Shown here one piece after another: positions 1-64,000 of a DNA stretch of 64,000 nt. Source of the DNA: Luteibaculum oceani. GTDB taxonomy: Bacteria; Bacteroidota; Bacteroidia; Flavobacteriales_D; Luteibaculaceae. Position 1 is the first letter of the stretch; each line of letters starts with the position of its first letter. Below the pieces are notes generated by a model. It did no database searches and was not told the origin of the DNA. It saw only the letters and a list, made by a program, of their open reading frames with translations. The position numbers were made by a program, and so were the translations under genes. The stretch is taken from NCBI RefSeq assembly GCF_007995015.1, contig NZ_VORB01000010.1, positions 62,001 to 126,000 on the forward strand, read 5' to 3'.

Positions 1-1
1 T

Positions 2-778
2 TTTATAAAGGGCTTTTTTAATTATTTCCCGGAGCTCATCCTTATCGTATTGGTGATCATAGGAGCTAAGTATCTCATTCGCTTCCTAGCATTTTGGAGA
101 AAAGAAATTGAAGGTGAAAGATTGGTTCTTAAAGGCTTTTATGCTGAATGGGCCAAACCTACCTTTAACCTACTTCGCTTTACGATTTACTTGATCACCA
201 TTGTTTTTATTATCCAGCATTTACCTGGATCTAACACCCCAATTTTTCTGGGCGTACTTTCCGTACTGGGGCTCACCCTTGCTTTATCGGCTAGTAAACC
301 TCTTTCCAACTTTGTTTCCGGAATATTAATCACCTACATGCGTGCATTTAGGGTTGGCGATAGAATTAGGGTGGATGAATCCTCTGGTGTTGTGGTAGAT
401 AAAAACCTGTTTATTACCAGAATTAAAACCCGATCTAACGAATACATCACCCTTCCCAACTCAAAAATGATGGATGCCCACGTTATTAACTATTCAGCTT
501 CTGAAAAGGAATTGGGCTTGGTGGTGTACTGCGAGTTTTGGTTGGATGCCCGTTTCCATTTTCGGGACATAGAAAAAGAGATTGTGGAAGCTGCTTTAAA
601 GGCAGAATCCATTGTAGATAACCCAAAGCCTATTCTCCTAATTACTGAAATGGACAATGGGCGTGTGAAATACAAGATTTCAGCTTATACCCAAAACGCG
701 GGTAAATTAGAACGCATTAAGTCTAGCCTTTACCGTCAGGTACAAAACACCTTAGAAAAGCTAAATATTCAATATTAA
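2..778 (+). CDS. MscS-family mechanosensitive ion channel, 5' truncated by window edge
   Basis: The reading frame is open from the first bases of the window, so the true start lies to the left; the TTG at 50 is only an internal codon. Hydrophobic segments are followed by the MscS pore-helix and beta-domain signature: LGLTLALSASKPLSNFVSG, then a membrane-proximal segment ending FRVGDRIRV. The C-terminal part is the soluble alpha/beta cap. Family members are inner-membrane channels that open under hypo-osmotic membrane tension. The gene converges on corA with a 4-bp overlap at the stop codons. Family assignment is firm; the ion preference and the missing N-terminal domains cannot be judged. Confidence 0.88.
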   Translation, partial: FIKGFFNYFPELILIVLVIIGAKYLIRFLAFWRKEIEGERLVLKGFYAEWAKPTFNLLRFTIYLITIVFIIQHLPGSNTPIFLGVLSVLGLTLALSASKPLSNFVSGILITYMRAFRVGDRIRVDESSGVVVDKNLFITRIKTRSNEYITLPNSKMMDAHVINYSASEKELGLVVYCEFWLDARFHFRDIEKEIVEAALKAESIVDNPKPILLITEMDNGRVKYKISAYTQNAGKLERIKSSLYRQVQNTLEKLNIQY

Positions 779-1839
779 AACCATCTTTTTCGCTTAAAAT
801 ACCAAAGCATAGCACCAGCTACCACTACCAATACACACCAGAAAATAAAGTAGCTGTATTTGTAATGTAACTCAGGTAGATAATCGAAATTGGTACCATA
901 AACCCCTGCAATAAAGGTTATTGGGATAAAAATTGCTGAGAAAATAGTGAGGGTTTTCATTACCTCGTTCATGGAGTTGTTTACCTGGGTCGAGTGGATA
1001 TTTAACAGATCGGATAATAAATCTCTGTAGGCATCAATGGTCTCCACCACTAATAGTAAATGATCGTGTACATCGTTATAAAAGGGTAAGTGCTCTGGTT
1101 TAACCCAAACATTGTCTTGCTTCATTATCTGAATCATCACCTCCTTTACGGGCCTTACATTTTTCCGGAGCACATTTAACTCCCGTTGGTGCGCACTGAA
1201 TTTCGCGACAAAGTGCGGCATTTTAGCTCCAGATAACAGTTGATCCTCCAACTTATCTATTCTAGCCCCTACTTTTTCGGTTATAATCATGTAGTTATCT
1301 ACTATAGTATCTAGAATACAGAATACCATGTAATCGGGGTCTAACTTGTAAATTCTGGTATTGACATTTTCAAGGCGACTTCTAATTCCAGAAAAAGTAT
1401 CAAGCTCTGTGTGTTGAAAGGTGATTACACCTTTATTCGTTTCAATTAAACTCAGCTGCTCCATCAAAGCTCCCTGCCCCTTTTGCTTGGCCTTGTAGAT
1501 CATTTTAACGGAAACAAAATTGTAGGTCTCGTAACTTTCAATTTTTGGCCGTTGGTTGGAGCTTAAAATATCTTCTAGGGTAAGTTTGTGAATTCCCAAA
1601 TCCTGAGAAAGCTTTTCATACCACGAAAGCGGTGGCGTTCCAGTAATGTTAATCCAAAAATTTCCATCACCTTGGACTATAGGTATAACTTCATCGAGTG
1701 TAATTTGAGAAAATATCGTGTTTTCATTTTTCCGGAGATAACAATCAATAGAAACCGGAACTTCCTGATAATCATCGTATAAAAGCGTTCCTGGAGCAAT
1801 TCCCGCTTTCGATTTTACGGATTTGATATATCTAGCCAT
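775..1839 (-). CDS. corA: CorA-family divalent cation transporter with variant GTN motif
   Basis: A 354-residue protein with the CorA plan: a long cytoplasmic alpha/beta and helical funnel (about 1-290) followed by two C-terminal membrane helices and a basic tail (KRKRWF). The signature after the first helix normally reads YGMN; here it is YGTN (codons TAT GGT ACC AAT), a threonine in place of the nearly invariant methionine. CorA proteins are pentameric Mg2+ (or Co2+/Ni2+, and in some branches Zn2+) transporters of the inner membrane. The GTN variant leaves substrate and direction open. The start gives a normal length. It stands alone, divergent from the tRNA-Arg promoter on its right. Confidence 0.9.
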   Translation of the reverse strand: MARYIKSVKSKAGIAPGTLLYDDYQEVPVSIDCYLRKNENTIFSQITLDEVIPIVQGDGNFWINITGTPPLSWYEKLSQDLGIHKLTLEDILSSNQRPKIESYETYNFVSVKMIYKAKQKGQGALMEQLSLIETNKGVITFQHTELDTFSGIRSRLENVNTRIYKLDPDYMVFCILDTIVDNYMIITEKVGARIDKLEDQLLSGAKMPHFVAKFSAHQRELNVLRKNVRPVKEVMIQIMKQDNVWVKPEHLPFYNDVHDHLLLVVETIDAYRDLLSDLLNIHSTQVNNSMNEVMKTLTIFSAIFIPITFIAGVYGTNFDYLPELHYKYSYFIFWCVLVVVAGAMLWYFKRKRWF

Positions 1840-1849
1840 TATTTTTTTC

Positions 1850-1878
1850 TTGGTAATTCAAACAAAAGTGTAAATTTG
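1850..1878 (+). promoter_or_regulatory. Bacteroidota-type promoter for the tRNA-Arg locus
   Basis: TTG (1850-1852), an 18-nt spacer and TAAATTTG (1871-1878) match the Bacteroidota primary sigma consensus TTG-N17-23-TAnnTTTG. Transcription would start near 1885 and run through the tRNA-like remnant before reaching tRNA-Arg at 2037, an unusually long leader of about 150 nt. Confidence 0.7.
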
Positions 1879-1942
1879 CCCTCCGAAAACCGACGGGAAG
1901 TCCAAACATAAGAAGGATTTTTTGGTTTTCAATTGAAATATT

Positions 1943-2012
1943 GGTCGCGTAGCTCAGCTGGATAGAGCATCCCGCTTTTTCTGCGGGACGGACGAAGGTT
2001 CTTCTCACCTTC
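1943..2012 (+). pseudogene. Degenerate tRNA-Arg 5' duplicate (tRNA-like remnant)
   Basis: The first 27 bases (acceptor 5' strand and D-arm) are identical to the intact tRNA-Arg at 2037, and the identity extends a few bases into the leader. The rest is replaced. The anticodon arm becomes a 6-bp stem TCCCGC/GCGGGA with loop TTTTTCT, and the T-arm becomes GAAGGT/ACCTTC with loop TCTTCTC, lacking TTCGAAT. No 3' acceptor strand matches GGTCGCG. It therefore cannot make a normal tRNA, although both replacement arms still fold perfectly. It lies between the promoter and the real tRNA, so it should be co-transcribed. Confidence 0.7.
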
Positions 2013-2036
2013 TAAATATAGAGATATTGAAATATT

Positions 2037-2110
2037 GGTCGCGTAGCTCAGCTGGATAGAGCATCTGCCTTCTAAGCAGACGGTCGAAGGTTCGAATCCT
2101 TCCGCGATCA
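2037..2110 (+). tRNA. tRNA-Arg (anticodon TCT)
   Basis: Complete 74-nt cloverleaf: acceptor GGTCGCG/CGCGATC with one G.U pair, D-arm GCTC/GAGC, anticodon stem TCTGC/GCAGA with loop CTTCTAA (anticodon TCT), T-arm GAAGG-TTCGAAT-CCTTC, discriminator A. CCA is not encoded. It reads AGA codons. A strong terminator follows 8 nt later. Confidence 0.96.
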
Positions 2111-2117
2111 CTCTGAT

Positions 2118-2147
2118 AAGCAGCATTCATTTGGATGCTGCTTTTTT
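2118..2147 (+). terminator. Rho-independent terminator of tRNA-Arg
   Basis: Perfect 9-bp stem AAGCAGCAT/ATGCTGCTT (2118-2126 with 2135-2143), an 8-nt loop, then a run of T. The downstream repeat units begin with a sequence resembling this stem (CAAAAAAGCAGCA). Confidence 0.88.
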
Positions 2148-2187
2148 GTTTTAATAGCGCCAAAAGCTTGCTTTTGTAAGCGGTTAA

Positions 2188-2455
2188 AACAAAAAAGCAG
2201 CACATACGCCAAGCGGATGTATGCTGATTATCCATTGCACGTCGTTCGATAAAGGATCATGAAATAATCCTTACCCTTCAATACAGCCAAACAAAAAAGC
2301 AGCACATACGCCAAGCGGATGTATGCTGATTATCCATTACACGTCGTTCGATAAAGGATCATGAAATAATCCTTACCCATCAATACAGCCAAACAAAAAA
2401 ACCAAATCATACGCGAAGCGGATGTAAGCTGGTTATCCACTGCACGTCGTTCGAT
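2188..2455 (+). repeat. Structured 102-bp tandem repeat behind tRNA-Arg
   Basis: Units start at 2188 and 2290 (period 102 bp, only a few mismatches), followed by a third, diverged and truncated unit from about 2392. Each full unit contains two predicted hairpins in the tRNA sense. The first is ACAT-a-CGC-caa-GCG-g-ATGT (2202-2220, again at 2304-2322), with an internal A/G mismatch. The second is AAGGAT...ATCCTT (about 2252-2272), containing GGATCA and TAATCC. Unit 3 keeps the CGC/GCG core with loop gaa. There is no ORF or spacer structure. The same two hairpin types occur in the array behind tRNA-Ser (25510-25894). The stretch from 2456 to 2573 holds nothing else recognisable. Confidence 0.85.
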
Positions 2456-2573
2456 GAAGCTATGTCAGGTAGATTAAGCCATTTTCTTTGGCAGATTAAT
2501 TTTACAACTGCTTTAAACAAGCTTCTTCCCTTCAATAATTCTAATCTGAGTATCTTTCCCAAAAAGATAACGT

Positions 2574-2948
2574 ATGAAATTAGGTGCTTTCTCAATAAGC
2601 CTTGCAGTTAAAGACTTAAAACGCTCCAAGGAGTTTTATGAAAAACTTGGGTTTAGTGTTTTTGGTGGAGCGATGGATAAAAATTACCTCATCATGAAAA
2701 ACGGCAATGCGCTTGTTGGATTATTTCAGGGAATGTTCGAGAAAAACATACTTACATTTAATCCTGGATGGGACGAAAATGCACTGTTGGTAGATGGTTT
2801 TACCAACGTGAGAGAAATACAAAAGAACCTAAAGAAAAAGGGAATAAAATTCGACATTGAGACAGATGAGGAAAAATCTGGAATTGGAAGTTTTGTAATT
2901 ACAGATCCAGATGGAAATCCGATTTTAGTTGATCAACACGTTGAGTAA
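2574..2948 (+). CDS. VOC-superfamily (glyoxalase/bleomycin-resistance fold) protein
   Basis: 124 residues, the usual size of a single VOC domain made of two beta-alpha-beta-beta-beta halves. The N-terminus (FSISLAVKDLKRSKEFYEKL) is the classic opening strand and helix, and the end (FVITDPDGNPILVDQH) is the closing strand with the DPDGN turn typical of glyoxalase-like proteins. Substrate cannot be inferred; the superfamily covers glyoxalases, dioxygenases and resistance proteins. It starts shortly after the tRNA-Arg repeat array and precedes a small membrane protein by 12 bp, so they may be co-transcribed. Confidence 0.85.
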   Translation: MKLGAFSISLAVKDLKRSKEFYEKLGFSVFGGAMDKNYLIMKNGNALVGLFQGMFEKNILTFNPGWDENALLVDGFTNVREIQKNLKKKGIKFDIETDEEKSGIGSFVITDPDGNPILVDQHVE

Positions 2949-2960
2949 ATCTAATACATT

Positions 2961-3368
2961 ATGGGAAAACGGATATTCACTTTAGTTGCAGCCATAATGG
3001 TGGCCCTTATAACCTATGGTTTGCTCGGTGCTTTAATTAATTACCTAATCCCCACCCCCGAGGAATTAATGAATTCAACAGACCCGGCTATTGTAATGAA
3101 GCGGGTAAACAGCGTTTCTCCAGTTAAATGGACCTTAACCGTTATTGGGTTTTATATAGCATTTGTTGTAGGCCATTTTACTCACAAAGCGATTTTAGGA
3201 GTCGATAAAGTGGTAAAAATAGCTTTTACGGTTCTTTTTTTATCACTACCCATTTATTTGTTTTATGTTATATACCCTTGGGGAATATGGGCGCCAATAC
3301 CCATGTTTATAGGGGCTATTTTAATTCATCAATGGCTTAATAGAGCCCCTAATGACAAGCTTTCTTAA
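2961..3368 (+). CDS. Small integral membrane protein, function unknown
   Basis: 135 residues with about four hydrophobic helices: an N-terminal one (FTLVAAIMVALITYGLLGAL), two central ones around WTLTVIGFYIAFVVGHF and IAFTVLFLSLPIYLFYV, and a last one near PIPMFIGAILIHQWL. No catalytic or ligand motif is recognised. It lies 12 bp after the VOC gene on the same strand and its 3' end overlaps the convergent DUF4396 gene by 20 bp. Confidence 0.75.
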   Translation: MGKRIFTLVAAIMVALITYGLLGALINYLIPTPEELMNSTDPAIVMKRVNSVSPVKWTLTVIGFYIAFVVGHFTHKAILGVDKVVKIAFTVLFLSLPIYLFYVIYPWGIWAPIPMFIGAILIHQWLNRAPNDKLS

Positions 3369-4008
3369 ACTTCTCCAGCTTATAGTAGTTGTATGGTAAA
3401 GGAGCGATAAAACCAGCAATGAGCGCTGCGATTAATGCCAACCAATAAACTGGATCTGAAAAATTTGCTTTTGCGCCAGTTATCATAAAATCAGTGGTAT
3501 TCATTGCTATTTCCATTCCTACCATGGAAATAAAAGACATTCCAAAAGCTGTTTTAAGAGCATCGAGCCAACCAAACTCTTCCCGTGATTTTAACAGTAC
3601 TGTCTCTAAGGCGATACTAGTAATCAAACCTGCTATAATGGCCAAAGTCATTTGCCAAAAAATGGATGTATCGGGATGATAAGCCTGTAAATAAATGATC
3701 ATACCAAAATCACCAATAGAGCAGCCTAATAAACAGTTTAAGGTGTTGAACGAGGCCCTCCTCCAGGTTTTTGTATTAGACCAAAATCCACCTTGGGTTG
3801 TGCCCTCTTTTACTTTAAATCCCGCCTTTTGTATGTAATACTTTGCCTTTCCTTCGGTTAAGCGGTCACCCTCCATAGTAACTTTTACCGGCGAGGAGGA
3901 TAAATCAACATCCACTTTAGAAATCAGGTCTACCCCCTTTGTTACGCTTTCCAATTTATCCTTACAGGATTGACAATGTAAATCTGTTTCAAGTGTAATT
4001 TTAGGCAT
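3349..4008 (-). CDS. Heavy-metal-associated domain fused to DUF4396 membrane domain
   Basis: 219 residues. Residues 1-70 form an HMA-like beta-alpha-beta domain with a CxxC metal site (HCQSCK) and the rest is a multi-helix membrane domain. The segment FNTLNCLLGCSIGDFGMI is the hallmark of DUF4396, and several histidine- and methionine-containing helices follow. HMA domains bind Cu(I), Zn or Cd, so copper or other metal handling at the membrane is inferred, but the biochemical role of DUF4396 is not established to my knowledge. The gene is monocistronic and convergent with the small membrane protein on its left. Confidence 0.8.
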   Translation of the reverse strand: MPKITLETDLHCQSCKDKLESVTKGVDLISKVDVDLSSSPVKVTMEGDRLTEGKAKYYIQKAGFKVKEGTTQGGFWSNTKTWRRASFNTLNCLLGCSIGDFGMIIYLQAYHPDTSIFWQMTLAIIAGLITSIALETVLLKSREEFGWLDALKTAFGMSFISMVGMEIAMNTTDFMITGAKANFSDPVYWLALIAALIAGFIAPLPYNYYKLEKFKKACH

Positions 4009-4145
4009 ACCTCATATTAGCAAAAAACGCTGCACACCTTTGTGGGCTTGATATTTTTTAACGCCCTCCCCTAACATTTTTTAAGCCTTTTTATTCCTCA
4101 AATAGATTGCGGTGCGAACCTTCATTTTTGGATTAAAATTAAATT

Positions 4146-4460
4146 ATGAGCAAGCATAACGACAATTCAGCGGGGTCAGCACTTTTAGCTTTATTCTTCA
4201 TCTTTTTTCTTATTCCCCCCTTTCTTACAGCCTATCATCTAGTTATGGTTTATAGCCTAAAACGCTATAGTGAATCCATTTATGGCTGGAATATTGGAAA
4301 TATGATTATTACAGCCGTTTGTATCATTCTGTTATTCGTTTTTCCAGATTTTTCAGCTAACATTCTTTACATGCTAATTTTTTATTCTGGATTACTAGGT
4401 CTTCAGATTATGATGCTATCAGACTTGAGAAAGCTGGAACAAGAAGGTGAATGGTATTAA
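4146..4460 (+). CDS. Small hydrophobic membrane protein, function unknown
   Basis: 104 residues, hydrophilic start (MSKHNDNSAG), then three predicted membrane helices (ALLALFFIFFLIPPFL, MIITAVCIILLFVF, ILYMLIFYSGLLGLQIMML) and a short charged tail. No family is recognised. The coding call rests on clean hydrophobic periodicity and a good ATG. It converges on tRNA-Pro, with a shared bidirectional terminator 34 bp downstream. Confidence 0.68.
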   Translation: MSKHNDNSAGSALLALFFIFFLIPPFLTAYHLVMVYSLKRYSESIYGWNIGNMIITAVCIILLFVFPDFSANILYMLIFYSGLLGLQIMMLSDLRKLEQEGEWY

Positions 4461-4493
4461 AATTTGGGCTAGTATATCAGGAGCAGAAAACAA

Positions 4494-4521
4494 AAAAGCC
4501 TTTCATTTCTGAAAGGCTTTT
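4494..4521 (-). terminator. Bidirectional terminator between the 104-aa membrane gene and tRNA-Pro
   Basis: Perfect 11-bp inverted repeat AAAAGCCTTTC/GAAAGGCTTTT with a 6-nt loop; runs of A on the left and T on the right give U-tracts in both directions. It ends 5 nt from the 3' end of tRNA-Pro. Confidence 0.88.
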
Positions 4522-4526
4522 CGTCG

Positions 4527-4599
4527 TCGGGGTACCAGGACTCGAACCTGGGACCCCCTGCTCCCAAAGCAGGTGCGCTACCAGCTGCGCTACACCCCG
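4527..4599 (-). tRNA. tRNA-Pro (anticodon TGG)
   Basis: Complete 73-nt cloverleaf on the minus strand: acceptor CGGGGTG/TACCCCG, D-arm GCGC/GCGC, anticodon stem CCTGC/GCAGG with loop TTTGGGA (anticodon TGG), T-arm CCAGG-TTCGAGT-CCTGG, discriminator A. CCA is not encoded. Confidence 0.96.
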
Positions 4600-4616
4600 A
4601 TCGGTTAATTCGGGGG

Positions 4617-4646
4617 CAAATATACGTATCTTCTACTTCTCTGCAA
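4617..4646 (-). promoter_or_regulatory. Promoter of tRNA-Pro
   Basis: On the minus strand: TTG (4646-4644), a 19-nt spacer and TATATTTG (4624-4617), 17 nt before the tRNA 5' end. Exact match to the Bacteroidota consensus. Confidence 0.78.
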
Positions 4647-4703
4647 CTTTGAATTGCATATTTTTTCTTTTTCCTTTACCTCAAATCTGCAGCGATACTT
4701 TTT

Positions 4704-4976
4704 ATGCAAATAGAACCCATTATCAATCAGCTAGTTGGGGATGATTTTATTACAGACTCCTTGGTAGAAAATATTTTTGTGGACTTCTATTTCCCCTCTC
4801 AAGGAAAGGCGATTATCGTTATGGAAGAGGCCCATGATCACCCTGATGCCTACTACCCAAAATCTATTGATGCAGCCCAATTAAAAAGCAAAGGCAAAGA
4901 AGTACTATTATTGTGGATAGATAATGCCACCCATAACACCGAATTAACTGCTAAACTGAAGGAATTTTTACAATGA
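4704..4976 (+). CDS. Conserved-looking hypothetical protein, 90 aa
   Basis: A small, soluble, acidic protein with no signal peptide or membrane segment. It has an alternating beta pattern (IFVDFYFP, KAIIVMEEA, KEVLLLWIDN) and a histidine/aspartate-rich stretch EEAHDHPDAYYPKS that could bind metal, but no family is recognised. The stop overlaps the start of the next gene in an ATGA arrangement (4973-4976), which indicates translational coupling and supports it as a real gene. Confidence 0.65.
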   Translation: MQIEPIINQLVGDDFITDSLVENIFVDFYFPSQGKAIIVMEEAHDHPDAYYPKSIDAAQLKSKGKEVLLLWIDNATHNTELTAKLKEFLQ

Positions 4977-5680
4977 GAATCTTAAGCTTTTTAAGCACCT
5001 CCCTCCTAGTTATCACTCTAAATGCCCAAAAATTACCGCAATACGTAAATGGAAAAGAAGCATATAAGCAAATTTTAAATGAGGAAATCCAATTTCCTCA
5101 GGTAAACCTCAAAACATTAGAATGCGGATACATTAGTACCATTTTTCATGTTGATGTTAATGGGGAAATTGATAGTGTGTTTTATAGAAATACTGGTCTG
5201 AATAATGCTTTTGACGAAAAAGTACAGGCCTTTGCGAGCAAGATTGAAAAATTCAACTCCTTCAAAGGTAAAAACGGAAAAGCCTCTTCTTATTTTGTAT
5301 TCCAACCTGTAGGATTTTTGTTTTCAGATAAAGTTTGTCCTTCATGGAACAAGCTAAGTAGCGACTCTAATTGGGTTCATAAAGATTCTGTCTTTTACTA
5401 TCCTGAACACAATATTTACCGAGACTCCCGTAATATTTCCAATATCATTTTTAGGGATAAAGGGCTGGAATTAGTTAACGATGGGAAGTATAAAGAAGCC
5501 ATTAGCTATTTCGAAGAAGGAATGGCTTTTGAACCTGAAAATGACTTCTACCCTTACAACCTTGGTATTTGCTACTATCACATCAGAAAAATAGATAAGG
5601 CCTGCGAATATTTAAAAACAGCAAAAAAAATGGGCAATAAATACGCCAAGTCTGTTTACAAAGAAAAGTGCAATTTTTAG
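4973..5680 (+). CDS. Exported TonB-C-like domain plus TPR protein
   Basis: 235 residues. A Sec signal peptide (about 1-18, ending near LNAQ) precedes a domain resembling the TonB C-terminal fold (about 20-125; FHVDVNGEIDSVFYRNTGLNNAFDEKV matches the strand-turn-helix of such domains). One or two TPR-like repeats close the protein (about 160-235; GLELVNDGKYKEAISYFEEG, then NLGICYYHIRKIDKACEYL). There is no N-terminal membrane anchor, so it is unlikely to be an energy transducer; a periplasmic interaction protein is more likely. It is coupled by a 4-bp overlap to the preceding 90-aa gene and overlaps the convergent ung stop by 4 bp. Confidence 0.75.
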   Translation: MRILSFLSTSLLVITLNAQKLPQYVNGKEAYKQILNEEIQFPQVNLKTLECGYISTIFHVDVNGEIDSVFYRNTGLNNAFDEKVQAFASKIEKFNSFKGKNGKASSYFVFQPVGFLFSDKVCPSWNKLSSDSNWVHKDSVFYYPEHNIYRDSRNISNIIFRDKGLELVNDGKYKEAISYFEEGMAFEPENDFYPYNLGICYYHIRKIDKACEYLKTAKKMGNKYAKSVYKEKCNF

Positions 5681-6366
5681 TCAAATAAAGTGGGTGTGGT
5701 ACTCCCCCATTGAATGGGTGTTTTTCCCACTTTTAAAAGGTACTCATTACATTCTATAAAATGATTACACCCAAAAAATCCGCGGCTTGCGCTTAATGGA
5801 GAAGGATGCACCGCCTTTAATATCAGGTTTTTGGACTCGGGAATGTGAGACTCCTTTTTATGGGCATGGCTACCCCACAATAAATACACAAGGTTTTCAA
5901 ACGTCCCTGCTAAATGCTTAATAACGCGGTCCGTAAATAGTTCCCAACCTTTATTTTGATGACTTGCGGCTTCTCCTGCCCTCACGGTTAAAGTGGTGTT
6001 TAACAAAAGAACTCCCTGATCCGCCCAAAAAGATAAATCACCAGATTTTGGAATATCAAACCGATATTCCAATTGTAATTCCTTGAAAATATTCCTGAGG
6101 CTAGGTGGGATTTTAACTCCTGGGTTAACGCTAAAAGCCAAACCATTTGCCTGGTTTGGTCCATGGTAAGGATCCTGACCAAGAATTACGACTTTTATCT
6201 CATGTGGGTCGCAATGGTTAAAGGCATTAAAAATTAACTCTTTCGGCGGGTAAATGGTGTTTTCCTTGCATTCTTCATTTAAGAAAACCATCAATTCTTT
6301 GAAGTAATCTTGGCTAAATTCCGACGCCAAAATATCCTTCCAAACGGGATTAATTTTTAACTCCAA
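5677..6366 (-). CDS. ung: Uracil-DNA glycosylase (family 1)
   Basis: 229 residues, the normal length. Motif A, VILGQDPYHGP, carries the catalytic aspartate (about residue 65). The leucine-loop motif HPSPLSASRGFFG lies near residue 188 and LLLNTTLTVRAG near 120. The enzyme removes uracil from DNA to start base-excision repair. Its start overlaps the 3' end of the 78-aa membrane gene by 17 bp, so it is probably the last gene of the minus-strand group running from 8016. Confidence 0.97.
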   Translation of the reverse strand: MELKINPVWKDILASEFSQDYFKELMVFLNEECKENTIYPPKELIFNAFNHCDPHEIKVVILGQDPYHGPNQANGLAFSVNPGVKIPPSLRNIFKELQLEYRFDIPKSGDLSFWADQGVLLLNTTLTVRAGEAASHQNKGWELFTDRVIKHLAGTFENLVYLLWGSHAHKKESHIPESKNLILKAVHPSPLSASRGFFGCNHFIECNEYLLKVGKTPIQWGSTTPTLFD

Positions 6367-6586
6367 GACCTTTGACTTTTACGATTATCCAGCCTAAAAG
6401 CAATAACCATGGAGTGCCATGCATAAGAAGGTCAAAGAAGTCCATAGCCTCCATTCCATTAGCACCACCCCAAACCCATTTTAATTTCCCCCAAATATGA
6501 GGTTCAGGTTTATACGGCGCTAACCCAAGGGTAAGACACAACATTACTATTACCGTTAAACCCTTGTCCTTCAGAATTTTTTCCAT
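6350..6586 (-). CDS. Small two-helix membrane protein, function unknown
   Basis: 78 residues: a first hydrophobic segment (LTVIVMLCLTLGLAPY), a loop with proline/tryptophan-rich PEPHIWGKLKWVWGG, and a second segment (PWLLLLGWIIVKV). Proteins of this shape are common in Bacteroidota and are sometimes labelled RND transporter by automatic annotation, but it is far too short for an RND pump and nothing here supports that label. It lies 1 bp from the hydroxylase upstream and overlaps ung downstream, so it belongs to the operon. Confidence 0.7.
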   Translation of the reverse strand: MEKILKDKGLTVIVMLCLTLGLAPYKPEPHIWGKLKWVWGGANGMEAMDFFDLLMHGTPWLLLLGWIIVKVKGLGVKN

Positions 6587-6587
6587 C

Positions 6588-7478
6588 TTAATTTTTCGAT
6601 TTCTTGAATGCCTTCTTAAAGGGGTAAATCACCTGGTTGATAAATCCACTGGGATATTCCTCTACCTTTTCGAATCCCAATTCAATGTTTTTTCCAGACT
6701 TCGGAATATAGGCTGTACCGAAAAGGTAGTCCCATAGACTTAGGCTCAGCCCGAAATTAACCCCATATTTATGATTAGGCGGTAAATCCTTAGCGTGATG
6801 CCAAATATGCATCTTGGGGTTATTAAACAGATATCCAACCTTTCCATATCCCCATGGAAGGTTAGCGTGATTTAAATGCCCTATTAGTAGCGCAATTATG
6901 TGAACCAGGAAAAAATCGTCAATGCCAAACCCTATCATCGCCACAGGGATATATTGAATTGACTTATATACTACCGTCTCCATAAAATGAAAACGGAGAT
7001 GTGCTGCAAAACCCATCTCCCGCACCGAATGATGTACTTTATGAAACTCCCATAGCCAGGGCACCCTGTGTAAAAGCCTGTGTACATTCCACTGGATAAA
7101 ATCTACAAAGACAAAAAGAAAAAGATATTGCGTCCATCCCGGCCAAGATCCAATTTCTATCGCCACCAAATTCTCTAGTCCTAAGACAGCCAAAAATTCA
7201 TTAAAGGCATCAACAAAAACATTGGATAGCGCATTGTAGACAATTAGTGAGAACAAAAAGAAGTTGAAAAACATGTAAAAGAAATCCAGCCAAAAATCTC
7301 TACGAATCAATGGCTGTCCTTTGCGCCACGGATTAAGGAATTCTAGGAACCAAACCAAGAGTGAAAGTCCTATCAACCAATAAAAGTAATGGTGTTCAGA
7401 CCGTCCGGTTACTTCCATCCAAAGGTAATTTGCGTAATCCCTATAGGATCTGAATATAGTCTCAATAAAGCTACTCAT
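6588..7478 (-). CDS. Sterol desaturase / fatty acid hydroxylase family protein
   Basis: 296 residues, membrane-embedded di-iron oxidase of the fatty-acid-hydroxylase superfamily. The histidine clusters are visible: HRLLHRVPWLWEFHKVHHS (about 133-151), then HLNHANLPWG and HIWHHAK further on, consistent with the eight-histidine iron-binding set. Several membrane helices surround them. Members hydroxylate or desaturate lipids; the substrate is unknown. The stop is 1 bp from the next gene and the start overlaps the rhodanese gene by 8 bp, indicating an operon. Confidence 0.9.
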   Translation of the reverse strand: MSSFIETIFRSYRDYANYLWMEVTGRSEHHYFYWLIGLSLLVWFLEFLNPWRKGQPLIRRDFWLDFFYMFFNFFLFSLIVYNALSNVFVDAFNEFLAVLGLENLVAIEIGSWPGWTQYLFLFVFVDFIQWNVHRLLHRVPWLWEFHKVHHSVREMGFAAHLRFHFMETVVYKSIQYIPVAMIGFGIDDFFLVHIIALLIGHLNHANLPWGYGKVGYLFNNPKMHIWHHAKDLPPNHKYGVNFGLSLSLWDYLFGTAYIPKSGKNIELGFEKVEEYPSGFINQVIYPFKKAFKKSKN

Positions 7479-8016
7479 ACACCACTGTTCCTTTATTTAG
7501 CCATACCGACCACATTTTACTGTAGCCATGAACACTATCGGTAGGCTTCCCCTCTTTGTAAATGGGGTACTCTTTATTTACCCATTCGAAAATTCCGCCG
7601 TAAAGGTTATAAACTTGGGTAAACCCCTGTTCTTTCAGTGTTCTGGTAATTTTTTCGCTTCGCGCACCTATAGAACAGTATACAACAACCGGTGAAGATT
7701 TTTTGATATCCTCCACGCGTTCTATTTTAAAATCATCAAAGCCCACCCATTTAGCCTCTTTTATATGGGAAACTTCATACTCCCCTCGCTCGCGAGCATC
7801 GAGAAAAACAGCCTCTCCTTTTTGATGTAGCGTGTAAGCCGAATCGATAAGTATTTCCCGAACATCGTGTTTGAGCATACTATTCAGTAACATCCTAAAT
7901 GCGAAACTGTCGACTTTTTTATCCTGCGCCATGCCTAATATTGGAAGGACAAATAAACATATAGAAAACAAAAATCCACCCATATTGCTAATATAGGTGG
8001 ATCTCATTTTACTCAT
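7471..8016 (-). CDS. Exported rhodanese-like domain protein
   Basis: 181 residues with a signal peptide (MSKMRSTYISNMGGFLFSICLFVLP..., cleavage near GMAQ), so the domain acts in the periplasm. The rhodanese fold spans about 55-155: AVFLDARERGEYEVSHI is the conserved entry and VVYCSIGARSEK holds the active-site cysteine loop. It probably transfers or binds sulfane sulfur. A tail of about 25 residues follows the domain. First gene of the minus-strand group; 12 bp separate it from the stop of dps, so read-through from dps is possible. Confidence 0.85.
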   Translation of the reverse strand: MSKMRSTYISNMGGFLFSICLFVLPILGMAQDKKVDSFAFRMLLNSMLKHDVREILIDSAYTLHQKGEAVFLDARERGEYEVSHIKEAKWVGFDDFKIERVEDIKKSSPVVVYCSIGARSEKITRTLKEQGFTQVYNLYGGIFEWVNKEYPIYKEGKPTDSVHGYSKMWSVWLNKGTVVYE

Positions 8017-8028
8017 TAAACATTAGTT

Positions 8029-8511
8029 TTATTTAAGGAAAGCGGCCAGCATCCAGCAGATTTTCTCTTGGGCAGAAATGTACCCCGTCATAAGGTCTAC
8101 TGTGGCTTCATCTCCTGCTCCGCTTGCCAGTTCTAGTACTTTTCTTTCTTGCGTTAGCAAAGTTTTAAAGTTGTCCAGTAAGGTGGATACCAATTCCTTA
8201 TCATTCCCTGTGGTATCTACCTCCACTATATTACTTTCAGCTAAAATGTCCTTCAGCTTATGAATTGGCACATATCCTAGGGTTAGAACACGCTCTGCCA
8301 CCTCATCAACATTCTCTTTGGCATTATTGTAGAGCTCCTCAAATTTCTCATGCAACGTAAAGAAGTTTTCACCTTTAATGTTCCAATGGGCTGCACGAAG
8401 ATTTTGATAAAAAACGTGGTAATCCGCCAATAGCTGGTTTAGCTCAGTTGCCAAATTTTTAGTTTCCTTTTCTCCGAGTCCAATGTAGTTTTTATTCAAA
8501 GTAGTTTCCAT
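8029..8511 (-). CDS. dps: Dps family ferritin-like DNA-protection protein
   Basis: The ATG at 8511 (METTLNKNYIGL) gives a normal length of 160 residues; an upstream ATG at 8541 would add ten atypical residues. The four-helix ferritin-like fold carries the Dps ferroxidase signature at the subunit interface, HWNIKGENFFTLHEKFEELY, followed by the partner acidic motif NVDEVAERVLTLG. Dps dodecamers oxidise Fe2+ with hydrogen peroxide and shield DNA during stress. It diverges from oxyR across about 110 bp, the classic arrangement for peroxide-controlled dps. Confidence 0.95.
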   Translation of the reverse strand: METTLNKNYIGLGEKETKNLATELNQLLADYHVFYQNLRAAHWNIKGENFFTLHEKFEELYNNAKENVDEVAERVLTLGYVPIHKLKDILAESNIVEVDTTGNDKELVSTLLDNFKTLLTQERKVLELASGAGDEATVDLMTGYISAQEKICWMLAAFLK

Positions 8512-8605
8512 AAATTCTATTTTTATTTTTCTGATTATCAATTAATTACACTGCTAAAATACAGGATATAAAGCCATCAGTCAAATTGATAATTTGTATA
8601 TTCGT

Positions 8606-8620
8606 ATAGATTTAAGCTAT
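8606..8620 (+). promoter_or_regulatory. Candidate OxyR half operator
   Basis: ATAG (8606-8609), 7 nt, CTAT (8617-8620) matches half of the OxyR consensus of four tetrads spaced by seven bases. The upstream two tetrads are poor. It abuts the oxyR ATG and could serve autorepression. AT-richness makes a chance match possible. Confidence 0.35.
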
Positions 8621-9553
8621 ATGACACTAATTCAACTGGAATATGTAATTGCGGTTCACAACCACAAAAGCTTTAGCAAGGCTTCAGAGGCATGTTTTGT
8701 TACACAGCCTACTCTTTCTATGCAAATTCAAAAGTTAGAAGATGAATTGGGGGTAATCCTATTTGATAGAAAAAAGAAACCCATTGGAACTACGGAAATT
8801 GGAGAGATGGTTGTTGAGCAGGCAAGAGACCTAGTTAGTGGAGAGAAGGCTATTAAGGAGTTAGTATCTCAATATAAAGGAGCGATTGCGGGAGAATTAA
8901 AAGTGGGGATTATTCCTACGGTAGCCCCCTACCTCCTCCCTCTTTTTCTTCCCAATGTTATAAAGGCTTATCCAACCTTGAACTTACAAATTGAGGAAAA
9001 GACAACTGAGGAAATTATTGACAACTTACTAGCAGACCATATTGACATCGGAATCCTAGCCACACCATTGAGCAACCCTCGAATTACTGAATATCCACTA
9101 TATTCAGAGGGAATGTATTTCTATGTTTCTCCGAAACATCCACTTTATCAAAAAGAAAGTATTGATATAAATGAGATAGATGGTAAAGATATGTGGTTAT
9201 TACACAAAGGACATTGCTTTAGAAACCAGGTATTAAAATTGTGTGAGAGATTCAATAAAGATCACATCCAAGGCTTGGCGTTTGAAAGCGGATCCATTGA
9301 AACCATTATTAAAATTATTGACAGTCATAATGGGCTTACCATGATTCCCGAAACCGCTTTATTTACCTTGGCTCCAGAGCAAAAAAAACACGTAAGACCC
9401 ATTGAAAAAAACCAACCTGGTAGAGAAATAAGCATTGTTGTTAGCCGGACCTATCTGAAAAAACAGTTAATCCAAGAACTGAACAACATGATTGTCGAAG
9501 CCCTACCGGCAACCCTTAAACATAATAAAGTTCGCATTTTAGATATCAATTAA
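8621..9553 (+). CDS. oxyR: LysR-type hydrogen peroxide sensor OxyR
   Basis: The ATG at 8621 gives 310 residues starting MTLIQLEYVIAV, the standard LysR N-terminus. A winged helix-turn-helix (about 1-60) is followed by a substrate-binding-type regulatory domain. The redox pair is present in GHCFRNQVLKLCERF; counting from this start, the cysteines fall at 199 and 208, the same numbers as the disulfide-forming residues of E. coli OxyR. Peroxide oxidation would switch the tetramer to activate defence genes, probably including the divergent dps. A candidate half operator lies immediately before the start. Confidence 0.95.
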   Translation: MTLIQLEYVIAVHNHKSFSKASEACFVTQPTLSMQIQKLEDELGVILFDRKKKPIGTTEIGEMVVEQARDLVSGEKAIKELVSQYKGAIAGELKVGIIPTVAPYLLPLFLPNVIKAYPTLNLQIEEKTTEEIIDNLLADHIDIGILATPLSNPRITEYPLYSEGMYFYVSPKHPLYQKESIDINEIDGKDMWLLHKGHCFRNQVLKLCERFNKDHIQGLAFESGSIETIIKIIDSHNGLTMIPETALFTLAPEQKKHVRPIEKNQPGREISIVVSRTYLKKQLIQELNNMIVEALPATLKHNKVRILDIN

Positions 9554-9692
9554 TTTCTACCAAAAATTTATAAACTATCGTTTTATTTTGTTAATTCGTC
9601 AAGCCTTTACCCTCTTCCAACAATTACCTTAAGATTTTACGAATTTGAATAACTAATTTTTATGGTCTAACCAACCATTGCAATTACCCATA

Positions 9693-10787
9693 ATGGAAGA
9701 GATTCTAAGAATTCAAGCCATTGAGGAGCACGGATTTGATTATAACAAACCGAGCTCCGCATTCGAAAACATCGTAAACTTAGCGGCAGAAATGTTGGGT
9801 TTCCCAATGGCGGTGATCACCGTAATTGAAACCAATGAAATTAATATCTATGCTTCAAAGGGGGTACCGGTGAAACATATTCCAAGAGAAGCTGGGTTTT
9901 GTGATACTGCTATCGAAAAAGACTCTACCTTATACATTCCAGACACCCTTCAAAATGAACTTGCATCTAAAAACTCGCTGGTTACAGGTCCATTTAAGAT
10001 TCGTTGTTACTTGGGCTACCCCATCACAATTTCTGACAAGTACCGCATGGGAACCTTGGCCCTTTTGGACCAAAAACCAAGGGAAGTCTCTCCAGAACAA
10101 ATTGCACAATTCGAAAGATTAGGAGCAATTTTAGAAGACTACTTGGAGAATAGACGGCAGGAGTTAATCCAAGTTGAAAAAACTGAAGCCCAACTTAAAT
10201 TATTCAGACAGTTTCTCGACAGTACGGATGATGCCATTTCCTATGTAGATAAGAATTGGAGAACGCAATACATCAATCAGGCGGGAAAAGATATCTGCAG
10301 ATACATTTTTGGAAAATCTCCAGATCCAGGAGACTACAGTTTCGATTACATTTTACCAGAAGATCATGCGGATTTCAAGGTAGCCTATAAAAAAGTCTTC
10401 GAAGGAGAGCGTATCATCATGGAAAAAACAGTGAAGGAAAAAACTTGGACATTAACCTTAGACCCTGTTTACTCTGGTCCAAACGAAATTGTAGGTCTCG
10501 TGTACACTGTTTCCGAAATAACCGATCGCGTAACCAGACTAAATCAGCTTAACGAACACAACAAAATTTTAAAACAAATAGCCTGGGAACAAACACACTT
10601 GGTTAGAAAACCTGTAGCGAATATTCTGGGGTTATGCCAGCTACTTTTCGGCAAGCTAGATGGCGGTAAGGAGAAAAACATAGCTAGAAACCTGAAAATT
10701 GCCTCCGAAGAATTAGATAGCATAATAAGAAATAGCATAGACAACCTAGAAAGCACCCTAGATGTACAATCTAAAATGAAGAAATAA
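9693..10787 (+). CDS. GAF-PAS sensor protein with HisKA-like H-box but no ATPase domain
   Basis: The ATG at 9693 is preferred over an in-frame TTG at 9678. A GAF domain (about 15-155; FPMAVITVIETNEINIYASKG, then FCDTAIEKDSTLYIPDT) is followed by a PAS domain (about 170-290; FLDSTDDAISYVDKNWRTQY). The final helical segment resembles a histidine-kinase dimerisation domain: WEQTHLVRKPVANILGLCQL has the H-box histidine followed by R-x-P. The protein then ends, with no N, G1 or G2 boxes, so it cannot phosphorylate itself. It could be phosphorylated by another kinase or act as a decoy dimeriser. The next gene is a full-length paralogue. Confidence 0.85.
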   Translation: MEEILRIQAIEEHGFDYNKPSSAFENIVNLAAEMLGFPMAVITVIETNEINIYASKGVPVKHIPREAGFCDTAIEKDSTLYIPDTLQNELASKNSLVTGPFKIRCYLGYPITISDKYRMGTLALLDQKPREVSPEQIAQFERLGAILEDYLENRRQELIQVEKTEAQLKLFRQFLDSTDDAISYVDKNWRTQYINQAGKDICRYIFGKSPDPGDYSFDYILPEDHADFKVAYKKVFEGERIIMEKTVKEKTWTLTLDPVYSGPNEIVGLVYTVSEITDRVTRLNQLNEHNKILKQIAWEQTHLVRKPVANILGLCQLLFGKLDGGKEKNIARNLKIASEELDSIIRNSIDNLESTLDVQSKMKK

Positions 10788-10835
10788 ATCCCTTAAATCC
10801 CCGTATTCTCTCGTAGAATATAATGCCGTAGTAAC

Positions 10836-11945
10836 ATGACTGAGTTGTTGAAACTAAAATTAATTGACGAGCTTCAACTTAGCAAATCAACTCGCCAGGC
10901 GGAATTCGAGGAACTTGAGGAATTAGTCCACCTGGCCTCTGAAATAGCAGGCTTTCCCATTGCCGCTTTAACCATTGTTGAGGCGAATGAAATCAATTTT
11001 CATGTATCAAAAGGAATACCCTTTGAGCGTATTAATAGAGATCCTGGTCTATGCACCTCAGCACTAAATGGCAATGACATTTATTACATACCAGATACTC
11101 AAAGTAATGATCTGGCAAAAACCAATTCACTGGTATCAGGCCCCTTTAATATTAGAAGCTACATAGGATTTCCCATTACAATAGCCGAGAATTATAAGCT
11201 TGGAACCTTAGCTTTAATGGATCACGAGCCTAGAATAGTTGCCGAAAAGGATTTAAAAAGCATCAGGAAAATTGGAAAGATTATTGAAAGAGTAATCGCA
11301 AACAGAAAAAAACTGCTACAGGAACAATCCAAGGTTAAAGATCAATTGGATGTCCTCCGCACTTTTCTAGATAGTACTTCCAATGCAATGGCATATCTGG
11401 ACAGAAATTATAAGATTCAATATCTCAACCAAGCATGCAAAGACATTTGTGTTGAATTATTCAATAAATCACCCGACCCAGGAGACAACGCATTCAATTA
11501 CATACTTCCCGAAAATTTAGAGCATTTGAAAAAGTCCTTTAGAGAAGTTTTCAAAGGAAAATCACTTGAATTTGAGCAGAGATCAAGAGATATTCATTTA
11601 AAGATTCATCTAAATCCCGTAATGGGCACCGGTAGTAAAAAAGTTATGGGAATTGTAGTTTCTATACACGATAACACTAGAGAAATAGAAAAAAGAAGGC
11701 AGTTGGCAAAGCACAAGAAAATACTTGATCAAATTGCATGGGATCAAACCCATTTGATAAGAAATCCTCTTGTTAATATCCTTAGTCTGAGCGAATTAAT
11801 TGAAGATAAATTAAAAGGAATTGGAGAAGGCATGCTGGCTAAAATGTTGCGGCAAACTGCCCAAAACCTAGACGATATTATTATCCAGACTTTTCAAAAT
11901 GTAGAAAATGAACGGAACGCTAATCCCGATGATTCTCGTACTTAA
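10836..11945 (+). CDS. Paralogous GAF-PAS-H-box sensor protein without ATPase domain
   Basis: 369 residues, colinear with the preceding gene over its whole length: GAF (about 20-160; FPIAALTIVEANEINFHVSKG), PAS (about 180-300; FLDSTSNAMAYLDRNYKIQY) and a terminal H-box helix (WDQTHLIRNPLVNILSLSEL), again with no catalytic ATPase domain. The H-box histidine, arginine and proline are retained. A 48-bp gap separates the pair, so they are probably co-transcribed and arose by tandem duplication. The 3' end overlaps the convergent DUF983 gene by 26 bp. Signal and partner are unknown. Confidence 0.84.
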   Translation: MTELLKLKLIDELQLSKSTRQAEFEELEELVHLASEIAGFPIAALTIVEANEINFHVSKGIPFERINRDPGLCTSALNGNDIYYIPDTQSNDLAKTNSLVSGPFNIRSYIGFPITIAENYKLGTLALMDHEPRIVAEKDLKSIRKIGKIIERVIANRKKLLQEQSKVKDQLDVLRTFLDSTSNAMAYLDRNYKIQYLNQACKDICVELFNKSPDPGDNAFNYILPENLEHLKKSFREVFKGKSLEFEQRSRDIHLKIHLNPVMGTGSKKVMGIVVSIHDNTREIEKRRQLAKHKKILDQIAWDQTHLIRNPLVNILSLSELIEDKLKGIGEGMLAKMLRQTAQNLDDIIIQTFQNVENERNANPDDSRT

Positions 11946-12297
11946 AAAACATATTAAGCCAAATACTGCGAGATAAAGCAAATGCTAAGGGAAATAATAG
12001 CACCAATCCAATAATAATTAATGCGAGGTGTACCTTCCAACCTAAGGAAGCAAGGAGCAAGAAACTAAAGAGATAAATGGCCCCAGCAAAGCCAACAGTA
12101 AGTGCGTAGCTTACATAGGCTGCTCCATAAAAAAAGCCTGGCTCCTTGGCATACTTCAGTTTGCAATTTGGACAATCAGATTCCATTTTACCTACTTGTT
12201 TTAAGTTATAAATAGAGCTGGTAAACAAATTTCCCTCGTGACACCGTGGACATTTGAAATTGATAATACTATACAGTTTGTTCCCCTTTCCCAACAT
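11920..12297 (-). CDS. DUF983 membrane protein with zinc-ribbon-like cysteines
   Basis: 125 residues. The N-terminus has two CxxC pairs (FKCPRCHEG and CPNCKLKY) that look like a zinc ribbon, then the DUF983 signature EPGFFYGAAYVSYALTV and two or three hydrophobic helices. DUF983 proteins are widespread and uncharacterised. The gene is monocistronic, overlapping the convergent PAS gene at its 3' end. A minus-strand terminator at 12343-12369 insulates it from transcription coming from the right. Confidence 0.85.
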   Translation of the reverse strand: MLGKGNKLYSIINFKCPRCHEGNLFTSSIYNLKQVGKMESDCPNCKLKYAKEPGFFYGAAYVSYALTVGFAGAIYLFSFLLLASLGWKVHLALIIIGLVLLFPLAFALSRSIWLNMFFKYENHRD

Positions 12298-12342
12298 GCT
12301 AAAATTGTTTTTTGCGAAAATACATTAAGCAATAAAGGGAAT

Positions 12343-12369
12343 AAAAAAAGGGAGGATAAAAATCCTCCC
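12343..12369 (-). terminator. Strong intrinsic terminator reading leftwards
   Basis: Perfect 8-bp hairpin GGGAGGAT/ATCCTCCC with a 4-nt loop (12350-12369), preceded on the plus strand by seven A, which gives a U-tract on the minus strand. It would end a minus-strand transcript from the 12370-12555 interval, where no minus-strand gene is known. Confidence 0.75.
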
Positions 12370-12373
12370 CTTG

Positions 12374-12446
12374 ATCACTTCAGTCCCCACGATTGTATCG
12401 GTGCCCCATAACCCCAATTATCGATCCGATACAATCCTAAAGTGAT
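12374..12446. other. Nested inverted-repeat element, candidate structured RNA or protein-binding site
   Basis: An inner perfect 11-bp inverted repeat, GATTGTATCGG (12391-12401) with CCGATACAATC (12426-12436), is enclosed by an outer 7-bp pair, ATCACTT (12374-12380) with AAGTGAT (12440-12446). This leaves an asymmetric internal loop of 10 and 3 nt and an apical loop of 24 nt. The loops carry runs of four C on the plus strand (four G on the minus strand). The element sits between terminators on both sides. I recognise no known riboswitch or RNA family. Confidence 0.5.
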
Positions 12447-12469
12447 TTCATTGGCTAAATGGAACCCAA

Positions 12470-12556
12470 ATGTATATCCGATTAGGCGGTGAAAATGGAG
12501 AGTACGACAAAGCTCTTTTCGGAGTCGATAGTTTGCTTAAAAATCCGTTGAAATAA
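12470..12556 (+). CDS. Possible 28-residue small protein
   Basis: An ATG-started ORF of 28 codons, beginning MYIRLGGENGEYDK and ending LLKNPLK, immediately follows the nested inverted-repeat element. Its stop codon abuts an intrinsic terminator (12555-12586). The amino-acid mix looks protein-like rather than random, and the layout (structured leader, ORF, terminator) is that of a tiny gene. It could equally be a gene remnant or chance. No homologue is recognised. Confidence 0.3.
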   Translation: MYIRLGGENGEYDKALFGVDSLLKNPLK

Positions 12557-12586
12557 AAAAAGGGCCCCAACAGGCCCCCTTTTTTT
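12555..12586. terminator. Bidirectional terminator before the DUF4382 gene
   Basis: A-run, GGGCC, short loop, GGCCC, T-run (A-tract 12555-12561, T-tract 12580-12586), with a two-base bulge. It serves the minus-strand lipoprotein gene ending at 12605 and any plus-strand transcript from the left. Confidence 0.72.
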
Positions 12587-12604
12587 GTTCTAGGTGTGTT
12601 CTTA

Positions 12605-13375
12605 TTATTGAAGAACTATAGTTCCAATATCAACTTGAGCATTGGCATTAATTGCAACTCCGGTTTTAATTCCAACCATTTCTCCATGTTGTGCTTTTAC
12701 TGTGTAGATTCCTTCGCTTACATTTTTAAACTTAAAGGATCCATCTTCATCGGTATAGGTAGAAAGGGTATCGTTAAATTGAGAGATCATCATTACACTA
12801 GTTCCAGATGAATCAGGTTGTACATCACCATCCACCGTAGCTCCTTGCTTTCTGTCGCTAAACACTCTAATTACTGGCTTTAAAATATACTCACCATTAC
12901 CTCTTTCTTTAACAGATTGTCCAGCATCAAAGTCAAGGGTAAAGTCGTAGGTTAAACCAGCAGTAATCTCATGGTTAACTTTAATTTTAAGACCAGAGCT
13001 TTGTCCACTTGGTACTTTTAAGCTTTTAGTTTCTCCGTCTACAACAACAGTGTTATTTGCGCCAAGTACCAGTCTTATCTCCTTAAGTGTGTCCCCGGTT
13101 AATTCAACCTCACCAAGTAAGGTGTCTACACCATTGGTTAATTGTAATAGATCATAAACCCCAGGATTGATCGCAATTTCTGTGAATCCACTTGCATCGG
13201 TTTTTACTTCTACTTTTTCTATTTCTACGTTCACCGCATCGAAATCACCCGGTGCATCGGTTAGGTAGAAATTTGCCTTTGATGAATTAGGGCCTCCATT
13301 GTTGGACTTATCACAAGCCACAAAGGTTAAAGCCAAAATTGCCATTGATAAAAATTTCATTCTTCTGAGTAACAT
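12605..13375 (-). CDS. DUF4382 lipoprotein with C-terminal carboxypeptidase-regulatory-like domain
   Basis: The start at 13375 (MLLRRMKFLSMAILAL) gives a lipoprotein signal with lipobox FVAC just before DKSNNGG; ATG 13360 is an alternative, while an upstream ATG at 13441 would add an implausible hydrophilic lead. The DUF4382 opening, YLTDAPGDFDAVNVEIEKVE, follows, with a beta-sandwich to about residue 170. The last 80 residues (VDGDVQPDSSG...YTDEDGSFKFKNVSEGIYTV) form a carboxypeptidase-regulatory-like beta domain. The protein is probably anchored to the outer membrane; the role is unknown. Monocistronic. Confidence 0.85.
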   Translation of the reverse strand: MLLRRMKFLSMAILALTFVACDKSNNGGPNSSKANFYLTDAPGDFDAVNVEIEKVEVKTDASGFTEIAINPGVYDLLQLTNGVDTLLGEVELTGDTLKEIRLVLGANNTVVVDGETKSLKVPSGQSSGLKIKVNHEITAGLTYDFTLDFDAGQSVKERGNGEYILKPVIRVFSDRKQGATVDGDVQPDSSGTSVMMISQFNDTLSTYTDEDGSFKFKNVSEGIYTVKAQHGEMVGIKTGVAINANAQVDIGTIVLQ

Positions 13376-13588
13376 AGGTATTCGTTTTTTGGTTTCGCCT
13401 ATACTAAGACAATGCCCGTGCCAAAACTCATGACTATACATCTAACGTATTGACTATCAATTATTTAAATAGATTATAATGCGATTACTACATTCAAATA
13501 TCCTCTTTCAAAGTGAAAAGCTTTTTCAAAATGAAAAAATGTTTCTGGAGGTTTCGCTTTTATTACCTTGTGGAAATAATAATTCCCT

Positions 13589-15235
13589 ATGCAGCTTAAA
13601 TCCATATTCTTCCTACTATTTCTTACAGCAAAATTCTGCTTCGCCCAATCGCCGACTCCTCTGGATACTGGAATAACCATAAATCAACTAGGGAAAATAG
13701 AAGGACTCGCAGTAAAGTTGGAATATCACCAGGCAACCGATCAACTTATTTACGCAACAATTTTAGGAGACATCTACAGAATAGACAAAGTAGGTAATAG
13801 TTATATAAGCACCCTGTTATACACCAAGGAGGATCATGGAATAACCCAACTTCAAGGAATGGACTTGGAAGGCGACTTAATGGTTTTAAGTGGAAATCAC
13901 TTTCCTCAGGAGTTTTATACCGTTGGAAGAATCGTTAAGGTGGATATTAGCAGCCCCAACTGGAAATTCGAGGTTTTAGCAGAAACGGTACTCTATGAAA
14001 CCACTCCAGCATTTGATCATTTATTTAGCGGCATTAAAATAACTCGCGATAACCAACGCGTTATATGGTGTTCGGGTGCAAGGGGGACTCACGGTGAAAT
14101 TCAAGACTATGATGGCCGATTCCCAAACATTAGAAACCACGCTTTTACCTCGGCTTTGCTCTCTGTCCCGCTTTCGGTAGACAGTTTCATAATTCAGAAC
14201 GACAGTACATGGTTAATGGAGAACGACGTATTGTTTGCATATGGTAGCCGCAACTTTTTTGATTTCGACTATGCTCCAAACGGTAAGTTATATGCGGTCG
14301 AGAACTCTGGAGATAGGGACGACCCCGAGGAGATGAATGAAGTAATTAAAGGTGCTCATTATGGTTTTCCTTGGGATATGGGGGGAAATCTCAACCCACA
14401 ACAATTCACCCCTTTCGATCCCAGTCAGGACAAAATGATTCATCCCGACTGCCGTGCTATGAATCTAGGTTTATTTACAAATGACCCTAGCTTTCCAAAA
14501 AAGCCGGATACCTTAGTTATTACACAAGGAGTAAAAAACTATGGGCCAGATGCAGATTATTTCCGAAATCCTGGTAGCGGAAAAATATTCAAGGCTTCAA
14601 ATTTGGGAGGATACATTACCACTTTCACCGGACATAGAAGTCCACTTGGTTTTGAATTTGAAAAGGGCAACCTTTCTGATGGTCGGTACGCTGGAAAAGC
14701 TTTTATGCTAAGCTGGACACCAGGTGGGGATGAAAATAGATACGTAATAAAAAATGGAGACACCACCGGTTTAGGCACTTTTATCGACGATAGTCAGGAT
14801 TTGGTGGTCATATCCCCAAAAGAGGGAAATAGTTTCGATGAAATTTATACCCACCAGCTTATTAAAGGATTCAGTTTACCAATAGACCTTGTAATCGCCA
14901 GAAATCGCCTATACGTTATAGAATATGGAGGCGCTGAGGGTAATTTATATGAGGTGCTTTTCACACCAACAACAGAAATTCAAAATATCGAAGAAATTCC
15001 TTCAATAGCACTTCTCCCCATACCTAATTACCAAGACACCTACCAACTAATAGGCTTAAGAGGCAAATCAATTGATATACAATTAATAGACAATTCAGGA
15101 AAGGTAATCAGCTTAAAAAGCAATTACCAAGAACGTGATTTACTGAGTCTTGAAACATTTGAAAGTGGTCTTTATTTAGTGGTTGCCTCTTATGGAAACC
15201 AAAAAATCTTTCAAAAACAGGTACGTAAACTTTAA
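13589..15235 (+). CDS. Secreted PQQ-dependent sugar dehydrogenase-like beta-propeller with probable T9SS tail
   Basis: 548 residues with a Sec signal peptide (MQLKSIFFLLFLTAKFCFAQ). The body resembles soluble glucose/sorbosone dehydrogenase propellers: YGSRNFFDFDYAPNGKLYAV, then GDRDDPEEMNEVIKGAHYGFPWD match the conserved core, and GYITTFTGHRSPLGF recalls the later blades. The last 80 residues (from about IALLPIPNYQD) look like a type A T9SS C-terminal sorting domain, ending in FQKQVRKL. This implies export across the outer membrane. Substrate is unknown and PQQ binding is not confirmed from residues. A 209-bp gap without recognised features separates it from the SprB-like gene. Confidence 0.82.
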   Translation: MQLKSIFFLLFLTAKFCFAQSPTPLDTGITINQLGKIEGLAVKLEYHQATDQLIYATILGDIYRIDKVGNSYISTLLYTKEDHGITQLQGMDLEGDLMVLSGNHFPQEFYTVGRIVKVDISSPNWKFEVLAETVLYETTPAFDHLFSGIKITRDNQRVIWCSGARGTHGEIQDYDGRFPNIRNHAFTSALLSVPLSVDSFIIQNDSTWLMENDVLFAYGSRNFFDFDYAPNGKLYAVENSGDRDDPEEMNEVIKGAHYGFPWDMGGNLNPQQFTPFDPSQDKMIHPDCRAMNLGLFTNDPSFPKKPDTLVITQGVKNYGPDADYFRNPGSGKIFKASNLGGYITTFTGHRSPLGFEFEKGNLSDGRYAGKAFMLSWTPGGDENRYVIKNGDTTGLGTFIDDSQDLVVISPKEGNSFDEIYTHQLIKGFSLPIDLVIARNRLYVIEYGGAEGNLYEVLFTPTTEIQNIEEIPSIALLPIPNYQDTYQLIGLRGKSIDIQLIDNSGKVISLKSNYQERDLLSLETFESGLYLVVASYGNQKIFQKQVRKL

Positions 15236-15444
15236 TTTACGTTTCTAATAAAAGTCACCAACCCCGCTAATCAGCGTCAATCTTTTACGATTGGGGATGA
15301 GGAAAAACGTCCAATTCCTCCTTCCCTAGAAGTTCATTTAAAATAGCCGAACAACCATTTTTATATACATCTCGTCGATAAATAGGATGGTACAGTCAAA
15401 TCTTTTTACTTACTTTAAACCAACCTTAAACCACACCTTAAATC

Positions 15445-18400
15445 TTGCTTCGACCAAAGCTCAAATATTATCTTGGAATTTCACTACTTAGTTTCCTGAT
15501 ACTTATCAGTTCCAAGCTAAATGCGCAGATTTGCGATTCCGAAGTACCTGTAATTGAGGTCGACCTAAGCTCTAACCCAGATACTTCATGGGTAGTGCCC
15601 GATTTAGAAAGAAAAGGCACCTGTTGCGATGCCGCCAAAAACGCACCATGCGTTGCATTTAATATTACCCTGCATCCAGAAGCTACTGGAATAAATTTTG
15701 GAGTTTGCGAAGGTGCGGAGCCATCGGGTTCTTTATATTACCAAATTAATTGTGGACCAAAAACTCCAGTCGGAGAGCCCATATGCTTAAATGGAGAAGG
15801 ACCACATCTATTAACCTTCTGTAAGCCTGGGAAAAACGAAAACACTTTTTGTATCCAGTCCATTCCTAGGCCATCAGTAGGAGATGATATTCAAATTCAG
15901 GAGGGTTGTAGTGGAGACCTATCAAGCTCTGGATATAAAGAAGATGAAATTACTTGGACCTCCGTTTTACCTGGAAATCGAGGTGATTTCGACTACCTAC
16001 TTAGCTGTATTACTTGTCCTAATCCTCAGGTAAATTTAACTGGAGTTATACCAGATTCACTGTATTTTGAAATATCAGGACCGGGAGCTGGAGATTGTGG
16101 TGACTTAAACACTTTTAGGGATACCGTTCTAGTTGTGGTTTTACCGGGCCCTCGGGTTAATATAGTTCAGGAAAACAAGGTTCTATGTTCCGAAACAGAG
16201 GAGTTACGATTAACTGCCGAGATCAATGGTGGAACTCCTCCTTATAATGTAAACTGGAGCACTGGAGCCGCTGGCAATAGTATTTTAGTGGGCCCTGGAA
16301 CCTATACAGTTTCCGTAAGCGATGCCAAAAATTGTGAGATTGTTACCGAAACTTATACCGTACTTCCTCCAAAGGAAATATCACTAAATCTAAGTTCAAC
16401 ACCTACATCTTGTAATGGAGGTAGCGATGGTTCTGCTACGGTTGTAATTTCTGGAGGGTACTCCCCTTATAGCATTTTATGGAATGATGCTCTAAACCAA
16501 CAAACTGCTACAGCAACGGAATTGGTTGCTGGCATTTACGAGGTATTAGTAACTGATTCGGCTGGTTGCCAAGTTTCAGCACAAATCGAAGTTACAGAAC
16601 CGGCCAATCCCCTTGAAATTACATCAACATCTATATCGGATGTCGATTGTTTTGGCGGCAACACAGGAAGCATAAGCATTAATGTTTCGGGAGGAACAAG
16701 CCCCTACAGTTACGAATGGAGTGGGATTTCGCATTCTGGCCCAAACCCCACAAACCTATCAGCTGGTTGGTACACAGTGGTTATTACGGATGCAAACGGG
16801 TGTACTCTTGAAGAAGCATTTCAAATCGAACAACCCGACTTCCCACTTGCTGGTGATTTAAACATCATGGATGTTCTGTGCAAGGGAGAAAATACGGGAG
16901 CTATTAATGCCAATTCCACCGGTGGCACGGATCCTTTCCGGTATAGATTAAACAATTCTGCTTGGCAAACAGACGGCACTTTCGAAAACCTGATCGCAGG
17001 AACATACACAATAGAAATTGAGGATGCCAACTCTTGTACTTTTGATACCGTAGTTACCATCTCAGAACCAGATCTTTTATCTGGAACAACACAGGGTTCA
17101 GCCCCAACCTGTTTCCAAGGTGCCGATGGTAAAATAACTGCTACCATCTCAGGAGGAACCACTCCCTATACTTTTCAATGGAACGATGGGCAAAATCAGA
17201 CCACAAATACCGCAATAAACCTTAGTGCTGGAGAATACCAACTAGTTGTTACCGATGCGAATGGATGTATTTTAATTCTAAACGAATCTTTAGAAGAACC
17301 CACTCCTATTACCATTTCCTTTATTAAGTCAGACATTGAATGTGAGGGCGAAAACACCGGCTGGGCTCAAGCCAATCCTTCTGGAGGAACATCCCCCTAT
17401 TCCTATTTATGGAACGACGCAAACAACCAGAAAACTAAAATTGCAAGTAATTTAATCGCCGGAACTTACAACGTTACAGTATTCGATGCCAATGGATGTG
17501 AGGGAACGGGTTCGGTAACGATTAATGGACCCGCAGAACCACTAAGAGCCGAGGTTGTCGCTAAAACCAATGTTGCTTGCCATGGGGAAGCAACTGGAGA
17601 AATCACCTTAAATGTTTATGGCGGTTCTCCTGGTTATACCATAAATTGGAATGACCCAAATACTCAAACAGGAAATAAGGCGAATAATTTAGTATCAGGA
17701 TATTACACCGCGACCATTACCGACCAAAATGGATGTGAAATTGTTATATCGGAGCTTATTTCCCAACCTGCATCTAAGGTGCTTCCCAAACTACAACTGA
17801 TTAAAAACCCTTCTTGTACGGGGAAAAATGACGGAAGTTTGTTGGCAGATGCAGAAGGCGGAGTCCCCCCCTATTCTTACCTGTGGTTGAACACTGGGAA
17901 TTCTAATCAAATTGAAAATAATGTAGGAGCCGGTTCTCATTCCGTGAGAATAACCGATGCCAATGGCTGCGACACCACCCTATCAATTGTTGTAAATGAC
18001 CCACCACCGCTAACCGTAAGTGCGCAAACACAACAAAATGTAAAATGCCATGGTGGCTCAAGCGGAATTGCTCTTGCTGAAGCTGCTGGGGGAACCCCAG
18101 GATATAATTACCAATGGAATGATCCAAACCAACAAACTGGCCCAACTGCATCCAACCTTACTGCTGGTACATACAAAGTAACTGCAACAGATAATGCGGG
18201 TTGTAGCGCTGAAGCTACCGTGGTTATTTCCGAACCTAATTCACCGGTAATTATTCAGTTAGTAGATATAAAACACAATGATTGTAAGGGGAACAACGAT
18301 GGATACATCGAGGTAACAGCCTTCGGTGGTACTGCGCCCTATTCCTTCCAATGGAACGATGTAAATAATTCTACCACCAAACGAATTGAAAACTTAAAAA

Positions 18401-21400
18401 CAGGCACATATACCGTAAGGGTAAAGGATGCTAATAATTGTCAGGTTTCGGCTTCGTACACGATAAACGAACCTCAAAACCCTCTTTTTTCGGATGTTAC
18501 AATTCTAAATCATATTGATTGTTTTGGTAATGCAAACGGTGCAGCTACCGCAAAGGCTTTTGGTGGTTCCCCCCCTTATCAATTATTTTGGTCTCCCTCT
18601 GGAATGACCACCGATACAGTCTACGGCTTAGGACCTGGAATCCATGAACTAAGTGTAGTTGATAAAAATGGATGCTCCTACAAAACCGAATTCGAAATCA
18701 GCCAGCCCAGCGCTCCACTTAATGGAATTGTAAATAAGATAAATGACGTAAAGTGTTTTGGAGGATCCGATGGAAGTTTAAGCGCTGAAATCTCGGGAGG
18801 AACACCACCCTACACCTATCAATGGGACGACAATAACAACCAAACGGGAAGTACCGCATTAAACTTGGCTCCAGGTACATACACCGTAGTTATTAAAGAT
18901 GACGCAGGATGTGAAATCCCTTTATCTGGAACTATAAATCAACCTCCAGCCCCTTTACAACTTAGCATAGACGTAGCGGCAGTAAAATGTAAGGATGGTA
19001 ATTCTGGAATAGCAACAGCCAACGTTACTGGAGGTACAGCCCCTTATATCTACCAGTGGGATGACCCTCAAAAACAACAAAGTGCAAATGCTATTGATCT
19101 AAAGGCGGGCAGCTACCAAGTAGTAGTTGTGGACTTTAATGGTTGCGAAGTTCGTGGAACAGCTGTAATCACTGAGCCTTCTGAAAAATTGAGTTTACAG
19201 TTATCACCCCAGTCACCTAGTTGTTCTAACTCGTCAGATGGACAAATTGTAGCCACCGTAAATGGAGGTGTTTCTCCATACACCTACCAATGGAATGACG
19301 CCAATAATCAAACCACAAGCACCGCTACGGGACTTGTTAAAGGTGCTTATCAGGTTACCGTGATTGATGCACAAGGCTGCGAAATTGTTGGTGCATCAAC
19401 GGTTGAGGCCCCAAATCCTTTGGAATTAAATATCAAGTATTCCGAAGTGGTTTGCGCAGGTAGCAACAATGGCCATGTTGAGGTGGAGGTAACAGGTGGA
19501 ACCCCTCCTTATATCTACAATTGGGATGATGAAAACGGAACAACAGGTTCTAGCGCTTCTGGTCTTCCACCTGGAACTTATCAAGTTCGAGTAACCGATA
19601 GCAAAGGTTGTTTTGAACAACAGGCGGTAACATTAAACTCCACGGTAGCAACTGAGATTAGACTTAAAACTGTGGACCCAACCTGCAATGGTATAGCAAA
19701 CGGTAGAATAGAAAGCGAAATTATTGGTGGATCTGACCCCTATAGCTATTCATGGAGCCCAGGTGGGGAGCAATCTAAAAACATAGTAAACAAAGGCCCT
19801 GGGAACTATGAGTTAACAGTAACCGACTTTAATGGATGTAAATACACCGCCTCAGCACAATTGGCTGAACCAAATGCAATGGTTCCTAATGTTGATTTAA
19901 CCCATGAGTCGTGCTTTAATAAATCCGATGGACAAATTCTGATAACGATAACTGGTGGTTCGGAGCCATTTAATTATGCCTGGTCAGACGACGCTTCAAG
20001 AACAACATCCTTTGCTCAAAATTTAGCTGCAGGAACTTATACCATCTCGGTAAGAGACCAAAATAATTGTACGCTCAACATTACAGATGATATAATTCCT
20101 GCAACGGAAATTAACATTGATATCACGCCTCAACACATTGCGTGTTTTGGAGATAACAACGGTGAGTTAGCTGCACAGGTAAGTGGCGGGGTCGCCCCCT
20201 ATAGCTATCAATGGAATGACCCAAACTCACAGACAGGAAATAAAGCTGTATTACTTGCGCCGGGTAATTACGAGCTAACAGTTTTAGATCAGAATTCTTG
20301 TGTTAAAAAAGCTAGTAAAGAAATTTCACAGCCTTTAGAGCCCTTAAAAGCAACCACACAAGTTAAAAACCTAAGCTGCTATGGAGATAATTCGGGATGG
20401 GCGGAGGTACTGGTTAAAGGTGGCACACCTCCCTACCTATACCTTTGGAACGACCCCAATAACCAGTCAGGCGCTAAAGCAACACAACTTACAGCGGGTA
20501 ATTACACGGTAAACATTACCGATGCTAATGGATGTAAACTGGTTAAATCGGTGGTAATAACCGAACCCAACTCTCCTCTAACCCTTTCTCTCTCTGGTAA
20601 TACCATCTCATGTAAAGGCGATAGTTCTGGAATAGCAAGCGCTGCCGTTAGTGGTGGTGTTAAGCCATACTCCTATTTATGGAATGACGAAAATGCTCAA
20701 ACAACTGCGGTGGCCACGAACCTCAAAAGTGGAAATTATGTGTGCCAAATAACTGATGCTGCCGGATGCACCATCTCTGGAAATATTTTTATTCAAGAGC
20801 CAGATGAATTTTTAAATGTTACCCATACCACTTCAGATGTTGACTGTTTTGGTGAAAATACTGGATCCGCATCACTCAATATTTCTGGCGGACTGGCTCC
20901 ATACGATATTTCGTGGAACGATCCTGAAAACCAGAATGGAATTACGGCTAGCAATTTATTGGCCGGTAATTATCTTGCTGAAATCACAGATCAAAACGGA
21001 TGTAGAATAAATGAGTTGGTGGAGATTAAGCAACCATTTAGTGCATTAAAATCCATTTTCACACCAATTGCACCTTCTTGTTATAATGGAAATGATGGAG
21101 AAATAACGGTAGAAGGAGTTGGCGGAACTGGTCCCTACAATTTTCAATGGAGTTTCCCTGTTTCATCAAACAGTCAAACTATTACTAACCTTGTTTCTGG
21201 TTCTTATACGGTTGAGTTAACCGATGCTAAAAACTGTAGTAGAGTCGACTCAATTTTCCTTAATAACCGCGATTCACTGTCTGTAAGCCTAATTTTAGAT
21301 CACGTTAAGTGTGGACAAGGAAATAATGGTAAAGCCATTGCTCAGGTGAACGGAGGAACCGCACCCTACCAGTATTTTTGGAATAGTGAAGCAGCTTCAA

Positions 21401-24400
21401 ACGAAGTAAGAAACGGTCTAAATTCTGGTAACCATACTATTAGGATAGAAGATGCTAACGGCTGTGTAAAGCAAAAATCTTTCGAAATAAAGGAGCCGCC
21501 AATTACGCTTAGAATTTCAGTACAAAGTAGAACAATTCGCTGTTTTGGCAGTAAAACAGGGAAAGCATGGGTAAATATTACAGGTGCATATCCACCCTAT
21601 AATATTACCTGGAGTGATCCACAACAACAAAAAACTGATACTGCCTTTGGACTTGCCGCGGGACCGTATAAAGTTATAGTTAGTGATAGATTTGGCTGTT
21701 TAGATTCAGCTCTGGTAACCATAACCGAACCAGAGAAACCTGTTTCCGCAGTCACCTCCTCGGTTGATGCAAAGTGTTTCAACGAAGCCAATGGTTCAGC
21801 CGCGGTTCAGGTAGACGGGGGAACACCTCCGTACCAATACCAATGGAATGATATTAACAAGCAAGTTTCACCGGTTGCTGATAATTTATTGCCTGGGGAA
21901 TACTTCGTTAAAATAAAGGATGACAATGGCTGCGAACTAATTGAAAAGGTAGAAGTTGGCGGACCAATTAGCCCGCTGCAAATTAGCTTCTTTAAAAAGG
22001 ATGTATCCTGTCTTGGAGGAAATGATGGCAGCGTATTGAGTTACGTAAAAGGAGGTACAAAACCATATAGCTACAAATGGGATGCTCCCGGAGAACCAAT
22101 CGACTCTGCATTAGAAAACCTTGCTGCTGGACAGTATAAATTAGTTGTTACGGACGCAAATGGATGTTCCACAAATGCCTCAATCAATATTAATCAACCT
22201 AGCCAAAAGCTAGAAATTGAAATAAAGCCAACACATAACAAGTGTTATGGAGATTCTCTTGGAACTGCAGAAGCTACTGTATCGGGTGGAATTGCACCTT
22301 ACCAATACTTATGGAACGATAGTAGAAACCAAAATTCAAGGCTAGCCAGTAGCTTACCCGTGGGGATTTACCAAGTGGAGGTTACAGACAGCAGGGGTTG
22401 TAGCTCATTTGAGGAGGTGGAAATTAAAGCACCAGGCTCCCCTATTGCCATTGTAACCAATTCTACCCCGGTAAGCTGTTTCGGATTTAACGATGGAAAG
22501 GTTGAGGCTCAGGTGAGTGGAGGAACTTCACCGTACGAGTACAGCTGGAACATTCCTTCGGGAAATGCAAGTGCACATGAAAATCTATTCGCTGGTAGAT
22601 ATTGGGTAAGGATTGTTGATGCTAACGGTTGCTTTAAAGTGGATACTGTGGAATTAACCCAGCCTTCTCCCCTTTCAGCAAACATTGATAAAGGCAACTT
22701 AACCTGCTATAATAGCAAGGATGGATTTATAAAGGTTTCTCCCATTGGCGGCACACCTAACTTCAGCTTCCTTTTGGATAATACCACCAGTTCTAATAGT
22801 GGGGAATTTTATAATCTCAATGCGGGGAATCACGCTGTAGTGGTAACTGATAAAAACAATTGCACCTACGAAAGAAGTATCCTGATCAACGAACCTGCTC
22901 CTATTGTGGCGGATACAGTAATCCAGGATGTTCAATGCTTTGGCCAAGAAAACGGTGGTGCTAGAATTCAGGTAATTTCGGGTGGAACCGAACCTTACAT
23001 GATAGGGTTTAACGGTGCTAACTTCGAAGATACTGCCATCTATAAGGTAAGTGCATTAGGACCTGGGAATTTCTTTTTCAGTATTTACGACGCAAACGAT
23101 TGCCCCTCTAAGGTGTTCTTTAATATCCAGGAACCAGGTCCACTAGACATAACGGCATCGGCTGATGATACCCTATGTGCTGGACAGTCCAGAACTATGG
23201 CTGTTGCCCTTAGTGGTGGTACAGGTTCATTAAAAGCACATTGGAACCACAATTTAGGAAATGGCTATAACCAGGTTGTTAATCCCGATACTACAACTAA
23301 ATATCGCGTGTACGGAACAGACGCCAACAATTGTTACAGTGGAATTAAAGAGATCACCCTCTTTGTGCGCAATGCGGCGAAAGAATCGGTAAATATTGTA
23401 GCACCCGATACGCTTTGTACCGATGTTCCTTTTACGATTTATGGTACTCATGAATCAACAGTTGGCCCTTATGAGTTTATTTGGTCTCCAGATTTAGGAA
23501 ATGATTTAGGCCCTTACTCCCATTCTATTGATGCTAATACAGAATTTGAACTTAAAATTGTAAACGCTTGTCTGGATACCATTTCTGCAAACAAACTTGT
23601 AAGAACCACGCCGTCACCCAAATTATTTCTGCCAGATACCATTGCTCAAGACTGTGCTCCACTAGAAATAGTATTGGTAGATACAGTAAATAAAAACTCA
23701 GCCTACTTAAATTATACCTGGACGCTAGAAAGTGGAGAGATGTACAATACCAACCCTTTCCGTTATCAGTTTGATAATCCTGGAGAGTACGAATTGGATT
23801 TAACCATTAGTTCTGCCTATGGTTGTAACACCAAGGCTTCACAACCCTACAAGATATTTGTTAAACCCAGCCCCATAGCAAATGCAAGTTCAGATAAAAT
23901 TAGCACGAGCTTACTTGATCCTAAAATTCAGTTCTTCAACCTATCATCCGGTTATACTTCCTTTATTTGGGACCTACCCAACGGTAACTCAAGCCAAGAA
24001 AACAACCCCGTTGTAACCTTCGCCGATACTGGAAACTATATAGTAAACTTGGGCGTACTCAACCAATTTGGATGTTTCGATGAATTCCAAATAACGGTAA
24101 GAGTAAATCCATATGTAAGCTTTAAAGTACCCACGGCATTTACTCCAAACACACAGGGAGGAAATGGCGGATACTACAATAAAAATGATTTAAACAACGA
24201 TGTTTTCCACCCAACAGCAGATTTCGTAAACAACTTCAATATGAAGATTTTTAATCGCTGGGGAGAATTGGTGTTCGAATCCAACGATATTCACAGAGGT
24301 TGGGATGGATATTACAAGGGAAAACTTTCGCAGCAAGATGTTTACATCTGGAAAATAACGGCTGGCTTTGTCACCGGAGAGGTAATTGAAGAATCTGGAA

Positions 24401-24423
24401 ATGTAACCCTGATATGGAAGTAG
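15445..24423 (+). CDS. Giant SprB-repeat adhesin with gliding-associated C-terminal domain
   Basis: 2992 residues. The start is TTG, followed by a signal peptide (residues 1-27, ending KLNAQ). After an N-terminal cysteine-rich region (to about 240), roughly 30 repeats of about 75-80 residues follow. Each carries a GGT-PY-x-Y-x-WND core, a later AGTY-x-V-x-V-x-DxNGC and a closing EP. This is the SprB-repeat signature of the mobile surface adhesin of gliding Bacteroidota. Ig/PKD-like domains occupy about 2560-2890 and a CHU_C gliding-associated C-terminal domain closes the protein (FKVPTAFTPNTQGGNG... FNRWGELVFES). It should be exported by the type IX system. The 3' end overlaps the PorP/SprF gene by 10 bp. 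Confidence 0.93.
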   Translation: MLRPKLKYYLGISLLSFLILISSKLNAQICDSEVPVIEVDLSSNPDTSWVVPDLERKGTCCDAAKNAPCVAFNITLHPEATGINFGVCEGAEPSGSLYYQINCGPKTPVGEPICLNGEGPHLLTFCKPGKNENTFCIQSIPRPSVGDDIQIQEGCSGDLSSSGYKEDEITWTSVLPGNRGDFDYLLSCITCPNPQVNLTGVIPDSLYFEISGPGAGDCGDLNTFRDTVLVVVLPGPRVNIVQENKVLCSETEELRLTAEINGGTPPYNVNWSTGAAGNSILVGPGTYTVSVSDAKNCEIVTETYTVLPPKEISLNLSSTPTSCNGGSDGSATVVISGGYSPYSILWNDALNQQTATATELVAGIYEVLVTDSAGCQVSAQIEVTEPANPLEITSTSISDVDCFGGNTGSISINVSGGTSPYSYEWSGISHSGPNPTNLSAGWYTVVITDANGCTLEEAFQIEQPDFPLAGDLNIMDVLCKGENTGAINANSTGGTDPFRYRLNNSAWQTDGTFENLIAGTYTIEIEDANSCTFDTVVTISEPDLLSGTTQGSAPTCFQGADGKITATISGGTTPYTFQWNDGQNQTTNTAINLSAGEYQLVVTDANGCILILNESLEEPTPITISFIKSDIECEGENTGWAQANPSGGTSPYSYLWNDANNQKTKIASNLIAGTYNVTVFDANGCEGTGSVTINGPAEPLRAEVVAKTNVACHGEATGEITLNVYGGSPGYTINWNDPNTQTGNKANNLVSGYYTATITDQNGCEIVISELISQPASKVLPKLQLIKNPSCTGKNDGSLLADAEGGVPPYSYLWLNTGNSNQIENNVGAGSHSVRITDANGCDTTLSIVVNDPPPLTVSAQTQQNVKCHGGSSGIALAEAAGGTPGYNYQWNDPNQQTGPTASNLTAGTYKVTATDNAGCSAEATVVISEPNSPVIIQLVDIKHNDCKGNNDGYIEVTAFGGTAPYSFQWNDVNNSTTKRIENLKTGTYTVRVKDANNCQVSASYTINEPQNPLFSDVTILNHIDCFGNANGAATAKAFGGSPPYQLFWSPSGMTTDTVYGLGPGIHELSVVDKNGCSYKTEFEISQPSAPLNGIVNKINDVKCFGGSDGSLSAEISGGTPPYTYQWDDNNNQTGSTALNLAPGTYTVVIKDDAGCEIPLSGTINQPPAPLQLSIDVAAVKCKDGNSGIATANVTGGTAPYIYQWDDPQKQQSANAIDLKAGSYQVVVVDFNGCEVRGTAVITEPSEKLSLQLSPQSPSCSNSSDGQIVATVNGGVSPYTYQWNDANNQTTSTATGLVKGAYQVTVIDAQGCEIVGASTVEAPNPLELNIKYSEVVCAGSNNGHVEVEVTGGTPPYIYNWDDENGTTGSSASGLPPGTYQVRVTDSKGCFEQQAVTLNSTVATEIRLKTVDPTCNGIANGRIESEIIGGSDPYSYSWSPGGEQSKNIVNKGPGNYELTVTDFNGCKYTASAQLAEPNAMVPNVDLTHESCFNKSDGQILITITGGSEPFNYAWSDDASRTTSFAQNLAAGTYTISVRDQNNCTLNITDDIIPATEINIDITPQHIACFGDNNGELAAQVSGGVAPYSYQWNDPNSQTGNKAVLLAPGNYELTVLDQNSCVKKASKEISQPLEPLKATTQVKNLSCYGDNSGWAEVLVKGGTPPYLYLWNDPNNQSGAKATQLTAGNYTVNITDANGCKLVKSVVITEPNSPLTLSLSGNTISCKGDSSGIASAAVSGGVKPYSYLWNDENAQTTAVATNLKSGNYVCQITDAAGCTISGNIFIQEPDEFLNVTHTTSDVDCFGENTGSASLNISGGLAPYDISWNDPENQNGITASNLLAGNYLAEITDQNGCRINELVEIKQPFSALKSIFTPIAPSCYNGNDGEITVEGVGGTGPYNFQWSFPVSSNSQTITNLVSGSYTVELTDAKNCSRVDSIFLNNRDSLSVSLILDHVKCGQGNNGKAIAQVNGGTAPYQYFWNSEAASNEVRNGLNSGNHTIRIEDANGCVKQKSFEIKEPPITLRISVQSRTIRCFGSKTGKAWVNITGAYPPYNITWSDPQQQKTDTAFGLAAGPYKVIVSDRFGCLDSALVTITEPEKPVSAVTSSVDAKCFNEANGSAAVQVDGGTPPYQYQWNDINKQVSPVADNLLPGEYFVKIKDDNGCELIEKVEVGGPISPLQISFFKKDVSCLGGNDGSVLSYVKGGTKPYSYKWDAPGEPIDSALENLAAGQYKLVVTDANGCSTNASININQPSQKLEIEIKPTHNKCYGDSLGTAEATVSGGIAPYQYLWNDSRNQNSRLASSLPVGIYQVEVTDSRGCSSFEEVEIKAPGSPIAIVTNSTPVSCFGFNDGKVEAQVSGGTSPYEYSWNIPSGNASAHENLFAGRYWVRIVDANGCFKVDTVELTQPSPLSANIDKGNLTCYNSKDGFIKVSPIGGTPNFSFLLDNTTSSNSGEFYNLNAGNHAVVVTDKNNCTYERSILINEPAPIVADTVIQDVQCFGQENGGARIQVISGGTEPYMIGFNGANFEDTAIYKVSALGPGNFFFSIYDANDCPSKVFFNIQEPGPLDITASADDTLCAGQSRTMAVALSGGTGSLKAHWNHNLGNGYNQVVNPDTTTKYRVYGTDANNCYSGIKEITLFVRNAAKESVNIVAPDTLCTDVPFTIYGTHESTVGPYEFIWSPDLGNDLGPYSHSIDANTEFELKIVNACLDTISANKLVRTTPSPKLFLPDTIAQDCAPLEIVLVDTVNKNSAYLNYTWTLESGEMYNTNPFRYQFDNPGEYELDLTISSAYGCNTKASQPYKIFVKPSPIANASSDKISTSLLDPKIQFFNLSSGYTSFIWDLPNGNSSQENNPVVTFADTGNYIVNLGVLNQFGCFDEFQITVRVNPYVSFKVPTAFTPNTQGGNGGYYNKNDLNNDVFHPTADFVNNFNMKIFNRWGELVFESNDIHRGWDGYYKGKLSQQDVYIWKITAGFVTGEVIEESGNVTLIWK

Positions 24424-25460
24424 GTAAAAAACTACATATCATTTTAGGTCTCGCTCTGGTTCTATGCTCTTCATGGGCTAAGGCTCAGGAGGTTCAGTAT
24501 GCTCAATTTTATAACGATCCGTACCAGCTAAACCCTGCACTTGCAGGAGCTAGTAAATACAACCGGATCGGATTGCATTACCGCAATCAGTGGCCCGGAA
24601 TTAAAAACAACTACAAAACGTATAGCGCTTACGTTGACAAAAGATTGGCAGGAATAAACTCTGGAATAGGCCTATATGTTCTAGAAGATGTAGCTGGCGA
24701 TGGTGCCCTTCAGTACGACTATATAGCAGGCTCTTACGCATACGGTTTAAGGGTAAACTACAACCAAATGATACGCTTTGGTTTGCGTACAGCCTTAGCC
24801 ATGCGAAGTATTAATTTCAATAAACTGGTTTTTACCGATCAGTTTGTACGAGACAACGCCCCAAGTACCATAGAAGGCTTTGATAACAACCAGGTATCCT
24901 ACCTAGATTTTAGCTTTGGTATTGAGTACAAGCTCAACAAGCAAAATTTACGTTTTGGCTTTGCTGCCGACCATTTAACTCGTCCCAATCAATCCTTTAC
25001 AAACACTAAAAACCATCTTCCCATACGTTACTCGGCATACGTATTGTACGACATGGTCATAAAAGGTAACACATCCCAAAAAAGCAGTTCCTACGTTAGT
25101 TATGCTGCTTTGTATAAGGCTCAACTATCCTGGGATCAATTGGATTTTGGAGCCATCTATCACTACGACGCCATGGAATTTGGGTTATTCTACAGAGGAA
25201 TTCCTGGGTTAAAAGCTTACAAACCAGGCTACGCTAATAATGAAGCATTTATTGGATACATCGGTTTTCAGTGGTTAAATATCCATTTTGGATACAATTA
25301 CGACTTTTCCATGTCCAAACTGGGGAATATTCAGAGCCATGGTGCACACGAAATCACAATGATTTTTGCCTATGGATTTAATCCCAAACGCAAAAAACCA
25401 AAAAGCATCCCCTGTTCCGATATCGTAGGAACTAGTATGGTGAAAAAGGCACGTTTCTAA
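24414..25460 (+). CDS. PorP/SprF family type IX secretion outer-membrane protein
   Basis: 348 residues with a signal peptide (about 1-24, ending SWAKAQ). The family opening, YAQFYNDPYQLNPALAGAS, then RIGLHYRNQWPGI, is diagnostic of PorP/SprF. The rest alternates in the way of an outer-membrane beta-barrel. In Flavobacterium johnsoniae SprF is needed for surface delivery of SprB, and PorP/SprF paralogues typically sit beside their own large CHU_C adhesin. The 10-bp overlap with the giant gene implies translational coupling and a dedicated partner. Confidence 0.95.
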   Translation: MEVGKKLHIILGLALVLCSSWAKAQEVQYAQFYNDPYQLNPALAGASKYNRIGLHYRNQWPGIKNNYKTYSAYVDKRLAGINSGIGLYVLEDVAGDGALQYDYIAGSYAYGLRVNYNQMIRFGLRTALAMRSINFNKLVFTDQFVRDNAPSTIEGFDNNQVSYLDFSFGIEYKLNKQNLRFGFAADHLTRPNQSFTNTKNHLPIRYSAYVLYDMVIKGNTSQKSSSYVSYAALYKAQLSWDQLDFGAIYHYDAMEFGLFYRGIPGLKAYKPGYANNEAFIGYIGFQWLNIHFGYNYDFSMSKLGNIQSHGAHEITMIFAYGFNPKRKKPKSIPCSDIVGTSMVKKARF

Positions 25461-25473
25461 TTCCTTGCAGCCA

Positions 25474-25491
25474 ATTAGCGAATTCGCTAAT
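25474..25491. repeat. 18-bp perfect palindrome
   Basis: ATTAGCGAATTCGCTAAT is self-complementary and followed by further partial copies of its arms (CTAATTAGCC). It starts 13 bp after the porP/sprF stop. It may form a hairpin ending the operon, but there is no U-tract. Confidence 0.5.
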
Positions 25492-25509
25492 AAGCTAATT
25501 AGCCAAAGC

Positions 25510-25894
25510 GATTACTCGGCTTCGCCTCGTGATCCCAAGGGCGGTAGCTTCAGAAAAAGGCAGTCCACTTTCGTGTCCTTGCTTTTTTGCTTTCACGAAA
25601 ACCCTCAAGCCTGCGGCAGTCTGCCTATTAGCCACAGGGATTACTCGGCTCCGCCTCGTGATCCCTAGAGGTGGGTGCTTCAGAAAAAGGCAGTCCACTT
25701 TCGTGTCCTTGCTTTTTTGCTTTCACGAAAACCCTCAAGCCTGCGGCAATCTGCCTATTAACTAATCACTTAATCACCATAAGGATTACTCGGCTCCGCC
25801 TCGTGATCCCTTAGGGGGAGCTTCAGAAAAAGGCAGTCCGCTATCGCGTACTTGCTTTTTTGCTTTCACGAAAACCCTCAAGCCTGCGGCTTGG
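25510..25894 (-). repeat. Structured tandem repeat array behind tRNA-Ser (three units)
   Basis: Units begin at 25510, 25639 and 25794 on the plus strand; the second has a 26-bp insertion before the third. In the tRNA-Ser sense (minus strand) each contains a core hairpin: AGTaCGC-gata-GCGgACT in the tRNA-proximal unit (25835-25852) and AGGaCAC-gaaa-GTGgACT in the two distal ones (25562-25579, 25692-25709). The CGC/GCG to CAC/GTG change is compensatory. A second hairpin is GGATCAC-GA-GGC-loop-GCC-GA-GTAATCC with tandem G/A mismatches. A third is GCC-gca-GGC, extended to AAGCC/GGCTT in the proximal unit. Short translated ORFs here are artefacts of the repeats. Confidence 0.85.
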
Positions 25895-25911
25895 GATTTT
25901 CTTAGAAAGCA

Positions 25912-25947
25912 AAAAAGGCAGTAAAACTTTCGTTTTACTGCCTTTTT
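25912..25947 (-). terminator. Terminator of tRNA-Ser
   Basis: Perfect 16-bp inverted repeat AAAAAGGCAGTAAAAC with GTTTTACTGCCTTTTT, loop of 4 nt. Read on the minus strand it ends in a U-tract just downstream of tRNA-Ser. The adjacent repeat units contain a partial copy of it (GACTGCCTTTTTCTG). Confidence 0.9.
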
Positions 25948-25950
25948 CTG

Positions 25951-26038
<88 letters not shown>

Positions 26039-26048
26039 ATTGGGGGCG

Positions 26049-26078
26049 CAAATATAATACATTGTCTAAATCAAACAA
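26049..26078 (-). promoter_or_regulatory. Promoter of tRNA-Ser
   Basis: On the minus strand: TTG (26078-26076), a 19-nt spacer and TATATTTG (26056-26049), 10 nt before the tRNA. The -7 element and spacer length are the same as at tRNA-Pro. Confidence 0.78.
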
Positions 26079-26150
26079 CACCTTCGCTAAATATTTTGCA
26101 TCCTTACAATTCATTACCTTCGTGCCGCGAAAAAAATTAAATACCATATA

Positions 26151-27329
26151 ATGAAAGAAGTTTTTATTGTATCAGCCGTTCGTACTCCTATGGGATCTTT
26201 CCAAGGAGCATTATCTTCTGTTCCTGCAACCCAACTTGGGGCTACAGCAATCAAAGGTGCCTTAGATAAAGCTGGAGTTAAACCAGAGCACGTAAATGAA
26301 GTGTTTATGGGAAATGTTCTTCAGGCTAATAACGGTCAAGCTCCTGCTCGTCAAGCAGCAAAAGCAGCTGGATTGAGCAACGATGTTCCTTGTACTACTA
26401 TAAACAAGGTATGTGCATCGGGAATGAAGTCTATCATGTTTGCAGCACAAAGTATTATGTGCGGTGATAACGACCTTGTGGTAGCTGGTGGAATGGAAAA
26501 CATGAGCTCTGTTCCTTATTACCTTCCCGCAGCTAGAAATGGTATGCGTTTAGGGGATAATAAAGTGATTGATGGATTGGTAAAAGACGGGTTAACGGAT
26601 GTATACAACAAGTATCACATGGGTAACGCTGCTGAACTATGTGCATCAGAACACAACATTTCTCGCGAAGAGCAAGATAATTTCGCAATAGAATCTTATA
26701 AAAGATCTGCTGCTGCCTGGGAAGCTGGAAAATTCAAGGATGAAATCGTACCTGTTGAGGTTCCTCAAAGAAAGGGTGATCCTATCGTAATTTCTGAAGA
26801 TGAAGAATACAGAAACGTAAAAATGGAAAAAATTCCAGCTCTACGTCCTGTTTTCCAAAAAGATGGAACCGTAACTGCTGCAAATGCTTCGACACTAAAT
26901 GACGGTGCTTCTGCATTGGTGCTAGTTAGTAAAGAAAAAATGGAAGAGCTTGGGTTGAAGCCTATCGCTAAATTGGTTAGCTACGCCGATGCTGCTCAAG
27001 AACCTGAGCGTTTTACCACGGCGCCTGCAAAGGCACTTCCAATTGCCCTTAAAAAAGCTGGTTTATCTAAGGATCAAATTGATTTTTACGAATTAAACGA
27101 AGCCTTTTCTGTGGTAGGTATCGCAAACTGCAAAATCCTTGATCTAGCTTCTGATAAAGTAAACGTTAATGGTGGTGCTGTTTCTCTTGGTCACCCTCTG
27201 GGTTCTTCAGGTTCAAGAATTGTAGTTACCCTAATAAACGTTCTTAAGCAAAACAACGGAAAATACGGAGCTGCCGGTATTTGCAACGGTGGTGGAGGTG
27301 CTTCTGCACTTGTCGTAGAAAACGTTTAA
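26151..27329 (+). CDS. Acetyl-CoA C-acetyltransferase (thiolase)
   Basis: 392 residues, the standard thiolase length. The nucleophilic cysteine lies in NKVCASGMKSI (C88). The other active-site elements are NEAFSVV, the histidine in GHPLGSSGSR and the second cysteine in CNGGGGASA near the C-terminus. It condenses two acetyl-CoA or runs the reverse thiolysis. The domain order and GHPLGSSG motif fit the biosynthetic acetoacetyl-CoA (type II) group, but a beta-oxidation role is not excluded. Monocistronic, ended by the terminator at 27353. Confidence 0.95.
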   Translation: MKEVFIVSAVRTPMGSFQGALSSVPATQLGATAIKGALDKAGVKPEHVNEVFMGNVLQANNGQAPARQAAKAAGLSNDVPCTTINKVCASGMKSIMFAAQSIMCGDNDLVVAGGMENMSSVPYYLPAARNGMRLGDNKVIDGLVKDGLTDVYNKYHMGNAAELCASEHNISREEQDNFAIESYKRSAAAWEAGKFKDEIVPVEVPQRKGDPIVISEDEEYRNVKMEKIPALRPVFQKDGTVTAANASTLNDGASALVLVSKEKMEELGLKPIAKLVSYADAAQEPERFTTAPAKALPIALKKAGLSKDQIDFYELNEAFSVVGIANCKILDLASDKVNVNGGAVSLGHPLGSSGSRIVVTLINVLKQNNGKYGAAGICNGGGGASALVVENV

Positions 27330-27352
27330 GCAAATTCCAGAAATCATATATT

Positions 27353-27383
27353 AGGGCCGAAAAGAAATTTTCGGCCTTTTTTT
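27353..27383 (+). terminator. Terminator of the thiolase gene, abutting the next start codon
   Basis: 9-bp stem GGCCGAAAA/TTTTCGGCC with a GAAA loop, then seven T ending exactly at the base before the ATG of the NlpC/P60 gene (27384). Confidence 0.88.
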
Positions 27384-28145
27384 ATGAAAATAATCAACCT
27401 CCTGTACGTAATTCCCGGTAGAGCAGAACCTTCCGATAAAGCTGAAATGATTACTCAGCTCCTTTTTGGGGAAAGCCTAGAACTTCTTGAAGAACAAGAG
27501 AAATGGTGTAAGGTTAAAAACTTGGAGGATGATTACGAATGCTGGGTTGATAAAAAGCAACTCACCTTTGTTGAGGATGAAGAGTTTGAAGTGTGGAATT
27601 CAGTTAATAAATCTTACAACTGTGTTCCTCAGTTCACCCTACTTTCCAACCGAGGAAGTATCCACCTATCCTATGGTGCCTGGGTGCCAGATTCCCAAGC
27701 TATTAATATCGGTGATTGGCGGATATCTATTAAATCCACCATCCAATGCAAAGCAGATAACTGGTCAAGCTATGTAATCACTTGGATTAACACACCATAC
27801 CTATGGGGTGGTAAAACACTTATGGGTGTAGATTGTAGTGGGTTTGTACAACAATGTTTTGCTTATTTGGGAGTTTACTTACCCAGAGATGCATGGCAAC
27901 AGCAGCAAAAAGGTGAGTTAATAGGGAACGCATCTTCATGGAAAAAAGGTGATTTAGCTTTTTTTGAATCAAATGGCAAAGTAACCCACGTAGGGATAAT
28001 CTGGGAAGATCAAAAAATCATCCACGCCTCCGGAAGGGTTCGCATAGATCTTTTGTCGGAAGAAGGTATTAGAGACCTTAACGACATCAATAATTTAACT
28101 CACAAACTACATTCCGTTAAACGCGTTTATGAATTCGAGCATTAA
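27384..28145 (+). CDS. SH3-domain NlpC/P60 cysteine endopeptidase
   Basis: 253 residues. Two bacterial SH3-like segments (about 5-60 and 75-125; AEPSDKAEMITQLLFGE is typical) precede the NlpC/P60 catalytic domain. Catalytic residues are visible: the cysteine in GVDCSGFVQQCF, the histidine in KVTHVGII and a third polar histidine in KIIHASG. The family cleaves D-gamma-glutamyl-diaminopimelate links in peptidoglycan stem peptides. No signal peptide is seen, which suggests action on recycled cell-wall peptides in the cytoplasm, as for YkfC-like enzymes. The ATG directly follows the U-tract of the previous terminator. It overlaps the next gene by 17 bp. Confidence 0.9.
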   Translation: MKIINLLYVIPGRAEPSDKAEMITQLLFGESLELLEEQEKWCKVKNLEDDYECWVDKKQLTFVEDEEFEVWNSVNKSYNCVPQFTLLSNRGSIHLSYGAWVPDSQAINIGDWRISIKSTIQCKADNWSSYVITWINTPYLWGGKTLMGVDCSGFVQQCFAYLGVYLPRDAWQQQQKGELIGNASSWKKGDLAFFESNGKVTHVGIIWEDQKIIHASGRVRIDLLSEEGIRDLNDINNLTHKLHSVKRVYEFEH

Positions 28146-28677
28146 ACTTTTACTGGTCATCCTCTCAAGTGTCCTCCTCTCTTGCTCGCTTGGAAAGTAC
28201 AAAAGACCAAGTCAAAAGTATTTTCATGGATACGTTAATCTGGAAACGGGAGAACAAGTTGAGGGTAAAATCAAAATTAAACCGGTTTATACCCGATCGC
28301 TTAAAATTAAGCCCGAGGGAAGTAAAAACAAGAGAAAAATCCCTGTTTCTGAAATTAAGGATCTGAAAATAAACCTTGTTCGGTATGGCAAAATCGAAAT
28401 TAACGGACAGGAAAAGCTCCTAGAAATGGTGGCCTATGGAAAAGTTAATTTATACGCCTTTGACCAGTATTATAAAAACGAAATAAGAACCTTCTACTAT
28501 TTCGAAAATGAAAACGGAACGGTTTTTCAGCTTAACACCGACAACTACCTCGAAATTCTTTCAGACCACCTAACAGGGGTAGACGAAATTTCCGATAAGC
28601 TGTATTACGAGGAGGTGGAATACAACCAAATCATCAATTTAGTAAGACGCTACAATCAGAAGGTTTTAACTAACTGA
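28129..28677 (+). CDS. Putative lipoprotein, function unknown
   Basis: 182 residues. A lipoprotein signal, MNSSIKLLLVILSSVLLSCS, places the lipidated cysteine at about residue 19. The mature part is basic and beta-rich, with a strand pattern (YVNLETGEQVEGKIKIKP, then GKVNLYAFDQYY) that recalls small outer-membrane-associated lipoproteins. No family is recognised. The start lies inside the 3' end of the NlpC/P60 gene, so the two are translationally coupled. Confidence 0.68.
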   Translation: MNSSIKLLLVILSSVLLSCSLGKYKRPSQKYFHGYVNLETGEQVEGKIKIKPVYTRSLKIKPEGSKNKRKIPVSEIKDLKINLVRYGKIEINGQEKLLEMVAYGKVNLYAFDQYYKNEIRTFYYFENENGTVFQLNTDNYLEILSDHLTGVDEISDKLYYEEVEYNQIINLVRRYNQKVLTN

Positions 28678-28833
28678 TATTCTGACATTTATACCATGTC
28701 AATTAGACTTGCTTAAAAGTGAGTGTCTGACTAATTTTCCATTTTTATTTTTTGCTGCTGACAAAAAATCCGAAGCTTAGAAATAAAAATCTGTTGGATT
28801 GCTTTTTGTTGTAAATAGGAAAAAACAATAGCA

Positions 28834-31446
28834 ATGAATTTTGACAGATATACCCAAAATGCCCAGCAAGTCGTTCAAAGCGCGCAGGCTGAAGCCATTA
28901 AAAGGGATCATCAATTTATAGAACCCTCTCACCTACTAAAAGCATTAATTGATAAGGAAGAGGAGTTTATCTCCTATGTTTTTAAGAAACATTCCGCCAA
29001 CCTTCTAAATCTTAAATCGGTATTAGAGCTAGATTTAGATCGTTTACCAAAAGTACAAGGCGGAAACGTTCAATTGAGCCAGAACAGTTCCAAAGTTTTG
29101 GTGAAAGCAGAGAATTACCTGAAAGAATTTAAAGATGAGTATGTCGCCTCGGAACACCTCCTTTTATCAATTCTAGATAACGGCGGCAAAACAGGGCAAA
29201 TGCTAAAAGATGCCGGACTCAAATTGAAATCCGTAATCAATACCATAGCCGATTTAAGAAACGGAGACCGTGTTTCATCAAATACCCAGGAAACGGCATA
29301 CAAAGCGCTTGAGAAATTTGCAATCAACCTTAAAGAGCAGGCTAGAAATGGAAAATTAGACCCCGTTATTGGCCGTGACGATGAAATTAGACGTGTAATT
29401 CAAATACTATCCAGAAAAACCAAAAACAACCCCATTCTTATTGGAGAACCTGGTGTTGGTAAAACGGCCATTGCAGAGGGAATTGCTCATAGAATGGTGA
29501 AGGAGGATGTTCCAGAAAACCTATTATCCAAACAAATTTATGCCTTGGATATGGGTGCCTTAATTGCTGGTGCTAAGTACAAAGGAGAGTTTGAAGAACG
29601 CCTCAAAGGGGTTGTAAAAGAGGTGGTAAACTCCGATGGTAATATCATACTCTTTATAGACGAAATTCACACTTTGGTTGGAGCCGGTGGCGGCGAAGGA
29701 GCTATGGATGCCGCTAACATTCTTAAACCAGCCCTTGCTAGAGGAGAATTACGCGCTATAGGAGCCACCACCCTAAACGAATACCAAAAGTATTTTGAAA
29801 AGGATAAGGCCCTAGAAAGAAGATTCCAGAAAGTATTTGTAAGTGAACCAGATAGAGAGGCCGCTATATCGATACTTAGAGGTATTAAAGACAGATATGA
29901 AACCCACCACAAGGTTCTTATAAAGGACGAAGCCATTATAAGTGCAGTGGATCTTTCTACAAGGTACATTTCCGATAGATTCCTACCAGACAAAGCCATT
30001 GACTTAATGGATGAAGCGGCATCTAAGCTTCGCATGGAAATGAATTCTAAACCCGAGGAGTTAGATGAGGTGGACAGAAGAATCCTTCAGTTGGAAATTG
30101 AGAGAGAAGCCATCAAAAGAGAAAAAGACGAAGAGAAATTATCCAAACTTGGAGAAGAATTAGCCGACCTTAATAAAAAACGCCGCGACCTTAAGGCCCA
30201 ATGGGAAAAGGAAAAAGAAATAATAAACGGTGTACAAAGCGTAAAGGAGGAAATAGACGAGCTTAAACTCGCTGCTGAAAAGGCTGAAAGAGAAGGCGAC
30301 TACGGAAAAGTAGCAGAAATTAGATATGGAAAATTAAAAGAGCTAGAGTTAAAACTAGAAGAAGCGAAAAAGGCAATTCAAGAGCGTGCACACAGCTCTA
30401 AATTGTTAAAGGAAGAAGTTGATGCCGAGGAAATAGCCGATGTGGTTAGTAAATGGACAGGAATTCCTCTAAATAGAATGCTGGAAAGCGAAAGGGAGAA
30501 GCTTTTAAAATTAGAAGAACGACTTGTAAAGCGCGTTGTAGGGCAAGACGAGGCTCTTACCGCTGTTGCAGATGCCGTTCGAAGATCTAGGGCTGGTTTA
30601 CAGGACGAAAAGAAACCAATTGGATCCTTTTTATTCCTAGGATCAACAGGGGTAGGAAAAACGGAATTGGCTAAAGCACTAAGTGAATTCTTATTTAACG
30701 ACGAAAAAGCCATGACGCGAATTGACATGAGTGAGTTCCAAGAGCGTCACGCTGTTAGCCGCTTGGTAGGTTCTCCTCCTGGTTATGTGGGGTACGACGA
30801 AGGTGGTCAATTAACCGAAGCGGTTAGACGCCGCCCTTATTCGGTAATATTGTTAGACGAAATCGAAAAGGCCCACCCCGATGTATTTAACATTCTACTT
30901 CAGGTTCTTGACGATGGAAGATTAACTGACAACAAAGGCCGCACCGTAGATTTTAAAAACACCATAATTATTATGACCTCCAACATAGGGTCGGATATTA
31001 TTGCCAGCAATTTCGAAAATGCGGGCGACAACGAACTTGATGAAACCTACGAAACCACGAAAATTCAGGTATTCGAACTATTGAAGAAAAGTTTGCGCCC
31101 CGAGTTTTTAAACCGTATTGATGAAGTGGTAACCTTCCGACCACTGAATCAAAGTGTGATTAAAGACATCATTCGAATTCAGATGAACGCCGTAAATGCT
31201 CGACTCGAGGACAAGGGCCTAAACATCAAATTATCCGAGGAAGGATTAGAATGGCTTATAAATCAAGGATATGACCCAAGTTTTGGAGCGCGTCCAGTTA
31301 AGCGATTGATTCAAAATCAAATCCTGAACGAACTGTCGAAAGCTATATTAGGTGGCGAGGTTAAGGCTGGAGAAGAATTGGTAATGGATGTTTTTGAGGG
31401 CAAGGTGGTCTTTAGAAAACCGCTGGAGGAAGAAGCATTATTTTAA
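28834..31446 (+). CDS. clpB: ClpB protein disaggregase
   Basis: 870 residues, the usual ClpB length. A Clp-N repeat domain (1-145) is followed by the first AAA+ module (Walker [10 protein letters not shown], Walker [12 protein letters not shown]). A coiled-coil middle domain rich in E, K and L spans about 400-520, and the second AAA+ module follows ([24 protein letters not shown]), then the ClpB D2-small domain. With DnaK it solubilises heat-aggregated proteins. The coiled-coil insertion and lack of a ClpP-binding loop favour ClpB over ClpA/ClpC. It is preceded by a 156-bp gap with no clear sigma-32-like box. Confidence 0.97.
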
Positions 31447-31469
31447 ACCAATGTTTTAGGAAAATGGAT

Positions 31470-31498
31470 AAGACCGCTCTTTACGGGCGGTCTTTTTA
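31470..31498 (+). terminator. Terminator of clpB
   Basis: 8-bp stem AAGACCGC/GCGGTCTT with a 9-nt loop and a T-run on the right. Confidence 0.85.
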
Positions 31499-31524
31499 TT
31501 TCAACCAACCATAAAATTGCAAAG

Positions 31525-31558
31525 CACAAAAAAAGGGCGACCCTTTGGATCGCCCTTT
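31525..31558 (-). terminator. Terminator of the 296-aa lipoprotein gene
   Basis: 9-bp stem AAAGGGCGA/TCGCCCTTT with a 9-nt loop; seven A on the left give the U-tract on the minus strand, 21 bp past the lipoprotein stop. Confidence 0.85.
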
Positions 31559-31579
31559 AAAATGTATTAGCTATAAAGC

Positions 31580-32470
31580 TTAGTTCATTACTACGTCGTT
31601 AGCAATCTTGTACTCGAAAGAGAATTTACCAAAATTTCTTTGTGCACCTGGGTTACATTCTTTATTCGAAGCATCTACTTCAACAACGCGTATTACAGCG
31701 TATCTATTTAAACCTCTTAGGTTAACAAAGATAAGTCCTTGCGCAGCATTTGCTGGATTATTAACTGTTGTGCTCGATTGACCTAAACCGTATGCGGTTT
31801 GAATTTGGGATTCAGTTGCATTTTCGAAGTTAAAGTTTGCAGTATTAACTGCATTTCCTACTACGAAACGAGTTCCGTTTTTAGACGTAAAAGATCCAGT
31901 GAATGCAGCATCTGCCTGGTCGGTATTTACCATATCCTTATTATCATCACTTGAGCTTGAACTTACCGCTAGAACGTTTATCAAATCGAAGGAACCAAGA
32001 CAGCTTGCGGGACCTGCGATGTGGCGGATGTTACCTTCTCTTAACTCTAATCCAATGGTAGTTACGTTAACTTCTCTTCTTGCAGTTTCTCCATCTCTAT
32101 CTGTTACAGAAAAAATAAACTTCTCTACACCAGAAACAGATCTTGCAGTATCCTGTAGCTCAAATTGGAAAGATGTTCCACTAATACTAGTATCCTTAAT
32201 AGTTATTGGAGTGTTGTTGAAAATACGCTCTATTTTAAAATTCTTAAGGTTTTTCTTAGATTGAGAGTTTTCAGTAGCCACTACCCTAAAGTTAAGAAGA
32301 GCTTGAGGAGCTACTGCGGTATCACCTGCAATAAAATTGTTTTCGTTATCCAATACTAGGGTTGGCCTTTTGCTTTCTCCACCGTTTCCATCTGATTCAC
32401 AAGAAACTAGTACTGCACCAGCTAAAAATGGCAATGCCAAACCAAGCATTACTTTCTTTAAAGTTTTCAT
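31580..32470 (-). CDS. Secreted lipoprotein, function unknown
   Basis: 296 residues. The signal peptide ends in a lipobox (GAVLVSC) followed by an acidic-glycine spacer (ESDGNGGES), which in Bacteroidota often directs lipoproteins to the cell surface. The mature protein is beta-rich. A possible Ig/cadherin-like part (about 40-140: PQALLNFRVVATENS, then VEKFIFSVTDRDGETARREV) is followed by a second domain with few charged clusters. No enzyme motif is recognised. It has its own promoter (32505-32533) and terminator, so it is monocistronic. Confidence 0.75.
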   Translation of the reverse strand: MKTLKKVMLGLALPFLAGAVLVSCESDGNGGESKRPTLVLDNENNFIAGDTAVAPQALLNFRVVATENSQSKKNLKNFKIERIFNNTPITIKDTSISGTSFQFELQDTARSVSGVEKFIFSVTDRDGETARREVNVTTIGLELREGNIRHIAGPASCLGSFDLINVLAVSSSSSDDNKDMVNTDQADAAFTGSFTSKNGTRFVVGNAVNTANFNFENATESQIQTAYGLGQSSTTVNNPANAAQGLIFVNLRGLNRYAVIRVVEVDASNKECNPGAQRNFGKFSFEYKIANDVVMN

Positions 32471-32504
32471 AGGTCTTTTAATTGTTAATTGTTGCGATTT
32501 TGTG

Positions 32505-32533
32505 CAAATTTAATTTTTCGACCACAGCAACAA
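32505..32533 (-). promoter_or_regulatory. Promoter of the 296-aa lipoprotein gene
   Basis: On the minus strand: TTG (32533-32531), an 18-nt spacer and TAAATTTG (32512-32505), 34 nt before the start codon. Confidence 0.7.
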
Positions 32534-32562
32534 AATATTTGATTAAAATACTTGTTAAACCA

Positions 32563-33069
32563 ATGAGTTTAGAACTTTTTGTTATTCGCCATGCAAAGTC
32601 CTCTTGGGCTGAAAATCAGTTAAAAGATTACGACCGACCCCTTAATAATCGAGGTTATAAATCCATAGAAATCATGGGTGAACACCTTAAAAGCCAACAA
32701 ATTAAGCCCGACATAATTCTTTATTCCACCGCTAAACGGACTACCGAAACCTTTGAGGGGCTTCTCCCCTTTGTTCAATCGGATCAATTAAAAATATCTC
32801 CTAACCGGATTTTGTATCACGCCTCCAGCCAAACCATTTTCTCTGCCATCAGTGAAATACCAACTAGCTGCAAGAAGGCATTTTATATTGGACACAATCC
32901 AGGTGTAACCGATTTTGTTAATGAGCTATGCGGAGAAAACATAAGCAATATCCCAACACTGGGGATAGCTCACATCCAACTCGAAATCAAATCTTGGAAT
33001 GAAATTTTTCTGGGAACGGGAACGCTAAAGGACTTTGTGTATCCTAAAAAGTTCTCCCCTAACCTCTAA
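32563..33069 (+). CDS. sixA: SixA-type phosphohistidine phosphatase (histidine phosphatase superfamily)
   Basis: The ATG at 32563 (MSLELFVIRHAKSSW) gives 168 residues; an upstream start at 32482 would add 27 atypical residues before the core. The RHG-type catalytic motif is VIRHAKSSW with the phosphorylated histidine. The second histidine is in YIGHNPGVTDFV. The arginine partner is in YSTAKRTTETF. SixA enzymes dephosphorylate phosphohistidine on phosphotransfer domains and PTS proteins. The target in this organism is unknown. It diverges from the lipoprotein promoter and converges on ilvE. Confidence 0.88.
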   Translation: MSLELFVIRHAKSSWAENQLKDYDRPLNNRGYKSIEIMGEHLKSQQIKPDIILYSTAKRTTETFEGLLPFVQSDQLKISPNRILYHASSQTIFSAISEIPTSCKKAFYIGHNPGVTDFVNELCGENISNIPTLGIAHIQLEIKSWNEIFLGTGTLKDFVYPKKFSPNL

Positions 33070-33081
33070 TAAGAAAGTGAA

Positions 33082-34146
33082 TTATACGCGGATATTCCAA
33101 GCAAATACGTCTTCTTCTAGGCCTCTTTTGTAAGCATTTAGGTAATCGGCCACTTTGTTGGAGAATTCTCTTTGCTCTATAGGAGGCAAATCAAAATCTT
33201 CATCACGGTAAGATAGACTTTCGATATGGGCAACAGTTGCTGCAGTACCAAGACCAAAGGCCTCTTTTAAGCTACCATCTTTAATTGCAGCAATCACCTC
33301 ATCAACCGAAACCTTTCTTTCTTCTACTTTATATCCCCAATGCTTAGCAATTTCCACTACGGACATACGGGTAATACTTCTTAGAATAGAATCGTTACTA
33401 GCCGGAGTTATCAAGGTGTCGTTTATCCTAAACATAACGTTCATGGTACCACTCTCCTCGATAAATTCGTGCGAACCACTGTTGGTCCAAATTAACTGGT
33501 CGTAACCTTGTTTCTGTGCTTGTTTAGCTGGATACAGTGAAGCGGCATAGTTTGCTGCAGTTTTTGCAAAACCTAATCCTCCTTGTCCCGCTCTCGAGTA
33601 GTGCTCTTCTATTTTAACTCTTACCGGCTTGTTGTAGTAGTTCGCCACCGGGCAAGTGAAAATGATAAATCTGTATGTATCAGACGGGCGAATTCCAATG
33701 AACTCGTCGGTTGCAAACATAAAGGGTCTTATATATAACGTTTGCCCCTCCTTGCCTGGCACCCATGCTCTATCTATATCGATAAGCTTTTTAAGCGCCT
33801 CAATGAACAGTTCCTTTGGAATTTCGGGCATACACATGCGCTGAGCCGATTTATTAAGTCGGTCTAAATTTGCCCCAGGCCTAAAAACTAGAATCTCTCC
33901 ATTTTCCGCTTTGTATGCTTTTAATCCTTCGAAAATGGTCTGACCGTAGTGCAGTGTAGAGTTAGCAGGACTAATTTCTATATTCTGATATGGAGTAATG
34001 CGTAGATCCTTCCACTCCCCATTCGCATAATCCATCACAAACATGTGATCGGAAAAGATTTTTCCGAAAGGAAGATTGTCGAAATCTACCTCTGCGATCT
34101 TAGAATTTGTGGTTTTATCTACTCGTATTTCCATAACATCCTTCAT
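33082..34146 (-). CDS. ilvE: Branched-chain amino acid aminotransferase
   Basis: 354 residues (a start at 34134, MEIRVDKTTN, is equally plausible). Fold type IV PLP enzyme: the Schiff-base lysine lies in GLGFAKTAANYAAS, the conserved glutamate in EFIEESGTMNVMF, and the phosphate-binding region is SNDSILRSITRM. Length and the ESGTMN motif match the larger, eukaryote-like BCAT class rather than E. coli IlvE. It interconverts leucine, isoleucine and valine with their 2-oxo acids. It is monocistronic and divergent from recQ. Confidence 0.95.
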   Translation of the reverse strand: MKDVMEIRVDKTTNSKIAEVDFDNLPFGKIFSDHMFVMDYANGEWKDLRITPYQNIEISPANSTLHYGQTIFEGLKAYKAENGEILVFRPGANLDRLNKSAQRMCMPEIPKELFIEALKKLIDIDRAWVPGKEGQTLYIRPFMFATDEFIGIRPSDTYRFIIFTCPVANYYNKPVRVKIEEHYSRAGQGGLGFAKTAANYAASLYPAKQAQKQGYDQLIWTNSGSHEFIEESGTMNVMFRINDTLITPASNDSILRSITRMSVVEIAKHWGYKVEERKVSVDEVIAAIKDGSLKEAFGLGTAATVAHIESLSYRDEDFDLPPIEQREFSNKVADYLNAYKRGLEEDVFAWNIRV

Positions 34147-34168
34147 ACCTCTCCACTTTAAAAGCGCA

Positions 34169-34202
34169 CAAATTTAATCATTAAGCCGATATTTAGCCCC
34201 AA
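34169..34202 (-). promoter_or_regulatory. Candidate promoter of ilvE
   Basis: On the minus strand: TTG (34202-34200), a long 23-nt spacer and TAAATTTG (34176-34169), 22 nt before the ATG at 34146. The -7 box is perfect, the spacer is at the upper limit. Confidence 0.5.
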
Positions 34203-34218
34203 AGTTGGATGAACGGAA

Positions 34219-36105
34219 ATGCAAGAGGCACGAAATTTGTTGAAAAAAGTATGGGGTTATCCAGATTTTCGCCCAGCACAAACCCCTGTTATCCAATCGC
34301 TTATAGAGGGTAAATCCACCCTTGCGCTTCTACCCACTGGTGGGGGGAAATCTATCTGTTATCAAGTACCCGTTTTACTTAAAGAAGGCATCGGAGTAGT
34401 GATTTCACCGCTAATTTCACTGATGGATGACCAAGCAGAGGCACTAAAAAGTAAAGGAATAAAAGCTATCAATCTTGCTGGCAAGATTCACCCTAAAGAT
34501 TTAGATCGTCTGCTAGATAATTGTGTTTACGGAGATGTTAAATTCCTTTTTCTTTCTCCAGAACGGCTCCAAAATGAATTGGTATCCACCAGGATAAGCC
34601 AAATGAAGGTGAACTTATTGGTTTTAGACGAAGCTCATTGTATTTCGCAATGGGGACACGATTTTAGACCTTCTTACTTACAAGTTAAAGAGTTTTTCCC
34701 CAATCCTGATGTCCAAACCCTTGCCCTTACGGCAACTGCTACCTCAAAGGTTGTTGAAGACATTGTTGAATTTGGATTCCATAAAAAACCCCAACTTATA
34801 AGAAGCTCCTTTTTCAGGGAAAATCTTCGGTTTTTCGTAAAAAAAACGGAGCAAAAGCAAGAATACATCCTAAACACTTGCACCAAACAAAAAGGAAGTG
34901 GCATTATTTATACCCGAAGTAGAAAAAACACCCTGCATTGGAGTAATTTCCTCAATGAAAATGGAATCCCTGCCCTTCCCTATCATGCTGGAATGCCTAC
35001 AAGTCTTCGCGAGGCAAACCAAAAAGAATGGATGGAATCTAATAGGCATGTTATGGTGGCAACCTCTGCTTTCGGTATGGGAATAGATAAGCCCAACGTA
35101 AAATTTGTGATCCACCCCGAACTCCCTGAATCGCTGGAGGCCTATATACAAGAGGCAGGACGAGCGGGTAGAAATGGCGAAAAATCATACGCCCTAACCC
35201 TGTACGACGATAATGACTTGAAACTTTTAGAGGATAAACTGGTCAATCGACAAGTTGAGAAAAAAGACTTACTGGATTTTTACAACAAACTGATGAGTTT
35301 TTTAAAAATCGCTCTGGGTACAGGAAAAGGCACCCTGGTATATTTCGACCCTAAATTGCTTTCATCTTTCACTAAAAAAAGTACTGCCGAAATCGCAACT
35401 CTTTTGGATGCGTTAAGGGTTGAAGGGCTTATAGACTGGGATACCCCAAGTATTCGAAAGCCCAAATTGCAGATTACCGTTAACCCCAGACAATTCTATG
35501 CTGCGAGCATACGCTACACTGAATTATCGAGTTTAATGGATGCACTCGGCCGGCTTTATCAAGGAATATTCGAGTTTCCTACGCTTATTCATCCAAGACA
35601 ATTGGCCAAGTATTGCTCCACCAACGAGCAGACTGTAATTAAGCAATTAAAGCGACTGGCAGACCTAAAGCTTATTCAACTTTACCTATTGGAAAATAAG
35701 TGGGAACTAAGTTTATTGGAAAATCGGCCGGTTAGTATGAAAAATGCTCTTTCAGGAAAAAAGCTTGGTGTTCTTAATGCTTTAAAAAAGAGACATTTCG
35801 AGAAGATAAAATCCTACTTAGAGCTCGAAACCTGCCGCCAGCAATACCTTTGCGCATATTTTGGTGATGAAATTGAAAAATGTGGCAAATGCGATTTATG
35901 CCTAAGCATGGAGGAAACTAAAGACTTTTCCAAATTGATTTTTGAAGCCATTCCATCTGAGAAAAGAATAAAAATTGACGAATTGATTAAGCTTAACAGG
36001 GTATTTCGATTGCAAAGCGAAGCATTTTATAGACATTTGCGCGATCTCGCTGAATCGGGAAAAATTATTTCGGATAACGATTTTAAAGAAGTATGGAAAA
36101 GTTAA
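34219..36105 (+). CDS. recQ: RecQ-family ATP-dependent DNA helicase
   Basis: 628 residues. Helicase motif I is LLPTGGGKSICYQ, motif II is LVLDEAHCISQWGHDFRPSY (the RecQ-specific aromatic loop follows), motif III is ALTATAT and motif VI is QEAGRAGRNG. The zinc-binding cysteines appear in CRQQYLCAYFGDEIEKCGKC. A winged-helix domain precedes the zinc-binding segment. The C-terminal portion after the zinc site is short, so an HRDC domain is absent or poorly conserved. 3'-5' helicase of recombination and repair. It overlaps the next gene by 13 bp. Confidence 0.96.
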   Translation: MQEARNLLKKVWGYPDFRPAQTPVIQSLIEGKSTLALLPTGGGKSICYQVPVLLKEGIGVVISPLISLMDDQAEALKSKGIKAINLAGKIHPKDLDRLLDNCVYGDVKFLFLSPERLQNELVSTRISQMKVNLLVLDEAHCISQWGHDFRPSYLQVKEFFPNPDVQTLALTATATSKVVEDIVEFGFHKKPQLIRSSFFRENLRFFVKKTEQKQEYILNTCTKQKGSGIIYTRSRKNTLHWSNFLNENGIPALPYHAGMPTSLREANQKEWMESNRHVMVATSAFGMGIDKPNVKFVIHPELPESLEAYIQEAGRAGRNGEKSYALTLYDDNDLKLLEDKLVNRQVEKKDLLDFYNKLMSFLKIALGTGKGTLVYFDPKLLSSFTKKSTAEIATLLDALRVEGLIDWDTPSIRKPKLQITVNPRQFYAASIRYTELSSLMDALGRLYQGIFEFPTLIHPRQLAKYCSTNEQTVIKQLKRLADLKLIQLYLLENKWELSLLENRPVSMKNALSGKKLGVLNALKKRHFEKIKSYLELETCRQQYLCAYFGDEIEKCGKCDLCLSMEETKDFSKLIFEAIPSEKRIKIDELIKLNRVFRLQSEAFYRHLRDLAESGKIISDNDFKEVWKS

Positions 36106-37289
36106 ACATAGCTGCAGTAGCAACCCTAAAAACAAAAAAGGATCAATCCATTAGAAGATATCACCCTTGGGTATTCTCCGGAGCGGTAAAGTCGTGGGAA
36201 GGTGAACCCATAGACGGAGACGTGGTAGAAGTAAGATCCAACAAGGGCGGTTTATTGGGCTATGGGTATTTTCAGGATCAAAGTACCATATGTATCCGGA
36301 TGATCACCTTTGGTGATAATACTCCAAGTACCAGCTTTTGGACCGACAGCTTAGAAAAAGCATGGCGAAGAAGAGAGAAACTAGGCCTAGTGGAGAATAA
36401 TGAAACCAATATGTATCGACTGGTATTTGCAGAAGGTGATGGTTTACCCGGATTAATTATTGACATGTACGATGGTCATGCAGTAATGCAAGCCTACTCC
36501 ATAGCAACCTATCATATCAAAGACATCGTAGTTGAATTTTTAAAGAACAAGCTGGGAAGTAAACTGAAATCTGTTTACGTTAAAATGCCCGAACACATTA
36601 AAACGCTACACGGTGTTGATGAAGAATTGGTGTACGGGAATGAAATAAGTGAGTGCATTGCCAAAGAAAATGGCACCAAATACCACATTAACTGGGAAAC
36701 AGGCCAGAAAACAGGTTTTTTCATTGATCAAAGAGACAATAGAAAATGGCTCGGAAGCATCTCTAAAGGTAAGAAGGTACTTAACACCTTCTGTTATACT
36801 GGTGGTTTTTCAATTGAAGCTCTAAAAGGGGGCGCTGCAGAGGTTCACTCCCTAGATAGTTCTGAAACAGCTTTACAGGAACTAGAGAGAAACCTTGCTC
36901 TAAATGGGCTTGAAAACGCAAATCATAAGACTATTAAGGCCGATGCTGTTGATTACATCAAGAGCATGGAAACCGATTACGATATCATCGTTTTAGACCC
37001 TCCTGCATTTGCGAAAAGCATTTCCTCGAGACACAAGGCTATTCAGGGTTACAAAAGGCTAAATGCAAGAGCCATAGAACACATTAAGCCAGGCGGGCTT
37101 ATCCTAACTTTTTCTTGCAGTCAGGTTGTAGATAAATTCTTGTTCAACAGCACTGTCTTAGCCGCGGCTATCCCAACGGGTAGAGAAATAAAAGTATTGG
37201 GACAATTACATCAGCCTGCTGACCATCCATACAGCATCTATCACCCGGAGGGAGAATATTTAAAGGGTCTTGTAATTCAGGTAGATTAA
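36093..37289 (+). CDS. RlmI-type 23S rRNA (cytosine-C5) methyltransferase
   Basis: 398 residues, normal for the family. A PUA RNA-binding domain occupies about 1-85 (KDQSIRRYHPWVFSGAV), then a RlmI-like central region and a Rossmann methyltransferase. The SAM site is VLNTFCYTGGFSIEA with the acidic end of strand 2 at SLDSSE. The catalytic tetrapeptide region is VLDPPAFAKS and the cysteine motif LTFSCSQVV. E. coli RlmI makes m5C1962 in 23S rRNA; the exact target here is inferred. Translationally coupled to recQ by overlap and 4 bp from the MATE gene. Confidence 0.9.
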   Translation: MEKLNIAAVATLKTKKDQSIRRYHPWVFSGAVKSWEGEPIDGDVVEVRSNKGGLLGYGYFQDQSTICIRMITFGDNTPSTSFWTDSLEKAWRRREKLGLVENNETNMYRLVFAEGDGLPGLIIDMYDGHAVMQAYSIATYHIKDIVVEFLKNKLGSKLKSVYVKMPEHIKTLHGVDEELVYGNEISECIAKENGTKYHINWETGQKTGFFIDQRDNRKWLGSISKGKKVLNTFCYTGGFSIEALKGGAAEVHSLDSSETALQELERNLALNGLENANHKTIKADAVDYIKSMETDYDIIVLDPPAFAKSISSRHKAIQGYKRLNARAIEHIKPGGLILTFSCSQVVDKFLFNSTVLAAAIPTGREIKVLGQLHQPADHPYSIYHPEGEYLKGLVIQVD

Positions 37290-37293
37290 TTTA

Positions 37294-38625
37294 GTGGAGC
37301 TCCAATTAAATTTAAAATCCGTACTAAAAGTTACAAACCCCATAATGCTTGGGGGTTTTGTACAATTCATTTTAACCTTTGTAGACACCGCCTTTCTCGG
37401 CCATATTGGTGAATTGCAACTTAATGCAGCTGGGAATGCTGGGTTGGTTTATATTACCTTTTTTCTGGTTGCCCAAGGACTAAGTGAGGGACTACAAATT
37501 ATTACGGCTAGGCGTATTGGTGCGGGTAACCATCTGGCACTTCGAAATTTATTTTGGAATGCCTTTTTCTTGCTCATTGCACTGGCTTTGTTGGCCTATA
37601 TTCTGGTCGCATGGTTTTCTTCCCCTTTGTTAACCTACGTTACCGCGGATAGCGAGTTAAAAGTTGCAATAGAAGGCTTTCTTAAAATACGAAGCGTTGG
37701 TTACTTCTTTGCAATTGCCCAGCTAACCTTAATTGGTTTTTATTCTGGAATAGCCCAAACCAAAATCCTAGCTACCAGTACAACCGTAATGGCCTCGGTA
37801 AACCTAGTATTCGATTATCTCCTCATTCATGGTATCTGGTTATTTCCAGAAATGGGGTTAAATGGAGCAGCATTGGCCTCGGTTATTGCAGAGGCTTGCG
37901 CTCTGCTGTATTGTATATCCTATGTTAGGCGGGATAAACGGGTTATGGATTGGATTGGTTTTACGGGGTTCAAATTGGTAAAAGAGGAAATCAAAAAACT
38001 AGTTCAATTGTCCTTACCTATTATGGGACAGCGTTTTCTGGCAATGATTTCCTGGACCATTTTCTTTTTTCTAATTGAGAAAATTGGTCGTCATGAATTA
38101 GCCATCAGCCAGTTAATTAGAAGCCTTTATTTCCTTGCTTTTATTCCCATAATGGGATTTGGAACAACCACCAAAACCTATGTTTCTAATTACATGGCCC
38201 AGCATAAATTCGAACTTGTGCCCCAAGCCATAAAGTATTTAACCAAAGTTTCGCTGGTAATAATTGTATTACTCATACATGGGTATTTACTCTACCCCCA
38301 GGCCATTATTGGAATACTTACAAACGACGGGACTTTAATTAAAGACACCGCACCCGTACTGCAATTGGTTTTCTTCGAAGCCCTTGTATTTATGGCTGCT
38401 ACCGTAATTTTTAATGCTATTGCAGGAGTTGGAGATACCCGATGGGCGTTCATTATCGAAAACCTTTGCATCACCATTTACATTTTCACCGCCTATTATA
38501 TTACTGTTGTCAATCCACAACCCATATTAATAGTGTGGTGTATGGAGTTTGTATATTTTGGACTCTTGCTTATAGGATCGCTACTCTACTTCAGGTTTAA
38601 AAACTGGAGAGCAATACAGATATAA
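37294..38625 (+). CDS. MATE family multidrug/Na+ antiporter
   Basis: 443 residues from a GTG start 4 bp after the methyltransferase stop. Twelve hydrophobic helices in two halves are visible. The MATE hallmarks are the first helix region (NPIMLGGFVQFILTFVDTAFLGHIG) and its counterpart at the start of the second half (LPIMGQRFLAMISWTIFFF). MatE proteins export drugs or metabolites using Na+ or H+ gradients; the substrate is unknown. It lies in a run with recQ, the methyltransferase and fmt, all closely spaced on the plus strand. Confidence 0.92.
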   Translation: MELQLNLKSVLKVTNPIMLGGFVQFILTFVDTAFLGHIGELQLNAAGNAGLVYITFFLVAQGLSEGLQIITARRIGAGNHLALRNLFWNAFFLLIALALLAYILVAWFSSPLLTYVTADSELKVAIEGFLKIRSVGYFFAIAQLTLIGFYSGIAQTKILATSTTVMASVNLVFDYLLIHGIWLFPEMGLNGAALASVIAEACALLYCISYVRRDKRVMDWIGFTGFKLVKEEIKKLVQLSLPIMGQRFLAMISWTIFFFLIEKIGRHELAISQLIRSLYFLAFIPIMGFGTTTKTYVSNYMAQHKFELVPQAIKYLTKVSLVIIVLLIHGYLLYPQAIIGILTNDGTLIKDTAPVLQLVFFEALVFMAATVIFNAIAGVGDTRWAFIIENLCITIYIFTAYYITVVNPQPILIVWCMEFVYFGLLLIGSLLYFRFKNWRAIQI

Positions 38626-38629
38626 CAAT

Positions 38630-39589
38630 ATGAAGAATAGAATTATATTTTTTGGAACACCAGAATTTGCGGCTTTCCAACTTCGTTATTTAATAAAAGA
38701 AGGCTTTAACATTGTAGGGGTTGTAACCACTCCCGACCGCCCAAAAGGAAGAGGAAGAAAACTACAGGCTTGTGAGGTAAAAGAAACAGCATTAGCCCAT
38801 AATATCCCTGTATTAGAACCCAACAATTTAAAATCTGAGGAGTTTAATGAGGAGTTAATAGCCTTAAAGCCAGATTTACAAGTGGTGGTAGCTTTTAGAA
38901 TGCTTCCAGAAAAAGTGTGGAAACTCCCTAATATGGGCACTATAAATCTACACGCCTCACTTCTACCCAATTACCGTGGTGCCGCACCAATTAACCATAC
39001 CATAATAAATGGAGAAGAAAAATCGGGAGTAAGTACTTTTCTCCTAAAACACGAAATTGATACTGGAAACATTCTCCTACAGAAAGAGGTGGACATAGAC
39101 CCAAATGATAATGCTGGAGATCTTCACGACAAATTAATGCAGGCAGGCGCACCCCTCCTCGCAGAAACCATTAGAGGCTTATTTTCTAATGAAATCACTC
39201 CAGTTGATCAGCAGGACCTTATTAATAAAGAAAACATTAGCCCCAAGCATGCACCTAAAATCTTTAAAGACGATTGCAAGCTGAGCTTATCCCAACCAGT
39301 TGCGGCATTACACAATAAAATACGAGGACTAAGTCCCTATCCAGGGGCTTTCTTTGATATAAGCTATTTGGATAAACCCGCCGTACTTAAAATATATAAG
39401 AGTGAACTACTCGATGAAGGACCAAAATTGGGTTCTGGAAAACTGGAATTTTGGGAGAAAAAGCTGGTTCTGGGACTCGAAAACGGCGTAATTGCACTAG
39501 AAATGGTGCAAATTTCAGGTAAACAAAGGATGTCTGGAAGGGAATTTGCGAATGGATTCCAACTCAATAAAATAATTTTTTCGAGCTGA
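38630..39589 (+). CDS. fmt: Methionyl-tRNA formyltransferase
   Basis: 319 residues, normal length. The N-terminal formyltransferase fold starts IIFFGTPEFAAF and contains the tRNA-recognition loop DRPKGRGRKL and the active-site motif LHASLLPNYRGAAPINH with the catalytic histidine. The 10-formyl-THF signature DTGNILLQ follows. The C-terminal OB-like domain carries the tRNA contact (KIRGLSPYPGAFF). It formylates initiator Met-tRNA. Last gene of the recQ-methyltransferase-MATE-fmt cluster. Confidence 0.97.
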   Translation: MKNRIIFFGTPEFAAFQLRYLIKEGFNIVGVVTTPDRPKGRGRKLQACEVKETALAHNIPVLEPNNLKSEEFNEELIALKPDLQVVVAFRMLPEKVWKLPNMGTINLHASLLPNYRGAAPINHTIINGEEKSGVSTFLLKHEIDTGNILLQKEVDIDPNDNAGDLHDKLMQAGAPLLAETIRGLFSNEITPVDQQDLINKENISPKHAPKIFKDDCKLSLSQPVAALHNKIRGLSPYPGAFFDISYLDKPAVLKIYKSELLDEGPKLGSGKLEFWEKKLVLGLENGVIALEMVQISGKQRMSGREFANGFQLNKIIFSS

Positions 39590-39655
39590 AAGCCCCGTCT
39601 TTATTAACATTCAGGTAGATTTATCAACAAAATTTAGGATTTTCTCTTGAATCTC

Positions 39656-39685
39656 TTGACTGACGTGACATTTCGGCTAAATTTG
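39656..39685 (+). promoter_or_regulatory. Promoter of the HU gene
   Basis: TTG (39656-39658), a 19-nt spacer and TAAATTTG (39678-39685), 41 nt before the ATG. A strong consensus match, fitting an abundant protein. Confidence 0.78.
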
Positions 39686-39726
39686 TCTGAGTCAAAACAA
39701 AGTACTAACCCTAAATCAAATAAGTA

Positions 39727-39999
39727 ATGAACAAAGCTGAACTTATCGATCAAATTGCAGACGCTTCTGGTCTGTCGAAAGCAGATTCTAAAAAAGCATT
39801 AGATGCTTTCATTTCCGCCACCACTGGCGAGCTTAAAAAAGGAGGAAGAATTTCTCTTGTAGGATTCGGATCATTTGCCGTTTCTGAGCGTTCTGCACGT
39901 AAAGGTCGTAACCCTAAAACTGGAAAAGAAATCAACATTCCAGCTAAAAAGGTTGTTAAATTCAAAGCTGGTGCTGACTTAGCTGATAGCGTGAACTAG
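39727..39999 (+). CDS. HU-family DNA-binding protein
   Basis: 90 residues, exactly the HU size. MNKAELIDQIADASGLSK is the standard N-terminal helix, KGGRISLVGFGSFAVSER the HU saddle, and RKGRNPKTGKEINIPA the conserved DNA-contacting arm with the intercalating proline; PAKKVVKFKAGADL ends the fold. It is a dimeric nucleoid protein. Flanked by its own promoter and terminator, so monocistronic. Confidence 0.97.
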   Translation: MNKAELIDQIADASGLSKADSKKALDAFISATTGELKKGGRISLVGFGSFAVSERSARKGRNPKTGKEINIPAKKVVKFKAGADLADSVN

Positions 40000-40024
40000 T
40001 CATCAAGTTATAAAAGCTTTTAAG

Positions 40025-40056
40025 ACCCTGACAGGCAAGTCCTCGTCAGGGTTTTT
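40025..40056 (+). terminator. Terminator of the HU gene
   Basis: 8-bp stem ACCCTGAC/GTCAGGGT with a 12-nt loop, then a T-tract. Confidence 0.88.
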
Positions 40057-40067
40057 CTTTTTGTACC

Positions 40068-40769
40068 CTATACGCTCACAACTGACGGCTGCATTTTTCT
40101 TGCCTTCTGAAGTTCAAAAATGTATTTGAACATAAAGTGACATGCTAGAAAACCGAAACTGTGCCACAGAAAATGAGTTCCGATTGAGATCAACTGCAAA
40201 GGATCTAGAATTCTAAAAAGTAAAGCCAAAGAAAAGGCACCAAAGGCATATGCCACCCACCACCATTGAAAAAATCGAGATTTAATAATGTTCCACACAG
40301 TAGGAACCACTACCATAAACCCCATTATGGCATAGGAAATATTGGTGGATTGGTGATCGGGCACAAAGCGGAATACCAATATTTGAGATACTAGACTTAA
40401 AATTAGCATCCCAGCTGCTACCCAAAATGAATTGCTAAGCCGGTATACAAAGAAAACCGCTGCAGCCCAACACAACAAAACAATGGGTACCCAGTCCATA
40501 TACATAAAAAAGGCGTCAAGTCTAAATGCGTGGTAAATTGTCCCTCCCACTGCTCCTACGGTTAATGTTATCGTTGCCGCAGTTAAGAATTTAAATTTCC
40601 CAAATTGTCCTCGTAACCGCAGATACCAGTAACCTGCAAGAAATAAAAACAGCAAAGCTGAAATGGTATTAAATGGCTCAACAATGAACTGATCTAAATT
40701 GGTTTCGGTGTAGAGAGGACCTCCATCTCGCATGGTAAGTATGGTAGGTGCATTTGAACTTGGCTCCAT
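40068..40769 (-). CDS. Seven-helix membrane protein resembling ceramidases (CREST superfamily)
   Basis: 233 residues with about seven membrane helices. Residues typical of the alkaline-ceramidase/CREST hydrolases appear in order: FNTISALLF in the first helix, GTIYHAF with a histidine in the second, a central MDWVP, and the paired histidines GTHFLWHSFGFLACH in the last helices. These residues normally hold a zinc ion. Members hydrolyse ceramides or act as receptors. Several Bacteroidota make sphingolipids, so a lipid amide substrate is plausible but inferred. Monocistronic; converges on the HU terminator. Confidence 0.65.
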   Translation of the reverse strand: MEPSSNAPTILTMRDGGPLYTETNLDQFIVEPFNTISALLFLFLAGYWYLRLRGQFGKFKFLTAATITLTVGAVGGTIYHAFRLDAFFMYMDWVPIVLLCWAAAVFFVYRLSNSFWVAAGMLILSLVSQILVFRFVPDHQSTNISYAIMGFMVVVPTVWNIIKSRFFQWWWVAYAFGAFSLALLFRILDPLQLISIGTHFLWHSFGFLACHFMFKYIFELQKARKMQPSVVSV

Positions 40770-40862
40770 ATATTATTGATTATCTGTGTTTTGGTTTCCT
40801 TTTAATTTAAGGCTTTTTAGAGGAAGTTCTTCCTTAATTTGCCCTGATATAAAAAAGTATCG

Positions 40863-42215
40863 ATGAATTACCAGACTGTAAATCCCTTTGATCAATCTGT
40901 CATTAGTAAATACGACTATTTAGACGAAAAAGATCTACCTATTGTTCTTAAAAATGCTCAAATCGCATATAAAAACTGGCGTAAATCAGACTTTAAGCAA
41001 CGATCGGTCTTACTTCTTCAAATAGCTGATCTCCTAGAAAGCCAAAAATTTAAAGCCGCTGAATTGATGGCAATAGAAATGGGAAAACCCCTAGCCCAAG
41101 GAATTGCTGAAGTGGAAAAATGCGCCCTCTGTTGTCGCCATTACGCCAATTACAGCAAATCTTACCTTGAAAAAACACCAATCGATGTTCCCGAGGGAAA
41201 AGCTTGGATTCAGTATCAACCTCTAGGAGTTATTTTCGGGATTATGCCTTGGAATTTCCCATTCTGGCAAGTAATTCGGTTTGCCATACCAGCCCTTGCA
41301 GGTGGGAATGTTATTTTACTGAAACACGCCCCAAATGTTTTTGGATGCGCGAATTTCATTCAAGACATATTTGAACAAGCAGGAACACCTAAACATGCCT
41401 TTCAAAATTTAATAATTAGTGAGGAGCTGGCAAAGACGGTAATAGAAAGCCCCATCGTAAAGGGAGTAACGCTAACCGGCTCAGTTGGCGCGGGGAGCAA
41501 GGTTGGAGAAATAACCGGAAAACAAATCAAACCCATTGTTCTTGAACTAGGTGGAAATAACCCATTTATTGTATTTCCCGACGCTGATATGGACCTGGTT
41601 TTATCCCAGGCGGAAGCGAAACTTCAAAATGCTGGACAATCATGTATTGCTCCTAAGCGATTCCTTATTCACAAAGATTTGTCCCAGAATTTTATCGATA
41701 AATTAAAATATATAATCGACAATTATAGCGTTAATGATCCGCTTTCGGAAGAAACCAAATTGGGACCATTAGCCAGATTAGACCTCGCTGAAAAGCTAGA
41801 AGAGCAGGTAGCGCGCACGGTTAAAAATGGAGCTGTAGAATTGGTTAAGTTTCGTAGAGAGGATGCCAAAGTTTGGCCCTGTCTTTTAAGTAATGTTACA
41901 TCAGATTCCCCTGCGTTTGAAGAGGAGTTATTTGGACCGGTTTTTTGCATTACGGAGTTTAGTACAATAGAAGAGGCTATAGACCTAGCAAATAAGAGTG
42001 ATTTTGGGCTTGGAGCCTCAGTATTCACCAAAAATGAATCCATCCAAAACAGGTTAGTTGACGAATTGGAGGAAGGGGCGGTATTTATAAATTCAATAGT
42101 TAAGTCAGATCCCCTACTCCCCTTTGGCGGTATAGGTATTTCTGGCATTGGAAGGGAGTTGGGTGAACCTGGAATTAAAGCCTTTCAAAACGTAAAAACC
42201 GTTCGAATTGCATAA
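40863..42215 (+). CDS. NAD(P)-dependent succinate-semialdehyde-type aldehyde dehydrogenase
   Basis: 450 residues, slightly shorter than the 480-500 typical of the superfamily and matching the compact GabD/Sad branch. The cofactor-binding LTGSVGAGSKV, the general-base glutamate in VLELGGNNPF and the nucleophilic cysteine in GQSCIAPKRF are all present, as is EELFGPVF. It oxidises an aldehyde, probably succinate semialdehyde or a related product of amine breakdown. Lying just before the polyamine genes, it may serve putrescine catabolism, but a promoter for the next gene overlaps its end. Confidence 0.88.
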   Translation: MNYQTVNPFDQSVISKYDYLDEKDLPIVLKNAQIAYKNWRKSDFKQRSVLLLQIADLLESQKFKAAELMAIEMGKPLAQGIAEVEKCALCCRHYANYSKSYLEKTPIDVPEGKAWIQYQPLGVIFGIMPWNFPFWQVIRFAIPALAGGNVILLKHAPNVFGCANFIQDIFEQAGTPKHAFQNLIISEELAKTVIESPIVKGVTLTGSVGAGSKVGEITGKQIKPIVLELGGNNPFIVFPDADMDLVLSQAEAKLQNAGQSCIAPKRFLIHKDLSQNFIDKLKYIIDNYSVNDPLSEETKLGPLARLDLAEKLEEQVARTVKNGAVELVKFRREDAKVWPCLLSNVTSDSPAFEEELFGPVFCITEFSTIEEAIDLANKSDFGLGASVFTKNESIQNRLVDELEEGAVFINSIVKSDPLLPFGGIGISGIGRELGEPGIKAFQNVKTVRIA

Positions 42216-42239
42216 ACTATTAGTAAAAAATTACATTTG
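42208..42239 (+). promoter_or_regulatory. Promoter of the speD-speE fusion gene
   Basis: TTG (42208-42210, inside the last codons of the dehydrogenase), a 21-nt spacer and TACATTTG (42232-42239), giving a very short leader before the ATG at 42255. Confidence 0.6.
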
Positions 42240-42254
42240 ACAAAAGATTAAAGA

Positions 42255-43532
42255 ATGACCGCATTAGGAAATCACATTATTGTTGAGTACATGGGGTGTA
42301 TCCCCGAAATAATGAATGATGTTTCTGTTATTGAAGAAGCCATGGTAACAGGTGCTGAAATAGCAGGTGCTACAGTTATCAATTCTACTTTCCACCATTT
42401 TTCTCCTTATGGAGTTTCGGGGGTTGTAGTTATCCAAGAAAGCCATTTAGCTATACATACCTGGCCAGAATACGGTTACGCTGCGGTAGATTTATTTACC
42501 TGTGGTGAAATGGATGCCTGGATTTCATTTGATCACCTGAAAAAGGTATTTGGTGCTAAGAATTACTCGGCCCTTGAAATGAGAAGAGGTGCACTCAACC
42601 TTTTAAATAGAGTAGACTTTGACATGCATTCTATGCGCGAAGAAGCGAAAAAGCATGTTAATCCAGGAAAGTATACGAGAAACGTATGGTTTACAGATAA
42701 GGATGATAATCAAGCATTATCTCTTCGCCATACTGGAGAAGTTTTATACGACAAAGACTCTGATATCCAAAAAGTTAGGGTTATAGATACTTACGGTTAC
42801 GGAAAAACACTAACCATAGACAATATGTTTATGTGTACCGAAACCGATGAGGCACATTACCATGAAATGATATCGCATCCAGCTATGTTATCTCATGGAA
42901 ACGTAAAAAGAGCTTTGGTTATTGGAGGTGGTGATGGGGGAACCATCCGAGAGCTGGTAAAACACCCAAGCTTAGAGAAAGTTGACATGGTGGAAATCGA
43001 TGCGAACGTTGTAGAAGCATCAAAGCTACACCTCCCTACCCTTTCTAGCGCCTTCGATCATCCAAAGGTTAATTTGCAAATAGCAGACGGTATCAAATTC
43101 GTAAACGACGCCGCTCCTGGGACCTACGACCTGATTATTGTGGATGGTTCCGATCCTGTAGGTCCTGCAGAGGGATTGTTTTCTGCCAAATTCTACGAAG
43201 CTTGTAAAAAAGCCTTGAATGATAATGGACTTTTGGTAACACAAGGAGAAAGCCCAATGTTTAACCACGAAGTTTTTGCTGAATTAAATACCTGTTTAAA
43301 AGGGATTTTCGGTAAAGATTCGGTTAACACGCTACTTTTCCACATCCCTACCTACCCTTCTGGAATATGGAGTTTCCAAATTGCATCTAAAGGAAACATT
43401 AATCCTACAAAAGTTAAAGAGGATTTAGCAGGCGATTTTGAGAAAAACAACGCACTTAAATACTACAGCTCCGCACTTCATGGAGCAGCATTTATTCTTC
43501 CGAATTACATAAAGAAAATGCTTAATGAATAA
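42255..43532 (+). CDS. Bifunctional S-adenosylmethionine decarboxylase / spermidine synthase fusion
   Basis: 425 residues in two catalytic halves. Residues 1-118 are a complete bacterial SpeD: the self-cleavage site [12 protein letters not shown] has E62-S63, with H68 and C83 (FTCG) at the positions used by Thermotoga maritima SpeD. Ser63 would become the pyruvoyl cofactor. Residues 140-425 are an aminopropyltransferase (SpeE): [14 protein letters not shown] binds decarboxylated AdoMet, VEID ends strand 2, and [15 protein letters not shown] is the active-site loop. The fusion would channel decarboxylated AdoMet straight to spermidine synthesis. The 3' end overlaps the ureohydrolase gene by 8 bp. 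Confidence 0.92.
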
Positions 43533-44562
43533 TAGTTTTGACATCAATGGCGTGGGAATTCCGAACGGACAATACTTCGGATTTCCATTTTCATTGGATG
43601 AAGCTGATTTAGTTTATTTATCCATACCATGGGATGCCACAACTAGCTATGGCAAAGGAACTTCACATGGACCTGAAGCTATTTTAGAAGCTTCCACCCA
43701 ACTCGATTTTTTTGACCCCTGCGTACCCAAAGCATGGAATTATAAAAGAGCAACTATCCCGGTAGATCAGGATATTGCTGTTAAAAATGCTGAGGCCAGG
43801 AAATGGGCTAAAATGGTTAGTGATAGTCATTGTGGAGAAACACCTCTGGACGCTGATGTGGTTGAGAAATTAACTGGAAAGGTTAATAGCGCCTGTACAG
43901 AACTCAATAACTATGTTTATCAAGAAGCAAAACGCTGGTTAAACAAAAACAAATGGATAGGATTAGTGGGTGGCGATCATGGAGCGCCATTAGGCTTGAT
44001 GAAAGCGGTTGCTGAGGTTTATCCAGGAGTTGGAATTCTTCAAATCGACGCCCACGCTGATCTTCGCAATTCGTACGAAGGATTTACCTACTCACATGCT
44101 AGCATTATGTATAATGCGCTGCAACTTAAGGGTATCGCGAACTTAACTCAGGTAGGTATAAGAGATCTAAGCCCACAAGAAGCAGCCAGAATCGATGAAG
44201 ACGGTAGAATTAGAACCTTTTTCGATTGGGATCTGAGCGAGCAACAATATCAAGGTAAATTATGGAGCCGCATTTGTGAAGAGATTTCTCGAAGCTTACC
44301 AGAGAATGTTTATATCTCATTCGATATAGACGGTTTAGCGCCTTATCTATCTCCAGACACAGGAACACCAGTCCCTGGAGGGTTAACTTTTAACCAGGTC
44401 TTATATCTGCTGTATTACATAGTAGAAAGCGGCAAGAAAATTGTTGGATTTGACCTATGTGAAGTGGCTCCAGAAGAAAATGGGGAATGGAACGCAAATG
44501 TTGGAGCAAGAATACTATATCGACTAAGCAACCTTCTTTTCTTATCTCAAAATTTCGGATAA
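43525..44562 (+). CDS. Agmatinase/arginase-family ureohydrolase, probably SpeB
   Basis: 345 residues. The binuclear manganese ligands are in the family motifs [17 protein letters not shown] and SFDIDGLAP; the last usually reads GLDP, here GLAP, while the two metal-binding aspartates remain. [11 protein letters not shown] follows. Position and overlap with the SpeD-SpeE fusion point to agmatinase, which releases putrescine for that enzyme; arginase activity is not excluded. An insertion of about 40 residues after residue 75 makes it longer than E. coli SpeB (306). No speA is present in the window. Confidence 0.85.
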
Positions 44563-44585
44563 CTATTATTTGGAATCCTAATAGC

Positions 44586-44620
44586 AAAGCCTGTTCATCT
44601 CATTGAACGGGCTTTTTTTT
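44586..44620 (+). terminator. Terminator of the polyamine operon
   Basis: 12-bp stem AAAGCCTGTTCA/TGAACGGGCTTT with one G.U pair, a 6-nt loop and a run of T. Confidence 0.9.
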
Positions 44621-45090
44621 TAACCTACCCCAAAAAACACTTTCCACACCCGTTTTAAATTGGTATATCTCTAGAGTGGTATATATATGTGCTCATATTT
44701 ACATTATATGACAAATTAAAAACCGCACATTTTACATTTAACCAAATTTAATTAAATTCAAACTTTAGGTTTTCAATAATAGGTGTTCGTAAAATTTAAT
44801 TTAATAATGACTTCATATCTAAACTTAATTATATAATCTACCGTCATTAGTACAAGCCTTGCATTTAAACCCAAAAATTTGCGCTCATTTTTTTCTTAGC
44901 CTACAAGGTGGAAAATATCCTTCATTTCAGAATTGAACAATACTACCCTAATAAAATCAAGCTTTTTCAACAAATTTTTCATTAGCCTTTTTCAGCCGTC
45001 CAATTTTAAACTTTTCATTTTTCATCGTTCAGGCGCCGCTAAGCCGATTTTCACGTCATCTTGTCGATTTAAATCGAACAAACACCCGAT
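44621..45090. other. AT-rich intergenic region upstream of the first giant adhesin
   Basis: About 470 bp with no ORF of coding character and no RNA gene that I recognise. The notable element is a 14-bp perfect palindrome, TCGATTTAAATCGA (45064-45077), 13 bp before the ATG of the adhesin gene, placed where an operator or leader hairpin would act. No exact TAnnTTTG promoter was found. Confidence 0.5.
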
Positions 45091-48000
45091 ATGACGGCAA
45101 CTCTTCGCTATTTACTTTGCGGAATTCTAGTAGGATTTTCCGCAATAGCATACGGTCAAGGACTTACATGCGCTACCGCTGTTACTATTAACAACGTCCC
45201 CTACTCCACGCCCTTTCTTCAAAATGAAACGACTTGTGGAAAAGGAAATAACTACAACCGAGAAGATCGATGTGGTAACATATATATGGATGACGAAGAA
45301 TTCATGTACGAATTCACGCCAAATGCTGACATGTGCGTTACGGCTACGGTAAACCCAGTTTTAACTGGGATAGGAGCCGATGCTCCCATCGCGCTTTTTA
45401 TCACCGAAGGTTGTCCAGATGACTTGAATGGTAAATGTATTGCTCAATTCACCAACCCCGACAACGCCAACAATACACCCAAACCGGCCACCCTTGAGAA
45501 TATTAATCTTAAAGCTGGAAAAACTTATTATTTCCAGGTTACCGCTAGGAGTGAGTGTTTCGATTTTACTTTTAGCCTTAATCAAGGCAACAATTGTCAA
45601 CCAGATCCTGTGGGCTACAATTGCGAGACTGCCCAGGAAATCACTTCCCTACCCTTTGACACCACAGGCGCGAGTAACTGTAACCGAAAATCGTTTATAA
45701 AAGAAGGAAATGACTGTTATTCCACACTATATAATGACGAAGCGTCTTACCTTTATAAATACACCCCCAAACAAAAGGAATGTATTAAAATAACGGGATC
45801 ACAATCTGGTTCCACTGGTAGAATTACCATGCACGAAGACCAGTGCCCAACTTACTCAGACACCACTTGTAAATGGACGGATTATTGGTACGGCTCCACC
45901 TACGTTGAATACCTCACGCTTGACTCTGGAAAAACCTACTATTTCCAAGTATCATCTCGGTCACCATGTATGACCTACAACCTAAACATCTCCACTGTGG
46001 ATGGGAAAGGAAAGACTTGTTCCGACGCCATAAAAATAGAACCTACCAATAATTATTTCGAAAAACTAGACCTTACCACAAGGTGTATGGGAGATGACAT
46101 CTCCGTGGAGCCAAAATGTATTAACAGTTCGAGATACAGCTCCTTCAACGAAGTGGTATTTAAATATGAATCCGACGGAAATGAATGTATTTCTGCAGCG
46201 GCGTTTAATGTAAGCGGCTATTATTTAAATTTATCCATGTACAAAGGTTGTCCTAGTGCAACCAATCCTACCCATCTAGCTGATGGCTGCTCAAGATGGC
46301 CAGACTATACTGCTGGAATAGAGTACACAATTGTCGATCCTGGTACCTATTACTTTATAGCAAGTAGTTATACATATACTTCTCCTTGGTCAGGAACCAC
46401 CTACGAATACGATCGCGATTTTGATTTTAGATTCTCTACCGCTAAGCTCGACCCAACCGGTATAAACTGCTCAACTCCTGATGCCCTTCCCTCTAAGACT
46501 AACGTTAAAAAACAGGGAATTTCAGTACAGTGTAAAGAAGATGATTATGATCCTTCTGACGCTTGTGGTATTCCTTTAATTGGTGGTGCGGATTACGTTT
46601 TCACCTATACCCCACCACAAGATTTTTGCGGAACCATAGTGGGTAGAAATGTGAATGGTACTGGTGGATTGATGCTATTTGATAAGTGTCCAGATGCTAG
46701 TAATGACGAATCTAGCTGTAAGGGTGCAGTTGCCTGTGAAGTAGCCTGCGATTCCATCTATATGGATGTTACCTTTAAGGGTGGGAAAACCTATTACATT
46801 GTTGGTGCTGCCACCACTGGAAGCTTCTTTAGCTTTGACATTGAAATTAGAAAGCGCTATAACACCCCCAATGGATGTAAAGCTGCCGATCCAAACTGTC
46901 CAGACCCAAATGATTGTGACGATTGTTTAAATGCCGATTTCGAAACAGGTAACTTCCAAAACTGGAAGGGTTGGACAGGTAGATACGGTACCCCCAAACA
47001 AACTCCGGGACTGGATACCACATACACCAACGACCCTCTTTCAAGACACACACTCATGAATGCGGGTGGATACGATCCAGTTGTAGGTCAAAATAAATTG
47101 AGAACCACTGGTCCCATTGGGGAGCGTTATGCTGCAAGAATTGGAAACCGAAACTCTGGATATCAAGCAGATGTTCTGTATTACGAATTTACCGTAACCC
47201 CAGAAACAAAAAACTTCTTCTACTACTACGCTGTAGTATTTAACGACCCGAGCCATAACGTTAATCAACAACCTTTCTTTGGTGTAGAAATGGTAGCCAT
47301 TGATGATAATGGTATTGAAACAGAAATTCAATGTGCGGCCTACGAAGTAAGAGCCGATCCTAATGACCCAACCTTCCAGGAGACTTACGACCACGTAAGA
47401 AATTCCACCTCTACCACCATTAGATGGAAAGATTGGACCCTAGTTACGGTACCATTAGATAATTTTATGGGGCAGGATGTCCGTATTGAATTTACAACTA
47501 AGGATTGCGATCAAGGTGGACACTACGGATATGCTTATATCGATGCCTTCTGTGGAGATATTGAAATGTTGACCAATACTGGTAAATACGCTATTTGTCC
47601 AGGAGAATCCTTAACGCTAACTGCTCCAGATGGATTTGCTTCTTACCAGTGGTCTACCGGTTCTACGGAAAGATCGATAACCGTAAATACCCCTGGAAAT
47701 TACACGGTAATCCTTACTCCGTTCGGTCAAAACCCACTATTAAACTGCCAGGTAACCCTAGAGCAAGAAGTAACCATGTCCGACCAACCTACTGCAGACT
47801 TTGTCTTCGAAGAAGGTTGTATAGATCAGTTTATCGACTTTGCCGATCAGTCTCTTGGCTCTCCATCCTTCCCCATTGAATCGTGGAGCTGGAACTTCGG
47901 TGATGGAACCGGTGAATATCCCGATACCAATAGATATCACGCCTTCCCCGGCCCTGGAACATATGATGTGCGTCTTGCCGTTAAAAACACCGGTGGTTGT

Positions 48001-49227
48001 GTGGATACCGTTATCAAGGAAGTTCACATTCCTGACTTCCCTACACTTCCGCCGCTGAACGCTATAGATACCATTGTAATTTGTCAAGGGGATACCACCC
48101 GTTTATTTGCTGAAGATGTTGGAGATGTAACCTACAGCTGGACAGGACCTGGTTTCGGTTCTAGCGATAGAACACCTCTGGTGAATATCGTTGGATTACA
48201 AAACGAAGGAGAATACATTATCGAAGCCATTCTTAAAGCCGATACCTGTGTTAAAGGGTACGATACCACCTACATTGATGTGGTGCCGCTTCCTACATAC
48301 GAAATCAAAGACGATACCAATAAGTGTTTCCTAGATCGTAGACTGAAGTTATTCGCCTCAGGTGGTGAAGATGAGTTCTCTTACTCGTGGACGCCAGCGA
48401 ATATCTTCGATGATCCTTCAGTACAATTCCCTTGGGCTGAACCCGATTCTACCACTGAGATATTTGTACACACCACGCACACCTACTGTCCAGACTCTAC
48501 CATGTCGATGATATTAACCATCGATTACTACGAAGAAATGCTAGAGCTGGTAGATGAAATTACCGTGTGTGAAGGCGATAGCATCATCATTATTCCTGAT
48601 GCTGGTAAACCAATCGAATATCTTGTTTGGGAAACTCCCGATGGATACACCTACGATGGTGAAGAAATCATTCATCCTAAAGCTTCCGATTCCTTAGGCG
48701 GATACTATTACGTAACCGCATACCTAGACGATGGCCCTATGTACTGTCAGTACGCTTACGATTCGGTGAAAGTGAATGTAATCCCTGCACCAGATGCACA
48801 AATCACTCCTGAAAGTGCTAGAAACTGTGTGGGTGACTCGGTTGAGTTTACCGCACAAAACCCTATGCTAAACATGGTGTGGACCAATGCCGATGGAGAT
48901 ACCGTAGCTTACGGTCCTTCCGCTAAAGTATTGGTGAACGATGAGTACTACTATGTTACGTACCATAATGAAACGGGTTGTTACAATAGAGATTCTGTAT
49001 TCGCCGATGAGTACACCATGGTAAAACCCGATATTGGAAAAGACAGAACGCTTTGTCTGGGAGATAGCTATAAAATTCCTATCAAAAACAGAAACAAACT
49101 GCTAGACGACTACAGATATTACTGGAATACCGGTGAAGAAATAGAACGCATTACCGTTACCCAAACTGGAGAATACATCCTTTATGTAGAACAATGCGGG
49201 TGTGTATCTAGCGATACGGTATTTTAA
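45091..49227 (+). CDS. Giant secreted adhesin-like protein A, 5' part, ended by an in-frame TAA
   Basis: 1378 residues to the stop. Signal peptide (1-23), then four cysteine-containing beta domains of about 140 residues (roughly 25-160, 170-305, 313-455, 460-595) sharing a CxxA...LPY...YYFxV pattern. A Cys/Asp-rich linker (ADPNCPDPNDCDDC) leads to a lectin/jelly-roll-like region (about 615-825), a PKD domain (WSWNFGDGTGEYPD, about 920-985) and Ig-like repeats. The paralogue at 52576 continues without interruption; here GTA is TAA at 49225-49227. Downstream codons stay in frame to 51879, so this is one gene split by a nonsense codon. Confidence 0.85.
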   Translation: MTATLRYLLCGILVGFSAIAYGQGLTCATAVTINNVPYSTPFLQNETTCGKGNNYNREDRCGNIYMDDEEFMYEFTPNADMCVTATVNPVLTGIGADAPIALFITEGCPDDLNGKCIAQFTNPDNANNTPKPATLENINLKAGKTYYFQVTARSECFDFTFSLNQGNNCQPDPVGYNCETAQEITSLPFDTTGASNCNRKSFIKEGNDCYSTLYNDEASYLYKYTPKQKECIKITGSQSGSTGRITMHEDQCPTYSDTTCKWTDYWYGSTYVEYLTLDSGKTYYFQVSSRSPCMTYNLNISTVDGKGKTCSDAIKIEPTNNYFEKLDLTTRCMGDDISVEPKCINSSRYSSFNEVVFKYESDGNECISAAAFNVSGYYLNLSMYKGCPSATNPTHLADGCSRWPDYTAGIEYTIVDPGTYYFIASSYTYTSPWSGTTYEYDRDFDFRFSTAKLDPTGINCSTPDALPSKTNVKKQGISVQCKEDDYDPSDACGIPLIGGADYVFTYTPPQDFCGTIVGRNVNGTGGLMLFDKCPDASNDESSCKGAVACEVACDSIYMDVTFKGGKTYYIVGAATTGSFFSFDIEIRKRYNTPNGCKAADPNCPDPNDCDDCLNADFETGNFQNWKGWTGRYGTPKQTPGLDTTYTNDPLSRHTLMNAGGYDPVVGQNKLRTTGPIGERYAARIGNRNSGYQADVLYYEFTVTPETKNFFYYYAVVFNDPSHNVNQQPFFGVEMVAIDDNGIETEIQCAAYEVRADPNDPTFQETYDHVRNSTSTTIRWKDWTLVTVPLDNFMGQDVRIEFTTKDCDQGGHYGYAYIDAFCGDIEMLTNTGKYAICPGESLTLTAPDGFASYQWSTGSTERSITVNTPGNYTVILTPFGQNPLLNCQVTLEQEVTMSDQPTADFVFEEGCIDQFIDFADQSLGSPSFPIESWSWNFGDGTGEYPDTNRYHAFPGPGTYDVRLAVKNTGGCVDTVIKEVHIPDFPTLPPLNAIDTIVICQGDTTRLFAEDVGDVTYSWTGPGFGSSDRTPLVNIVGLQNEGEYIIEAILKADTCVKGYDTTYIDVVPLPTYEIKDDTNKCFLDRRLKLFASGGEDEFSYSWTPANIFDDPSVQFPWAEPDSTTEIFVHTTHTYCPDSTMSMILTIDYYEEMLELVDEITVCEGDSIIIIPDAGKPIEYLVWETPDGYTYDGEEIIHPKASDSLGGYYYVTAYLDDGPMYCQYAYDSVKVNVIPAPDAQITPESARNCVGDSVEFTAQNPMLNMVWTNADGDTVAYGPSAKVLVNDEYYYVTYHNETGCYNRDSVFADEYTMVKPDIGKDRTLCLGDSYKIPIKNRNKLLDDYRYYWNTGEEIERITVTQTGEYILYVEQCGCVSSDTVF

Positions 49228-49994
49228 ACCTACCAAGACCCTGCAGCATTTACCATGGGCAACGATACCCTACTTTGTCAGGGAGACAGCCTTACCTTCG
49301 ACTTTACCGATATGGGTGAAGAAATCTTCTGGAATGACGGAAGCGATGATTGGGTAAGAACTGTTTATTATCCTTCTGGTACTTACTCAGTAACCATCAT
49401 CTCTGGTGCTTGTCAGCTGGAGGATGAAATCAACGTGAACTTCGAGCAGTTGATTCCAACACAGCTGCCTAATGATACTTCTATTTGTTTGGGTGAGTCG
49501 GTTGCGCTTACTGCAAGTCCTTCTGGACAGAACTACAACTGGTTCGATAACGGAACGCTTATCAACACTACTCCAAACATTATTGTAACCGAAGCTGGAA
49601 ACCACAACATCATTCTTGAGTCGTACACCAACGTATGTCGCGATAGCGATACCATGCTCGTGAGTGTACTTTCTCCCGATGCATTGAACTTCCCAGATGC
49701 ACACATCTGTGAAACCGATTCCTTCTTCGTAGATGCCTCTATCCCCTACCAAGGTGCTTCCTACACCTGGGGTGATGGATATAACGGCGCTACCCGTTGG
49801 ATCGCCAATGCCAGAGAATACACCATTGAAATTGTAGCGGGTCCTTGTATCATTAACGATACCCTACAGCTTACCCACGATGTTGTACCTACTTTCTCTA
49901 TTGGTGCCGATCAAACCATTTGTGAGGACAGTCAAACTACCCTTGTAGCTGACAACACCTCTTGGCCTAGCTACCAATGGGAAGATGGAACTTC
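48403..49994 (+). repeat. 1.59-kb tract shared with the paralogous gene (55891-57482)
   Basis: By eye the two copies (constant offset 7488) are identical over this tract except for four bases at 49196, 49225, 49226 and 49232. Outside it, differences appear on both sides (first at 48402 and 49995) and increase outwards, especially towards the 5' half. This is the pattern expected from gene conversion. Confidence 0.85.
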
Positions 49995-51879
49995 AGGACC
50001 TACTAACACGGTGAACACCGCAGGTGAACACATCTTAGTAGCAACCAACGGACTGTGTTCGTTCGCCGATACCATGACCCTATTCCTAGACACCATCCCT
50101 ACTTTTGATCTAGGACCTGACTTTAGTATCTGTGAAACCGACGATAGTGTAATTACTACGGGTATTAACAATCCAGCCATTACCCACCTTTGGAGTACTG
50201 GAGATACTGGACCAGCTATTACCATTAAAAATGCTGGTAATTACTCGGTTACCGCTACCAACGGTCTGTGTTCTTATACCGATGACCTTAACCTTGGTGT
50301 ACAACCGCTTCCTGGGGTAGATCTAGGACAAGACAAAGTACTTTGCCTTGGCGATGCACTTACCATTGGATTTACTGCTCCTAACGCTACCTATAGCTGG
50401 AATACAGGTGAAACCACCGATTCTATCATGGTAACCTCTACCGATACCTATATCCTTACCGTTACACAACAACTTTGTGTGGAGTCGGATGAAATCAACG
50501 TGCAGTTCGATGAGCTTAAAAAGCCTAACCTAGGCGAAGACATCGTGCAGTGTAACGGAATCGATGCAGTACTTGACGCAAATACCGTAGCACAGACTTA
50601 CGAGTGGTACCGAAACGGAAACTTAATCTCGGGTGAAAACAACCGCAGCATTAACATTACCGCTCCAGGATTATACTCCGTAAAAGCTATACAAGGTACT
50701 TGTTCGGATACCGATGAAATCCAAGTGAGCATACAAACACCGCACACCCTGACTTTATCGCAAGACAGCTTGCTTTGTCAAGGTGAAGAATACCTGCTTA
50801 GCACCAGTACCAATGCGCAAAACCCACAATACCTGTGGAATACTGGAGAAACCTCCGATCAAATTCAGGTGAGTGGTACCGGCGTATACTCAGTTACCGT
50901 TATCGATGGTGTGTGTGCTGTTACAGAAAGCGCAGATGTAATTTTTGTTCCTCACCCCTACATCGACCTACAACCTGGTGCTACCATCTGTGAAATCGAT
51001 TCGGTTACTATCGGAGACTTCTTCGAAAAAGACCAACTCGATACCAACAAAACCCAGTACAACTGGAATACAGGACAGGATACGGCAATCATTACCGTGA
51101 GACTTGCTGGTCAATACGTGGAAACCGCTAAAATCGAACACTGTTTCAATACCGACTACTTCGATCTTAAAGTGGTAGATATGCCAATTACCAACATGAC
51201 TCCTCCGGTGGTAACTTGTGCTAACGAGTTAGTGCCGATCTCTACAGGACTTCCTGGATTAACCACTACATGGAACATGGGAGCAGGCGCAGGACATTCT
51301 ATTGTACCAAGAGAATCTGGAATTTATGTGGCAACCATAACAGACGGACCTTGTGTAATTAAAGACACCGTTTGGGTTACCATTAACAACATCCCTGATG
51401 AGGAAGTCCCAGATATCTACGTTTGTCCTAAAGACAGTGCACAACTTATGGTAACTACAGAAAATGCTAGAGCAATCTGGAATGGTGTAGAAACCAACCC
51501 TATTACTGTGTATCCTAAAGACAAGTTTATCCTTGAAATCTACAACGAACACGGTTGTAGATCGGAACAAACCGTTATGGTGTTTGAGGATAAGGACTGC
51601 TTTGACGACCTATACATTCCAAACGTGTTTACGCCAAACAATGATGGAGTAAATGAAACATTTAGAATATCCATGTCTGAGAAGATTATATTCCAAAGCT
51701 TTGAAGTGTACAACCGTTGGGGTGAATTAATTTACAGCTGCGAAGGTGAATACAAAGAGTGGGATGGTAAATATCGAGGGGATGATGTAATGACTGGCAC
51801 TTATGCTTATCGATTCACCTACTTAGATCAATATGATATTCCGCACACTAAAGCAGGAAGTATTACTATATACAAGTAA
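49255..51879 (+). CDS. Giant adhesin-like protein A, 3' part with gliding-associated C-terminal domain
   Basis: 874 residues from the first ATG after the stop; the open frame really begins at 49228, directly after the TAA. It has no signal peptide, so translated alone it could not be exported. It consists of about ten Ig-like repeats with the pattern LCxGD...Y.WNTGET...Y.V and a CHU_C domain at the end (FIPNVFTPN-type motif: LYIPNVFTPNNDGVNETF, then YNRWGELIYSC). Apart from the stop, the frame shows no further lesion, so either the loss is recent or the stop is a sequencing or assembly error. Confidence 0.75.
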   Translation: MGNDTLLCQGDSLTFDFTDMGEEIFWNDGSDDWVRTVYYPSGTYSVTIISGACQLEDEINVNFEQLIPTQLPNDTSICLGESVALTASPSGQNYNWFDNGTLINTTPNIIVTEAGNHNIILESYTNVCRDSDTMLVSVLSPDALNFPDAHICETDSFFVDASIPYQGASYTWGDGYNGATRWIANAREYTIEIVAGPCIINDTLQLTHDVVPTFSIGADQTICEDSQTTLVADNTSWPSYQWEDGTSGPTNTVNTAGEHILVATNGLCSFADTMTLFLDTIPTFDLGPDFSICETDDSVITTGINNPAITHLWSTGDTGPAITIKNAGNYSVTATNGLCSYTDDLNLGVQPLPGVDLGQDKVLCLGDALTIGFTAPNATYSWNTGETTDSIMVTSTDTYILTVTQQLCVESDEINVQFDELKKPNLGEDIVQCNGIDAVLDANTVAQTYEWYRNGNLISGENNRSINITAPGLYSVKAIQGTCSDTDEIQVSIQTPHTLTLSQDSLLCQGEEYLLSTSTNAQNPQYLWNTGETSDQIQVSGTGVYSVTVIDGVCAVTESADVIFVPHPYIDLQPGATICEIDSVTIGDFFEKDQLDTNKTQYNWNTGQDTAIITVRLAGQYVETAKIEHCFNTDYFDLKVVDMPITNMTPPVVTCANELVPISTGLPGLTTTWNMGAGAGHSIVPRESGIYVATITDGPCVIKDTVWVTINNIPDEEVPDIYVCPKDSAQLMVTTENARAIWNGVETNPITVYPKDKFILEIYNEHGCRSEQTVMVFEDKDCFDDLYIPNVFTPNNDGVNETFRISMSEKIIFQSFEVYNRWGELIYSCEGEYKEWDGKYRGDDVMTGTYAYRFTYLDQYDIPHTKAGSITIYK

Positions 51880-51907
51880 CATAACAACTACCCTACACGT
51901 ATAACCG

Positions 51908-51942
51908 AAAAGGGTTCTCATTAATTTGAGAACCCTTTTTTT
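51908..51942 (+). terminator. Terminator of giant adhesin A
   Basis: 13-bp stem AAAAGGGTTCTCA/TGAGAACCCTTTT with a 6-nt loop, then T. The terminator behind the paralogue (59392-59428) is recognisably the same element, so the duplication extended past the stop codon. Confidence 0.9.
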
Positions 51943-52575
51943 ATTAGCCCATTACTTAACCACAAACCCAGTAATTATTCCTTTACCCAGCTTCACTAAT
52001 CTTGCCCTATACTATTTCTGCAAAACCAGACCGCACGGTGAAACAATAAAAAAGCCATTACCAAATAAACTATTGCCAAAAAACGACTATTAAGAATTTA
52101 AAGACATGGATTGGGAGCAAATAGCATTTAACCTACCTTATAAACTGACATATCTACATCTAACAACTTATTATTCTGCGCTTAACTTTTATTACAAACA
52201 TTCATTTCGTTCAATCACCTAAAATTTAAGGCTTAGGATTTCAATTTATACCCCCGGTAAAAAATGATTTAAAAACACCCTATGATTTCCGTATTAAATT
52301 AAACTATACCAACTTTAAAAACCAATCTCTACCCAAACTACAGTTTAATTGCATCTATAAATTCGAAGAAAAAAAATTGGCAACCCTAAAAGCACATTTA
52401 ATACCAATGGCTACACATCTCCCTTGTAGCTTATTAATGCGGGATAATTAAAAAGGAAAGAAATTCTATCAGACCTCCAAGTTTTACTAATTCCTTTATC
52501 GAGTAAAGGCATACTCAAGACAACCAAAAACGTCAGTTTAACGAAAAGTAAAGCAGAACTATATTGTTTACCAGT
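51943..52575. other. Long AT-rich intergenic region between the two giant genes
   Basis: About 630 bp with no convincing gene. A 38-codon ORF (52106-52222) has no supporting features. A short inverted repeat, GAGTA/TACTC, lies at about 52501-52516. Like the 5' gap of the first giant gene it is unusually long for this genome segment, which suggests a long leader or multiple regulatory sites. Confidence 0.4.
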
Positions 52576-55500
52576 ATGTCTAGATTAAAATTATTATTGT
52601 CGGCCACCCTCCTAGGGCTGGCAAATTTGGTGTTTGCACAAGGTGAAACTTGTGCTACAGCCGTTAAAATTAACGGCATACCCTATTCTACACCAGTTCT
52701 TACCAATGAAACTACCTGCGGTAAAGGAGACAACTACGAACGAAATGATCGCTGTGGTAATCTTTACATGGGGGATGAGGAGTTCATGTATGAATTTACT
52801 CCCAACAACGACATTTGTGTAACTGCAACGGCAAGTCCTGTATTAACAGGAACTGGCTCGGATGCTCCTATTGCAATGTTTATTACCGAGGGATGTCCAG
52901 ACGACCTAAATGGAAAATGTGTTGCACAGTTTACAAACCCAGATAACAGAGTTGGAACTCCCAAACCTGCAACTATCGAAAACGTTCAACTCAAAGCTGG
53001 AAAAACATATTATTTCCAAGTAACTGCAAGGAGTGAGTGTTTCGACTTTACTTTTAACCTGTCTCAAGGGGCAAATTGTCAACCTCCTGCTACAGGCTAT
53101 GACTGTGACAATGCTGAAGAAATCACTTCACTTCCATACGATACTGCAGCTGCAACTAATTGTAACCGAAACTCCATGGTTAAGGAGGGGAATTACTGTT
53201 ATTCTACCACCTATAATGATGGACCGACATACATTTATAAGTACACTCCAAATGAAGACAAGTGTATTAAATTCGAAGGAAGAGCGGTAAATAGAACGGT
53301 GCGATTTACCCTACACCCGGATCAGTGCCCTACGTACACAGATACAACTTGTAAAAGAACTATGTACTTCTATACCTGGGGAGACAGAACTTATTTTGAA
53401 ACCTTGGACTCTGGAAGGACCTATTATTTCGCTTTCTCAACTGGATCTACTTGTTCTGAATACAGCTTTAAAATGTCTGAAATCGGAAATAAAGGAAACA
53501 CTTGTGCCCTTGCCCACGAAATAAAACCCGATGCAGGTGGAACCTGGATGGAAACCGACTTAACAACTAGATGTAAAGGGGACGACTACAAACAAGAATG
53601 GCACTGTATAAGCTGGAGCAGCCGATATGATGATGGTAACGATGTAGTATTTAAATATGAGTCGGATGGTAACGAATGTATTTCAGCTGCTGCTACCAAT
53701 GTTAGTGGTTCTTACCTTTCCATTAGTATGTTTAAAGATTGTCCTTCGCCTACCAATGACTCCATTTGGGCTTATGATTGTACCTCATGGTCTAAAAGAC
53801 AAGCAACCATAGAATACACTCTTAATGATCCTGGAACTTACTATTTCATAGTGTCTGGATATACCTACAACAGTTCATGGTCTGGATTAAATTACTACGA
53901 TCGTGATTTCGACTTCTTATTTGCCACGGCGAAAATGGACATCAAGGGTACCGATTGTGCCAATGCCGACAAATTTCCTTCTAAAACTAATGTATCCGCC
54001 CAAGGTATCTCCGTTCAATGTAAAGGAGATGATTACGACCCTTCTGACGCATGTGACATTCCATTGATAGGTGGATCTGATTATGTTTTTGAATACACCC
54101 CACCCCAAGATTTTTGTGGAACCATAGTTGGTAAAAATGTAAAAGGAACTGGTGGATTGATGCTTTTTGACAAATGTCCAGATCAGATTACCGATGATAA
54201 AAGCTGTAAAGGTGCGGTTGCTTGTGAGGTAAAATGCGACTCCATCTATATGGATGTTACCTTTAAGGGTGGGCAAACCTATTACATTGTTGGTGCTGCC
54301 ACCACTGGAAGCTTCTTTAGCTTTGACATTGAAATTAGAAAGCGCTACAATACTCCCGACGGGTGTAAAGCTGCCGATCCAAACTGTCCAGATCCGAACG
54401 ACTGCGACGATTGTTTAAATGCCGATTTTGAAACGGGGAACTTTCAAAACTGGAAAGGTTGGACGGGTAGATACGCTACTCCAAAACAAGTTCAAGAGCT
54501 GGATACCACCTATACCAACGACCCGCTCTCTCGACATACTTTAATGAATGCAGGTGGATTTGACCCGGTAGTTGGTGAGAATAAATTAAGAACAACCGGT
54601 CCCATAGGAGAGCGTTATGCTGCAAGAATTGGTAATAGAAGTTCCGGTGCACAAGCTGATGTTTTAGTTTATGAATTTACCGTAACCCCAGAAACTAAAA
54701 ACTTCTTCTACTATTACGCGGTAGTATTTAACGACCCTAGTCACAATGTAGATGACCAACCATTTTTTGGAGTAGAAATGGTTGCTATTGATGATAATGG
54801 CCTTGAAACAGAAATTCAATGTGCGGCCTACGAAGTAAGAGCCGACCCTAATGACCCTACATTTAAAGAAACCTATGATCACGTACGAAATTCTACCTCC
54901 ACAATTATCAGATGGAAAGACTGGACTCTAGTTACAGTACCTTTAGATGACTTTATGGGTCAGGATGTTCGTATTGAATTTACCACCAAGGATTGTGATT
55001 TAGGTGGACACTACGGATATGCCTATATCGATGCCTTCTGTGGAGATATTGCAATGGAAACCAATACTGGTAAATACGCCATATGTCCAGGGGAATCCTT
55101 AACGCTAACTGCTCCAGATGGATTTGCATCCTACCAATGGTCTACCGGTTCTACCGAAAAATCAATTGAAGTAAGCGTTGCAGGTACCTACTCTGTTATC
55201 CTTACCCCGTTTGCTGAAAATGCTTTATTAAACTGCCAGGTAACTCTGGAACAAGAGGTAACCATGTCTGATCAACCCACTGCAGACTTTGTCTTCGAAG
55301 AAGGTTGTATAGATCAGTTTATCGATTTCGCCGATCAGTCGCTCGGATCCCCAGCCTTCCCCATTGAATCGTGGAGCTGGAACTTCGGTGATGGAACCGG
55401 TGATTACCCCGATACCAATAGATATCACGCCTTCCCTGGTCCTGGCACCTACAACGTTAGATTGGCCGTTAAAAACACCGGTGGTTGTGTGGATACTGTT

Positions 55501-58500
55501 ATCAAAGAAGTGGTAATTCCAGAATTCCCTTCTCTTGATGCCCTTAACGCTCTAGATACCATTGTAATCTGTCAAGGAGATACCACTCGTTTATTTGCCG
55601 AAGATGTTGGAGACGTTACCTACAGCTGGACAGGACCTGGTTTCGGTTCTAGCGACAGAACGCCTCTTGTAAATATCGTTGGATTACAAAACGAAGGTGA
55701 ATACATTATCGAGGCCATTCTTAAAGCCGATACCTGTGTTAAAGGTTACGATACTACTTACATTGATGTGGTGCCGCTTCCTACCTACGAAATCAAAGAC
55801 GATACCAATAAGTGTTTCCTAGATCGTAGACTTAAGTTATTCGCCTCAGGTGGTGAAGATGAGTTCTCTTACTCTTGGACACCAGCGAACATCTTCGATG
55901 ATCCTTCAGTACAATTCCCTTGGGCTGAACCCGATTCTACCACTGAGATATTTGTACACACCACGCACACCTACTGTCCAGACTCTACCATGTCGATGAT
56001 ATTAACCATCGATTACTACGAAGAAATGCTAGAGCTGGTAGATGAAATTACCGTGTGTGAAGGCGATAGCATCATCATTATTCCTGATGCTGGTAAACCA
56101 ATCGAATATCTTGTTTGGGAAACTCCCGATGGATACACCTACGATGGTGAAGAAATCATTCATCCTAAAGCTTCCGATTCCTTAGGCGGATACTATTACG
56201 TAACCGCATACCTAGACGATGGCCCTATGTACTGTCAGTACGCTTACGATTCGGTGAAAGTGAATGTAATCCCTGCACCAGATGCACAAATCACTCCTGA
56301 AAGTGCTAGAAACTGTGTGGGTGACTCGGTTGAGTTTACCGCACAAAACCCTATGCTAAACATGGTGTGGACCAATGCCGATGGAGATACCGTAGCTTAC
56401 GGTCCTTCCGCTAAAGTATTGGTGAACGATGAGTACTACTATGTTACGTACCATAATGAAACGGGTTGTTACAATAGAGATTCTGTATTCGCCGATGAGT
56501 ACACCATGGTAAAACCCGATATTGGAAAAGACAGAACGCTTTGTCTGGGAGATAGCTATAAAATTCCTATCAAAAACAGAAACAAACTGCTAGACGACTA
56601 CAGATATTACTGGAATACCGGTGAAGAAATAGAACGCATTACCGTTACCCAAACTGGAGAATACATCCTTTATGTAGAACAATACGGGTGTGTATCTAGC
56701 GATACGGTATTTGTAACCTTCCAAGACCCTGCAGCATTTACCATGGGCAACGATACCCTACTTTGTCAGGGAGACAGCCTTACCTTCGACTTTACCGATA
56801 TGGGTGAAGAAATCTTCTGGAATGACGGAAGCGATGATTGGGTAAGAACTGTTTATTATCCTTCTGGTACTTACTCAGTAACCATCATCTCTGGTGCTTG
56901 TCAGCTGGAGGATGAAATCAACGTGAACTTCGAGCAGTTGATTCCAACACAGCTGCCTAATGATACTTCTATTTGTTTGGGTGAGTCGGTTGCGCTTACT
57001 GCAAGTCCTTCTGGACAGAACTACAACTGGTTCGATAACGGAACGCTTATCAACACTACTCCAAACATTATTGTAACCGAAGCTGGAAACCACAACATCA
57101 TTCTTGAGTCGTACACCAACGTATGTCGCGATAGCGATACCATGCTCGTGAGTGTACTTTCTCCCGATGCATTGAACTTCCCAGATGCACACATCTGTGA
57201 AACCGATTCCTTCTTCGTAGATGCCTCTATCCCCTACCAAGGTGCTTCCTACACCTGGGGTGATGGATATAACGGCGCTACCCGTTGGATCGCCAATGCC
57301 AGAGAATACACCATTGAAATTGTAGCGGGTCCTTGTATCATTAACGATACCCTACAGCTTACCCACGATGTTGTACCTACTTTCTCTATTGGTGCCGATC
57401 AAACCATTTGTGAGGACAGTCAAACTACCCTTGTAGCTGACAACACCTCTTGGCCTAGCTACCAATGGGAAGATGGAACTTCTGGACCTACTAACACGGT
57501 GAACACCGCAGGTGAACACATCTTAGTAGCAACCAACGGACTGTGTTCTTTCGCTGATACCATGACCCTGTTCCTAGACACCATCCCTACTTTTGATCTA
57601 GGACCTGACTTTAGTATCTGTGAAACCGACGATAGTGTAATTACTACGGGTATTAACAATCCAGCCATTACCCACCTTTGGAGTACTGGAGATACTGGAC
57701 CAGCTATTACCATTAAAAATGCTGGTAATTACTCGGTTACCGCTACCAACGGTCTGTGTTCTTATACCGATGACCTTAACCTTGGTGTACAACCGCTTCC
57801 TGGGGTAGATCTAGGACAAGACAAAGTACTTTGCCTTGGCGATGCACTTACCATTGGATTTACTGCTCCTAACGCTACCTATAGCTGGAATACAGGTGAA
57901 ACCACCGATTCTATCATGGTAACCTCTACCGATACCTATATCCTTACCGTTACACAACAACTTTGTGTGGAGTCGGATGAAATCAACGTGCAGTTCGATG
58001 AGCTTAAAAAGCCTAACCTAGGCGAAGACATCGTTCAGTGTAACGGAATCGATGCAGTACTTGACGCAAATACCGTAGCGCAGACTTACGAGTGGTACCG
58101 AAACGGAAACTTAATCTCCGGTGAAAACAACCGTAGCATTAACATTACCGCTCCAGGGTTATACTCCGTAAAAGCGATACAAGGTACTTGTTCGGATACC
58201 GATGAAATCCAAGTGAGCATACAAACACCGCACACCCTGACTTTATCGCAAGACAGCTTGCTTTGTCAAGGTGAAGAATACCTGCTTAGCACCAGTACCA
58301 ATGCGCAAAACCCGCAATACCTGTGGAACACCGGAGAAACCTCCGACCAAATTCAGGTGAGTGGTACGGGCGTATACTCGGTTACCGTTATCGATGGCGT
58401 GTGTGCCGTTACAGAAAGTGCAGATGTAATTTTTGTTCCACACCCCTACATCGATCTACAACCTGGTGCTACCATCTGTGAAATCGATTCGGTTACTATC

Positions 58501-59367
58501 GGAGACTTCTTCGAAAAAGACCAACTCGATACTAACAAAACCCAGTACAACTGGAATACAGGACAAGATACTGCAATCATTACCGTGAGACTTGCTGGTC
58601 AATACGTGGAAACTGCTAAAATCGAACACTGTTTCAATACCGACTACTTCGATCTTAAAGTGGTAGATATGCCAATTACCAACATGACGCCTCCGGTGGT
58701 AACTTGTGCTAACGAGTTAGTACCTATCTCAACAGGACTTCCTGGACTCACCACTACTTGGAACATGGGAGCAGGTGCAGGACATTCTATTGTACCGAGA
58801 GAATCTGGAATTTATGTGGCAACCATAACAGACGGACCTTGTGTAATTAAAGACACCGTTTGGGTAACCATAAACAACATCCCCGATGAGGAAATCCCAG
58901 ATATCTACGTTTGTCCTAAAGACAGTGCACAACTTATGGTAACTACAGAAAATGCTAGAGCAATCTGGAATGGTGTAGAAACCAACCCGATTACCGTGTA
59001 TCCTAAAGACAAGTTTATCCTTGAAATCTATAACGAACACGGTTGTAGATCTGAACAAACCGTTATGGTGTTTGAGGATCCAGAATGTGACGATGAACTG
59101 TTTATTCCAAACGTATTTACACCAAACGACGACAATGTTAATGAGACCCTAAAAATCTCTATGTCTGAGAAAATCATTTTCCAAAGCTTCCAAGTATTCA
59201 ACCGTTGGGGTGAATTAATCTACAGCTGCGAAGGTGAATACAAAGAATGGGATGGTAAATACCAAGGAAAAGAAGTAATGAGTGGCGTATACGGTTATAA
59301 GTTTAATTACTTAGACCAATACGACATGCCACATACCAAAGCGGGTAGCATTACGGTTTACAAATAG
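52576..59367 (+). CDS. Giant secreted adhesin-like protein B with gliding-associated C-terminal domain
   Basis: The ATG at 52576 (MSRLKLLLSATLLGLANLVFAQ) gives a signal peptide and 2263 residues; a TTG four codons earlier is less likely. The architecture matches protein A: four cysteine-bearing beta domains (to about 590), Cys/Asp linker, jelly-roll-like region (about 610-820), an Ig-like domain and a PKD domain (WSWNFGDGTGDYPD), then a dozen or more Ig-like repeats and a terminal CHU_C domain (LFIPNVFTPNDDNVNETLKI). The latter marks it for type IX export. The N-terminal half differs clearly from A while the centre is nearly identical. Ligand unknown. No PorP/SprF gene adjoins it. Confidence 0.92.
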   Translation: MSRLKLLLSATLLGLANLVFAQGETCATAVKINGIPYSTPVLTNETTCGKGDNYERNDRCGNLYMGDEEFMYEFTPNNDICVTATASPVLTGTGSDAPIAMFITEGCPDDLNGKCVAQFTNPDNRVGTPKPATIENVQLKAGKTYYFQVTARSECFDFTFNLSQGANCQPPATGYDCDNAEEITSLPYDTAAATNCNRNSMVKEGNYCYSTTYNDGPTYIYKYTPNEDKCIKFEGRAVNRTVRFTLHPDQCPTYTDTTCKRTMYFYTWGDRTYFETLDSGRTYYFAFSTGSTCSEYSFKMSEIGNKGNTCALAHEIKPDAGGTWMETDLTTRCKGDDYKQEWHCISWSSRYDDGNDVVFKYESDGNECISAAATNVSGSYLSISMFKDCPSPTNDSIWAYDCTSWSKRQATIEYTLNDPGTYYFIVSGYTYNSSWSGLNYYDRDFDFLFATAKMDIKGTDCANADKFPSKTNVSAQGISVQCKGDDYDPSDACDIPLIGGSDYVFEYTPPQDFCGTIVGKNVKGTGGLMLFDKCPDQITDDKSCKGAVACEVKCDSIYMDVTFKGGQTYYIVGAATTGSFFSFDIEIRKRYNTPDGCKAADPNCPDPNDCDDCLNADFETGNFQNWKGWTGRYATPKQVQELDTTYTNDPLSRHTLMNAGGFDPVVGENKLRTTGPIGERYAARIGNRSSGAQADVLVYEFTVTPETKNFFYYYAVVFNDPSHNVDDQPFFGVEMVAIDDNGLETEIQCAAYEVRADPNDPTFKETYDHVRNSTSTIIRWKDWTLVTVPLDDFMGQDVRIEFTTKDCDLGGHYGYAYIDAFCGDIAMETNTGKYAICPGESLTLTAPDGFASYQWSTGSTEKSIEVSVAGTYSVILTPFAENALLNCQVTLEQEVTMSDQPTADFVFEEGCIDQFIDFADQSLGSPAFPIESWSWNFGDGTGDYPDTNRYHAFPGPGTYNVRLAVKNTGGCVDTVIKEVVIPEFPSLDALNALDTIVICQGDTTRLFAEDVGDVTYSWTGPGFGSSDRTPLVNIVGLQNEGEYIIEAILKADTCVKGYDTTYIDVVPLPTYEIKDDTNKCFLDRRLKLFASGGEDEFSYSWTPANIFDDPSVQFPWAEPDSTTEIFVHTTHTYCPDSTMSMILTIDYYEEMLELVDEITVCEGDSIIIIPDAGKPIEYLVWETPDGYTYDGEEIIHPKASDSLGGYYYVTAYLDDGPMYCQYAYDSVKVNVIPAPDAQITPESARNCVGDSVEFTAQNPMLNMVWTNADGDTVAYGPSAKVLVNDEYYYVTYHNETGCYNRDSVFADEYTMVKPDIGKDRTLCLGDSYKIPIKNRNKLLDDYRYYWNTGEEIERITVTQTGEYILYVEQYGCVSSDTVFVTFQDPAAFTMGNDTLLCQGDSLTFDFTDMGEEIFWNDGSDDWVRTVYYPSGTYSVTIISGACQLEDEINVNFEQLIPTQLPNDTSICLGESVALTASPSGQNYNWFDNGTLINTTPNIIVTEAGNHNIILESYTNVCRDSDTMLVSVLSPDALNFPDAHICETDSFFVDASIPYQGASYTWGDGYNGATRWIANAREYTIEIVAGPCIINDTLQLTHDVVPTFSIGADQTICEDSQTTLVADNTSWPSYQWEDGTSGPTNTVNTAGEHILVATNGLCSFADTMTLFLDTIPTFDLGPDFSICETDDSVITTGINNPAITHLWSTGDTGPAITIKNAGNYSVTATNGLCSYTDDLNLGVQPLPGVDLGQDKVLCLGDALTIGFTAPNATYSWNTGETTDSIMVTSTDTYILTVTQQLCVESDEINVQFDELKKPNLGEDIVQCNGIDAVLDANTVAQTYEWYRNGNLISGENNRSINITAPGLYSVKAIQGTCSDTDEIQVSIQTPHTLTLSQDSLLCQGEEYLLSTSTNAQNPQYLWNTGETSDQIQVSGTGVYSVTVIDGVCAVTESADVIFVPHPYIDLQPGATICEIDSVTIGDFFEKDQLDTNKTQYNWNTGQDTAIITVRLAGQYVETAKIEHCFNTDYFDLKVVDMPITNMTPPVVTCANELVPISTGLPGLTTTWNMGAGAGHSIVPRESGIYVATITDGPCVIKDTVWVTINNIPDEEIPDIYVCPKDSAQLMVTTENARAIWNGVETNPITVYPKDKFILEIYNEHGCRSEQTVMVFEDPECDDELFIPNVFTPNDDNVNETLKISMSEKIIFQSFQVFNRWGELIYSCEGEYKEWDGKYQGKEVMSGVYGYKFNYLDQYDMPHTKAGSITVYK

Positions 59368-59391
59368 GCAATACTTCCCTACACATAACCG

Positions 59392-59428
59392 AAAAGGGGT
59401 TCTCAATATTTTGAGAGCCCCTTTTTTT
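59392..59428 (+). terminator. Terminator of giant adhesin B
   Basis: Long stem AAAAGGGGTTCTCAA/TTGAGAGCCCCTTTT (one mismatch), 4-nt loop, T-tract. Confidence 0.9.
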
Positions 59429-59440
59429 AATTCAATTCAA

Positions 59441-59968
59441 CTAAATTTTTTCTCCTAAAAAAACATTAACACCACTTGCAATAGAGTTTCCATTTGCCCT
59501 TCGGAACACAACAATTTGGCCCACATGATACAAAGCATCGGAAAGCGGGCCATTGATAAAATGCCAAAATGGATATTCCATAGTGGAGGAACTAGATTGA
59601 TACCTGATCTTTAGGTGTTCTATTTCCGGATCTGATAAAGCCGATATTTTATCGTGCGTTTCCTTTAAATGCGTTAAAAACCAAAACCTAATTTCATCTA
59701 AATCCTCTAAAACAGGCCCCTTTCCCCTTTCAATTGCGTTTCCGAAAGCACAACTGTGCATCATTAACCCCAGATAGTTAATATGTGTTAGGGTTTCAAA
59801 GCAGGATTTCCCACTTTCGGATGGTCTAAAATTCAAGTCTTCTTTTCTCAGATTATGAGTTGCCCAATAATATCGAAAACCCAGTCCAGCTATCATTCGG
59901 CATAAAACGTTTGAGGTGGAAATGGAGCTTGGATAATGATCTATTCTTTCAAAGGGCAGTTTTTCCAT
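59441..59968 (-). CDS. DinB-like four-helix protein
   Basis: 175 residues, helical throughout. Metal-ligand-like histidines sit at typical DinB positions: LTHINYLGLMMHS in the second helix and ALYHVGQIVVFRRANGN in the last, where H-x-x-Q-I is the usual closing motif. DinB/YfiT-type proteins are often thiol-dependent transferases or stress-induced proteins of unknown substrate. It converges on the terminator of giant adhesin B and diverges from the methyltransferase gene with a 36-bp gap between starts. Confidence 0.72.
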   Translation of the reverse strand: MEKLPFERIDHYPSSISTSNVLCRMIAGLGFRYYWATHNLRKEDLNFRPSESGKSCFETLTHINYLGLMMHSCAFGNAIERGKGPVLEDLDEIRFWFLTHLKETHDKISALSDPEIEHLKIRYQSSSSTMEYPFWHFINGPLSDALYHVGQIVVFRRANGNSIASGVNVFLGEKI

Positions 59969-60004
59969 GGATATAAAGAGTATAAATATTTAATATTGGC
60001 CTCT

Positions 60005-61366
60005 ATGGATTTACCTCAGGCATTTTTAGATAGGATTACCAAGGAATGGAACTCCGAAACAATATCAAAGTATCGTGATTCTTTTCAGGAAATTTACCAT
60101 TCTATCCGATTAAATCCACTCAAAAATCTTGAGCTAGATTCCTTTAAAGAGTACAACAAAATTCCATGGGCTTCTCAAGGTTATTATCTATCCCGAAGAC
60201 CTCATTACACATGGGACCCAGCTTTTCAAGCAGGATATTACTACGCCCAGGAAGCGGGATCTATGAGTATTGAGTTTATTTTCCAGAAATGGAGAAAACA
60301 GTACCAAGAAAAAGAACTAATTGGTCTCGATGCTTGCTCCGCTCCTGGAGGTAAAGCCACTCATATCTTGTCTTTGCTCGACCCAGATCTGGATGTATTA
60401 ATATGCAATGAACCCATTCCTAAAAGAGCACAGGTATTAAAGGATAATTTAGGAAAATGGGGCTACATCAATGTTTTAGGAAATAATCTTGATTTCTGTA
60501 AATACGGACTACCCAAAAACAGTTTAGATTTCGCCGTAATTGACGCCCCCTGCAGTGGTGAGGGAATGTTTAGGCGTGATAACAGGGCTGTGGAGGAATG
60601 GAGCGAGGAAAATGTAAAAACCTGTGCCTCCAGACAACAAAATATTTTAGATCATATCCTGCCCTCCCTAAAGCCTGGAGGTTTGATCGTATATAGCACC
60701 TGTACCTTTAATAAAGACGAAAACGAAAGTCAACTGGAGTACATTACCCGACATGGAGCAGACCCCTTCAAAATCTCCGACCTTAACAATTTCGAAAACG
60801 CTCAATTAACTGGGAAAGAAAATGCATTTAGATTTATTCCTGGAGTAACAAAAAGTGAAGGATTTTACGTGAGTGCCTATGTTATTAAAAAACAATCAGA
60901 GCAATCCGAAAGTAAAAACAAACCACGGAGAATTAAAACTGCCAAACTTGACCATGTAACCGTAAAAAATGGCTGCCTTATTGAGGAAAAAGGTACGTAC
61001 TATGCAGTTTCTAATCGTGGATACGAGGTATACAAAGAAGCTAATCTTGGCCTCCCAATTATTGCGATTGGTGAAGAGAAAAAAGAAAAATTCATCCCCC
61101 ACAGTAACCTTGGTTACTCACCCTTTTTACTGCATAATTACCCCTCCGTAGAATTAGATTGGGAACAAGCCCAGAAATACCTTGAAGGTGAAACAATAAG
61201 AGTTTTCTGTGAAAAGGGGATTGTTCTACTCCAACACGAATCCATACCCTTAGGGTTTGGAAAATCAGTAGGTACACGCATTAACAATTTAAAGGAAAAA
61301 GGACTGAGACTAATCAACTCTGCACCATCTAAAACTCTGGCTGACATTAGATTTCCACCCAGCTAA
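60005..61366 (+). CDS. NOL1/NOP2/Sun-family rRNA (cytosine-C5) methyltransferase, RsmF type
   Basis: The ATG at 60005 (MDLPQAFLDRITKEW) gives 453 residues; an upstream ATG at 59936 would overlap the divergent gene and add an unlikely lead. The SAM motif is LDACSAPGGKATHIL. The two catalytic cysteines are in VIDAPCSGEGMFRRD and VYSTCTFNKDENE, the latter activating the target cytosine. The C-terminal part (about 300-453) carries the RsmF-like accessory domain with a RNA-binding PUA-like end. PCSGEGMFR is typical of RsmF. The modified position is inferred. Confidence 0.9.
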   Translation: MDLPQAFLDRITKEWNSETISKYRDSFQEIYHSIRLNPLKNLELDSFKEYNKIPWASQGYYLSRRPHYTWDPAFQAGYYYAQEAGSMSIEFIFQKWRKQYQEKELIGLDACSAPGGKATHILSLLDPDLDVLICNEPIPKRAQVLKDNLGKWGYINVLGNNLDFCKYGLPKNSLDFAVIDAPCSGEGMFRRDNRAVEEWSEENVKTCASRQQNILDHILPSLKPGGLIVYSTCTFNKDENESQLEYITRHGADPFKISDLNNFENAQLTGKENAFRFIPGVTKSEGFYVSAYVIKKQSEQSESKNKPRRIKTAKLDHVTVKNGCLIEEKGTYYAVSNRGYEVYKEANLGLPIIAIGEEKKEKFIPHSNLGYSPFLLHNYPSVELDWEQAQKYLEGETIRVFCEKGIVLLQHESIPLGFGKSVGTRINNLKEKGLRLINSAPSKTLADIRFPPS

Positions 61367-61478
61367 CAAATCGGTTAATCGGCTTGACACATCCCTTAAT
61401 CGAAGAATTATACTCAAAGGCTGATAGTTCATCGAATGGTGATATTCCTCAGGTATATTGCTAGAAAATTAACCGTAC

Positions 61479-63389
61479 ATGCCAGACTCCCACCTAAACA
61501 ATTCCAACCCCGAAAAGATTTATTCTCTTTTAAATCTTTCTGAAAAAGTAGGTCAAGTAGGATCGTGGGAGTTCATTGTGGCCCCTTCTAAAATACATGT
61601 TAGTGGCATTGCTCGAGAAATATTAAATATATCATCCCCTAAAGACAGTGGTTTAATTCTGCAGAATTTAAAATGTAGCCATTCCAAAAAGTCAATTAGT
61701 GATATTATAATTTCTGGAACTTCTAGTGGAGCAACTTTTACGCAGTTCATAGAACTCAATTTTGGAGAACACACAAAGTTTATACGCATTAACGGGGAAT
61801 GTGAATCAAACAGTGAAAAGAAAGTAGTACGATCCTTCGGTAATATCCAAGATCTGACTTATGAATTTGAAAAAGAACGAACCCTTAAGGAAAGTGAAAT
61901 TTCACTTAAGGACGCCCAGCACCTGTCGAAAATAGGTAGTTGGACCTGGTATCCTCAAGAGAATAGGGTAAAATGGTCTGAGGAAATGTTTAGGATTTTA
62001 GGGTTAGAGCCGTCTAAGGACGAAATTACCATAGACACCGTATTCAAATTCATTCATCCCGATGACATTCAACATGTTAGGGATATCACTAACAAAGCTT
62101 TATTCGAAAAAAGAGCAATTCCTGTAGAATACCGAGTTATAACTCCCAATGGTACAATTAAACATGTTAGGGGTAGCGGCGAGGCAGTTATAAGAGATGG
62201 GGAGATGATTAAAATGTTTGGTACAATTCAAGATATTTCTTCCGAAGTTGTATTAAAAAATCAGCTTAAAGCCTATTGGAAAAACTCACAAGATCTACTT
62301 TGTATTTTTGACTTAAAAGGAAACATAAAAAGCATAAACCCCAAATGGTCTAGATTACTAGGGTATTCTATATCAGAGTCCAAAACCCTTAGTTTCGAAG
62401 AAATTCTTCACCCTAATGACAGGCAAATGATTTTCCGTAAAATTTGTCTATTAATTCAAACCCCAACAAATTCCGAATTTACCTGTAGGGTTAAAACAAA
62501 AAACAATAATCACATTTGGGTTTCCTGGTTATGCTCTTCAAACATGGACTCCAAAGAGGTATATGCATCGGGAAGAGACATCACCTATATGGTAGAGTCT
62601 GAAGAAAAACTGAAAAATTCTGCCTTAGAATTAGAAGCCAAAAACAAAGCTCTGGAGCAGTTTGCCTACATCGCATCTCATGATTTAAAGGAACCTCTAA
62701 GAACCATAACCAGCTTAACGGATTTATGGATTAAGGACAACGAACACTTATTAGATGAAAACGGTAGAACTGTTTTCGATTTTGTTAAAAAGGCCACTAA
62801 GAGAATGGATAGCCTGATTAGTGGATTGCTGGATTACAGCATGATTGGCAGCAATGAAAACATAGAGCTGCTTAACACTAAAGCCATTGTTACCTCGGTT
62901 CTTGAAGATTTGAGTTTGCTTGTTGAAGAAAAGCAGGCAACTATAACTATCGAACAACTTCCAGAAATTAGAGGATACAAAACAGGAGTTAGACAGGTAT
63001 TCCAAAACTTGGTTGGAAATGCTCTTAAATACACCAAGAAAAACGGGGAAAAACCCAAAATCAATATTTCGTGCAATGCTAGAGGTAAAGAATATATCTT
63101 TTGCATTCAGGATAATGGCATAGGTATAAGTACCGAAGACAAGGAAAAAATCTTTAAAATCTTTCAGCGATTACATAATAGATCGGAATACGAAGGAAGT
63201 GGAATTGGCTTGGCTCACTGCCAGAAAATTACAGAAGTTCACGGGGGAAGAATATGGGTTGAATCTACAGTGGGCCAAGGCAGTTCCTTTTACTTCTCCT
63301 TCGGAGAACAAGAAATCCAGCATTCGGCATCGACTGAAAACCAGAGTAAAAGGAATAAAAGCGGAGGCCACCTTAGCATAGCCTCTTAA
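61479..63389 (+). CDS. Multi-PAS sensor histidine kinase, cytoplasmic
   Basis: 636 residues with no membrane helix. An N-terminal PAS-like segment (about 10-130) and two clearer PAS/PAC domains follow (about 145-270: IGSWTWYPQENRVKWSEEM; about 272-385: NSQDLLCIFDLKGNIKSINP). The HisKA domain has H-box FAYIASHDLKEPLRTI. The ATPase domain has N-box QVFQNLVGNALKYTKK, G1 DNGIGIS and G2 GSGIGLAHCQKI. The H-box resembles that of phytochrome-type kinases. No response regulator is adjacent, so it is an orphan. It could in principle phosphorylate the ATPase-less H-box proteins at 9.7-11.9 kb, but nothing shows this. Confidence 0.93.
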   Translation: MPDSHLNNSNPEKIYSLLNLSEKVGQVGSWEFIVAPSKIHVSGIAREILNISSPKDSGLILQNLKCSHSKKSISDIIISGTSSGATFTQFIELNFGEHTKFIRINGECESNSEKKVVRSFGNIQDLTYEFEKERTLKESEISLKDAQHLSKIGSWTWYPQENRVKWSEEMFRILGLEPSKDEITIDTVFKFIHPDDIQHVRDITNKALFEKRAIPVEYRVITPNGTIKHVRGSGEAVIRDGEMIKMFGTIQDISSEVVLKNQLKAYWKNSQDLLCIFDLKGNIKSINPKWSRLLGYSISESKTLSFEEILHPNDRQMIFRKICLLIQTPTNSEFTCRVKTKNNNHIWVSWLCSSNMDSKEVYASGRDITYMVESEEKLKNSALELEAKNKALEQFAYIASHDLKEPLRTITSLTDLWIKDNEHLLDENGRTVFDFVKKATKRMDSLISGLLDYSMIGSNENIELLNTKAIVTSVLEDLSLLVEEKQATITIEQLPEIRGYKTGVRQVFQNLVGNALKYTKKNGEKPKINISCNARGKEYIFCIQDNGIGISTEDKEKIFKIFQRLHNRSEYEGSGIGLAHCQKITEVHGGRIWVESTVGQGSSFYFSFGEQEIQHSASTENQSKRNKSGGHLSIAS

Positions 63390-63391
63390 TT

Positions 63392-63805
63392 CTAATGAGG
63401 GAGATGTTTTTTTAATACCCCGTATAAAAAGGTTCCACTTATTGCGGAGATAATCACTAATATAATTGAGGTATACCCTGCACCAAAAAGTGTATACAGT
63501 GGTCCTGGACAAGCTCCTGTTATTCCCCATCCCATTCCAAATAAGATTCCTCCCAAAATGTTTGCCTTGTACAATGGGGCCTTATCCTTAAGTTGAATAG
63601 GATTCCCCCTAAAACTCCGGATGATATTTCTTCTAAATAGCTGGTTAAAAACAAGTCCAGCGGCTAAAGCAGAACCAATGATTCCATACATGTGGAAGCT
63701 CTGAAATCTAAACATTTCCTGTATCCTGTACCAAGAAACTGCCTGAGACTTCACCATAATGATTCCGAAAAGTATACCAATGAGTAAAAACTTAAAATAT
63801 TTCAT
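63392..63805 (-). CDS. YeeE/YedE-family transporter half (DUF6691-type)
   Basis: 137 residues with four hydrophobic helices. The segment LGGILFGMGWGITGACPGPLYTLFGAG contains the GACPGP motif with the conserved cysteine that in YeeE-type transporters relays thiosulfate. It is the second half of a split two-gene version; the partner half lies 1 bp upstream and runs off the window. Thiosulfate or another sulfur compound is the likely substrate. It converges on the histidine kinase gene with 2 bp between stops. Confidence 0.88.
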   Translation of the reverse strand: MKYFKFLLIGILFGIIMVKSQAVSWYRIQEMFRFQSFHMYGIIGSALAAGLVFNQLFRRNIIRSFRGNPIQLKDKAPLYKANILGGILFGMGWGITGACPGPLYTLFGAGYTSIILVIISAISGTFLYGVLKKHLPH

Positions 63806-63806
63806 C

Positions 63807-64000
63807 TTAAAAGAGTATGGGAAATAATAAATGTGTTACTAAAAGTCCTCCGATAAAGAAGCCGATTACTGCAATTAAAGAAGGTAACTGTAGATTGGAT
63901 AATCCCGTGATGGCATGTCCAGAAGTACAACCTCCAGCCCATCGGGTCCCAAATCCAATTAACAAGCCTCCAGCAATTAAAATAAGTAGCGTTCCAGCGT
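63807..64000 (-). CDS. YeeE/YedE-family transporter half, truncated by window edge
   Basis: The minus-strand frame is open from the right edge to a TAA at 63809-63807, encoding the last 64 residues: an opening helix ([18 protein letters not shown]), the motif [19 protein letters not shown] with its conserved cysteine, and a final helix ([13 protein letters not shown]). This is the typical first half of the split YeeE/YedE pair. The stop is 1 bp from the start of the downstream half, so the two are certainly co-transcribed. Confidence 0.85.

Follow-up and report, generated by a model that had tools for sequence, protein, structure and literature searches.

Palindromic repeats at tRNA 3′ ends in Luteibaculum oceani and scattered Bacteroidota, containing inverted copies of the local tRNA end

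The rtT/tyrT repeats of Escherichia coli (Rfam RtT) are tandem repeats that lie directly 3′ of a tRNA gene and include a portion of its 3′ end. The repeats described here resemble them in being tandem, in lying at the tRNA 3′ end and in holding part of that end; however, rtT/tyrT is one enterobacterial locus with direct copies only, whereas the present repeats occur at many tRNA genes and contain inverted copies and hairpin turns. It has also been reported that template switching creates reverse-complement repeats in other settings (PMC8794818). A literature search, in which subscription journals were largely beyond reach, found no description of repeats such as these, and their motif strings match only unrelated primers or sequences there; the rtT covariance model gave no match and Rfam reported nothing beyond the tRNAs on both arrays. 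The repeat family thus provisionally matches no described one, as the first-pass annotation of this DNA had supposed.

The window, that is, the whole stretch of 64,000 nt that was analysed (C10:62001–126000), belongs to a genome of 2.92 Mb in 42 contigs and contains two tandem arrays, both located by TRF and each directly 3′ of its own tRNA gene, on the plus strand for Arg and on the minus strand for Ser (Table 1). The arrays have a common architecture, A–L1 hairpin–A′–L2 hairpin–A″ in tandem repeats, and no alignable sequence, a direct DNA search with either one missing the other. A comprises the tRNA 3′ end (T-stem 3′ strand and acceptor strand) and the trailer with its terminator, X; A′ is A inverted, running back to the T-arm and including the inverted trailer X′; and A″ is the start of A again. 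L1 is a small palindrome between the trailer and the inverted copy, while L2, of the form GGAT-hairpin-AATCC, lies behind the copy at the T-loop position. Immediately upstream of tRNA-Arg(tct), at 1944–2036 of the window, there is a degenerate tRNA copy with a duplicated leader, an anticodon arm CCCGC-TTTTTCT-GCGGG and a broken T-arm; an ORF of 2992 aa (15445–24423) precedes the gene adjoining the Ser array.

Table 1. Coordinates of the arrays, their host genes and their parts (window positions unless a contig is named).
Feature	Position	Strand	Remarks
tRNA-Arg(tct)	2037..2111	+	host gene of Arg array (array 1)
Arg tandem array	2187..2459	+	2.7 units x 102 bp (TRF)
A/X of Arg array	2112..2160	+	trailer and intrinsic terminator; hairpin about 2119-2147
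L1 hairpin of Arg array	2161..2180	+	exact phylum-wide 20-mer CAAAAGCTTGCTTTTGTAAG
A′/X′ of Arg unit 1	2183..2232	+	Arg terminator and flank, inverted
Inner hairpin in A′/X′ of Arg unit 1	2203-2219	+	CATACGC-CAA-GCGGATG
L2 module of Arg unit 1	2252..2272	+	AAGGAT-CATGAAATA-ATCCTT; T-stem copy, hairpin in loop
tRNA-Ser(gct)	25949..26038	-	host gene of Ser array (array 2)
Whole Ser tandem array	25498..25890	-	2.9 units x ~130 bp (TRF)
A/X of Ser array	25909..25948	-	terminator GAAAAAGGCAGTAAAAC-GAAA-GTTTTACTGCCTTTTTT, begins at tRNA 3′ end
L1 equivalent of Ser array	25879..25893	-	CAAGCC-GCA-GGCTTG
A′/X′ of Ser unit 1	25819..25878	-	inner hairpin TACGC-GATA-GCGGA at 25837-25850
L2 module of Ser unit 1	25783..25810	-	GGGATC-ACGAGGC-GGA-GCCGAGT-AATCC
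Ser unit 2	25637..25732	-	inner hairpin 25694-25708 (GGACAC-GAAA-GTGGA); L2 module 25637-25666
Ser unit 3	25508..25602	-	inner hairpin 25564-25578; L2 module 25508-25537
Split Y1 match	C1:154239-154528 (L193:2239-2528)

When each tRNA's terminator is reverse-complemented, it matches the hairpins of the repeats, both flanks included. The Ser sequence GGGATTTTCTTAGAAAGCAAAAAAGGCAGT...ACTGCCTTTTTCTG is matched by GGGTTTTCGTGAAAGCAAAAAAGCAAG...GGACTGCCTTTTTCTG in the unit, and the Arg sequence ATTAAAACAAAAAAGCAGCAT by TTAAAACAAAAAAGCAGCAC; the T-stem 3′ strand of tRNA-Arg(tct), AATCCTT, is likewise copied within the Arg units. Each array therefore holds its local trailer in inverted form up to the tRNA 3′ end, and its stems are locus-specific because they derive from the trailer and T-stem of its own tRNA. 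This bears on an observation of the first-pass annotation, namely that both arrays, read in the tRNA sense, contain CAAAAAAGCA, ACGC-loop-AGCGGA and GGATCA..TAATCC in the same order; the order is present, and CAAAAAAGCA recurs while the rest differs because the arms copy the neighbouring tRNA's terminator in reverse. The two hairpin modules proposed to be shared are also present, and are by nature parts of A′ and L2. Similarly, the tandem G·A mismatches noted in the second hairpin are there (CGAGGC-GGA-GCCGAG), and the change from CGC/GCG to CAC/GTG in the Ser array is real but counts as one event only, since units 2 and 3 are 96% identical. Folded against shuffles, single Arg and Ser units did no better (z −0.2 to −1.2); a unit of the third array described below gave z −3.3.

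When 420 nt behind every tRNA gene of the genome were read, the plan was found at 6 of about 38 genes (Arg-TCT, Ser-GCT, Ser-TGA, His-GTG, Arg-ACG and Leu-GAG). In an own-genome DNA search, the Arg array found itself only, and the Ser array found itself and a third, Ser-like array that opens contig 11. The latter continues the tRNA-Ser(TGA) array ending contig 9: an insertion sequence flanked by an 8-bp target duplication, AGCATTTT, bridges these contigs and so places the third array behind tRNA-Ser(TGA). This insertion sequence (L012:1–325 and the end of L072) has a weak ISL3-type zinc-ribbon match, and the same end turns up again where contig 9 begins, behind tRNA-Lys(ttt). The motif AAAGCTTGCTTT has five copies in the genome, four in arrays and one in coding-like sequence without a nearby tRNA. 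Inverted-copy scores of 32–40 were obtained for 6 of 22 tRNA terminators (38 for the Arg terminator of the window), compared with at most 22 for 63 control terminators, and the probability of 6/22 versus 0/63 is about 2e-4 by a simple hypergeometric count. The high-scoring six comprise five element loci and tRNA-Asn. Behind this tRNA-Asn(gtt) (L051, C1:422931), a direct second copy of the tRNA 3′ end and terminator lies about 150 nt downstream and resembles an attachment-site remnant.

Local copying also appears in comparisons between loci. The reverse complement of X scored a median of 28 against X′, as opposed to 14 when the loci were mismatched and 15 when X was compared in direct orientation. 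The right arm of L2 agreed with the T-stem 3′ strand of its own tRNA at a mean of 5.98 versus 4.87 ± 0.15 in 5000 permutations; this was measured by a prefix test with permutation, a best-match 10-mer version being too noisy, and L2 was located by anchored extraction, detection by thermodynamic folding being unreliable. The inverted acceptor strand in A′ gave z 3.3 and the direct one in A″ z 4.7; L130 has the full 17 nt of the tRNA end, and the displaced end in L118 is equally complete. In tRNA operons without a terminator (Winogradskyella L181; L278), X′ copies the spacer, so that X′ copies whatever comes after the tRNA. On these comparisons, inverted copying of the local tRNA end is well supported. 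Downstream of L2 in L175 and L158, there are more inverted tRNA 3′ ends (CGGAGGGGACGAGA; GCGGAGGATGAGGGAT), as if the zigzag continued. In L225, the 3′ end and terminator of tRNA-Ser(tga) are duplicated behind the gene in direct orientation; there is a T-loop insertion and no L1, and a related process may be at work. In genus g8, loci such as L103 and L107 have long ATGTGCTAATGTGCCAAT runs and GAGC-TAA-GCGA hairpins past the arrays.

The exact 20-mer CAAAAGCTTGCTTTTGTAAG was scanned in 85,000 species genomes of a bacterial and archaeal collection and found in 79 stretches, or 78 distinct sites once duplicates were dropped. Within 110 nt of an ARAGORN-called tRNA lie 58 of the 78, mostly at 42–68 nt, and the tRNAs concerned include 17 named anticodon types; on reading, the others proved to be truncated tRNA ends, later array units and one 16S rRNA match, which is repeated in Sutcliffiella. 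Apart from this 16S match, every L1 site lies behind a tRNA 3′ end or in a later unit of such an array, and the carriers are Bacteroidota (one misnamed MAG being counted here) and one Lactococcus. In a large tRNA cluster of the termite-derived Lactococcus reticulitermitis (L140:828–900), an exact L1 accompanied by a short inverted copy of the spacer lies 17 nt behind tRNA-Arg(acg); this is the only case outside the Bacteroidota and possibly reflects horizontal transfer. With at most one mismatch, AAAAGCTTGCTTTTGTAA occurred in 39 of 399 genomes of the order, mostly within one genus, where it mostly lies about 50 nt behind tRNA-Ser TGA or GGA; the misnamed MAG belongs to this genus. Exact L1 is rare across the phylum, being found in 4 of 395 genomes of a fresh sample in which a control pattern gave 0; both newly read loci of this sample follow a tRNA. 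In one complete Flavobacterium genome, a single tRNA terminator scored above control, so the architecture is not universal. An RNA model (R1) gave only chance matches in coding-like sequence in 60 relatives of the order, and a contig pattern search using Ser-type flanks gave no match, since the flanks are locus-specific. Among the viral carriers searched, only one provirus end has the element: this provirus-like IMG/VR contig (L226:10380–10850) carries a tRNA 3′ half and then an element with a long L2 hairpin, whose right arm, AATCCTGC, copies the T-stem of that tRNA. The first-pass annotation had envisaged a structured repeat family that is dispersed and bound to tRNA 3′ ends; the six tRNAs here and the L1 sites of the collection bear this out, and further copies exist both at other tRNA genes and in relatives. 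Its observation is confirmed as real and larger than first described, while its interpretation as a whole is partly supported.

The hairpins are strand-specific. Behind L1, the tRNA-sense strand has 39 c(G..A)g loops (30 GNA triloops, 7 GNYA and 2 GNRA) and no c(T..C)g loop, versus 2.25 and 0.35 in shuffles. Simple inverted copying would turn G..A loops into T..C loops, so the loops have been remade to suit the tRNA-sense strand; in X′, a new GNA/GNNA hairpin takes the place of the inverted terminator loop. New loops of this type on that strand imply that selection or an enzyme acts on it. C-G-closed GNA and GNYA loops are exceptionally stable in DNA, while RNA favours GNRA; the loop class points to single-stranded DNA, although it falls short of proof.

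The best explanation is a non-autonomous palindromic family anchored to tRNA 3′ ends that arose from fold-back (template-switch) copying at DNA hairpins, for and against which the chances appear evenly balanced. Each copy would be built from local DNA: a polymerase would turn at L1, copy back to the T-arm palindrome, turn again and run forward, which would leave the order A–L1–A′–L2–A″ behind, and tandem arrays would result from copying round a dumbbell that has L1 and L2 as its closed ends. L1, near-identical across the phylum, may be the spreading or nucleating part; later growth and shrinkage of arrays would occur by recombination between units, and no host function would be needed. The sequences themselves show the inverted and direct copies of each tRNA end at its own locus, the constant position at the tRNA, the strand-specific loops and the patchy presence; we infer the fold-back origin, with its polymerase and its timing, and likewise the spread of L1. 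What stands against the explanation is that distant genomes have the same L1 whereas everything else is local; template switching by itself leaves the spread of L1 unexplained, so that some recognition or transfer is needed. The remade inner loop of X′ also weighs against it, and no clean empty/filled pair was found, the loci of genus g8 without the element having unrelated trailers. A more tentative possibility is a tRNA-bound element that has a small dumbbell or hairpin DNA as its propagating form and remakes its arms from each tRNA locus entered; just as tentatively, the two conserved hairpins would then be the turning points, and copying round them would lay down the arrays.

The main rival to fold-back copying is a recombinase acting at the T-loop. 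tRNA genes might receive a mobile mini-element through a site-specific recombinase working in trans or through an HUH enzyme acting on single-stranded L1/L2, which is somewhat unlikely, as is the associated proposal that A″ is the displaced target or a target duplication. L2 is located exactly in the T-loop, a usual crossover site of tRNA integrases, and the displaced full tRNA 3′ ends of L118 and L130, the provirus end with its element behind a displaced tRNA half, the horizontal transfer suggested by the Lactococcus copy and the single-strand-specific loops would all suit such an enzyme. However, the insertion of a fixed element leaves the copying of the local trailer in A′ unexplained; the neighbourhoods of the elements (2.5–3.5 kb) share no common mobility gene, only syntenic housekeeping genes recurring there, and Y1 genes show no association with them in 24 genomes. 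Inspection of L1 and L2 by eye for the integron attC boxes GTTRRRY/RYYYAAC found none.

It is unlikely that the repeats are a functional structured RNA or a barrier, in the form of back-to-back terminators or hairpins against antisense transcription or of a read-through regulatory RNA. X′ does read as an opposite-strand terminator, the hairpins are strand-specific, and the inner arms of L2 covary, with 4.16 of 6 pairs versus 2.67 ± 0.23, above all 5000 permutations, so that the covariation suggested by the first-pass annotation has statistical backing; but template switching mimics covariation too. Orthologous tRNA-Ser(tga) loci were compared with a divergent thioesterase gene as anchor: of the 18 with a readable tRNA, 8 carry the element, 9 have plain unrelated trailers and 1 has an unrelated duplication of the tRNA end. 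Unit number there ranges from a collapsed L1 alone (L199) to two or more (L196, L197), and in L200 and L202 the trailer X is altered while X′ keeps the old form. This patchiness, the variation in units and the divergence of X and X′ fit decaying copies rather than co-maintained pairs, and they weigh against a conserved RNA or barrier, as do the occurrence of X′ in tRNA operons without a terminator and the absence of the element from most tRNAs of each genome. An RNA acting after tRNA transcription, which had also been proposed, is made less likely by the position of the arrays beyond the tRNA terminator, by their patchiness and by the DNA-type loop class.

The earlier suggestion of REP-like elements mobilised in trans by TnpA_REP found no support. 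REP/BIME elements mobilised by TnpA_REP (RAYT), or untagged or CGTC-tagged REPs, are very unlikely to account for the repeats: the hairpins are mismatched and a CGTC stands before many L1s, as in CGTC-REPs, but the elements are not dispersed away from tRNAs. No GTAG/GTGG tag stands at the hairpin foot, GTC/CGTC preceding L1 and GATC preceding L2; the genome's sole Y1 transposase match is broken between two reading frames and has no similar hairpins beside it; and in the best-sampled genus, Y1 genes occur in 6 of 12 genomes with the element versus 5 of 12 without it. With neither a tag nor an intact Y1 gene, and with no co-occurrence in these 24 genomes, the RAYT link was rejected, and a Y1/RAYT enzyme is unlikely to be the agent. 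Convergence, whereby unrelated tandem terminator repeats would look alike through A-tracts and GC stems, is scarcely credible: CAAAAAAGCA by itself is terminator-like in direct reading, but own-locus copying of trailer and T-stem, an exact 20-mer at tRNA ends phylum-wide and 0 of 63 control terminators refute it for the architecture as a whole.

The repeats represent recurrent, rule-bound backward and forward copying of tRNA gene ends in scattered genomes across one phylum. They offer a natural system for testing hairpin-driven template switching in bacteria or, alternatively, a route to an enzyme acting on single-stranded hairpins. They also account for an assembly break in this genome, and they call for caution in that covariation in tRNA-adjacent repeats can stem from copying instead of selection on RNA.

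Several known systems share single features with the repeats. Like REP/BIME elements with RAYT, they are short imperfect intergenic hairpins in arrays; unlike them, they are fixed to tRNA 3′ ends, take their stems from the local tRNA locus and have no GTAG tag or RAYT link. The CGTC-tagged REPs, reported in Bacteroidetes (Di Nocera 2013, PMC3733652), are similar in that CGTC often stands before L1 (many L1s, not all), the stem opens with A-T pairs and no transposase is linked; however, a CGTC-tagged REP has an 8–9 bp stem, a 4–5 nt loop and a CCA tail, whereas L1 has a 7-bp stem with a 2-nt loop (or 5 bp with CTTG) and no CCA tail, and the element here is tRNA-bound and part of a larger zigzag. 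Archaeal palindromes behind tRNA genes likewise keep a fixed distance behind many tRNA genes, but they consist of an 18-bp motif with no tRNA-end copying and no arrays. With integrative elements in tRNA 3′ ends and their att duplications, the repeats share a tRNA 3′ end copied directly from the T-loop onwards, which forms a far-side direct repeat (the whole acceptor strand in L118 and L130, the T-stem in general); they differ in the inverted trailer copy, in the hairpin in the T-loop and in having no integrase or cargo seen alongside. Finally, as in template-switch mutations and quasipalindromes (PMC8794818, PMC7202029), inverted copies lie beside hairpins; such mutations are sporadic, whereas here the architecture is recurrent and L1 is conserved, at tRNA genes throughout the phylum.
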